NCBI GenBank assembly: GCA_028698865.1
Contig: JAQVVS010000001.1
Span: 1 to 33,659, forward strand
DNA from: Candidatus Altimarinota bacterium
GTDB taxonomy: Bacteria > Patescibacteriota > Gracilibacteria > UBA1369 > LOWO2-01-FULL-3
Direction of reading: 5' to 3'
DNA: 33,659 bases
Below the pieces are notes generated by a model. That model saw only the letters and a list, made by a program, of their open reading frames with translations. It made no database searches and had not been told where the DNA came from. A program made the translations under genes and the position numbers. This document shows positions 1 to 33,659 of this stretch, in pieces. How positions within the stretch are numbered: the stretch's first letter is position 1; each line of letters opens with the position of its first letter.

Positions 1-499
1 TCAAAACCAAAGGCGCTAAAAAGTGCTGACAAAATTGTTTGTAAGCTACCCATGGACGACCTTCTTCGTATTTTTCAAATGATAATGTGTCTATCAAAAT
101 CGGACGGCCTTCTTTGAATTGGATATTGTAAGCCGTCGCGTCCTTCAAAGACATATCGTGCTCCAAAGCCGTTTTTTGTATCTCCAAAGTCGCCAAAGAG
201 GCATCCTTCAGTTCCGAAAAACACCATTCATAAGGATAAGAAATAAACTTTATCCGTTCAGGTTGAATAATTTTGTGAACCGCCATGTCGTTTCCCAGTT
301 CCGGAAAATGCGAAAATTCCTTTTCCTGATGAGCCACCAAAAGCCCTTTGTCTACGAGGTTTTTATAAAGTCCGGAATCCATCAAAAGATCATAATTTTT
401 CTCGTAATATTTATTCACCTGCCTGAAAATTTGCTCATTTTGAAAGAACAAAAATCCACTTGGATCACGAAAAGAACCTGATACTTTTGTTTTAGTCAT
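1..499 (-). CDS. NoeA-like SAM-dependent methyltransferase, N-terminal part (cut by window edge)
   Basis: This is an open frame on the minus strand starting at ATG 499-497 and running off the left edge after about 166 codons. The protein begins MTKTKVSGSFRDPSG and contains SYPYEWCFSELKDA, TALEHDMSLKDATAYNIQF and LIDTLSFEKYEEGRPW. These blocks are typical of the N-terminal part of the class I SAM-methyltransferase family annotated as nodulation protein NoeA-like. The SAM-binding fold itself would lie beyond the edge. Its start codon overlaps the stop of the upstream DAGTGS gene (ATGACTAA, 8 nt), so the two are probably translationally coupled. These two families often sit together near surface-glycan genes, and a glycosyltransferase is the next gene. 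The family call is from remembered motif similarity; the substrate is unknown. Confidence 0.72.
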   Translation of the reverse strand, partial: MTKTKVSGSFRDPSGFLFFQNEQIFRQVNKYYEKNYDLLMDSGLYKNLVDKGLLVAHQEKEFSHFPELGNDMAVHKIIQPERIKFISYPYEWCFSELKDASLATLEIQKTALEHDMSLKDATAYNIQFKEGRPILIDTLSFEKYEEGRPWVAYKQFCQHFLAPLVL

Positions 500-740
500 T
501 TGCTTCCGGAGTTATAGCGGGTTTTACTTGAGCAACTGTTTTTTTGCCATACTTGCTTTGGAAAAAAAGTTTTATTTTTTTGAAATAAACTTTAAAAGCG
601 AAAATCGCTCCGACCGATCCGGCTATGATTATTTGAATAATCTGACTTCCGGTTCCAGCATCCAGATAAGCGTAAGCGTTTGGGGCGAAAAGCACAGTAC
701 AGAAAGCGGCCAAAGCCAATAAGTTATAACGAAATTTCAT
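492..740 (-). CDS. small membrane protein with DAGTGS motif
   Basis: The protein is 82 residues if it starts at ATG 740-738 (MKFRYNLLALAAFCTVLFAP). A longer frame from 818 exists. I prefer 740 because it places a signal-peptide-like hydrophobic segment (about residues 5-22, ending NAYA) at the N-terminus. The predicted mature end begins with YLDAGTGS, followed by a second membrane helix (IIQIIIAGSVGAIFAFKVYF) and a basic tail. Small YLD[AP]GTGS proteins with this two-helix layout are recurrent neighbours of polysaccharide-modifying enzymes. Their function is not known to me. It overlaps and precedes the NoeA-like gene and is divergent from the glycosyltransferase at 830. Confidence 0.65.
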   Translation of the reverse strand: MKFRYNLLALAAFCTVLFAPNAYAYLDAGTGSQIIQIIIAGSVGAIFAFKVYFKKIKLFFQSKYGKKTVAQVKPAITPEAND

Positions 741-793
741 GAAAAAATTGATTAAAAGAGTAAAAAGAAAGCAACACAATTCTAGATTTAATA

Positions 794-829
794 CTGGCAA
801 AGTCAAGGCACTTTCCATATAATCAAATC
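794..829 (+). promoter_or_regulatory. promoter of the GT4 gene, leaderless type
   Basis: A perfect -10 TATAAT lies at 818-823, and CTGGCA at 794-799 is a weak -35 at 18 bp spacing. The predicted transcription start falls at about 830, which is the A of the glycosyltransferase ATG. The mRNA would therefore be leaderless. Confidence 0.55.
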
Positions 830-1927
830 ATGAAAATCGCAATCGACATCCGCACTGCGGCGGGCGAAAAAACGGGGAAAGGCTGGTACACATTTCACAT
901 GGTTCGAAATTTACTCGAATTGGATAATCAAAATGAATATATTCTCTATTCAAAAGATCCGGTTCCGGGATTTGAGTATTCAAAAAACGCAGAACAGCGG
1001 GTAGTAGAGGGGAAAAGCATTTTTTGGCATCGCAAAGTGGCAAAAGATGTAGTTCGGGAAAAGTGCGATATTTTCTTTGCTCCAACCAGTTTTATTATTC
1101 CGTCCATGCTCCCGAAATCGGTGAAAAGTGTTATAGCGATTCATGATTTGGTGGCGTTTTTGTTTCCGGATAATCATGACAAAAAAGCCGTTTTGATTGA
1201 AAAATTGTTTTTGAAAAGGGCATTGAAAAAGGCGACTTTTGTGGCAACCATTTCACAAAACACAAAAAATGATATCCAAAATCTGTTTGGCTACGATGAA
1301 AATATGATCGATATTTTGTATTGCGGAGTCGGGGATGAATTCAAGCCTTTAAATAAGAGTTTTTTGGAACCATTCGCAAAAAAAACCAAATTGCCGGCAA
1401 AGTTTTTTCTTGCGGTAGGAACGCTCGAGCCTCGCAAAAATTACACTACTTTGATAGAGGCTTTTGCGTTGGTTCATGCGAAATATCCAGATTATCACTT
1501 GATTATTGTGGGTGGAAAAGGCTGGAAATATGAGGAGATTTTTGAAACGGTGAGGAAGAATTATTTGGGAAAATTTGTGCATAATTTGGGATATGTTTCG
1601 TCAGGAAGTTTGGTGAAATTGTATAATTTGGCAAAGGGATTTGTTTTTCCGTCTTTTTATGAAGGATTTGGAATTCCTCCGTTGGAGGCGATGAAGTCGG
1701 GATGTCCTGTGATAGCTTCATATTCTTCTTCGATTCCGGAAGTGGTTGGGCAATCAGCATTATTAATCAATCCGGTGAGTGAAATTGAGATAGCCGCAGC
1801 CATGGTAAAACTGATCAAAGATCCGGAACTTTGCGAAAAATTACGGAATAAAGGCTTTTTGCAGTCCAAAAAATTCTCTTGGAAAGCCTCCGCAAAAAAA
1901 CTCCTAGAAATTTTCAGAAATATCTAA
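830..1927 (+). CDS. GT4-family glycosyltransferase
   Basis: This 365-aa protein is a GT-B fold retaining glycosyltransferase (family GT4). It would transfer a sugar from an activated donor onto a glycan or lipid-linked acceptor at the inner face of the membrane. The N-terminal acceptor domain starts MKIAIDIRTAAGEKTGKGWY with the usual glycine-rich loop. The C-terminal donor domain has VGTLEPRKNYTTLIEAF, LIIVGGKGW and the EX7E signature (E278 and E286 in FPSFYEGFGIPPLEAM). The length is normal for the family. The -10 element is directly upstream and there is no ribosome binding site, so translation is probably leaderless. It is divergent from the DAGTGS/NoeA-like pair and upstream of nadK. The donor and acceptor cannot be read from the sequence. 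Confidence 0.9.
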   Translation: MKIAIDIRTAAGEKTGKGWYTFHMVRNLLELDNQNEYILYSKDPVPGFEYSKNAEQRVVEGKSIFWHRKVAKDVVREKCDIFFAPTSFIIPSMLPKSVKSVIAIHDLVAFLFPDNHDKKAVLIEKLFLKRALKKATFVATISQNTKNDIQNLFGYDENMIDILYCGVGDEFKPLNKSFLEPFAKKTKLPAKFFLAVGTLEPRKNYTTLIEAFALVHAKYPDYHLIIVGGKGWKYEEIFETVRKNYLGKFVHNLGYVSSGSLVKLYNLAKGFVFPSFYEGFGIPPLEAMKSGCPVIASYSSSIPEVVGQSALLINPVSEIEIAAAMVKLIKDPELCEKLRNKGFLQSKKFSWKASAKKLLEIFRNI

Positions 1928-1958
1928 TTCCAAAGTCCCAAATTGGCTCTTGCCGCTA

Positions 1959-1987
1959 TTGCCAAAAGAGCTAGTTTATGTTACGAT
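1959..1987 (+). promoter_or_regulatory. possible promoter of small ORF and nadK
   Basis: TTGCCA (1959-1964) and TACGAT (1982-1987) are separated by 17 bp. Both hexamers are imperfect. The predicted start at about 1994 gives a short leader to the ATG at 2009. Confidence 0.35.
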
Positions 1988-2008
1988 ATAGGATGTAGAA
2001 AAATAAAA

Positions 2009-2179
2009 ATGACGAAAAACAAAAAAATAAAGATGGGCCTATACATAATTGTTGCCATCACCGTCCTTACGGTAATGATAGTTTCTTTAAGTGCAACTCT
2101 TTCTCAGCGAAAGTTATCGGCTAATATTTTTTCAAATCTTCCCAAGAATCCAATCTTCTGGGATAATGAAAACCGATAA
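2009..2179 (+). CDS. 56-aa single-pass membrane protein of unknown function
   Basis: I take the start at 2009 (MTKNKKIKMGLYIIVAITVL) rather than an upstream in-frame ATG at 1943, because 2009 gives a basic N-terminus followed at once by one hydrophobic helix (about residues 9-31). The tail (SQRKLSANIFSNLPKNPIFW) is polar. It ends 10 nt before nadK and is probably co-transcribed with it. I recognise no family. The coding call rests on the membrane helix and tight spacing. Confidence 0.45.
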   Translation: MTKNKKIKMGLYIIVAITVLTVMIVSLSATLSQRKLSANIFSNLPKNPIFWDNENR

Positions 2180-2189
2180 CCCATGACTC

Positions 2190-3083
2190 ATGGAAATTTT
2201 ACCTTCTCAAAAGCCTATCAAAACAGTTGGGCTAATAACAAAGCGCACAATTGCCGATCACCAAAAAGTGCTCAAGCAATTAGTGGATTTTTTGCAGAAA
2301 CATAAGAAAGAAGTGCTTTTTGATGAAAATTCTTTCCGGTTTTTCAAGGGAGCTAAAAGCCATGGAAAAGAAGAACTTTTAAACAAAGTGGATATGGCTA
2401 TCGTGCTGGGAGGAGATGGAACGATTTTGAAAACGGCCAGACGGCTTCCACGAAAAAAAGTTTTGATTTTGGGAGTAAATTTTGGAACGCTCGGATTTTT
2501 GACGGAAACAACGCCTCCAAAAATGTATGAATGTTTGGAAAAAGTTTTAAGTGGCCAATATGTAGTGGACAAAAGATCTTTACTCAGAGCTACTCTTTAT
2601 AGAAAGGGTCAAAAATTGACGACTTCTCTAGCGCTAAATGACGCAGTGATAAACCAAGGAGCATTCGCCAGACTTATCAGAATGGATATCGAAATAAACA
2701 ATCAAAAAGTCACCAGCGTAAAAGCAGACGGATTGATTATCGCTACGCCCAGTGGATCAACAGCTCACTCTCTTTCGGGAGGAGGCCCAATAGTTCATCC
2801 TAAAATAGAAGGATTGGTAATGACTCCTATTTGTCCAAGTTCACTTTCCATGAGAGCTATAGTTTTGCCAGATAGTCGCCAAATTACGATTACCATTGCT
2901 ACGGAAAGAAAGGACGAACAAGAATCTTTTATCGGTCTTACGATAGACGGACAGGATATGATTGTTTTGAAATACGGAGACAAAATAAAAATTCGTAGAA
3001 GTCGAAGATCTTTTAATCTAGTTCGCACAAAAAATCTCTACTACCGCATGCTACGGAATAAATTGGGTTGGGGAGGAGAATAG
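2190..3083 (+). CDS. nadK: NAD kinase
   Basis: This 297-aa protein phosphorylates NAD to NADP with ATP or polyphosphate in the cytosol. The diagnostic GGDGT motif is at residues 74-78 (catalytic Asp76). It is followed by NFGTLGFLT and the NAD-binding block KADGLIIATPSGSTAHSLSGGGP. The C-terminal beta-rich domain includes LTIDGQ. The length fits bacterial NadK. No Shine-Dalgarno sequence precedes the ATG. It follows the 56-aa membrane protein by 10 nt and ends in a hairpin that includes its own stop codon. Confidence 0.95.
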   Translation: MEILPSQKPIKTVGLITKRTIADHQKVLKQLVDFLQKHKKEVLFDENSFRFFKGAKSHGKEELLNKVDMAIVLGGDGTILKTARRLPRKKVLILGVNFGTLGFLTETTPPKMYECLEKVLSGQYVVDKRSLLRATLYRKGQKLTTSLALNDAVINQGAFARLIRMDIEINNQKVTSVKADGLIIATPSGSTAHSLSGGGPIVHPKIEGLVMTPICPSSLSMRAIVLPDSRQITITIATERKDEQESFIGLTIDGQDMIVLKYGDKIKIRRSRRSFNLVRTKNLYYRMLRNKLGWGGE

Positions 3084-3104
3084 GGCGAGGAAAAGCCCTA
3101 TTTA
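3081..3104 (+). terminator. terminator between convergent nadK and ppdK
   Basis: TAGGGC (3081-3086) pairs with GCCCTA (3095-3100) around an 8-nt loop, followed by TTTAG. The first three bases are the nadK stop codon. The T-tract is short. It lies between two convergent genes. Confidence 0.5.
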
Positions 3105-3112
3105 GCAAATGC

Positions 3113-5773
3113 CTAATTTTTTATGGCAGCTTGTGCGGCGGCGAGCCTCGCGAGAGGAACTCGATATGGACTACAGCTCACCAAAGTAAGTCCTAAGTTG
3201 TGGCAAAACTCTACGGATTCAGGGTCGCCGCCTTGTTCTCCGCAGATTCCTATTTCAAATTCCGGCTTCTCTTTTCTTGCAGACTCCACGCAAACTCTCA
3301 TAAGTTTCCCGACTCCTTCTTGGTCTATTCCAGCCATCGGATCTCTTTCGATAATTCCTTTATCCAAATAAATCGGAATAAATTTTCCAAGATCGTCTCT
3401 GGATAATCCCATCGTCATTTGAGTCAAATCATTTGTTCCGAATGAGAAAAATTCCGCTTCATGAGCCAATTCGCCTCCGATCAAACAAGCTCTCGGCACT
3501 TCAATCATCGTCCCGATTTTATATCTGAAATTAACTTTTTCTCCATAAGAAGAAATTGTTTCCTTTACCACATCTCTCAAATATATGAATTCATTTATCA
3601 TACCAACCAAAGGAATTTCGATTTCAACGTCCACATCAATTCCATTATTTTGAACTTCAATTCCAGCCTCAGTAATAGCTTGTACCTGCATTTTATAAAT
3701 ATCCGGATAGGTAATCCCGAGCCTGCATCCGCGATGTCCCAGCATCGGATTTATCTCGTGCAAATTTGAAATAATCAATTTTAAATCTTCTACCGGCATC
3801 TCAAAATCATTTGCCAATTCCTGAATTTGTTCTTCTTTTTCCGGCATAAATTCGTGAAGAGGAGGATCCAGCAATCGGATAGTCATCGGGCGCCCTTCCA
3901 TCACTTCAAAAATCTTAACAAAATCTTCTTTTTGATATTTTTTCAATTCTTCAAGCGATTTTTTTCTACCATTTTCATCTTTCGCCAAAATCATTTGCCT
4001 TACAAAATGAATTCGATCTTCCGCAAAAAACATATGTTCAGTTCGGCAAAGACCGATTCCCTCAGCCCCAAAACCCACCGCCACTTTGCAATCCTCTGGA
4101 GTATCAGCATTTGTGCGAACTTGCAGTTTTTTAAATTCATTAGTCCATTCCATAATAGTGCGGAAATTGCCGGTCAATTCCGGTTCCTGCATTTCCATTT
4201 CTCCAAGCATCACTTCCCCAGTAGATCCATCCAACGTAATGATGTCTCCTTCATTTATAACCAAATCTCCAATCAAAATTTTCTTTGCACTAGAATTTAC
4301 GATAATATCCGTACAGCCTGCTACGCAACATTTTCCCATTCCTCTGCACACAACTGCGGCATGACTGGTCATTCCTCCGCGAGCAGTTAAAATTCCTTGC
4401 GCGCTGTGCATCCCCGCGATATCCTCGGGACTGGTTTCCTTTCTAACCAAAATAACTTTTTCATTTTTATCAACTGATAAATCCATCGCATCTTCAGCCG
4501 TGAAAACTACTTTTCCGGATGCTGCTCCGGGAGAAGCGGGAAGCCCTTTCGCGACAACATTTCTGGTAGCGCCTCTGCGAATTTGCGGATGAAGAAGTTG
4601 ATTCAAACTTTTTGCATCTATTTTTAATAAAGCTTCTTCTTTTGTGAGAAGACCTTCTTCCACCATTTCGACAGCTATTTTAATCGCCGCTTGAGCAGTC
4701 CTTTTTCCACTTCTAGTTTGCAACAAAAAGAGTTTTCCTCTCTCAATAGTGAATTCTATATCCTGCATGTCTTTGTAATGCTTTTCCAAGACGTCTTTTG
4801 CATTCAAAAGTTGATTATACAAATCTTCATTCATCTCCGCCATTTTCGAAATTTCCATCGGAGTTCTGATTCCAGCAACTACATCTTCACCTTGAGCATT
4901 GATCAAAAATTCTCCATAAAAATCTCTGTCTCCGGTGGAAGGATTTCTGGTAAAAGCCACTCCGGTAGCACAGTCATCTCCCATATTTCCGAAAACCATG
5001 GATTGAATATTTACGGCAGTTCCCTTGAGTCCAGAAATATTATTAATCTTTCTATAAGTTTTTGCGCGATCATTATCCCAAGATTTAAAAACAGCCTCGA
5101 TAGCCATTTTCATTTGTTCCAAAGGGTTGTCGGGGAAAGATTTTTTAGAGTTTTTAGCCACGATTTCCTTAAATTCATCCACCAGATTTTTCAAATCTTC
5201 CTCATTCAAATCTGTATCCATTTTCACCACTCTTTGCTTTTTCAATTTATCAATAGCTTCCTCAAAAAGATGATGTTCCACGCCCATCACCACATCTCCA
5301 AACATCTGAATAAATCGGCGATAGCAGTCATAAGCAAATCTATCATTGCCGGTTTTTTTCGCCAAAGCCTCAACGGTACTATCATTTAACCCGAGATTCA
5401 AAACCGTATCCATCATTCCCGGCATCGAAACGGCGGCTCCACTTCGCACGGAAACAAGTAGCGGATTTACGGGATCCCCGAGTTTTTTCACCATTTTTAC
5501 TTCGAGAAGTCGAAGTTTTTCTTGCAACTGTTCGGCAAATCCTTCCGGATAGTCTTTGTGTTTCGAAAAATATTCGCAAACTTCGGTCGTTATGGTAAAC
5601 CCGAAAGGGACGGGAATGCCGATTTTTGTCATCTCGGAGAGGTTTGCGCCTTTTCCTCCGAGAATTTGTTTCATGTTTTTATTCCCTTCATCAAAACTGT
5701 AGACATATTTTACTTTTTTTGAACTTTGAACGGCGATATCAGCTTTTGCAACGGATGAAGATGGAATTACCAT
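3113..5773 (-). CDS. ppdK: pyruvate, phosphate dikinase
   Basis: This 886-aa protein interconverts pyruvate + ATP + Pi and PEP + AMP + PPi. The ATP-grasp domain is N-terminal (GGKGANLSEMTKIGIPVPFGF, then SVRSGAAVSMPGMMDTVLNLG). The phosphohistidine swivel domain carries GGMTSHAAVV with catalytic His at about 471. The C-terminal TIM barrel has GAEGIGLCRTEHMF, SFGTNDLTQMT and GICGEQGG with catalytic Cys at about 844. The length matches PPDK rather than the shorter PEP synthase. The reversible PPi-linked step lets a cell run lower glycolysis in either direction. gdhA lies upstream on the same strand but is separated by 374 bp with a separate promoter. There is no Shine-Dalgarno sequence before the ATG. 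Confidence 0.96.
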   Translation of the reverse strand: MVIPSSSVAKADIAVQSSKKVKYVYSFDEGNKNMKQILGGKGANLSEMTKIGIPVPFGFTITTEVCEYFSKHKDYPEGFAEQLQEKLRLLEVKMVKKLGDPVNPLLVSVRSGAAVSMPGMMDTVLNLGLNDSTVEALAKKTGNDRFAYDCYRRFIQMFGDVVMGVEHHLFEEAIDKLKKQRVVKMDTDLNEEDLKNLVDEFKEIVAKNSKKSFPDNPLEQMKMAIEAVFKSWDNDRAKTYRKINNISGLKGTAVNIQSMVFGNMGDDCATGVAFTRNPSTGDRDFYGEFLINAQGEDVVAGIRTPMEISKMAEMNEDLYNQLLNAKDVLEKHYKDMQDIEFTIERGKLFLLQTRSGKRTAQAAIKIAVEMVEEGLLTKEEALLKIDAKSLNQLLHPQIRRGATRNVVAKGLPASPGAASGKVVFTAEDAMDLSVDKNEKVILVRKETSPEDIAGMHSAQGILTARGGMTSHAAVVCRGMGKCCVAGCTDIIVNSSAKKILIGDLVINEGDIITLDGSTGEVMLGEMEMQEPELTGNFRTIMEWTNEFKKLQVRTNADTPEDCKVAVGFGAEGIGLCRTEHMFFAEDRIHFVRQMILAKDENGRKKSLEELKKYQKEDFVKIFEVMEGRPMTIRLLDPPLHEFMPEKEEQIQELANDFEMPVEDLKLIISNLHEINPMLGHRGCRLGITYPDIYKMQVQAITEAGIEVQNNGIDVDVEIEIPLVGMINEFIYLRDVVKETISSYGEKVNFRYKIGTMIEVPRACLIGGELAHEAEFFSFGTNDLTQMTMGLSRDDLGKFIPIYLDKGIIERDPMAGIDQEGVGKLMRVCVESARKEKPEFEIGICGEQGGDPESVEFCHNLGLTLVSCSPYRVPLARLAAAQAAIKN

Positions 5774-5828
5774 AAATTTATTGTTAGGAAGTGGATTTGA
5801 TATATTGTAGAAATATGCCCTAGTTTGC

Positions 5829-5856
5829 AGTATATAAAATATCGGGAAAAATACAA
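5829..5856 (-). promoter_or_regulatory. ppdK promoter
   Basis: On the minus strand TTGTAT (5856-5851) and TATACT (5834-5829) are spaced by 16 bp. The predicted start at about 5822 gives a leader of about 50 nt to ATG 5773. Confidence 0.55.
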
Positions 5857-5907
5857 ACGAATAAATTTGATAAAAACATTATTGGCGAGTTTTGCCAATT
5901 GAAAAAG

Positions 5908-5973
5908 AGGCGGGAATCTATGACATTAGTGAAACTTGCCATCATAGATCCCCGACTGAATAGGGGATGTCAA
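5908..5973. repeat. degenerate pair of palindromic-repeat copies
   Basis: GGCGGGAATCTATGACATT on plus is followed 13 bp later by an inverted partner ending in a CCCC...GGGG stem (CATAGATCCCCGACTG, then AATAGGGGATG). The core GCGGGAATCTATG is shared with the copies near 22490, 28168, 29711 and 32753. Confidence 0.55.
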
Positions 5974-6047
5974 CATTTATGTCTCCACCTGACAGGACCC
6001 GCTCGTGCTCCGCGCTAAAACCCAATGTCCACCCTCTTTTCAAAAAC

Positions 6048-6078
6048 GTAAAATTGTAAAAAAATTGGAAAATTTTAC
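6048..6078 (-). repeat. 31-bp intergenic element, copy 1
   Basis: The element has arms GTAAAATT and AATTTTAC around an A/T-rich loop. Its reverse complement is identical over all 31 bp to 23228-23258, and similarity continues on one side (TTTTTGAAAA...). Both copies are intergenic. Confidence 0.7.
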
Positions 6079-6147
6079 ACTTTTCAAATAAGACCACCAC
6101 ACCCAAAAAACATTCGGTAGAGTCCTCCCGCACTGAGCCACCATCCT

Positions 6148-7392
6148 CTACAAAATCCCTTTTTCCTTAATCTTTTCTTCAATCCTTGTCAACGCTGTCA
6201 CATAAGCGGCCTCGCGCAAAGTGCATCCGTATTTATCGGCATTTGCTTTTACGGCTTTCCAGCCATCAACCATAATGGGAAGTAATTTAGCTAGGGCTTC
6301 TTCTTCCGTCAAATAATTATTATCGGCATTTTGCAACATTTCAAACCAGCTTACTGTTACTCCTCCGGAATTAGCCAAAATATCGGGAATCACCATCACT
6401 CCTCTTTTTGCCAAAATTTCATCAGCCTCCGGAGTAGTCGGTCCGTTTGCCAATTCGAAAACGATTTTCGCTTTTACATTCGAAGCATTTCCCTCATTAA
6501 TTTGATTTTCCAAAGCGGCAAGAATCAAAATGTCGCATTCTGTTTCAAGAAGTTCCTCATTTGAAACTCTCTTTCCTCCGAAATCGATATCGCAATTCAC
6601 GACTGTAGTTTTTTCCGCCTTACAACCGAGCAATTTATCGGGATCAACTCCATTTTCAAAAATAAGACCACCTTGAGAATCGGAAGCTCCAACAATTTGA
6701 TAACCTTTTTTCGCAAGTAATTGAGCCATTACACCTCCAACATTCCCAAATCCTTGAATAATCACTTTTGTATCCGCGGGATTAAATCCTTTTTCTTTTG
6801 CGACTTCATCGAGAACATAAACTCCTCCTTGAGCTGTAGCGATATTTCTTCCTTTACTTCCTCCGTGTTCCAAAGTTTTTCCAGTGACGACTCCTTTTGC
6901 ATCTTTTCCTACCAATTTGCAATATTCATCGGCGAACCAATCCATAATTTGTGGAGTTGTATTTACATCCGGAGCTGGCACATCTTTATCCGGCCCAATT
7001 ACCGGTTCAATCGCGCGCACATATCCGCGAGTAAGTCTCTCGAGCTCGCCTAAGGAAAGCTCTTTCGGATTTACAATGATTCCGCCTTTTCCGCCTCCGA
7101 GAGGAATTCCGACAACACTACATTTTATGCTCATCCATGCGGAAAGAGCCGTCACTTCGCCCATATCCACATCTTGATGATAACGAATTCCACCTTTGTA
7201 AGGTCCAGCATAATTACTGTGCTGAACGCGGAACCCTTTAAAAATTTTCAAACTTCCGCTGTCCATTTTTACCGGAATATTTACCTCCACAATTCTTTGC
7301 GGATTTTCCATCAAGGTTTTTACATTCGGATCAAGATTCATTAGGCTCGCGGCCCGATTGATCTGCTTAAGAGTGTTTTCAAAGAGAGACAT
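6148..7392 (-). CDS. gdhA: glutamate dehydrogenase
   Basis: This 414-aa Glu/Leu/Phe/Val dehydrogenase interconverts glutamate and 2-oxoglutarate plus ammonia using NAD(P). The substrate domain has GPYKGGIRYH (K66), MSIK (K90) and GIPLGGGKGG with the catalytic lysine at 102, followed by PAPDVNT. The Rossmann domain has the dinucleotide motif GFGNVGG, and ANGPTTPEADEIL and NSGGVTVSWFEM follow. The length fits the small hexameric class. With asparaginase and PPDK nearby it fits amino-acid use feeding central carbon. The coenzyme preference is not decided here. No Shine-Dalgarno sequence is present. Confidence 0.95.
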   Translation of the reverse strand: MSLFENTLKQINRAASLMNLDPNVKTLMENPQRIVEVNIPVKMDSGSLKIFKGFRVQHSNYAGPYKGGIRYHQDVDMGEVTALSAWMSIKCSVVGIPLGGGKGGIIVNPKELSLGELERLTRGYVRAIEPVIGPDKDVPAPDVNTTPQIMDWFADEYCKLVGKDAKGVVTGKTLEHGGSKGRNIATAQGGVYVLDEVAKEKGFNPADTKVIIQGFGNVGGVMAQLLAKKGYQIVGASDSQGGLIFENGVDPDKLLGCKAEKTTVVNCDIDFGGKRVSNEELLETECDILILAALENQINEGNASNVKAKIVFELANGPTTPEADEILAKRGVMVIPDILANSGGVTVSWFEMLQNADNNYLTEEEALAKLLPIMVDGWKAVKANADKYGCTLREAAYVTALTRIEEKIKEKGIL

Positions 7393-7422
7393 ATTGTGAA
7401 ATTTTAGAAAATAATCGCGTGC

Positions 7423-7451
7423 AGTTTATTCTGATATTTTTGGAAAAGCAA
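7423..7451 (-). promoter_or_regulatory. gdhA promoter
   Basis: Minus strand TTGCTT (7451-7446) and TAAACT (7428-7423) are spaced by 17 bp. The block TTGCTTTTCCAAAAAT closely resembles the ansA promoter (TTGCTTTCCAAAAAT). It abuts the stop codon of the upstream gene. Confidence 0.5.
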
Positions 7452-7452
7452 G

Positions 7453-8091
7453 CTACTTAAAAAGTCCGAGGAAGGTGAAAATTACCGGAGGTAAATCAAT
7501 AGCGAAATAAAGAACAATCATTTGCCCGAGAAATCCGGAAAACAGAGGGATTGTTAAATTGTCGTCCATTTTTCTGGTAAAAACTTCGACTACACTCGCC
7601 ATGAGAGCCATGGGAGCGAAGATTATAAATAGATTAGGTAAAGTCAAAAGTCCAATCAACATATTTGTGGCAAATCCGGCGAGGGATCCGATTACGGATT
7701 TATTTCTATAAAATTTTACAGTTCCAAATGCTTTTCCAAATAGGGCAGCGGCCAGATCTCCAAAAACAGCCATCGAAACAGCAATGAAAGCGATCCAGTA
7801 ATCAAAAGTTGCAAAAGAAATGATACAAGCTATTACCAAGAAAACAGCCGAGGAAAGTCTGGTTTTTTCATGGGGACGCAAAAAATTGTGTAATACTTCG
7901 GCTATTTTTGGTCTATGCTCAAGTCTCACATATTCTATTTCTAGCAAAATCAAAAGTAGGGCGGTCATTGCCAACATTGCAATTTGGGGAGAGAAGTAAT
8001 TCAATAAAAAAGTATATCCAAAAACAATAAAAATACTCGAAAGATGAAAGGTCTTGCGAATTAGCTCTCGTAATAAAGAAAAACTGTTCAT
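7453..8091 (-). CDS. dolichol/polyprenol kinase-like (CTP-dependent) membrane protein
   Basis: This 212-aa protein has about six hydrophobic segments. It shows RKTFHLSSIF near the N-terminus and the block VFGDLAAALFGKAFG...KSVIGSLAGF. That pattern (GD-x2-A-x3-G-K...KS-x-x-G) belongs to the SEC59/dolichol-kinase and CTP-dependent phosphatidate/diacylglycerol-kinase group of integral membrane proteins. A role in recycling or activating a polyprenol or lipid carrier would suit the glycosyltransferases in the window. It starts 6 nt after the HTH gene ends, so the two form an operon. The exact lipid substrate is not known. Confidence 0.72.
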   Translation of the reverse strand: MNSFSLLRELIRKTFHLSSIFIVFGYTFLLNYFSPQIAMLAMTALLLILLEIEYVRLEHRPKIAEVLHNFLRPHEKTRLSSAVFLVIACIISFATFDYWIAFIAVSMAVFGDLAAALFGKAFGTVKFYRNKSVIGSLAGFATNMLIGLLTLPNLFIIFAPMALMASVVEVFTRKMDDNLTIPLFSGFLGQMIVLYFAIDLPPVIFTFLGLFK

Positions 8092-8097
8092 ATATTA

Positions 8098-8547
8098 TTA
8101 TTTCCAAACTTGATACCACTTTTTGGCGGGAGCCTTAAGCAGATTGATTTGGTTTTCCAAAACAAAAACTTTTTCCTGCAAAGTGTTTACAAGTCTGATG
8201 AAATTTTGGCGTTCGTCGCTGTGTTGACTAACCATTTTTTCCAAAATTTTTGTGAAATTGCGAAACTCGTCGGGCGAAATGATGTCTTTTTTTGAAGACT
8301 TTGAAGTGGCGATTTTGAAATCGACATCGGCGATATTGTCGTCTTTGTCAATTGTCTTCGCTGTGTTGACATTTTGCACGCCATAAAATCCGCACAAAGA
8401 TTTTTTGTCCACAAGGTAGTTGAAACCTTGAGGAGTTTTCATTTTTCTAACTTTAACTTTCTTAGACTTTATAGCCCTGCGGATTGTCTGGATGGATTTT
8501 TGGCTTATTTCTGACGCTTCTTGAATTGAGATAAAATTTGTTTCCAT
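8098..8547 (-). CDS. helix-turn-helix DNA-binding protein with C-terminal coiled coil
   Basis: The protein is 149 residues from ATG 8547, where METNFISIQEASEISQKSIQ begins a small excisionase/MerR-like winged helix: EASEISQKSIQTIRRAIKSKK, then a wing (VRKMKTPQGFNYLVDKKSL). A longer frame from 8628 has no domain support. The middle is polar. The C-terminus (about residues 95-140) looks like a coiled coil (LEKMVSQ...LVNTLQEKVFVLENQINLL), suggesting a dimer. A possible promoter is TTGTTG (8619-8614) and TATTAA (8596-8591) with 17 bp spacing. It is the first gene of an operon with the kinase-like gene and may regulate it. The target is unknown. Confidence 0.65.
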   Translation of the reverse strand: METNFISIQEASEISQKSIQTIRRAIKSKKVKVRKMKTPQGFNYLVDKKSLCGFYGVQNVNTAKTIDKDDNIADVDFKIATSKSSKKDIISPDEFRNFTKILEKMVSQHSDERQNFIRLVNTLQEKVFVLENQINLLKAPAKKWYQVWK

Positions 8548-8673
8548 AGGTTGATGAGAATTTTTACTGGGTTTTTTGATTAACCACAATTTAATACATC
8601 GAAAATGGAAACACAACAAAATGATCAAAATAAGCTTTATTTGAAATTGACAAACTCCGAAGGCATTTATCGA

Positions 8674-9426
8674 TTAACTGATTTGATGAATTTTTTTCAG
8701 TCTGGAATTTTTTTTGATGAACGAAATTATGAGATAAGAAAAAGGAATTGAAGCTATCAGCATAATCGTGACTACCCAAAAATTCGAGAAAGAAAAATCA
8801 CCGATTTTTAAAGCAGACGCTTTTGCAAAGTCGACACTGTCAACTTCTTCTCCGAAAGTAAAATTTTGCCAAAAAATATTGTCCAAATCTTGTCTAACCG
8901 TGTCTAATGTCGATATCGATCCGTTAAAAAATTCAAATTTAAATTTGTCTTCATCTAAAATTTGAAAATAAAAGTCCGTGATTTTTCCGCTTCCGACGGG
9001 GAAAGAATCATTCCTTCGCAAAGTTTCTCCGAATATTATTTTGTCGGACGAAACATCGTTTTTCACCAGATAAAAAGGGTCTCCGCCTTTTTCGAGAAAT
9101 TCTCCGGGCTCATATCGCAAAAAGGCTAATTTATTTTTTTCATAAAGCAAATGAAAAGAAATTCCCAGAGTTGGAGCGGTCAAATCTTGTGAAAAAACGG
9201 AAAGCTGAAAGATGTCTCCGTTTAATTTCGAACCTTCCATGTAAATTGTTCCGTTTGCGTTTTCGGCGTCTCCGAAAAGGTCAAATTCTTCTTCCGATTC
9301 AACAAAAAGCTCCATAAAATCTTCATCGATTTCATCTTCTGCCATTTCGAAATCAGTAGCTAAAGCGGGAACTTGCGAAAAATTAATAGCAAACAATGTC
9401 GTGATAAAAAATAAAATTTTCTTCAT
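8674..9426 (-). CDS. membrane-anchored cohesin-like surface protein
   Basis: This 250-aa protein has a signal peptide (MKKILFFITTLFAINFSQVPALA), an acidic linker rich in Asp/Glu (about 24-55), a beta-rich domain (about 57-195), and a C-terminal membrane helix (FWVVTIMLIASIPFSYLIISF) with a basic cytoplasmic tail. The beta domain shows the cohesin pattern: FQLSVFSQDLTAPTLGISFHL, a YEKNKLAFLRYEPGEFL strand pair, an IIFGETL strand, GSGKITDFYFQI, and a last FEFFNGS strand. The next gene upstream encodes a secreted protein with a dockerin, so this may be its anchor. The cohesin call is by pattern and moderately secure. The protein lacks the sortase-type sorting signal. Confidence 0.62.
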   Translation of the reverse strand: MKKILFFITTLFAINFSQVPALATDFEMAEDEIDEDFMELFVESEEEFDLFGDAENANGTIYMEGSKLNGDIFQLSVFSQDLTAPTLGISFHLLYEKNKLAFLRYEPGEFLEKGGDPFYLVKNDVSSDKIIFGETLRRNDSFPVGSGKITDFYFQILDEDKFKFEFFNGSISTLDTVRQDLDNIFWQNFTFGEEVDSVDFAKASALKIGDFSFSNFWVVTIMLIASIPFSYLIISFIKKNSRLKKIHQIS

Positions 9427-9468
9427 GTTTTTAAAATTAAAAATATTTAAATCCTGTTTTTAATAAAG

Positions 9469-9501
9469 AGGGCGGCGCCCTTTTGCAAAGGGCGCCGCCC
9501 T
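9469..9501 (-). terminator. GC-rich 15-bp hairpin after the LTD/dockerin gene
   Basis: AGGGCGGCGCCCTTT (9469-9483) pairs perfectly with AAAGGGCGCCGCCCT (9487-9501) around loop TGC. On the minus strand it is followed by CTTTATTA. It is very GC-rich against the AT-rich background. It could end or attenuate transcription into the cohesin gene. Confidence 0.6.
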
Positions 9502-9508
9502 ACTCCTC

Positions 9509-11002
9509 CTACAACTTCATCCCAAAATTCACACCTAAATCTATCAAGTCGCTTCCATCTATAATCCCATCAAAATTCGTATCGCTCAAAGGATTATACT
9601 CCTCATCTCCAAAGCCACTTCCATAACTTCTCGCCAAGGATTCCAAATCTCTCCCATCAACTCGGCCACTTCTATCGCTATCCCCGACAAGCCCTCTGCT
9701 TTCAGAGGCACTTATCGCGGAAGCCGGCCCTAAAACCCCATTTTTCACAGGAATGATCTGATATTCGTAAACTATATTCGGAATAATATTTCCTCCGTTT
9801 ATAACTCCGTCTTTATCAACAAACGATAGATTTACAGTCTCTCCCAATACCATAAAATTACCGTTGCTCGCCTTTCTCTTGACCACATATTTTTCCGCGC
9901 CACTTTCCGGAGCGGTCCAATTTAATGCGAGGCTGTAAACACTTTCTCCGGTATTTGATTGCAAATTTCGCACACCGGAAAGTTCGACAGCATCCCCCAC
10001 AGTTATGGATAAAGGTGAAAAACTCGCCTCAATATCCCCATCGGTGCCAGCCAAAAAGCTTGCTCCCCCAACGGAAATATCACCTTGTCCATTTGATCCT
10101 ATCACTTCAAAATCCACACTAAAAAGTTCGGCGGTCCCATCAACTCCGGAAGGAGGATTTTGCAAACGAGCGTTCGCGACAATCAATTTTCCTTGAGTGT
10201 CGTCTTCCAATCCATAATTAAAACTTGTTTGAGAACCGTCTCCTTTCAAAAAATTACTTTCATCGGCCGAAACAAATCTCAACAAAGAAGGATTGTAATT
10301 TATTTCCACGCCATAAGCATATAAATCCACAACTTTCTCGACTTTAAATCCGACGGAAAAATTTTCTCCTTGAGAAAAATCCGTTTTTGCAGAGGTAAAC
10401 AGCGCTTTGGTTCCACCGCTAAAGTTGCTGTTTGCGCCTCTCGGAGTCCCCAAAATCGGAGATCCGGTTCTTCCGACAGATCCGTTTCCGGATGTAGCGG
10501 AAGACCAATTACTCACGGAATCGACCGTAATGGATGGCTCAATTCTTTCCATTGTAGCCTTTGAAGTTCCATCTCCGGCATACCAAGCTCCACCCAATCC
10601 GTTCACCGTATCGATTACACTTCCATCAGCATCTTTCAATACCAAACTGTCTCCAGCATTTGCCAAAGAAATTCCTATAACCGCGTCCGCAGACACATTC
10701 CCGATAGTATCCTCGGTGTCTTCTATCAAAAAATATCCTCTCGGAGCGATAGTTCCGCTCGCGATGGTATAAAAAGAAACTCCATCATCCTCGATTACCC
10801 AGCCGGTCAAATCAATACTTTGATTGGTATTGTTGTAAAGCTCTATCCATTCGTCATTTGAATTATCACTGGTTCCGGCCCAAGCAATTTCATTTATAAC
10901 CACGGATCCGAAAGATGCCGCAGAAGCGACTCGAAAAGTCACAAGTTGCAAGGCCATAACCACGAGAGTCATCAAAACGAAGTATTTTTTCAGTACATTC
11001 AT
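9509..11002 (-). CDS. secreted LTD-cohesin-Fn3-dockerin protein
   Basis: This 497-aa protein has a signal peptide (about 1-29, ending VASAAS). A lamin-tail domain follows (about 30-190: VVINEIAWAGTSDNSNDEWI, NQSIDLTGWVIED, GYFLIEDTED, ISLANAGDSLVLKDADG). A cohesin-type domain (about 200-335) has NFSVGFKVEKVVDLYAYGVE and INYNPSLLRFVSADES. An Fn3-like domain (about 340-430) has LNWTAPESGAEKYVVKRK. A C-terminal dockerin has two calcium-loop repeats (GDSDRSGRVDGRDL and SDTNFDGIIDGSDL). Cohesin and dockerin in one polypeptide allow chains or binding to the neighbouring anchored cohesin. It is extracellular and has no enzyme domain. Upstream it carries the shared extended -10 promoter module. Confidence 0.82.
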   Translation of the reverse strand: MNVLKKYFVLMTLVVMALQLVTFRVASAASFGSVVINEIAWAGTSDNSNDEWIELYNNTNQSIDLTGWVIEDDGVSFYTIASGTIAPRGYFLIEDTEDTIGNVSADAVIGISLANAGDSLVLKDADGSVIDTVNGLGGAWYAGDGTSKATMERIEPSITVDSVSNWSSATSGNGSVGRTGSPILGTPRGANSNFSGGTKALFTSAKTDFSQGENFSVGFKVEKVVDLYAYGVEINYNPSLLRFVSADESNFLKGDGSQTSFNYGLEDDTQGKLIVANARLQNPPSGVDGTAELFSVDFEVIGSNGQGDISVGGASFLAGTDGDIEASFSPLSITVGDAVELSGVRNLQSNTGESVYSLALNWTAPESGAEKYVVKRKASNGNFMVLGETVNLSFVDKDGVINGGNIIPNIVYEYQIIPVKNGVLGPASAISASESRGLVGDSDRSGRVDGRDLESLARSYGSGFGDEEYNPLSDTNFDGIIDGSDLIDLGVNFGMKL

Positions 11003-11054
11003 GATTGTTGAATTAAAAATATTTTATACTCGTTCCGCGCAGATCAAGTGAACT

Positions 11055-11100
11055 CAAAATATCAACCATTCATTAAAAAATTGTTAAAAAAATCTTAAAT
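11055..11100 (-). promoter_or_regulatory. shared extended -10 promoter module, copy A
   Basis: On the minus strand a conserved A/T block (TTTAAGATTTTTTTAAC, then AATTTTTTAATGAATGG) ends in TTGATATTTT, an extended -10 (TG-N-TATTTT; -10 at 11060-11055). Copies B (26165), C (32212) and D (32998) share the layout. Here it precedes the LTD/dockerin gene by about 50 nt. Confidence 0.6.
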
Positions 11101-11162
11101 TTTCCTAAATTTTTCCTAAACTTTTTCTGAAATAAAAAACATCCACTTTCCCGCACCCTCCC

Positions 11163-11190
11163 TTGCTTTCCAAAAATTTAAAGATACAAT
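11163..11190 (+). promoter_or_regulatory. ansA promoter
   Basis: TTGCTT (11163-11168) and TACAAT (11185-11190) are separated by 16 bp. The -35 and following TCCAAAAAT match the gdhA promoter. The predicted start is about 17 nt before the ATG. Confidence 0.6.
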
Positions 11191-11213
11191 AACAGCGAAT
11201 TAACAACTTTTTT

Positions 11214-12215
11214 ATGGCTCGTCCAAAGGTCTGCATACTGTTCGCGGGAGGAACAATCGGAATGATAAAAAATCAAAAAACCGGAGTTCTCCAACCCGCC
11301 ACAAACGCCTCGGAAATTTTGAGACACATTCCGGAACTGCAAAAATATGTACAGCTAGACCTGAAAATGGTGGTAAACATAGACAGTTCAAACATGAATC
11401 CGAGCCACTGGACTGACATAGCAAAGGCCATAAACACGCTTTACGACAAATACGAAGGATTTGTAGTGGTCCAAGGAACCGACACCATGGCGTACACGGC
11501 CAGCGCGCTCTCATTCGCATTGCAAAACCTCAGCAAGCCCATAGTTTTAACCGGTTCGCTGATTCCTCTTTCCGAAATCGGAGCGGACGGCAGAAATAAT
11601 TTGGTTTATGCTTGTCTCACGGCGACTCTCGACATCGCCGAAGTTTGCATAGTTTTCGCGAACAGAATTATCCGCGGAAATCGTGCGAAAAAACATCATG
11701 AATCTTTCGTGGACGTTTTCCATTCACCAAATTATCCGTATCTCGGAGAGCTCGGCAGGCCGACAGTTCTTTTCGAATGGAGAAAACTTCGCAGGAAAAG
11801 AGTTCTAAAATTCCGCCCAAATTTTGATCCGAAAATTTCTGTTTTGAAATTGTTCCCCGGATTTGATCCTGAAATTATAGAAAGAGTCGTGGAAAGAGGA
11901 GCTCACGGAATCATTATAGAAGGATTTGGGCCGGGCAATATTCCTTTTTTGGACAATTCGATTATTCCGCAAATTGAAAAAGCCGTTGATAAAAATATTC
12001 CCGTAGTTATCGCAAATCAGTTGGAAAAAGGAGTGACGAATTTGAATGCTTACGAAGGAGGATTTAACGCTATGAAGGCGGGAGCGATTTCATCAAAAGA
12101 CATGACCACGGAGGCCATTGTCGCTAAACTAATGTGGACATTGGCTTATACAAATAAAATTTCTACGATCAAGGCGGTTATGGAAAAAAATCTTTCTGGA
12201 GAGCTAACGGAATAA
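11214..12215 (+). CDS. ansA: L-asparaginase, type I
   Basis: This 333-aa protein hydrolyses L-asparagine to aspartate and ammonia. The first catalytic threonine is in AGGTIG (Thr14) and the second in VVQGTDTMAYTA (Thr89-Asp90), both at the expected places. PIVLTGSLIPL, GADGRNNL and the later GIIIEGFGPGN match the family. There is no signal peptide, as in cytoplasmic AnsA enzymes. There is no Shine-Dalgarno sequence. It is divergent from the dockerin gene and upstream of gpmA on the same strand. Ammonia release sits well with the nearby glutamate dehydrogenase. Confidence 0.93.
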   Translation: MARPKVCILFAGGTIGMIKNQKTGVLQPATNASEILRHIPELQKYVQLDLKMVVNIDSSNMNPSHWTDIAKAINTLYDKYEGFVVVQGTDTMAYTASALSFALQNLSKPIVLTGSLIPLSEIGADGRNNLVYACLTATLDIAEVCIVFANRIIRGNRAKKHHESFVDVFHSPNYPYLGELGRPTVLFEWRKLRRKRVLKFRPNFDPKISVLKLFPGFDPEIIERVVERGAHGIIIEGFGPGNIPFLDNSIIPQIEKAVDKNIPVVIANQLEKGVTNLNAYEGGFNAMKAGAISSKDMTTEAIVAKLMWTLAYTNKISTIKAVMEKNLSGELTE

Positions 12216-12228
12216 AAAGGGATTGATT

Positions 12229-12256
12229 AAAGCCGAAAATCAGCTTAAGTTTTTTT
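12229..12256 (+). terminator. weak terminator after ansA
   Basis: A 4-bp stem AAGC (12230-12233) with GCTT (12243-12246) is followed by a run of seven T. The stem is short, so this is tentative. Confidence 0.3.
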
Positions 12257-12266
12257 GATATGTGCG

Positions 12267-12280
12267 GTAAAATATTTTAC
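12267..12280. promoter_or_regulatory. 14-bp perfect palindrome upstream of gpmA
   Basis: GTAAAATATTTTAC is a perfect palindrome 33 bp before the gpmA ATG, just downstream of TTGATA (12255-12260). Its arms match the ends of the 31-bp element at 6048 and 23228. It could be a protein-binding site, or chance in AT-rich DNA. Confidence 0.3.
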
Positions 12281-12312
12281 GAAATTTTATTTTCAATTAA
12301 CCATTTGAAAAA

Positions 12313-13071
12313 ATGATAAAACTTGTACTTTTGCGTCACGGAGAAAGCACTTGGAATAAAGAAAATCGTTTTACAGGATGGACTGATGTCGATCTCACAA
12401 AAAAAGGGATTGAGGAGGCTCGCAAAGCCGGAAAGGTTTTGAAAAAAGAAGGATTTATTTTTGATGTAGCATACACTTCGGTTTTGAAAAGAGCCGTAAA
12501 GACGCTTTGGCTCGCCCTTGAAGAAATGGATCAAGTTTGGTTGCCAATTGTAAATACATGGAGACTTAACGAAAGGCATTACGGGGCTTTGCAAGGTTTG
12601 AATAAAGCAGAAACTGCGAAAAAGCATGGAGAAGATCAGGTAAAAATTTGGCGCAGAAGTTATGACATAAAACCGCCAGCTTTGAAAAAATCAGACAAAA
12701 GATATCCGGGGCATGACTTGAGATACAAAGATTTGGGAAAGAATGATTTGCCAACTGCGGAATGCCTGAAAGACACAGTTGAAAGATTTATGCCATATTG
12801 GAAAAAAGAAATCGCTCCGGCTCTGAAAAAAGGTAAAAGAGTTATAATCACGGCTCATGGGAACAGTCTCCGCGCCATCATAAAATATCTCGATAAAATT
12901 TCGAACAAAGATATTTTGGAATTGAATATTCCTACAGGAATTCCTTTGATTTACGAATTGGACAAAAATTTAAAACCGATTCGTCATTACTTCATCGGCG
13001 ACAAAGCGATGATAAAGTCCGCAATGAATAAAGTCGCCAATCAGGGGAAAGCGGTGAGAACGATTAATTAA
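12313..13071 (+). CDS. gpmA: 2,3-bisphosphoglycerate-dependent phosphoglycerate mutase
   Basis: This 252-aa protein interconverts 3- and 2-phosphoglycerate. The catalytic histidine is in [10 protein letters not shown] (His9). [40 protein letters not shown] and the second histidine motif [13 protein letters not shown] are all present, and the length is right for GpmA. The start has an A-rich upstream stretch and no Shine-Dalgarno sequence. Its last 8 bp overlap the end of the convergent giant gene, so there is no room for a terminator between them. Confidence 0.95.
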
Positions 13072-16000
13072 AGGTAACCATATTTCTTACAACATTTACT
13101 ACTATTGGGATCCTCGCATCCATTGCACCCCATATTCTGTGATGATCTCTATATTCCATATTGCCCCCCATATCTATGCTCACATATGGAACTTCCAGAC
13201 CAAGTTGCTCTAAGTCAGAGGGAGTTATCATTTTTCTTCCTTCGTCTTTTAGCCTCTTAAATAAGAGGAAATACCTATTGCCCGTTCCTGTATAATTATC
13301 GGCTGGTTGCTTAGGGTCAGTCGATATTTTAGCTCTCGGGTATACAACCATGTATAACCTCCCTTTTATCATTATAGGCCTTACGACTCCAAATTGCTTT
13401 AATGTTGCCATAGCTAATGAAGACCCTAAGAGAACACTATCGACTGTCTTTAAAACATAGGATGATGCATTAGCAATTATAGTCCTTGTATTCTCTACTC
13501 TTGTTGGAGTGTTGTATTTTTCTATATAGCCGCTGTCTATTTCAATATTTCTATTAATACCACCAACTAATCCATTTACTATTAATAAATTTTCACCATT
13601 TAGGCCTCTAATATTTGTTTCTACTATTTTAAATGTTTCCATTTTCCCTCTTATCGGCAATTGAATCTCTCTACCAATTGAGTATCTAATTCCCGCTGAT
13701 TGTTGCGGGGGAATTTTAAATATTCCATCTTTAAAAAATTCGACTATTTCTTGAGGATAACTATCATTATAAGTGGTGAAGTTTAAATGTAACAGCCTAT
13801 AAGCGTAATCCGTTAATCCATATTTGGATTTAAAATATGCACTTTCTGTACTCCTCAAGTCAAAGGAGCTAGAGGATCCATTTTCTTGCTGAGGATCGAT
13901 TACAGTTCCATCTTTGATAAATTTTTTAACCACTCTTACTACGTCCGAGTTGAAAGCATCTAATCCTTTAGAATTATTTTCCTTTAATTGCTTGGCAAAA
14001 TTTATTCGATCAGCAACTCCTATTAAGTCCTGTCCTGTAAAAATATTATGGGGAGATATTATAGCAAAAACTATATAGTCTATGGGGATTCCCTCTCCCT
14101 CCAATCCTCTCATTATAGCTTTCGCTTCATCTGTTTCTAGCTTTGGGATAGCTTCTTCAGCTTTTGCCTCACTCGAAATGCTCTCCATCTCAACCTGTTC
14201 TTCCAGCTGTTGCTGCACTTCGTCATGGACTTCTATAGCTTTCTGTGCTTCATTTTCCGCACGGATAACATCGTTCATGGCATTAGCAAGCCTCATAAGG
14301 GCTCTTGATTGATTGATAGATTCAGGATTCCTCTCTACTAATTCTGTTACGAATTTGGATTTAAATTCTTTAAATTTTCTATTTAAAGTTTTGGGATCAA
14401 TTTTAATTTGCGGATCAATCCCGAATAATTTTTTCGCAAAAACAACATCTCCCAAAGCGCTGGCAGTCAATCCATTTATAAAATCAACAGGTAAGGAAAT
14501 TAAAACTTCAGGATCCACATCAAGTGCCGATTCCGCTTTTTCAAAAATTTCAATAGCTTCTTTTCCTGTAATCACCCTTGTTGATTGCTCTATCACACCA
14601 GCATCCAAATATCTTTGATGAAGTTTTGATTCAAGTATCTTAATAATAAAATTCCCTTCAACGGAATTTTCGCCAAACTTGCTTGTTATATATTTTTTCG
14701 CCTCACTTACATAAGAGCTTAATTCCGCAGTTGTTGCTAAGTCGACATCAAAAATCGCTTCCAAACTCTGACCTTTTCCTATTATCACAGCTATATCTTC
14801 AACAGCCATCTGCCCAAGATGGTCGAATAATTGATTTCCGGACAATCCTTGCAATATCATAACTCCGGATGCTTCTCCCAATATCATTCTTGCCTGTGAT
14901 TCATCGATTTCCATTTCCATCATCGCATTCAAAAATAAAGCGCCCATATGTTCATATCCATCATAAGTCTGACTGCTTAAAGTTCTGTAAAGATCCATGT
15001 ATTTTTTAAAATCTCCGTCAAAATGTCTTATGAATGCCTCGGTAAAAGCGTATCCATATTGATAATTCAGTCCGTAGTTCGCTATGTCGTGAACACCATC
15101 CATCCCAAAATATTCCCAAAAAGCTTCTTGCAAAGTCTTCCCCTCGTATTTAACTCTATCTAAAACTTCTAATTCAATCCCTTTTGCTGCCCCCTTTCCA
15201 GGACTTTCAAGTCCTAATTCTGACATGCCTTTTATTGGCATGTAAACTGCGATCCCTTCTACTATACCTGAATTGTCTGGTTTAATTCTTGCCGTTGTAA
15301 GAACAGAATGAGTCCTTTCATGTAAATATGTTCTCAATCCGTCATTTAAGGTCTCTCCAGATTCTGAAAAAAGATTTCGTGCCGGAATAAGTATTCGTCC
15401 AAAATTCGCTCCTCCTCTTACAGGTTTTACCCCAGGAACATCTTCCACGATAAGAATTGTTAAATTTTCCTTCATGAATATTCCTTGTTGTTCAAATTGA
15501 GTTTGTATCCATGTTTCCATTTGCAAAAATGTATTCATTAAAGAGTCCATTTTGGCTTTATATTTCGATGGAAATAATATCGTAATTCTATTTCCATTTT
15601 TAAAATTCATGGTTAACTTCTGTGGTTTACTGTCTATAAAATTATCCGCCGTTTCTTGCACTAGGAGTGTCCCATGATTCTCATCAGCCACATCATCAAT
15701 CAGCCATTCTGCAGCGGAGTCTTTTGCTTGTGAATCTGTGGATTCAGAAATTTTGATATCCTCGGCAAGCTCAATTTTTGTTGGAGCTTCTTCCGCCTTT
15801 ATTCTATCGATTGTTGCCTGTTTATTCCTTGCCTCAATCAATTCAAAAACTTTTCCTCTCAATCCTCCTTCAATTGGGATTTCCATAAGATATTTTTTGT
15901 TCCCCGTAGATTCATAGTTTCTGATAGATTCATTTATTGATTCAGGATTTGATATTTGTGATTCAGGTGAAGATATCCATTCTTGCAATTGGCTTATTTC

Positions 16001-19000
16001 GCTTATTTCAGTTAACGGCTTTATTTTAATCTTCTTTGGGGATACTACGGATTTTGGATTTTGGACTTCTCTGTCAATTTGAACAACAGCTTCTTCAGCT
16101 TTTGCCTCACTCGAAATGCTCTCCATCTCAACCTGTTCTTCCAGCTGTTGCTGCACTTCGTCATGGACTTCTATAGCTTTCTGTGCTTCATTTTCCGCTG
16201 TAATTTCGGATTGAGATTTTCCCTTAAAAACTACTTTCTCCACTCCCTTTGTTGCCGTGAAATTTCCAGATTTTGGATCTCCCTCCGTTATTATAAATCC
16301 TCTCATTTTTAGATATTTCGGTAGGTCAACTTTTCCTTTGCTATACAATGATTTAAAAGAATATTCATTGTCTCTTCCTTGAATTTTGGACACTCCATAA
16401 AATCTTTCTATCTCGCTCTTTCCTTCGGCATCTATTCCGTCAACAAACATTTGCCTCATAGAATGGCTTTCCGCAGATGCTTTAAAAATCATTTCAATTT
16501 CAGATTTTTTACCTTTGTTTTTACCTCTTTTGTGAACAAATTCGGATCTGGCTACGAAATCACCTTCGGAATTTTGAGTTATGGTAAAGCCTTGTGAACC
16601 ATATTTAGCTTCAAGAGTCGCCCTAAAAGATTCAGCATCTCTTGCATTATATGTCCAAACAGCTTCACTTTTAGAATCTATTTGAGTGGATGATTGATTA
16701 ACCACTGCGAATCCTCCTAAATTATGTCTAACTCTTCTTCCATTCAAGCAATTGTAAAATCTGGCAATAAATCCAAGTCCTTCATTTACTCTCATGGCCG
16801 CTTCTTCCACTCCTTCTTCCATTGATTCTTCAAATAACTCTTTTGCAAATTTGTTTATAAACTTTTTTGAACCTATATCTATATGAACTTCTCCCAGTTT
16901 TGGGATTTTTTGTAAGCCTTTCGCTATAGTCCTTTCCAAAAGATTTCTGCTTGTAGATGCTTCTACTGCCCATTTTGACAAAAATTTGCCGGCAGCTTGT
17001 CCAGCGCCCATCAATGCGAAGGTGGAAATAAATCCAATCAAAAAATTAGCTCCATAAGCTTCGGCAACTTGATACCACTCCAGATGTTCGTACTCTCCAG
17101 TTTCAGGATTGAAAACACCTTCACCGGTTAGTGATTTCCCAAGAATTGTTTTATTGGTAAACCCCTCTCCCAGCCCGACAGCTCTACCCACGTATTGAGA
17201 AGCCAAAGTCCCCAATTCGTTTCCGATCATTCCGCCGACAGTTCCGGATAAAGTCGCTATAGCAAGCCCCCCGATTCCTCCGGTTCCAGCTGTTAAAAGA
17301 ACAGCTCCAACGGCTAAAGCTATGGTTGTAAAAAAGGGTATTCCTGTTTCTACAAACCATTTCCCTGCAGTATCTTCACTGAAATTATCACTTAAAATTT
17401 CATTGCAGAAATTTTCTATTTTATTACCTTCAAAAATCGGCAACATCTTCGTCAGCTGGTCACTTAAACTTTCCAACTTCAACTCCAGATCATCTCTAAA
17501 TCCAACTTGAAAAGATTTTAAAAGGGCTAAATCATTTTTTAAATTTTCAAGATCTTTTTTTATAGAATAAAGCGCTCCTCCAGAAGCAGAACTCTTTATT
17601 TCTCTAGCGTAGACCTTTGCTTTTCGTACAAAATCCACCGGCTTGCTCCCTATCATTCCAGCTTGAAAAAATTTAAACATAGGTCCAAACTTTTCATCAA
17701 GCAACTCTCCAGCCTTATTTGTGGCCTTAAAGCTTGGTTTTGTAGAAATTAATTTCGCCATATTGCCTCTGAAATAAATATCCGTCTCCAGCTGTTCACT
17801 CAACTTCTCTCTTGGCACAACTATTTTATTGCTGAAAAAAATACTATCATAACTCCTCTCATGCCTCATTCTTGACAATCGTGTCATTTCCGTTTCAGGA
17901 GTCCCCCCATGAGTCACTTGTTTTACAAGATTTACTTGTATGTACTCAAAAGACCCATCATCGTTTTCTTTAGCTAAAAAATACGACTTTGTCCATGACC
18001 CGGGATGCTCTATTTCTACTAGAGTAAACCCTTCTTGTATATATTTAGCTGTCTCGGGGATAATCCATCCCCCCTCTTCTCCCATTTGTTTTTTATAAGC
18101 TCTAAAAACATCAATAGAAGAAAACTTGCGGACTCCATCTTCTACTTCATTCCTCTTTTCCGAAGCTTCAGCAAGACTTGCTAATGCTTCAGAATATTTT
18201 CCGGAATAAAAAAGTTTATCAAATTCACTCGCGTCCGGATCTTGTGAAACATAGGTTTTCGCATCAATGAAAGCTCCCATTAATGATAATGGAATGTTCT
18301 CTTCCCCCATTCCTCCCCCTATTTGCAATAAAAAATTTCTCCTCTGTTCCTCGTCTATTTCTCCAGTTATCGGGTCAACAGTTGCATACTTGATCCATTC
18401 ATATTCATTCTCAAATATTCGAGAAATTGCGTTATTTATGGTTTTTTCTATAGCTTCACCTTTGCCTTTTAATCCATTAATGTCAGCGTCAATAAGGGTA
18501 AGCCTCCAAACAAGACTCTTTATACTACCTTCCTTTGAGTCCTTGAAAATATTATACCAATCTGGATTTCTGCTTACCTCTCTTGAAATCGCTACAACAA
18601 TAGCATCCTTTTCTTTTTGCAATATCTCCATCTCCTCCGCTAATTTTTTTAATTTTTCTTTTTCTCTCTCTATTGTTTTTTCAATTATTTTATTTTTTTC
18701 TTCTATACTCTTCCTGAATTCTTCCGCCTTATCATTATCGTGAATAGTCCTAAGAGAGAGCATTTCTTCCGTATCCAAATTAATTCTTTGACCGTTAATC
18801 ATTTTTCCAAAAACCTCTTGTAGCATACGATTCAACTCTTTCTCAGGTATAAATTCCTTATAATAATCTCTCATTTTATTAATCGTTTCTTCGACTTCTT
18901 TAACGCTAATTCTTTTCCTTAAATCCACTTTTCCTCCATTTAAATTCTCTTCATTATATGGCTCCTGCAAAAAAACATACCAATACTCCCTAGCCTGACT

Positions 19001-19966
19001 GGTCTCCATTCCGTTTCTATGTGTTTCAACCGAAGTTAATCCTATCCCGTGAGCGATTCTTGCAAACTGAGAATAATATTGCTCCATCTCTATAGACTCT
19101 TTTTCTTGTTGCTCTAAAAATCTTTCTTGCTCCTCGTCAGGATCCAAAACCTCCTCCTTTATCAGAGTTTGCTTGTTTTTAGAAAATTTTTCGTTCAAAG
19201 CGGCCATTGCGTCCATCGCCTTTTTTTCCGCTTTCAGTATGTCCGCGATTGTCTTTGATTTCTTCAAATCTTTTCCCCATTCCTCATCTATTATCTTTCC
19301 TTCTTCATTAAATTCCAGCATTTCTTTTTCAGATAAATCTCCAAAAAAGACTGCCTCTAAATATATATCTATATCGGATTTACCCCACTTTACTTCAAAG
19401 CTTTGTTCGTACACTTTTTCATTTATCCCAATTATTGTTTCAGGGCCTGCTTTTCCGTCAATTGTTAATCCTAGTATTTTTTGAAGGCCTTTGATTTTAA
19501 CTTCGTCGAAATTCATAGCTGAAAAACTTTTGGTAATTTTTTCCCAATCCTCGCTCCTGCGAGAATATGATTTCAAATTTATGATTTTTTCAACTTCATT
19601 CTTATTATTAAATAATGGCTCTACGCATTCAAAAATCTCTTTAACATCTTTCCGAGATTCAAAATTTTCAAAATCTTTTTCAATTTCTTCGAAGAGTTTT
19701 ATGAATTTTTCTTCCTCTTTTTCGTCTATTTCTTCAACTTTTTTTCGCCATTCTTCCTCTGAATACTTGAGTTTTGCATAAATCGGCTTTTTATACTTAT
19801 CTGAAAGAGGCGAGGCCACTAGTTTTCTATCTATCACTTCTATTTTAGTTTTGACTTTTTCTTCATCGACAATATCCGGAGCTTGATCTTTTTTAGATAG
19901 TTTTTTCGCCTTTTGTATTTCAGTTTCTTTAGCTTGCAGGGCTGTATGTAGATTTTCTTTAGTCAT
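13064..19966 (-). CDS. giant 2300-aa protein: PG-binding-like module, coiled coils, hydrophobic region, gluzincin metallopeptidase
   Basis: It starts [20 protein letters not shown], like the 701-aa neighbour (MTKEALVKTAKSKES). Residues about 130-190 form a peptidoglycan-binding_1-like module ([20 protein letters not shown]). Charged coiled-coil segments follow (about 416-456 and elsewhere). Hydrophobic Gly/Ala-rich stretches lie at about 870-926 and 968-990 and could span or insert in a membrane. A zinc-peptidase motif HERTH is at 1549-1553 with EGIAVY (Glu1570) 17 residues on, followed by [20 protein letters not shown]; this is the peptidase MA/gluzincin layout. A 37-residue segment ([20 protein letters not shown]...) occurs twice, at 1257-1293 and 1903-1939. 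The last 400 residues match nothing I know. There is no signal peptide. It is the last gene of a three-gene operon, 3 nt after the 701-aa gene. The role is unknown. Confidence 0.85.
14150..14260 (-). repeat. 111-bp exact direct repeat inside the giant gene, copy 2
   Basis: The sequence is identical base for base to 16088-16198. The two copies are 1938 bp apart, which is 646 codons, so recombination between them would delete an in-frame segment that includes the metallopeptidase motif. Confidence 0.9.
16088..16198 (-). repeat. 111-bp exact direct repeat inside the giant gene, copy 1
   Basis: This is the partner of 14150-14260. It encodes a 37-residue Glu/Gln-rich helical segment ([20 protein letters not shown]). 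Identity at synonymous sites suggests a recent copy, gene conversion, or an assembly artefact. Confidence 0.9.
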
Positions 19967-19969
19967 TTT

Positions 19970-22075
19970 TTAATTTTTTGCAATTCTTTGACCGCTAGCC
20001 ATGTATTGGGCAAGCATTTTTTCATCAGCGGAAGCAAGCGCTTCTTGAAATTCGGGGATTGGGTTTTCGAATCCGGATTGAGCGGATCGGAGATAAATTG
20101 CCTGAATTTTGCCGGAAGTTTTATCGATATCGACAACGGCAGCGGAAGGAACGGATTTCAGCATGCCACCAGACAATCCGGAATAATTTGCGCCCATCCC
20201 TCCGGGATTTAGATAATTTCCAATTACATGAGTGAAATGAGTGTCTCCGCTCATCAAGTAAAAAGGTTTTCCTTTTTTTTCAAGATTTTTTCTGGCAATT
20301 TCTCGGATTCTTTGAAAACTGTTTTTAGACCATTTTACTTGTCTTGAATCGGCATCCGGGAGTCCGGGGCCATATGAATCTTGGAATGGGGGAATGTGAT
20401 TTATGAGAAAAACGGCGCCACTTGCGGCGGCTGACTTCTTTTCAAAAAATTTAATTTGTTTTTCGGTGATATGTCGATTTCCTTTGTTGAAAACCACAAA
20501 AGTGGCGCCTCCAAGAGTGTAGCTATAAGCGCCATCCGCCTTCTCAAAATCATCCAATCTGTCTTTAAACAAATCTGTCATATCGTCCGTAGGGCCACCC
20601 TTCCTATTGAGGTCGTGATTTCCCATAGCAATTGCATATGGAGTTTCCCCAAATTTTCTAAATTCCTGTTTTACTTTTGCAACCTTTTGTTGATAATTTC
20701 CACCCTTGTCGTAGACATGATCTCCTACTCCCAAAACAAAATCCGCATCCCATTTCGGGACCATCCCTTGCAATTCTTTTAAATAAACTTGATCCGGCAT
20801 AGAAGTCCCGAGCTTTTTTACTCGTTCTTTCGAATCAGAATCTCCAAAAACGACGATTCTATGAACATTTGCAGGCTTTGGGGGAATATTGTCTACGCGA
20901 ATAGGCTTTGGCATTTCGGAAATTTCCCCAGCGCCAAGATCATTTTCCAGTTTACGCATTCTATCGGAATATTCTTTCAAATTTTTATCGGTAATTTGTT
21001 CATGTGTTTCAGGAGATTGAGAGCTGCTGGACTCGACCTTTGGGTCTATGGCCGGTTCAGTAGCCACGACTGGCTCGGAGACGGTCGGCTCGGACTTGAT
21101 TGGTTCAGCTTCAGCATCGACCTTTACACTTTGCACTACAGGAGCAGGTTTCGGCGCAGACGCAGCATCGACCTTTACACTTTGCACTACAGGAGAAGAC
21201 TTCGTCGCAGACGCAGCATCGACACTTGTCGCATTTTCATCACTCTTTCCCCCGATTGTTTCTGCGGGTGTGCTAGCGACAGGATTATCTTCCAGCGAAA
21301 TGCTTTCCGACAAAGCTTTCCTTTTTTCAACAGCTTCATTTCTGGCAATAGCCAAAGCTTCAAGGGTTTTTGCTTCAGCAAGTTTTTTAGCAGATTCAGC
21401 CTCGATTTCTTGCCAACCTTTATCTGCTTTAGCTTTTTCAGCTCGTGCGAAATTCTTTTCAAAATTTTCAGCATCTTCGCTTGAATGAGCTGTTTCACTT
21501 CCCCAAGAAACTTCACTTTGAGTTTCGTAAAGTTTTTCTTGCATTGCCCGAATTGTTTCAGGGCCGACTTTTCCGTCCACTTCAACTCCGAGCATTTCTT
21601 GAATTTTTCTGATTTTCTCATCATCAAGTCCAAAAAGCTCTAGTCTGGCATTGATTTTTCGCCAGTCTCCACTGCCCCGAGCATAAGATTTTAAGTTGAT
21701 GATTTTTTGTATTTCATCTTTGTATTTGAAGAAAGGATCAATGGAAATACAAATTTGTTTAACCTCGGGATTTTGTTCAAATTCAGTGAAATCTTTCAAC
21801 ATTTCATCATAAAGTTTTTTAAGTTCTTCTTCGGAATTTATTTCCACATTTTCTATTTTTGTCTGCCAATCCGTAATGATTTTATTTAAAGATTGGAGAA
21901 TATTTTCTTTTGACTTAGGAGATATATCGGATTCATCAAGAGATTTCTCGATTTGCTCGATTTTTTTTGAGATATCTTCTTCGCTCACGATTTTAGATCC
22001 CTCAGGAATTTTTTTATCGATTTTAGCCTGAGATTCTTTTGATTTCGCGGTTTTAACGAGAGCTTCTTTGGTCAT
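19970..22075 (-). CDS. 701-aa protein: PG-binding-like module plus purple-acid-phosphatase-like domain
   Basis: The N-terminus parallels the giant protein: MTKEALVKTAKSKES, a charged helical region, then a peptidoglycan-binding_1-like module at about 129-184 (IRKIQEMLGVEVDGKVGPET). Residues about 200-270 look coiled-coil, and 280-375 is a Ser/Pro/Val/Glu-rich linker with a 17-residue tandem repeat. The C-terminal part (about 405-660) is a calcineurin-like metallophosphatase with motifs FGDSDS, GDHVY (452-455), GNHD (485-488), FLINHIPP and SGDTHFTH. GDxxY is the purple acid phosphatase form. The first motif has Asp where GDxG or GDxH is usual. There is no signal peptide. It begins 2 nt after the 101-aa gene and ends 3 nt before the giant gene. 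The substrate is unknown. Confidence 0.85.
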   Translation of the reverse strand: MTKEALVKTAKSKESQAKIDKKIPEGSKIVSEEDISKKIEQIEKSLDESDISPKSKENILQSLNKIITDWQTKIENVEINSEEELKKLYDEMLKDFTEFEQNPEVKQICISIDPFFKYKDEIQKIINLKSYARGSGDWRKINARLELFGLDDEKIRKIQEMLGVEVDGKVGPETIRAMQEKLYETQSEVSWGSETAHSSEDAENFEKNFARAEKAKADKGWQEIEAESAKKLAEAKTLEALAIARNEAVEKRKALSESISLEDNPVASTPAETIGGKSDENATSVDAASATKSSPVVQSVKVDAASAPKPAPVVQSVKVDAEAEPIKSEPTVSEPVVATEPAIDPKVESSSSQSPETHEQITDKNLKEYSDRMRKLENDLGAGEISEMPKPIRVDNIPPKPANVHRIVVFGDSDSKERVKKLGTSMPDQVYLKELQGMVPKWDADFVLGVGDHVYDKGGNYQQKVAKVKQEFRKFGETPYAIAMGNHDLNRKGGPTDDMTDLFKDRLDDFEKADGAYSYTLGGATFVVFNKGNRHITEKQIKFFEKKSAAASGAVFLINHIPPFQDSYGPGLPDADSRQVKWSKNSFQRIREIARKNLEKKGKPFYLMSGDTHFTHVIGNYLNPGGMGANYSGLSGGMLKSVPSAAVVDIDKTSGKIQAIYLRSAQSGFENPIPEFQEALASADEKMLAQYMASGQRIAKN
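21114..21227 (-). repeat. 51-bp tandem repeat in the linker of the phosphatase-like gene
   Basis: Two units of 51 bp (21114-21164 and 21165-21215) and a 12-bp partial third encode VDAASAxKxxPVVQSVK. The units differ at a few bases. It extends a flexible linker between the two domains. Confidence 0.8.
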
Positions 22076-22077
22076 TT

Positions 22078-22383
22078 TTAAATTTGTTTTAAGACGTCAT
22101 CGGCTTGAGATTGATCGGATTTTTCTTCTTTTGAAATAGCGGTTTTCATCTCGTTTTTATAAAGATTTTCAATTTCTCGTATATACTCGGAATTCAATTT
22201 TGATTTTTCTTTTTTCCCGTTTTCTTGAATTTTTTCACTTGAAACTTGTCCTTTTTGCAAAAGTTCAAAAAGCGTTTTTTTATCTTTTTCAGATAGAAAT
22301 TTAAGTATTCTCGCATATGTTTGTTTTTTCTCAGGAGAAAGTACTTGACTGGATTGTATCAATTTCAAAAATTCATCATTCAT
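22078..22383 (-). CDS. 101-aa charged helical protein, first gene of the giant-protein operon
   Basis: The protein (MNDEFLKLIQSSQVLSPEKK...) is rich in Lys, Glu, Gln and Ser and is probably all-helical, with no membrane segment or known domain. The region SEKDKKTLFELLQKGQ looks like a short amphipathic helix. Its stop lies 2 nt before the ATG of the 701-aa gene, so it is the first gene of the three-gene unit. The upstream start context is A-rich without Shine-Dalgarno. It could be a partner or chaperone for the larger products; this is a guess from position only. Confidence 0.7.
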   Translation of the reverse strand: MNDEFLKLIQSSQVLSPEKKQTYARILKFLSEKDKKTLFELLQKGQVSSEKIQENGKKEKSKLNSEYIREIENLYKNEMKTAISKEEKSDQSQADDVLKQI

Positions 22384-22432
22384 GTTTATTTTTTATTAAC
22401 ATTTATTTAAATCCAAATATTTTACCACAAAA

Positions 22433-22452
22433 AGGCCTTTTTTGAAAGGCCT
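22433..22452 (-). terminator. hairpin with T-tract just upstream of the operon
   Basis: An 8-bp perfect stem with a 4-nt loop runs on minus into TTTTTGTGG, 50 nt before the 101-aa gene. It may stop transcription from upstream or act as an attenuator. Confidence 0.45.
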
Positions 22453-22489
22453 AAATAATGAAAAAACCTTTCGAGCTACGGGCCAACAC

Positions 22490-22517
22490 CGTCATTCCCG
22501 CGGAGGCGGGAATCTAT
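22490..22517. repeat. palindromic repeat copy
   Basis: GTCATTCCCGC, GGA, GGCGGGAATCTAT: the arms ATTCCCGC and GGCGGGAAT form the hairpin. It is in the same family as 5908, 28168, 29711 and 32753. Confidence 0.75.
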
Positions 22518-22636
22518 TTACTAATTCTATCAAACAAGGTTTGCCGTTTTTTGACTCGGGTCTTGTGGGCCCCGGTCAAAAAACACCTTAATTTTTGAAA
22601 GGCAAAGGAAAACTTTTTGAAAAAGTTTTCCTTAAT

Positions 22637-22663
22637 AAAAAAAAACCCCGCCGAAGCGAGGGG
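22637..22663 (-). terminator. strong terminator of the candidate 380-nt RNA
   Basis: On minus, CCCC-T-CGC, loop TTCG, GCG-GGG(G) is followed by nine T (22645-22637). No protein gene ends here, so it must serve the RNA unit transcribed from 23018. Confidence 0.85.
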
Positions 22664-23018
22664 AAAAAATCATAAACAGTTTTATTTTGAAACTGAGATT
22701 TTTGTTTTTGTTTTAAATCCAAACCGAAATTTTGGTGTATTTTTCAGTCGCACCACCGACCGCCTGAACTCCCCATTCACGAAGTATATATTAAGGGACT
22801 TGGAAAGGGGCAGGACCGCGTTACGCTCGGGCGTAACATCTCCGAAACTCAGAAGTTACTTACTAACTTTGAGAATCATCACCTCAGTAAGGACAGAGAG
22901 AGGTACAAGTATTTGTTTTAATATGACTTGTGATGTCCCCTCTCTGTCCCGCCTCTGGCGGGAAGAATATTTGTTTTTGTTTTTTAAGGAACTTTTTTGT
23001 TTTTGTTTCTGTTGAAAT
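22637..23018 (-). ncRNA. candidate structured non-coding RNA, about 380 nt, unclassified
   Basis: A near-consensus promoter upstream and a strong terminator downstream bound this stretch, which has no credible reading frame on the minus strand. It folds into a series of hairpins: CCCGCC/GGCGGG (22948-22962); a long stem GGACAGAGAG...ACAAG with CTTGT...CTCTCTGTCC (22891-22949); AAGTTA/TAACTT extended by CTC/GAG (22848-22873); GTTACGC/GCGTAAC (22820-22837); and TTCAGTCG/CGAC-CTGAA (22743-22768). A/C-rich single-stranded tracts (ACAAAAACAAA) lie at both ends. I checked for tmRNA, RNase P, SRP and 6S signatures and found none. A plus-strand 132-codon frame (22617-23015) crosses it and looks non-coding. 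Confidence 0.6.
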
Positions 23019-23024
23019 CATATC

Positions 23025-23052
23025 AGTATAGCAACCAATCAAAATTTGTCAA
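23025..23052 (-). promoter_or_regulatory. near-consensus promoter of the 380-nt RNA
   Basis: On minus, TTGACA (23052-23047), a 16-bp spacer and TATACT (23030-23025). It is the best sigma-70-type promoter in the window. The predicted start is about 23018. Confidence 0.75.
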
Positions 23053-23374
23053 AAAACTATAATGGCGCCCAGTAATAAAATATTGTAGAATAATAAAGTT
23101 GTTCATCTCTCGGCGCTAAGACAAGCCATCCTCTCTCCCGAAGATTTCCCCTGTTTTTCCGCCTTTTTTTCTCCCCAAATTCCCAGTAATCCATTCTGGC
23201 CACTCATATTTCCAAGTATGTAAAAAAGTAAAATTTTCCAATTTTTTTACAATTTTACCTTTTTGAAAAAAGAGTCCATAACCATGAAGAGTAATAGCCG
23301 AAGGTAATAAGCCGACAGCTTATGGGCGTGGGCGACTACGACAAAGTCGGACTTTCCGCTTGGGAAAGCCTAAA
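23053..23374. other. gap between the 380-nt RNA and tRNA-Lys
   Basis: There is no gene. It holds the second copy of the 31-bp element (23228-23258) with flanking similarity, a hairpin ATAAGC/GCTTAT at about 23307-23323, and short inverted repeats (AAAGTC/GACTTT, CTTTCC/GGAAAG) just 3' of tRNA-Lys that may terminate it. Confidence 0.5.
23228..23258 (+). repeat. 31-bp intergenic element, copy 2
   Basis: Identical to the reverse complement of 6048-6078 over 31 of 31 bases, with GTAAAATT and AATTTTAC arms. The right flank (CTTTTTGAAAA) is also similar. Confidence 0.7.
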
Positions 23375-23450
23375 TGGTGGGTCGGGCGGGAATCGAACCC
23401 GCGACCATTAGCTTAAAAGGCTACTGCTCTACCGACTGAGCTACCGACCC
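23375..23450 (-). tRNA. tRNA-Lys (TTT)
   Basis: A 76-nt cloverleaf on minus with acceptor GGGTCGG/CCGACCC, D arm GCTC...GAGC, anticodon loop CTTTTAA (anticodon TTT), and T arm GCGGG-TTCGAAT-CCCGC. ACCA is encoded. The top pair of the anticodon stem is a G/A mismatch. The sequence is otherwise canonical. Confidence 0.97.
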
Positions 23451-23489
23451 GCATTTTCAAATAAACGCGATTTAAAAAACCGCCCTCCC

Positions 23490-23518
23490 ATTCTATTTAC
23501 GCAACCGCTCATATGCAA
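23490..23518 (-). promoter_or_regulatory. tRNA-Lys promoter
   Basis: On minus, TTGCAT (23518-23513) and TAGAAT (23495-23490) are 17 bp apart. tRNA-Glu uses the same -10 (TAGAAT). The transcript starts about 33 nt before the tRNA. Confidence 0.6.
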
Positions 23519-23531
23519 GGGATTTTTTCTT

Positions 23532-24107
23532 TTATTCGCTTTTTGTTGAATAAATACTGTGAATCAAGAAAGCCAAAGCCGGCATAGAGAACCATAAATA
23601 AGTATAATTCAACATTCCTTTTATCAAATTCGATTGCGCGGACAAATTCCACAAAGCCGAAACAGTAGTCGTCTCAGAACCTCCTCCGACAAAAGAAACT
23701 CCGCTTATAAAAACCAAAATCACGCTTATAATCAATCCTGCGCTCATCACCGCATAAAGAATGGAAAGAACCAGTCTTACCAATCCCGATCTGTCATCAA
23801 TAGTATTCACCTCAAAAGCTCCTCGCACCGCAAACAAAATCACGAGCCCGACAAAAACCAAAACTTTCACAAAAACCATCGCCTCATTATCGGAGCCCAC
23901 TTCCGCAAAACTCAAAAGCTGTATAAACATCGGCGAGCCCTTAAAAGAAACCCCAAAAAGACTTCCGACCGAATCCGCGGCCAGCGCCGCCACATAAGTT
24001 CCCAGAATCACTTTCAAAGTATTGTCGCGCCCAATAATAAAACTGTACGCCACGATGACGACAAAAAATACGAGTACAAACAGATCCCAAGAGAGTTGAA
24101 TATTCAT
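23532..24107 (-). CDS. polytopic membrane protein of unknown function
   Basis: This 191-aa protein has about five hydrophobic helices (LFVLVFFVVIVAYSFIIG; ILGTYVAALAADSVG; VKVLVFVGLVILFAV; LSILYAVMSAGLIISVILVFISG; YLWFSMPALAFLIHSIY). The N-terminal part is loosely like CvpA-type colicin V production proteins, but I would not assign it. The ATG has no ribosome binding site. An extended -10-like TGATATTTT lies about 15 nt upstream (24130-24122), giving a very short leader. It lies between tRNA-Lys and dnaJ on the same strand; the 153 bp to dnaJ hold nothing else clear. Confidence 0.75.
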   Translation of the reverse strand: MNIQLSWDLFVLVFFVVIVAYSFIIGRDNTLKVILGTYVAALAADSVGSLFGVSFKGSPMFIQLLSFAEVGSDNEAMVFVKVLVFVGLVILFAVRGAFEVNTIDDRSGLVRLVLSILYAVMSAGLIISVILVFISGVSFVGGGSETTTVSALWNLSAQSNLIKGMLNYTYLWFSMPALAFLIHSIYSTKSE

Positions 24108-24260
24108 AGTAAATGAGGACTAAAATATCATCTGCAACTTTAATACATCCTCGAAAATTTTTCAACGAGAAACACAAAATTCGACATAAAAAAATCATTG
24201 CCCCGCCCAATCCATCGGCAATTTTCCGCAAAAAACCCCACGCATCGCCCCGCTACCCTC

Positions 24261-25403
24261 CTACCAAAAAACTCCTCCTTTTTTCACCTCGACTTTCGCC
24301 TCTTTTGCAAGTTCTGCATATAGCTCTTTTTCCTTTCCTGAAAGCTTCGAAGGGATTTTTATACGCACCTTTACGAGGTGGTCGCCCTTTCCATCGGTGT
24401 TTATTTTTTGGATGCCTTTTTCTTTCAATTTGAAAACTTTTCCGTCTTCGGTTCCCGCCGGAATCGCAATTTTTTCTTTTCCATGAATTGTTTCAATGGC
24501 GATTTCAGCTCCCAGAACGGCTTGCACAAGGTGAATTTCCGCTTCACTGTGAATGTCATATCCGTCTCTGACAAAATTTTTGTGAGGAGAAACTTGCAAT
24601 GTGATGTACAAATCTCCGCTCGGACCGTTTTTTACTCCGCCTTCTCCTTTTCCGCTAAGCCTTATTGTTGAGCCATTATCGACGCCTGCCGGAATGCGAA
24701 CTTTTACATTTTCTTTTGTGCGAACGCGAGTCGTTCCGTGACACACTCCGCATTTCTTTTCAGGAACTTTTCCTTCTCCGCCACATTCATCACAAGTGCT
24801 GGAAGTTGCGATTTGTCCCAAAATCGTATTTCTGACAGAGCGAATTTCTCCGGTTCCGCGACAAGTCGGGCAAGTAATTATACTGCTTCCTTGTTCCACT
24901 CCGCTCCCTTTACAATTTTTGCAAACATCGGGTTTTGTGATTTCGAGTTCTTTTTCGCAACCGAAAACCGCTTCTTCAAAAGTAATTTTCACATGAGCTT
25001 CAATGTCATTTCCGCGCATCGCTCCGCTTTTTTTTCGACGATTGCCTCTGGATCCGCCCATTCCTCCGTTGAAAAAAGATTCAAAAATGTCCGCAAAATT
25101 GCCGGCTCCATCCGAAAATCCCGAAAAATCAAATCCTGCCCCGTTAAATCCACCAAATCCGCCACTCCCTACACCATATCCGCCCGCTCCGCCGGCCGAT
25201 CCGAAAGTATCATATTGTTGCCGTTTTTTCTTATCGGAAAGCACTTCATAAGCCATATTCATCTCTTTGAATTTTTGTTCGGCATCTTTATCTCCTTGGT
25301 GTTTGTCGGGATGCCACTTGAGCGCAAGTTTTCGATAAGCCGCCTTTATTTCGCTGTCCGAAGCGTCTTTATTGACGCCAAGAACTTCATATAAATCTTT
25401 CAT
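24261..25403 (-). CDS. dnaJ: chaperone DnaJ (Hsp40)
   Basis: This 380-aa type I Hsp40 delivers unfolded proteins to DnaK and stimulates its ATPase. The J domain is at residues 1-70 ([23 protein letters not shown] at about 32-34). It is followed by a Gly/Phe-rich linker (about 70-125). The zinc-finger domain has four repeats ([32 protein letters not shown]). The C-terminal substrate-binding domains include [18 protein letters not shown]. The length is usual. The promoter overlaps a CIRCE element and places the start of transcription on the ATG. dnaK and grpE are not adjacent. Confidence 0.97.
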
Positions 25404-25410
25404 GGCTCCG

Positions 25411-25440
25411 ATTTTAGCACTCTAAACAGGCGAGTGCAAG
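25411..25440 (-). promoter_or_regulatory. CIRCE element overlapping the dnaJ promoter
   Basis: TTAGCACTC (25414-25422), a 9-bp spacer, and GAGTGCAAG (25432-25440) match CIRCE (TTAGCACTC-N9-GAGTGCTAA) with two mismatches at one end. On minus, TTGCAC (25439-25434), 17 bp, and TAAAAT (25416-25411) form a promoter lying almost wholly inside it, so HrcA binding would block polymerase. Predicted transcription starts within a base or two of ATG 25403. Confidence 0.88.
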
Positions 25441-25494
25441 ATTTGAAAAGGATTGACAAAACGAGAGGATTGCTCTAAATCAACACACCGTTTG

Positions 25495-25500
25495 TAATAT
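25495..25500 (+). promoter_or_regulatory. -10 element of the 194-aa gene, near-leaderless
   Basis: TTTGTAATAT has the -10 hexamer at 25495-25500, 8 nt before ATG 25509. A -35-like TTGCTC is at 25470-25475 with a long 19-bp spacer. Confidence 0.45.
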
Positions 25501-25508
25501 AAAAAATT

Positions 25509-26093
25509 ATGACAAATTTGGAATCGCAAACAAGGCTGGAAGTAGTGCTGGATCTGACGAAAAGTCCGAAAGAATTGATTGCTGAAATAAGGGCAGGAAT
25601 TTTTAGAGTGACTAACTCATTGGTTTTGACCGCTCAAAAAGGTGAGATAGCTATTAATTCGGCGGATCTGGAAAGAGTTATTGGTTTTGTTAGAAGCAAA
25701 ATTCCGAATGTAGTATTTTCAAATGATGGGAAAAAAATAACTTTTAGCGAAAGTAGCTATAGGGCAGAAACGGTAAACACTCACTCCGCAGAAGCCCCGG
25801 TTACTCCACAGACAAGGCAATTTGAGCCGAATGATGACACGGAGGATTTATACGGGCATCATGGAGAATGGGATTCTTTCAATAGAGAGCTTGCAACCGC
25901 CAGAGAAGCGGCTTCAATAGCAAACAGAACTTCAGATCGACGCAATAGAATAAGCGTGAACCAATTCGGATTTTCATACCGAGGAAGAACTATTTCACTT
26001 TTGGCAAACGGAGAACGCCAGAGGAGTTCGTCCGAGCTTAGAAATTGGAGAAATATTGTGGACCACAATTTAGGGAATGGAAAAGGGGAATAA
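25509..26093 (+). CDS. hypothetical protein, 194 aa
   Basis: I recognise no family. The first about 85 residues (MTNLESQTRLEVVLDLTKSP...) alternate strands and helices and could form a small alpha/beta domain. The middle (about 86-120) is polar and low in hydrophobics. The last part is Arg/Asn/Ser-rich (REAASIANRTSDRRNRIS, FSYRGRTISLLANGERQRSS), basic and perhaps nucleic-acid binding. No signal peptide or membrane helix is present, so it is probably cytosolic. It is divergent from dnaJ across 105 bp and appears near-leaderless. Codon use resembles neighbouring genes, which supports coding. Confidence 0.68.
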   Translation: MTNLESQTRLEVVLDLTKSPKELIAEIRAGIFRVTNSLVLTAQKGEIAINSADLERVIGFVRSKIPNVVFSNDGKKITFSESSYRAETVNTHSAEAPVTPQTRQFEPNDDTEDLYGHHGEWDSFNRELATAREAASIANRTSDRRNRISVNQFGFSYRGRTISLLANGERQRSSSELRNWRNIVDHNLGNGKGE

Positions 26094-26164
26094 TCGTTTT
26101 AGACTAGGCTGCATATTGTAAATTTACAGATGAGTATGCGGTAATTTCATCAGAGATAAGAATT

Positions 26165-26205
26165 TAAGAAAAATTTAAGATTTTTTAATAAATGCTTGTT
26201 AAAAT
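26165..26205 (+). promoter_or_regulatory. shared extended -10 promoter module, copy B (short form)
   Basis: AAGAAAAATTTAAGATTTTTT then AATAAATGC and TTGTTAAAAT (-10 TAAAAT 26200-26205, TG at 26197-26198). It lacks about 10 bp present in copies A, C and D. It precedes the toxin-antitoxin operon. Confidence 0.5.
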
Positions 26206-26221
26206 AAAACTCGAAATTGTT

Positions 26222-26263
26222 TTGACCAAGATATTACGAAATAGTATTATTAAAAAGTAATAC
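26222..26263 (+). promoter_or_regulatory. toxin-antitoxin promoter with operator
   Basis: TTGACC (26222-26227), 17 bp, and TATTAT (26245-26250) form the promoter. An inverted repeat GTATTA (26244-26249) and TAATAC (26258-26263) covers the -10 and start site, as expected for autorepression by a ribbon-helix-helix antitoxin. Confidence 0.65.
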
Positions 26264-26269
26264 AAAATA

Positions 26270-26506
26270 ATGCTAAATTTTATGTCAAAAAATACTAGGA
26301 TTTCCGCTTTGTTGCCTCTATCTTTAGTCGAAGAAGTGAGGAAGGTTTCGATTTTGGAAAATAAAACACAAAGTGGAATTATCAAAGATGCACTCGAAAA
26401 TTGGCTTAAATCAAAGCTCGAGAGGGATACGAAATTGTTATCAAAAATAAATTTTTCAGATCTTCCTTCTGAGGATGAATGGGAAGTTATTCAGTCAAAA
26501 ATTTAA
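26270..26506 (+). CDS. ribbon-helix-helix antitoxin of a MazEF-type pair
   Basis: The protein is up to 78 residues; MSKNTRISALLPLSLVEEVR at 26282 is an equally good start and begins at the DNA-binding strand. The sequence shows a ribbon-helix-helix pattern: strand TRISALLPLS, helix LVEEVRKVSILEN, turn, helix TQSGIIKDALENWLKSKL. The acidic tail (SDLPSEDEWEVIQSKI) is the likely toxin-binding part. It precedes the toxin by 9 nt, in the usual order. It would bind the operator over its promoter and neutralise the toxin. Confidence 0.82.
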   Translation: MLNFMSKNTRISALLPLSLVEEVRKVSILENKTQSGIIKDALENWLKSKLERDTKLLSKINFSDLPSEDEWEVIQSKI

Positions 26507-26515
26507 TCTAAGAAA

Positions 26516-26851
26516 ATGAAAATAGCACAAGGAGACATTTATCTGGCAAATCTAAATCCTACGAAAGGGCATGAAAAAGCAGGCATGAGGCCGGTTTTAA
26601 TCATGCAAAATGACATTTTAAACAAGAATCTGAATACGGTGATAATAGCTCCATTGACTTCAAATTTAACTGCGAAAGGATTTCTAACTACATGGTTTTT
26701 ATCTAAAAAAACTTCAAATTTAAAAAATGATTCGATAATTCTTCTTTTTCAAATCAGAACTATTGATAAGTTGAGACTAGAAAAAAAAGTCTCTACGCTG
26801 AGTAGAATCGAGTTTTCGAAAATAAAAAATCAGATGAAGTTTGTGTTTTAG
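26516..26851 (+). CDS. mazF: MazF/PemK-family endoribonuclease toxin
   Basis: This 111-aa protein has the family core: GDIYLANLNPTKGHEKAGMR, PVLIMQNDILNKNLNTVIIAPLTSN, then DSIILLFQIRTIDKLRL. These are the beta-barrel blocks of MazF-type mRNA interferases, with the arginine-containing GHEKAGMRPVL loop. The length is normal. It would cleave mRNA at short motifs when freed from the antitoxin. No truncation is seen. The gene follows its antitoxin and is convergent with the XRE gene. Confidence 0.88.
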   Translation: MKIAQGDIYLANLNPTKGHEKAGMRPVLIMQNDILNKNLNTVIIAPLTSNLTAKGFLTTWFLSKKTSNLKNDSIILLFQIRTIDKLRLEKKVSTLSRIEFSKIKNQMKFVF

Positions 26852-26867
26852 GGACTTGCTATTTGAT

Positions 26868-27149
26868 CTAGCCTTTTTCACAAAAGGAAATTTCCAGCTT
26901 TAGACTTAGGGCCTTGGCGACTTTTTCCAATAGTTTTATACTTGGATTGTAATTTCCTGATTCAAGGCGGGATATGGCGGACTGTTTTGTCCCAATTTTT
27001 TTTGCAAGAGCGCTTTGACTCAGCCCGTTTTCAATTCTTTTTTTGATTATGGATTCCGCAATGGCAAATTCAGGCGCAAGATTTTCATATTCTTTACGGA
27101 TCTTTTTATTTTGGAGTAGCCTATTTTTAAAAGTTGAATAATTTTTCAT
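26868..27149 (-). CDS. XRE-family regulator, HigA-like, without an adjacent toxin
   Basis: The protein is 93 residues from ATG 27149 (MKNYSTFKNRLLQNKKIRKE). An earlier ATG at 27158 overlaps the -10 element and cannot be used. The helix-turn-helix is GLSQSALAKKIGTKQSAISRLESGNYNPSIKLLEKVAKAL, typical of HigA-type antitoxins of the RelE/HigB class. The N-terminal extension (YENLAPEFAIAESIIKKRIE) also matches that group. The expected HigB/RelE gene is not upstream (tRNA-Glu is there) and the downstream neighbour is the convergent mazF. It may be an orphan antitoxin or a stand-alone self-repressor. Confidence 0.82.
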   Translation of the reverse strand: MKNYSTFKNRLLQNKKIRKEYENLAPEFAIAESIIKKRIENGLSQSALAKKIGTKQSAISRLESGNYNPSIKLLEKVAKALSLKLEISFCEKG

Positions 27150-27157
27150 ACGGAACA

Positions 27158-27186
27158 AGTATAACAGATATGTTATATATTATCAA
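27158..27186 (-). promoter_or_regulatory. XRE gene promoter with operator in spacer, leaderless
   Basis: On minus, TTGATA (27186-27181), 17 bp, and TATACT (27163-27158). The inverted repeat ATAACA/TGTTAT (27161-27176) lies across the spacer and -10, and fits self-repression. The predicted start is at or next to ATG 27149. Confidence 0.68.
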
Positions 27187-27261
27187 TGGAATTAAATCTT
27201 TTTATAAAAAATAAGTTAAAGAGAAAAAGGCTTCTAATAAACAAAAAACGCTGATGAAGTT

Positions 27262-27336
27262 TGGTAGCCTCAAGGGGAATCGAACCCCTATTTGATCCGT
27301 GAGAGGGATCTGTCCTAACCGTTAGACGATGAGGCC
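27262..27336 (-). tRNA. tRNA-Glu (CTC)
   Basis: A 75-nt cloverleaf on minus with acceptor GGCCTCA/TGAGGCT (a G-T first pair), D arm GTCT...GGAC, anticodon loop CTCTCAC (anticodon CTC), and T arm AGGGG-TTCGATT-CCCCT. ACCA is encoded. The CTC isoacceptor reads GAG. Confidence 0.96.
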
Positions 27337-27357
27337 TAAATTGTCATCCGTGCGCCA

Positions 27358-27386
27358 ATTCTATATAAGGACGAAGGCGGAATCAA
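27358..27386 (-). promoter_or_regulatory. tRNA-Glu promoter
   Basis: On minus, TTGATT (27386-27381), 17 bp, and TAGAAT (27363-27358). The -35 overlaps the last codons of the glycosyltransferase gene. Confidence 0.6.
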
Positions 27387-28930
27387 CGGAATTTCACGAA
27401 TATCTTTTTTATCTTCTGCAAAAGTTTTTTAAAAAATTTCCCAAGGCCATTCATTCGCAAGTATTTGACCGCGCCCCGCATTTTTCCAACTATCGCCGAA
27501 AATCCGAATTTTGAGCCAAGATTTACGATTATTCCTCTGTCCGGAGCGGGTCTCGGATTTTCCAACCATTTGAGTAAAGGTTTGAGCAAAAACTCATAAT
27601 TGCACTTTTCGGAAATGTATTTTCGCCCGTTTTCGCCGAATTCTTTCAATTTGTAGCCGTGGCGATCTCGCCAATCGAGATAAAAATGAGCGATTGTCTC
27701 GGTGAGGATTTCGTGTTTGCCGTTTTTCACGGCGATTCCGCAGTCGTTTTTCGCGACTTCATAGGAAATCTCGCTTCCGAGAGTGGTGAGAACGGGGAGT
27801 CCGAATTTCATCATTTCGTTAATGCGATTTCTGGCTCCGGTATAGGTTTCTGTGCATTTTCGGTCGATATTCAGTCCCAAATTTGCTCGAGCGTATACAT
27901 GTGGAATGTCTTTTGTATCGACCCATCCTAGAAATACAAATCTGTCTTTGAATTCAGATTCGTCCACCATTTTTTTGAATTTTGAAAAAGTGCTGCCGTC
28001 GAGTCCCTTGATTTGGCCTCCTGTTGAGACGAAATAAAGATTTTTGCAAGTTTCCATGGCGTCGGAAACGCTCTTATATAAGGTGTTTTCGTCCACCCAA
28101 GTGTTGTATCCGCCCATCCACAAGAGCACAAACGCATCTTCCGGCACAGGGATAATTCGCCGCGGCGAATCATTCCCGTCCGCCTCAGGCGGATCATTCC
28201 CGCGAAGGCGGGAATCTACGCCATCCGTGCGCTCAAATCCCATAGATTCCGCATCAAGTGCGGAATGACAGTTCTCCCCCTCAAATTCCTCTGTCCCATT
28301 TGGAATCGAATATGTAAATTTATACCCAAAAGTCTCATTACAAAGCCGCCCCATCATCGCCAGTTCGCCCAAAACCGCAAATTTCTGCGGCTCCGACACG
28401 CACGAAATCTTGTCCGCTCGTCGCAAAACCGCCTCCTCCATCTCAAAATAGTGCGAAAGAAAATCATTCGTCCCCATTTTATACGCTTGCGCCTGAGCTT
28501 CCGCCATAATCCAGCCGTTCAGATCCGCCCACATCGGAGCGACACTTTTCAAAGAAGCCGCCACGTAAGCCGAAAAAGTATTCACCGCCACTATCGCGTC
28601 CGGTATAAATTCATCATGAACTCGCTGAATCGCGCCAAAAAGGTCCGGATCATTTTTTGAAATGGAGAAATGCCTGTAATTCTCGCCATAATTCAAGTCT
28701 TTTTGCCCGGGCTCTTCGTCATAACATTCCGGCAAAGCTATCGTCACGAGACAAATCTTGAATTTTGGCCTTGTCTTAGACGAAAAAGCGTTTTCCGCCT
28801 TATCAATCACCGTCCCGCCTTCTTGAGTCAAAGGTTTCAGGAATTGGTAAGTGCGAAGTCCCACAGCTGGCCGCGATTTTGTGTTTTCCGTGGGCAATGG
28901 CGAATTGCCAATGAGAAGTATTCGTTTCAT
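27383..28930 (-). CDS. glycosyltransferase (GT-B, GT4-like) with an in-frame repeat-derived insert
   Basis: This 515-aa protein opens with MKRILLIGNSPLPTENTKSR and a GLRTYQF loop, as in GT-B enzymes. Donor-domain blocks include PEDAFVLLWMGGYNTWVDEN, DRFVFLGWVDTKDIPHVYARANLGLN and GARNRINEMMKFGLPVLTT. The classical EX7E is replaced by an RNRINEM-type motif, as in some divergent GT4 subfamilies. Residues about 220-257 (CHSALDAESMGF..., VDSRLRGNDPPEADGND) are the translation of a palindromic repeat cluster at 28168-28270 and sit between the two domains. The C-terminal tail is basic (FFKKLLQKIKKIFVKFR) and may touch the membrane. A promoter (TTGTGT 28966-28961, TATATT 28944-28939) makes it near-leaderless. 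The sugar is unknown. Confidence 0.83.
   Translation of the reverse strand: MKRILLIGNSPLPTENTKSRPAVGLRTYQFLKPLTQEGGTVIDKAENAFSSKTRPKFKICLVTIALPECYDEEPGQKDLNYGENYRHFSISKNDPDLFGAIQRVHDEFIPDAIVAVNTFSAYVAASLKSVAPMWADLNGWIMAEAQAQAYKMGTNDFLSHYFEMEEAVLRRADKISCVSEPQKFAVLGELAMMGRLCNETFGYKFTYSIPNGTEEFEGENCHSALDAESMGFERTDGVDSRLRGNDPPEADGNDSPRRIIPVPEDAFVLLWMGGYNTWVDENTLYKSVSDAMETCKNLYFVSTGGQIKGLDGSTFSKFKKMVDESEFKDRFVFLGWVDTKDIPHVYARANLGLNIDRKCTETYTGARNRINEMMKFGLPVLTTLGSEISYEVAKNDCGIAVKNGKHEILTETIAHFYLDWRDRHGYKLKEFGENGRKYISEKCNYEFLLKPLLKWLENPRPAPDRGIIVNLGSKFGFSAIVGKMRGAVKYLRMNGLGKFFKKLLQKIKKIFVKFR
28168..28270. repeat. palindromic repeat cluster inside the glycosyltransferase gene
   Basis: The cluster carries ATTCCCG-TCCGCC...GGCGG, then ATTCCCGCGAAGGCGGGAAT, and a third divergent stem ATTCCGCA...TGCGGAAT. 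The copies are inserted in frame and keep the reading frame open for about 35 codons. Confidence 0.85.
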
Positions 28931-29056
28931 GTTTCAACAATATAACAATCGAATCGAAAAACACAAACGATTTTAATTTTGTAAATACTAAAATGGGCAA
29001 AATCCCAAAACGCATTTCCCCAAAAAAGTCAAACGAGTGCCCACCAAATTTACGCC

Positions 29057-29165
29057 AAAAAGTTCGCATAAAATCCAAGATCAAAACAAAAACCGTGGCA
29101 AAACCCAATCCTGTAGCGCAAAAATCCACACCCCTCCATTCCCAAAAAAGTTCGCATAAAATCCA
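29057..29165. repeat. 21-bp direct repeat, two copies
   Basis: Copies at 29057-29077 and 29145-29165 are identical over 21 bp and 88 bp apart. A shorter related piece (AAAAATCCAC) lies between them. Confidence 0.7.
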
Positions 29166-29438
29166 CGCCTATTCACCCACAAAACCCGCATACCCGAAAT
29201 TTCAAAACAAACCCCAACAAGTCAAGAAATCCTCACTCCACTGAGACTCAACATATTTCCCCGTTTTGTCATCCCCTTTTTTGAAACAAAACCGCCCGCG
29301 AATAGTTTATTATATCGAATGCCAACACGAGTTCAAAGCGCATAAAATAGAGCAAAAGACAGAGTCGATGGCGTGCGGAGGAGATCGATCTTAGCTAGTC
29401 AAAGCGGGGGAAACAAAGGCTTTGAGGCATAAAATCGA

Positions 29439-29467
29439 TTGACCACCACTTAGCACTTTGATAAATT
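29439..29467 (+). promoter_or_regulatory. candidate SLH-gene promoter with a long leader
   Basis: TTGACC (29439-29444), 17 bp, and TAAATT (29462-29467) preceded by TGA. If used, the leader before ATG 29892 would be about 418 nt. Other AT-rich -10-like sites nearer the gene cannot be excluded. Confidence 0.4.
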
Positions 29468-29710
29468 ACTCGCGATAGAAAGACGAATTTCAGGGCCAAA
29501 ACGCCAGTACTCATCAGCGTTTCTTTAAAAAATACATACGGCTTACTTTATATATACTTCGCTACCATTACCGCCTAGTCAAAATACTTCAGGGGGGAAC
29601 GGCAATGAGTAGTCGAAATTGATTGGATCTTTGAAAACTAGGTGAAAAAAGAGCAGGCTCTCGTGTGAAATAATCACGTGGGCACAAGAACTGTCATTAC
29701 CGGTTCCTCT

Positions 29711-29737
29711 GTCATTCCCGCGAAGGCGGGAATCTAT
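29711..29737. repeat. palindromic repeat copy in the SLH leader
   Basis: GTCATTCCCGC, GAA, GGCGGGAATCTAT: this is the cleanest copy of the family in the window. It lies between the candidate promoter and the SLH gene. Confidence 0.8.
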
Positions 29738-29891
29738 CGATCTATCGGAATGACTATATTATAGAGAAAATAATTTGCTTTCGCCGGGGAAGGGTCAAAT
29801 CTCCTTGAGTGAAAGCTTTATATATATACAAAAACAAACAACCTATTATCTATTTCTACTTTTTATTAAATATCTTTTAACCACAAAGACT

Positions 29892-32105
29892 ATGCGAAAC
29901 TTTCGCAAAATGATTGCGGCCTTCTCAATGGTTGCGATCCTTTCTACTCTCGTGGTGTCCACAGCGTTTGCTGGATCTTTCACAGACGTTCCGGAGACTT
30001 CCGGATACTACACTGCTGTTGAAGCTCTAGCTGCTGACGGAGTTTTGGACACTAAATCAGGACTTTTCAATGGAACAGGTTCATTGAAAAGAGCTCAAGG
30101 GGCTAAAATGGCGGTATTGGCTACTGGAATGGTAGAAGCTGATTTCGAAAATCCAGTTGTTGCTTCATTCAAGGATGTAGTAAAGCCATACTGGGGATAC
30201 GAACCAGTTGAGACAGCTGTTTCATTGGGGATTGTCAGCGGATACTCCGATCTAAGCGGAAAGCTTACAGGGTATTTCGGACCTGACGACACTTTGACAA
30301 AGGCTCATTACACAAAGATGCTTGTAGTAGCTTTGGGTCTTCCTTTGGAAAATCCAGCTGTTGGTTCATTTTCAGACGTAGTAAAAGGAAACTGGGCTTA
30401 CACATATGTTGAGACAGCTGTAGCTCACGGACTTGTTTCTGGAGCAACTACAACATTGTTCGGAGGATCAACTCCTTTGACAAGATTCGCTGCTGCAGAC
30501 ATGACTTACAAAGCAATGAACGTTACTCCTGCAGATGAAGACGAAGAAGAGGAAGAAGATGGAGAATTAGAAGGCGGATCAGGTGAAGTTGAAGAATACA
30601 AACTTCTTTCTTCTCCAGCTAACCTAAGAAAAGTTGGTGAAGGAGAAGAAGATGTTAAGGTTATGGGTTTCTCTGTTGAAGCAGATGAAAACTCAGATCT
30701 TAAAATTCAATCTCTTAAGCTAGATTTTGACAAAGGAGCTGTTGGAAACAGAGATTTCCACAGATATGCTACGGAAGTAGCTGTATGGTATGACGATGAA
30801 GAAGTAGCAAGAATGGATGCTGATGAATTTAACAAAGATAATGCTTATGCAAAAACAGTATCTTTAGATGGAGTTATTGTTAGATCAGAAGAAATCGGAA
30901 AGTTATATGTTACTGTATCTGCCGTAAGTAATTTAGATTCATTAGATGTTACTGATACATGGGATTTAGATGTGACTTCTGTAAGATGGATGGACGGAGA
31001 TGGAGCTATTATTTCTGAAGATCCGTTATTGGCAGCAAGAACATTCTCATTTGAAAGCTTTGTTACTGCAAATAATGTAGAATTAAAAGCAGCATCATCT
31101 ACTGGAACTCCAAAATCTCAAATCGTTGCTGTAAATTCTACAAAAGAAACTACAGGCGTAGTTCTTATGGAGGGAACGTTTAAAGCTATTGGTTCAGATG
31201 TAACAATTGATGCAGTTCCTTTCACGGTTTATTCATCAACTGACGACATCGATGATGTAGTAAGTGTATTTACTCTATTAATGGATGGAGAAGAGGTTGA
31301 GACAAAACAACCTTCAGATGGAACTGACGATAATCTTGACACTACAGTTACAGTTGTTGAAGTAGCTGATTGTGCTGGGCTTTATTGTACAATGACTTTT
31401 GACGATTTGGATTATTTGGTAGAAGCTGGAGACACAGTTACTTACCAAGTTGTCGTAGATGTAAATGAATTAGATGGAGTTACTTTCACAGAGGGAAATG
31501 GATTAACAGTTAAATTAACATCTGCAGGAATGGATGCTGTTGATGCTCAAGATTCAACAGGAGAAGATTTAACAGCTACAGAATTAACAGGATCTTCTAC
31601 TGGAAAAACTCAATACTTCTTTGAAAATTATGTTGATGTAGAATTAGTTGGCACTCCTACAAATACTCCAGTTGTTGATAATGCAGATGTTTCTACTGTT
31701 ACAATGAAAGTAAAGGTTACTGCAGTAGGGGATGACGTCTTCTTAAATGCATTTGACACTACAAATGTGAGTGGAACAGCTTATCCAGCGTTTGTATTAG
31801 GTCTTCTTGCCGGAAGTGGAAATGAAACTATGGCTGATCCAGTGTTTACATTGTCAGGAGATTATTCTTCAGAGAATGACGGAACTGACGATTACTATGC
31901 GCTAAGAGAAGGTGATTCTATGACCTTTACAATCACAACGACAATTACTCAAGCAGGAGGAGAAACATCTACAGTAGGTGTTGAAATGACTGATATCTAC
32001 TTTGGAACTGATGACACAGACGAAGACACTAGAGCAGAATTTAATATTGATTGGAATGATATTCTAGATCAATTTGAGTCTCCTCTTGTAACATTGGTTG
32101 GATAA
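29892..32105 (+). CDS. S-layer-homology domain surface protein
   Basis: The protein is 737 residues from ATG 29892 (MRNFRKMIAAFSMVAILSTL), chosen because it begins a clean signal peptide ending at about STAFAGS; a frame 39 codons longer lacks this. Three SLH-type repeats lie at about 28-75, 88-135 and 155-200 (GSFTDVPETSGYYTAVEAL; SFKDVVKPYWGYEPVETAV; SFSDVVKGNWAYTYVETAV). A strongly acidic linker follows (DEDEEEEEDGELEGGSGE), then about 500 residues of beta-rich, Thr/Val/Asp-rich sequence with low Lys and few Cys, typical of S-layer and other exported wall proteins. It is probably abundant and anchored through the SLH part. Its own strong terminator follows. Confidence 0.86.
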   Translation: MRNFRKMIAAFSMVAILSTLVVSTAFAGSFTDVPETSGYYTAVEALAADGVLDTKSGLFNGTGSLKRAQGAKMAVLATGMVEADFENPVVASFKDVVKPYWGYEPVETAVSLGIVSGYSDLSGKLTGYFGPDDTLTKAHYTKMLVVALGLPLENPAVGSFSDVVKGNWAYTYVETAVAHGLVSGATTTLFGGSTPLTRFAAADMTYKAMNVTPADEDEEEEEDGELEGGSGEVEEYKLLSSPANLRKVGEGEEDVKVMGFSVEADENSDLKIQSLKLDFDKGAVGNRDFHRYATEVAVWYDDEEVARMDADEFNKDNAYAKTVSLDGVIVRSEEIGKLYVTVSAVSNLDSLDVTDTWDLDVTSVRWMDGDGAIISEDPLLAARTFSFESFVTANNVELKAASSTGTPKSQIVAVNSTKETTGVVLMEGTFKAIGSDVTIDAVPFTVYSSTDDIDDVVSVFTLLMDGEEVETKQPSDGTDDNLDTTVTVVEVADCAGLYCTMTFDDLDYLVEAGDTVTYQVVVDVNELDGVTFTEGNGLTVKLTSAGMDAVDAQDSTGEDLTATELTGSSTGKTQYFFENYVDVELVGTPTNTPVVDNADVSTVTMKVKVTAVGDDVFLNAFDTTNVSGTAYPAFVLGLLAGSGNETMADPVFTLSGDYSSENDGTDDYYALREGDSMTFTITTTITQAGGETSTVGVEMTDIYFGTDDTDEDTRAEFNIDWNDILDQFESPLVTLVG

Positions 32106-32160
32106 TTAGTTTCTCGATAGCAAATAATCGAATTGTTTAAGACAACATAAAAGTCTAATC

Positions 32161-32192
32161 AAAAACCGCCCCCTAACCGGGGCGGTTTTTTT
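32161..32192 (+). terminator. terminator of the SLH gene
   Basis: CCGCCCC (32166-32172) pairs with GGGGCGG (32179-32185) around a 6-nt loop, then seven T. An A-run on the left side extends the stem. Confidence 0.93.
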
Positions 32193-32211
32193 GTGCCCGG
32201 ATTTTTTCAGA

Positions 32212-32259
32212 AAAATTTTAAGATTATTTCATAATTTTTTAATGTTTTGTTGATATAAC
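32212..32259 (+). promoter_or_regulatory. shared extended -10 promoter module, copy C
   Basis: AAAAATTTTAAGATTATTTC, then ATAATTTTTTAATGTTTTG and TTGATATAAC (TG-A-TATAAC, -10 at 32254-32259). The predicted start near 32266 coincides with the outer stem of the tRNA-like RNA. Confidence 0.65.
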
Positions 32260-32265
32260 AAATCT

Positions 32266-32402
32266 ACCACTGGGGGGACGAATGGGACTGAAGCGGTCTT
32301 GCTGATAGGTTCGTCACCCAATCAGCTGGGGTTCGACTCCCCACAGTTCCACCACAGTGGCACAAAAAAACCACCTTCCTTAATTGGATAGTGGTTTTTT
32401 AA
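32266..32402 (+). ncRNA. tRNA-like small RNA with alanine-type acceptor, not a normal tRNA or tmRNA
   Basis: A T arm TGGGG-TTCGACT-CCCCA (32327-32343) is followed by CAGTTCC and ACCA (32344-32354). GGGACTG (32284-32290) pairs with CAGTTCC as a 7-bp acceptor with G3:U70 and A73, the alanyl-tRNA synthetase identity signals also used by tmRNA. Between them are only 36 nt, with a 6-bp stem GCTGAT/ATCAGC (32301-32306, 32321-32326) and a 14-nt loop instead of D and anticodon arms, and no tag frame. An outer stem CCACTG/CAGTGG (32267-32272, 32355-32360) closes the precursor. An alternative 9-bp hairpin, GGG-GACGAA with TTCGTC-A-CCC, would exclude the tRNA-like fold. It has promoter copy C and its own terminator. 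Confidence 0.62.
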
Positions 32403-32432
32403 TTTGAAGTCGCTCACTGATAGGTTCGTCAC
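32302..32432 (+). repeat. 16-bp direct repeat spanning the tRNA-like RNA and its 3' flank
   Basis: CTGATAGGTTCGTCAC occurs at 32302-32317 inside the RNA and again at 32417-32432 just after the terminator, 115 bp apart. Confidence 0.8.
32365..32402 (+). terminator. terminator of the tRNA-like RNA
   Basis: AAAAAACCAC (32365-32374) pairs with GTGGTTTTTT (32391-32400). The long A/T arms make it work in both directions. Confidence 0.8.
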
Positions 32433-32562
32433 AACAATTATATTACAAAGCTCTCTCCTTCGCAACTTTTTATAATAATTTGCTCAATCACCGGCGATCA
32501 ATGTAAGATTATCACAGTCATAAAGTCATCCAAGATAAAGAAATATCTTTAAACACACGAGT

Positions 32563-32742
32563 ATGCCAAAAATAAATTATGATGCAGATGTTAAAATTCT
32601 AAGCGTAAGACTTAGTAAAAACAAAATTGTCGACAGCGACATGAAAGATAACTGCGTAATAGATTACGATAAGGACGGAAATATCGTAAACATAGACTTG
32701 ATGGGCGTTAATCTCGAAAACCTCCTGAAAGCGTCAAGTTAA
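32563..32742 (+). CDS. DUF2283-family small protein
   Basis: This 59-aa gene begins MPKINYDADVKILSVRLSKN at ATG 32563 and ends at TAA 32740-32742. The sequence follows the DUF2283 pattern: YD-x-D-x-x-x-L-x-V-R-L, then a V-[DE]S-x2-x-D-N-x-V-x-DYD-x-DG turn and IVNIDLMGV. These small proteins are widespread in bacteria, often encoded near mobile or toxin-antitoxin genes; the function is unknown to me. There is no Shine-Dalgarno sequence. It stands alone between the tRNA-like RNA and a repeat cluster. Confidence 0.75.
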   Translation: MPKINYDADVKILSVRLSKNKIVDSDMKDNCVIDYDKDGNIVNIDLMGVNLENLLKASS

Positions 32743-32752
32743 AGCATTCTGT

Positions 32753-32912
32753 CATTCCCGCGCGTCAGCCCGTTACTTCCCCCCACCTCCGGAGGGCCTT
32801 TGGAGCGAAGGCGGGAATCTATGTCATTCGGGTGTCATTTACGCGCAGGCGGGAATCTATGCCATTTGTAAAACCTACCACCATAGATCCTTGCCTCCGC
32901 AGGGATGACAGC
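32753..32912. repeat. cluster of three palindromic repeat copies, one interrupted
   Basis: The first copy has its left arm (GTCATTCCCGC, from 32751) and right arm (CGAAGGCGGGAATCTATG, ending near 32823) separated by about 47 bp of unrelated C/G-rich sequence. A second copy (GTGTCATTTACGCGCA, GGCGGGAATCTATG) and an inverted third (CATAGATCCTTGCC, GCAGGGATGACAG) follow. Confidence 0.75.
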
Positions 32913-32934
32913 CCCCACGCCCACTTCCATACAG

Positions 32935-32971
32935 CCCCAACCCCCTTTCCACACACCCCAACCCCCTTTCC
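32935..32971 (+). repeat. C-rich tandem repeat, 21-bp period
   Basis: CCCCAACCCCCTTTCC occurs at 32935-32950 and again at 32956-32971. Confidence 0.75.
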
Positions 32972-32997
32972 CAAGCCAAAATTCTTCATTCTCAAAT

Positions 32998-33051
32998 TTC
33001 AGAAAAATTTTAAGATTATTTAATAATTTTTTAATGTTTGCTTGATAACAT
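32998..33051 (+). promoter_or_regulatory. shared extended -10 promoter module, copy D
   Basis: AGAAAAATTTTAAGATTATT, TAATAATTTTTTAATGTTTGC and TTGATAACAT (TG-A-TAACAT, -10 at 33046-33051). It is nearly identical to copy C over about 45 bp. It lies upstream of a second, consensus promoter. Confidence 0.6.
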
Positions 33052-33079
33052 AAATTCACAAGTTGATTATCATATCATC

Positions 33080-33108
33080 TTGACGGTGAGTATTTGCTCA
33101 CCTATAAT
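33080..33108 (+). promoter_or_regulatory. BRO-N gene promoter with palindromic operator in the spacer
   Basis: TTGACG (33080-33085), 17 bp, and TATAAT (33103-33108). The spacer is almost entirely the inverted repeat GGTGAG-TATTTG-CTCACC (33085-33102), so a bound repressor would sit between the two promoter boxes. Confidence 0.75.
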
Positions 33109-33136
33109 CAAAATGTTTACAATTAACTATTACAAT

Positions 33137-33659
33137 ATGACTGATCTCGAATTAACAATTTTTGAAGACTACAATATTCGTCGCCAATATGACGGCAAAA
33201 AAGAAAAATGGTATTTTTCGGTTGTTGATATTATTCAAGTTTTGATTCAGCAAAAGGATTATCAAGTTGCTAGAAACTACTGGAAAGTTTTAAAAAATCG
33301 CTTAAATAAGGAAGGAAGTCAAATGGTTACAAAATGTAACCGTTTGAAATTGGTTGCAGAAGACGGAAAAATGAGAATCACTGATGTAGCCGACACAGAA
33401 ACACTCCTCCGCCTTATTCAATCAGTTCCAAGTCCTAAGGCGGAACCAATAAAGCTTTGGCTCGCTAAAGTAGGATATGAGAGAATGCAGGAAGTTGTAG
33501 ATCCGGAAAAATCACTCAATAGAGCTAGGGAGAATTGGAAAAAACACGGAAGAGATGAAAAATGGATTCAACAAAGAATGTTTGGCCAAGAAACCCGTAA
33601 TAAACTCACCGATTATTGGAGTAATCACGACATAAAGGAAGGAAAAGAATTTGCAATCC
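33137..33659 (+). CDS. BRO-N domain (phage antirepressor-like) protein, 3' end beyond window
   Basis: The open frame continues past the right edge (at least 174 codons). It matches the BRO N-terminal family: EKWYFSVVDIIQVLIQQKDY, ARNYWKVLKNRLNKEGSQ, KLVAEDGKMRITDVADTETL and LIQSVPSPKAEPIKLWLAKV. Chromosomal members with this core are common in bacteria and are thought to bind DNA or act in stress regulation. An in-frame ATG at 33113 lies only 4 nt after the -10, so I prefer 33137; a leaderless 33113 start is possible. Its promoter carries a palindrome in the spacer, suggesting repression by itself or another regulator. Confidence 0.83.
   Translation, partial: MTDLELTIFEDYNIRRQYDGKKEKWYFSVVDIIQVLIQQKDYQVARNYWKVLKNRLNKEGSQMVTKCNRLKLVAEDGKMRITDVADTETLLRLIQSVPSPKAEPIKLWLAKVGYERMQEVVDPEKSLNRARENWKKHGRDEKWIQQRMFGQETRNKLTDYWSNHDIKEGKEFAI

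Follow-up and report, generated by a model that had tools for sequence, protein, structure and literature searches.

We identified a short tRNA-like RNA with an alanine-type acceptor end and, beside it, the gene of a predicted small antisense RNA that probably switches it off. The tRNA-like RNA occupies positions 32284–32354 of the forward strand of the window – the whole 33,659-nt stretch of DNA that we analyzed, which is part of a 997-kb draft genome. With slightly more confidence than doubt, we read the pair as a two-RNA switch, in which an alanine-accepting tRNA mimic that is induced with competence would be neutralized by its dedicated antisense RNA, perhaps as an RNA-only growth brake resembling a toxin-antitoxin system. 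The case is built from sequences of draft, mostly metagenome-assembled genomes: it draws on the anatomy of both RNAs, covariation, cognate pairing, orthogonality, three gene layouts and shared promoter boxes.

Neither Rfam 15 nor the literature searched (open-licence papers, no preprints) contained a tRNA-like RNA with a dedicated antisense partner. Judged against these sources, the mini-tRNA/antisense pairs of ultra-small bacteria represent a large family that has not been described before. It is common in ~1 Mb genomes that keep little non-coding DNA, and its two RNAs show rapid co-evolution. A first-pass annotation of the same DNA missed three features that point to an effector under antisense control: the antisense partner, the multi-copy nature of the family and the shared promoter boxes.

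A mini-tRNA with an alanine-type acceptor

The mature mini-tRNA is supported by its sequence, a covariance model score of 88.6 bits, alignment and covariation. Read 5′ to 3′ on the forward strand, it consists of GGGACTG (32284–32290), the 3-bp D hairpin AAG-CGGT-CTT (32291–32300), an anticodon-arm-like hairpin GCTGATAGGTTCGTCACCCAATCAGC (32301–32326), the T arm TGGGG-TTCGACT-CCCCA (32327–32343), CAGTTCC (32344–32350), A73 (32351) and an encoded CCA (32352–32354), with GGGACTG and CAGTTCC forming a 7-bp acceptor. The acceptor, T arm, G3:U70 pair, A73, CCA and mature length of 71 nt are as the first-pass annotation described them. That annotation had also described an RNA with no anticodon arm, a statement that we correct: an arm with a conserved, bulged stem of ~9 bp and a 7-nt loop (UUCGUCA, 32310–32316) stands in the anticodon position, is backed by covariation and duplex energies, and is the predicted antisense target. 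The hairpin of ~9 bp that had been interpreted as a competing fold is this same conserved arm, located after the D hairpin with its GG.

The previously proposed outer stem also held up in the predicted fold and in homologue comparison. CCACTG (32267–32272, forward strand) is predicted to pair with CAGTGG (32355–32360), and an outer stem of at least 6 bp was found in 80% of homologues versus 23% of mismatched controls. The stretch around the mini-tRNA had a folding z of −5.5, beyond chance. In the predicted precursor fold the outer stem is paired with the acceptor 3′ strand and CCA, whereas the isolated 71-mer is predicted to form the acceptor, hairpin and T arm (−26.4 kcal/mol), making two folds possible. 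An A-rich/T-rich inverted repeat lies just beyond (32364–32401), with a hairpin predicted on each strand and possible termination on both.

ARAGORN and Rfam at its gathering cut-off reported just a tRNA-Lys and a tRNA-Glu within the window, leaving the RNA at 32284–32354 unreported; nor did the mini-tRNA reach the gathering cut-off for the canonical tRNA cloverleaf (RF00005). It carries the full set of alanine-acceptor features (G3:U70, A73 and CCA). Such an acceptor end comprises all elements known to suffice for AlaRS, an enzyme that does not read the anticodon. The mini-tRNA is apparently built for carrying alanine. Because the D-loop GG and the standard T loop (TTCRANT) imply a tRNA elbow, EF-Tu could plausibly bind it. 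Features that speak against normal decoding are the long stem and the variable loop with its C37.

To define the family, we combined several searches. A DNA search of 99 relatives returned partial matches outside tRNAs and tmRNA. A covariance model (R1) built from four sequences and run on 89 genomes of the order identified 80 relatives of the window's mini-tRNA in Ca. Peregrinibacteria/Peribacteria, often several per genome (e.g., G064, G058, G041, G084 and G062), with more in other Patescibacteria; matches of 74–77 nt, which is tRNA length, were left out of the family count.

We aligned 81 members to the model, replacing an earlier MAFFT alignment that had misplaced the 5′ acceptor strand. 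Paired cells amounted to 95.6%, versus 65.6% in shuffles and 41–59% in slid versions – percentages that lean upward because the alignment is fitted to the model and all seeds have G3:U70. Cells with double changes numbered 606 versus 169 in shuffles, 20 of the 24 pairs showed them, and they cannot come from model fitting alone. The acceptor pairing is kept in homologues, and the RNA is not part of a longer tmRNA. G3:U70 was present in 81 of 81 members and pairs 1–72 and 2–71 were almost invariant too, while the four acceptor pairs that follow vary widely in pair type. With an invariant G3:U70 next to freely covarying neighbors, a stand-alone alanine acceptor is the best fit among the identities that the first-pass annotation had proposed.

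The remaining elements are similarly conserved. In the D hairpin 98.8% of cells were paired, all three pairs showed double changes and the loop GG was present throughout. The four inner pairs of the T arm were 100% paired. The arm in the anticodon position has a loop consensus of about nU(U/C)GnCA; within the 7-nt loops (n = 65), U33 occurred in 56, G35 in 51, C37 in 46 and A38 in 61. A73-CCA was encoded in 65 of 81 members, with a full CCA absent from the other 16.

The antisense partner and the spread of the family

Beyond the inverted repeat, the hairpin 16-mer CTGATAGGTTCGTCAC recurs at 32417–32432 (0.07 occurrences expected). On the minus strand this 16-mer follows a σ70-type promoter (TTGCGA-17 nt-TATAAT, 32437–32465; 10 of 12 matches, the best of the region), which predicts an RNA starting (GU)GACGAACCUAUCAG that is complementary to the loop and 5′ strand of the hairpin. 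The 16-nt repeat and duplex energies support an antisense RNA gene at 32363–32432 on the minus strand, with a predicted 5′ end at 32432–32430. The first 16 nt of this RNA, GTGACGAACCTATCAG, are the exact complement of 32302–32317. The predicted duplex with the window's hairpin has an energy of −32.9 kcal/mol, versus a control mean of −18.7 and a control minimum of −26.0. Paired with the whole mini-tRNA, the antisense RNA is predicted to reach −41.5 kcal/mol and to engage the loop, the hairpin 5′ strand and part of the D/acceptor region.

This arrangement recurs across the family. A hairpin copy of at least 10 nt lay within 300 nt at 71.6% of loci, versus 1.9% with foreign hairpins; copies of the T arm near the loci showed no such excess over controls. 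At 51 of 81 loci the duplex energy beat all 30 foreign hairpins (2.6 loci expected), a comparison that is conservative because the loops share a motif. In genomes with at least three copies, cognate pairs averaged −31.3 kcal/mol and non-cognate pairs −14.8 kcal/mol; by these predicted energies, the antisense RNAs of paralogues within one genome are orthogonal. The 56 loci with a clear copy were arranged convergently (36), in tandem (12) or divergently (8), and 51 of them had an antisense −10 element with at least five of six matches. In the tandem layout of the order, the antisense −35 (TTGCCT) falls inside the acceptor 3′ strand.

Hairpin and antisense copy appear to evolve quickly and together. 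Hairpin sequence was not kept between the orthologous loci L114/L118 and L121/L131, and matched changes in hairpin and antisense copy were seen in L116/L117. At a minority of loci (L069, L079, L086, L097, L099, L106 and L146) the nearby copy matches the acceptor strands or the CCA end instead; ACGGCTCCACCA and TCCAGTCCACCA are examples antisense to the acceptor 3′ end and CCA. Some relatives had no detectable antisense copy. What these loci have in common would be a partner that can unfold the mini-tRNA or cap it. As in pairs of the hok/sok kind, the cognate complementarity exceeds chance. In known antisense systems a 5′ tail pairs with the loop of a target hairpin, and recognition loops contain YUNR U-turns (PMC4485353). 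The family's 7-nt loops, with U33 in 56 of 65 and G35 in 51 of 65, match such a U-turn; the window's loop, UUCGUCA, contains UUCG.

Other explanations of the repeat were rejected. The 16-nt repeat at first resembled an att site, but its copies are short, stand behind a promoter and recur with other sequences in three layouts. Cis-antisense of the overlapping type does not describe a gene that lies beside the mini-tRNA gene, sometimes upstream of it or on the same strand. A mobile element was discarded as no neighboring gene recurs; we found no recurring neighbor or partner protein gene beside the copies. Orthologous loci keep their position (L114/L118 and L121/L131, near recJ), making them less mobile than many toxin-antitoxin loci. 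We attributed weak Rfam matches (E up to 10) to chance or to terminators.

The family extends well beyond the order. In a phylum sample of 380 genomes, 44 had a match at E up to 1e-8, though the true fraction is lower because tRNA-length matches of 74–77 nt are among them. An exact pattern run over 84,980 genomes identified relatives in WWE3, Falkow-, Uhr- and Doudnabacteria as well, where loci are mostly tandem – CCA, then TTGACA, then the antisense RNA. The planctomycete isolate Aeoliella straminimaris carries a convergent copy (L173, 59.1 bits). Antisense pairing was less clear for L175 and L179, from other clades. Viral contigs yielded one match (L206, IMG/VR contig, 9445–9517; 61.4 bits) with no clear antisense partner; its best duplex fell on a GC-rich hairpin resembling a terminator, which we did not accept as an antisense RNA.

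Several individual loci deserve mention. L173 (contig positions 1126–1197) appears to overlap the end of an hsdM-like frame and lies beside a rhuM-like gene. L165 and L179, on two contigs of one WWE3 genome (MEVN01000042 and MEVN01000037), form local clusters of two mini-tRNAs 0.6–1.8 kb apart on each contig. L014 (G021:C3:51182-51231) is a tRNA-like RNA of greater length that has a D arm and shares the loop motif; a stretch upstream of it on the same strand contains AACCAATGTG and CTCATGGGTGACG, both complementary to its anticodon region and arranged in permuted order. L204 (G260:C13:3686-3757) has a matching antisense stretch and an acceptor (GCCGAC..GTCGGC) that lacks both G3:U70 and CCA, possibly a variant with another identity. 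In L017 (G033:C56) and L100 (G084:C65) the contig ends just past the mini-tRNA, the former stopping inside the repeated hairpin copy and the latter with a mini-tRNA identical to L101, which suggests that assemblies break at these repeats.

Promoter boxes shared with competence genes

Four direct repeats (TTTCA, TTTTA, TTTCA and TTTAA; 32205–32243, forward strand) spaced by 11 bp precede the mini-tRNA. An exact four-box match and periodicity make them a probable activator box. A −10 element, TATAAC (32254–32259), follows on the same strand at the position that it also holds in homologues such as L086, L146 and L147, placing the likely start near 32266. Across the family, regions upstream of mini-tRNAs showed an 11-bp periodicity (lag 11, z = 12.0; lag 22, z = 6.5) that was much weaker in antisense promoters (0.310 vs 0.392 at lag 11). 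The box can be summarized as TTTnA at 11-bp spacing, ending near the −10.

In the window's genome, boxes precede comM, ssb, dprA, a KilA-N gene, ORF6N, lamin-tail genes, and RelBE-like and MazF-type loci. A Bro-N domain gene just downstream of the mini-tRNA (32997–33658) has the same four-repeat box (score 24.9). Directly upstream of dprA and comEC in relatives the box is found again, and in two genomes (G014 and G023) an extended pattern gave 11 sites versus 1 for a reversed control, located before comFC, RelBE-like, VapBC-like and other genes. The RelBE-like and VapBC-like names come from reading the sequences, the RelBE-like pair having no Pfam match. A weight matrix scored the window's box at 22.5 bits, dprA of the same genome at 18.9 and comEC of three relatives at 13.5–21.7, against a 99th percentile of 14.4 bits for 300-nt background. 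A looser four-box pattern (up to one mismatch) showed no excess in the window's own genome (24 vs 20 for the reversed-pattern control), so single sites are to be read with care; the specificity of the box rests on the exact and extended patterns and the weight matrix.

Further 11-bp boxes lie within the window at 11062–11132 (minus strand) and 26163 (plus strand), the former preceding a secreted protein whose sequence resembles a lamin-tail-domain protein. At L229 (G000:C66:8495-8532, minus strand) a short non-coding stretch with a terminator-like hairpin lies between a box and an RHH/MazF-type toxin-antitoxin pair downstream; the stretch is possibly another small RNA of the regulon.

Occurrence of the box at dprA, comEC, comFC, comM and ssb suggests a competence regulon. 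We rejected a classical Pho regulon, which is unlikely because PstS (PF12849), of the phosphate ABC transporter, was absent from all six genomes searched. Saccharibacteria have been shown to be naturally competent (PMC10633639), and the mini-tRNA offers a concrete candidate link from competence to translation control in Patescibacteria.

Possible functions and comparison with known systems

In the two-RNA switch that we favor, the first RNA is a short tRNA mimic with AlaRS acceptor features, a tRNA elbow and a U-turn-like hairpin with a 7-nt loop that replaces the normal anticodon arm. It would be charged with alanine and induced along with competence by an OmpR-family regulator. The second RNA would be made from an ordinary, constitutive-looking σ70-type promoter; its 5′ tail would pair with the loop first, then invade the hairpin 5′ strand and the D/acceptor region, unfolding and inactivating the mini-tRNA, or at a minority of loci match its acceptor and CCA end instead. 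Free mini-tRNA may then act on translation as the growth brake of an RNA-only, toxin-antitoxin-like module, slowing translation when competence is switched on or the antisense RNA decays. Competence-type boxes beside translation-targeting toxin-antitoxin genes, together with a constitutive-looking antisense RNA, fit such a translation-slowing effector; the suggested tie to toxin-antitoxin systems comes solely from the promoter box also found at protein toxin-antitoxin genes. We are more tentative, leaning somewhat toward doubt, about the wider proposal of a new RNA-only toxin-antitoxin or growth-control system that would be wired to competence and widespread in Patescibacteria, with an alanyl-tRNA mimic acting on the translation machinery and its own fast-evolving antisense RNA neutralizing it.

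Alternatively, the antisense RNA could regulate other mRNAs, and the mini-tRNA could be a stable decoy that takes it away, much as tRNA-derived sponges do. An unstructured, partner-specific 5′ tail is consistent with this idea, which we nevertheless consider unlikely: an invariant G3:U70, T loop and CCA are not required of a decoy, the match of some antisense RNAs is to the CCA/acceptor end, and hairpins change completely between orthologous positions, so that all targets would need rewiring. A regulated alanine donor is decidedly unlikely as well. Here the charged mini-tRNA would, during competence, supply alanine to an enzyme other than the ribosome (for wall cross-bridges or for modifying peptides or lipids) and the antisense RNA would only tune its level, as the universal alanine identity, the CCA and an arm that does not decode might suggest; however, no transferase gene recurs beside the copies, and a common donor does not need multiple copies in one genome, each with an antisense RNA orthogonal to the others. 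Use of the 7-nt loop as an anticodon, inserting alanine at non-alanine codons as antisense-controlled mistranslation, strikes us as quite improbable. The loop length, U33 (56 of 65), the elbow and the indifference of AlaRS to the anticodon are compatible with decoding, but 46 of 65 loops have C at position 37, an unusual residue there for a tRNA that decodes, copies differ at positions 34–36 and the stem is about 4 bp too long.

That the mini-tRNA is a degenerate tmRNA (an early suggestion, with a split tmRNA also rejected) or a tRNA pseudogene is virtually untenable: its tmRNA model (RF00023) score of 38.5 bits lies under the Rfam cut-off of 47 and is no better than two 77-nt tRNA-length matches, while the same genome encodes a full tmRNA (G000:C128:1670-2082, 121.8 bits), covariation in the 81 homologues is strong with G3:U70 kept in every one, and the mini-tRNA has its own promoter type and antisense partner. 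This tmRNA turned up in the search for a normal ssrA gene that had been recommended as a check. The 71-nt RNA has no mRNA-like tag-peptide domain and ARAGORN found no tmRNA in the window, in line with the first-pass statement that a tag is lacking.

The two-RNA switch shares elements with several known systems. Like the mini-tRNA, the tRNA-like domain of tmRNA (ssrA, RF00023) has a G3:U70 alanine acceptor, a reduced D arm with GG, a T arm and CCA; the mini-tRNA differs in having no tag frame, a closed short hairpin in place of P2 and the mRNA domain, a dedicated antisense RNA and a full tmRNA co-existing with it. The acceptor end and T arm also resemble those of tRNA-Ala, from which the mini-tRNA is set apart by its 71-nt length, 3-bp D stem, missing 8–9 linker, long bulged hairpin with a variable loop, and many copies with unrelated hairpins in which the alanine anticodon is not conserved.

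As in hok/sok and RNA-IN/RNA-OUT, a single-stranded 5′ tail would meet a YUNR-like U-turn loop and one stem strand would then be invaded; unlike in those pairs, the target is tRNA-like rather than an mRNA and the antisense gene lies beside the target rather than on the opposite strand. CiaR-dependent csRNAs of streptococci are linked to competence and stand behind TTTAAG-N5-TTTAAG boxes 10 nt from the −10 (PMC3091779). They resemble the mini-tRNA as small, competence-linked RNAs behind similar boxes, though as to control by CiaR the likeness is of the box only; csRNAs lack both a tRNA-like form and an antisense partner, and the RNAs that they pair with are mRNAs. Type VIII toxin-antitoxin systems combine an RNA toxin with an RNA antitoxin (PMC12737573). 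Similar to CreTA and SdsR/RyeA, the mini-tRNA pair comprises two non-coding RNAs, one apparently neutralizing the other; it differs in having no CRISPR link and in its effector, a tRNA mimic and putative toxin.
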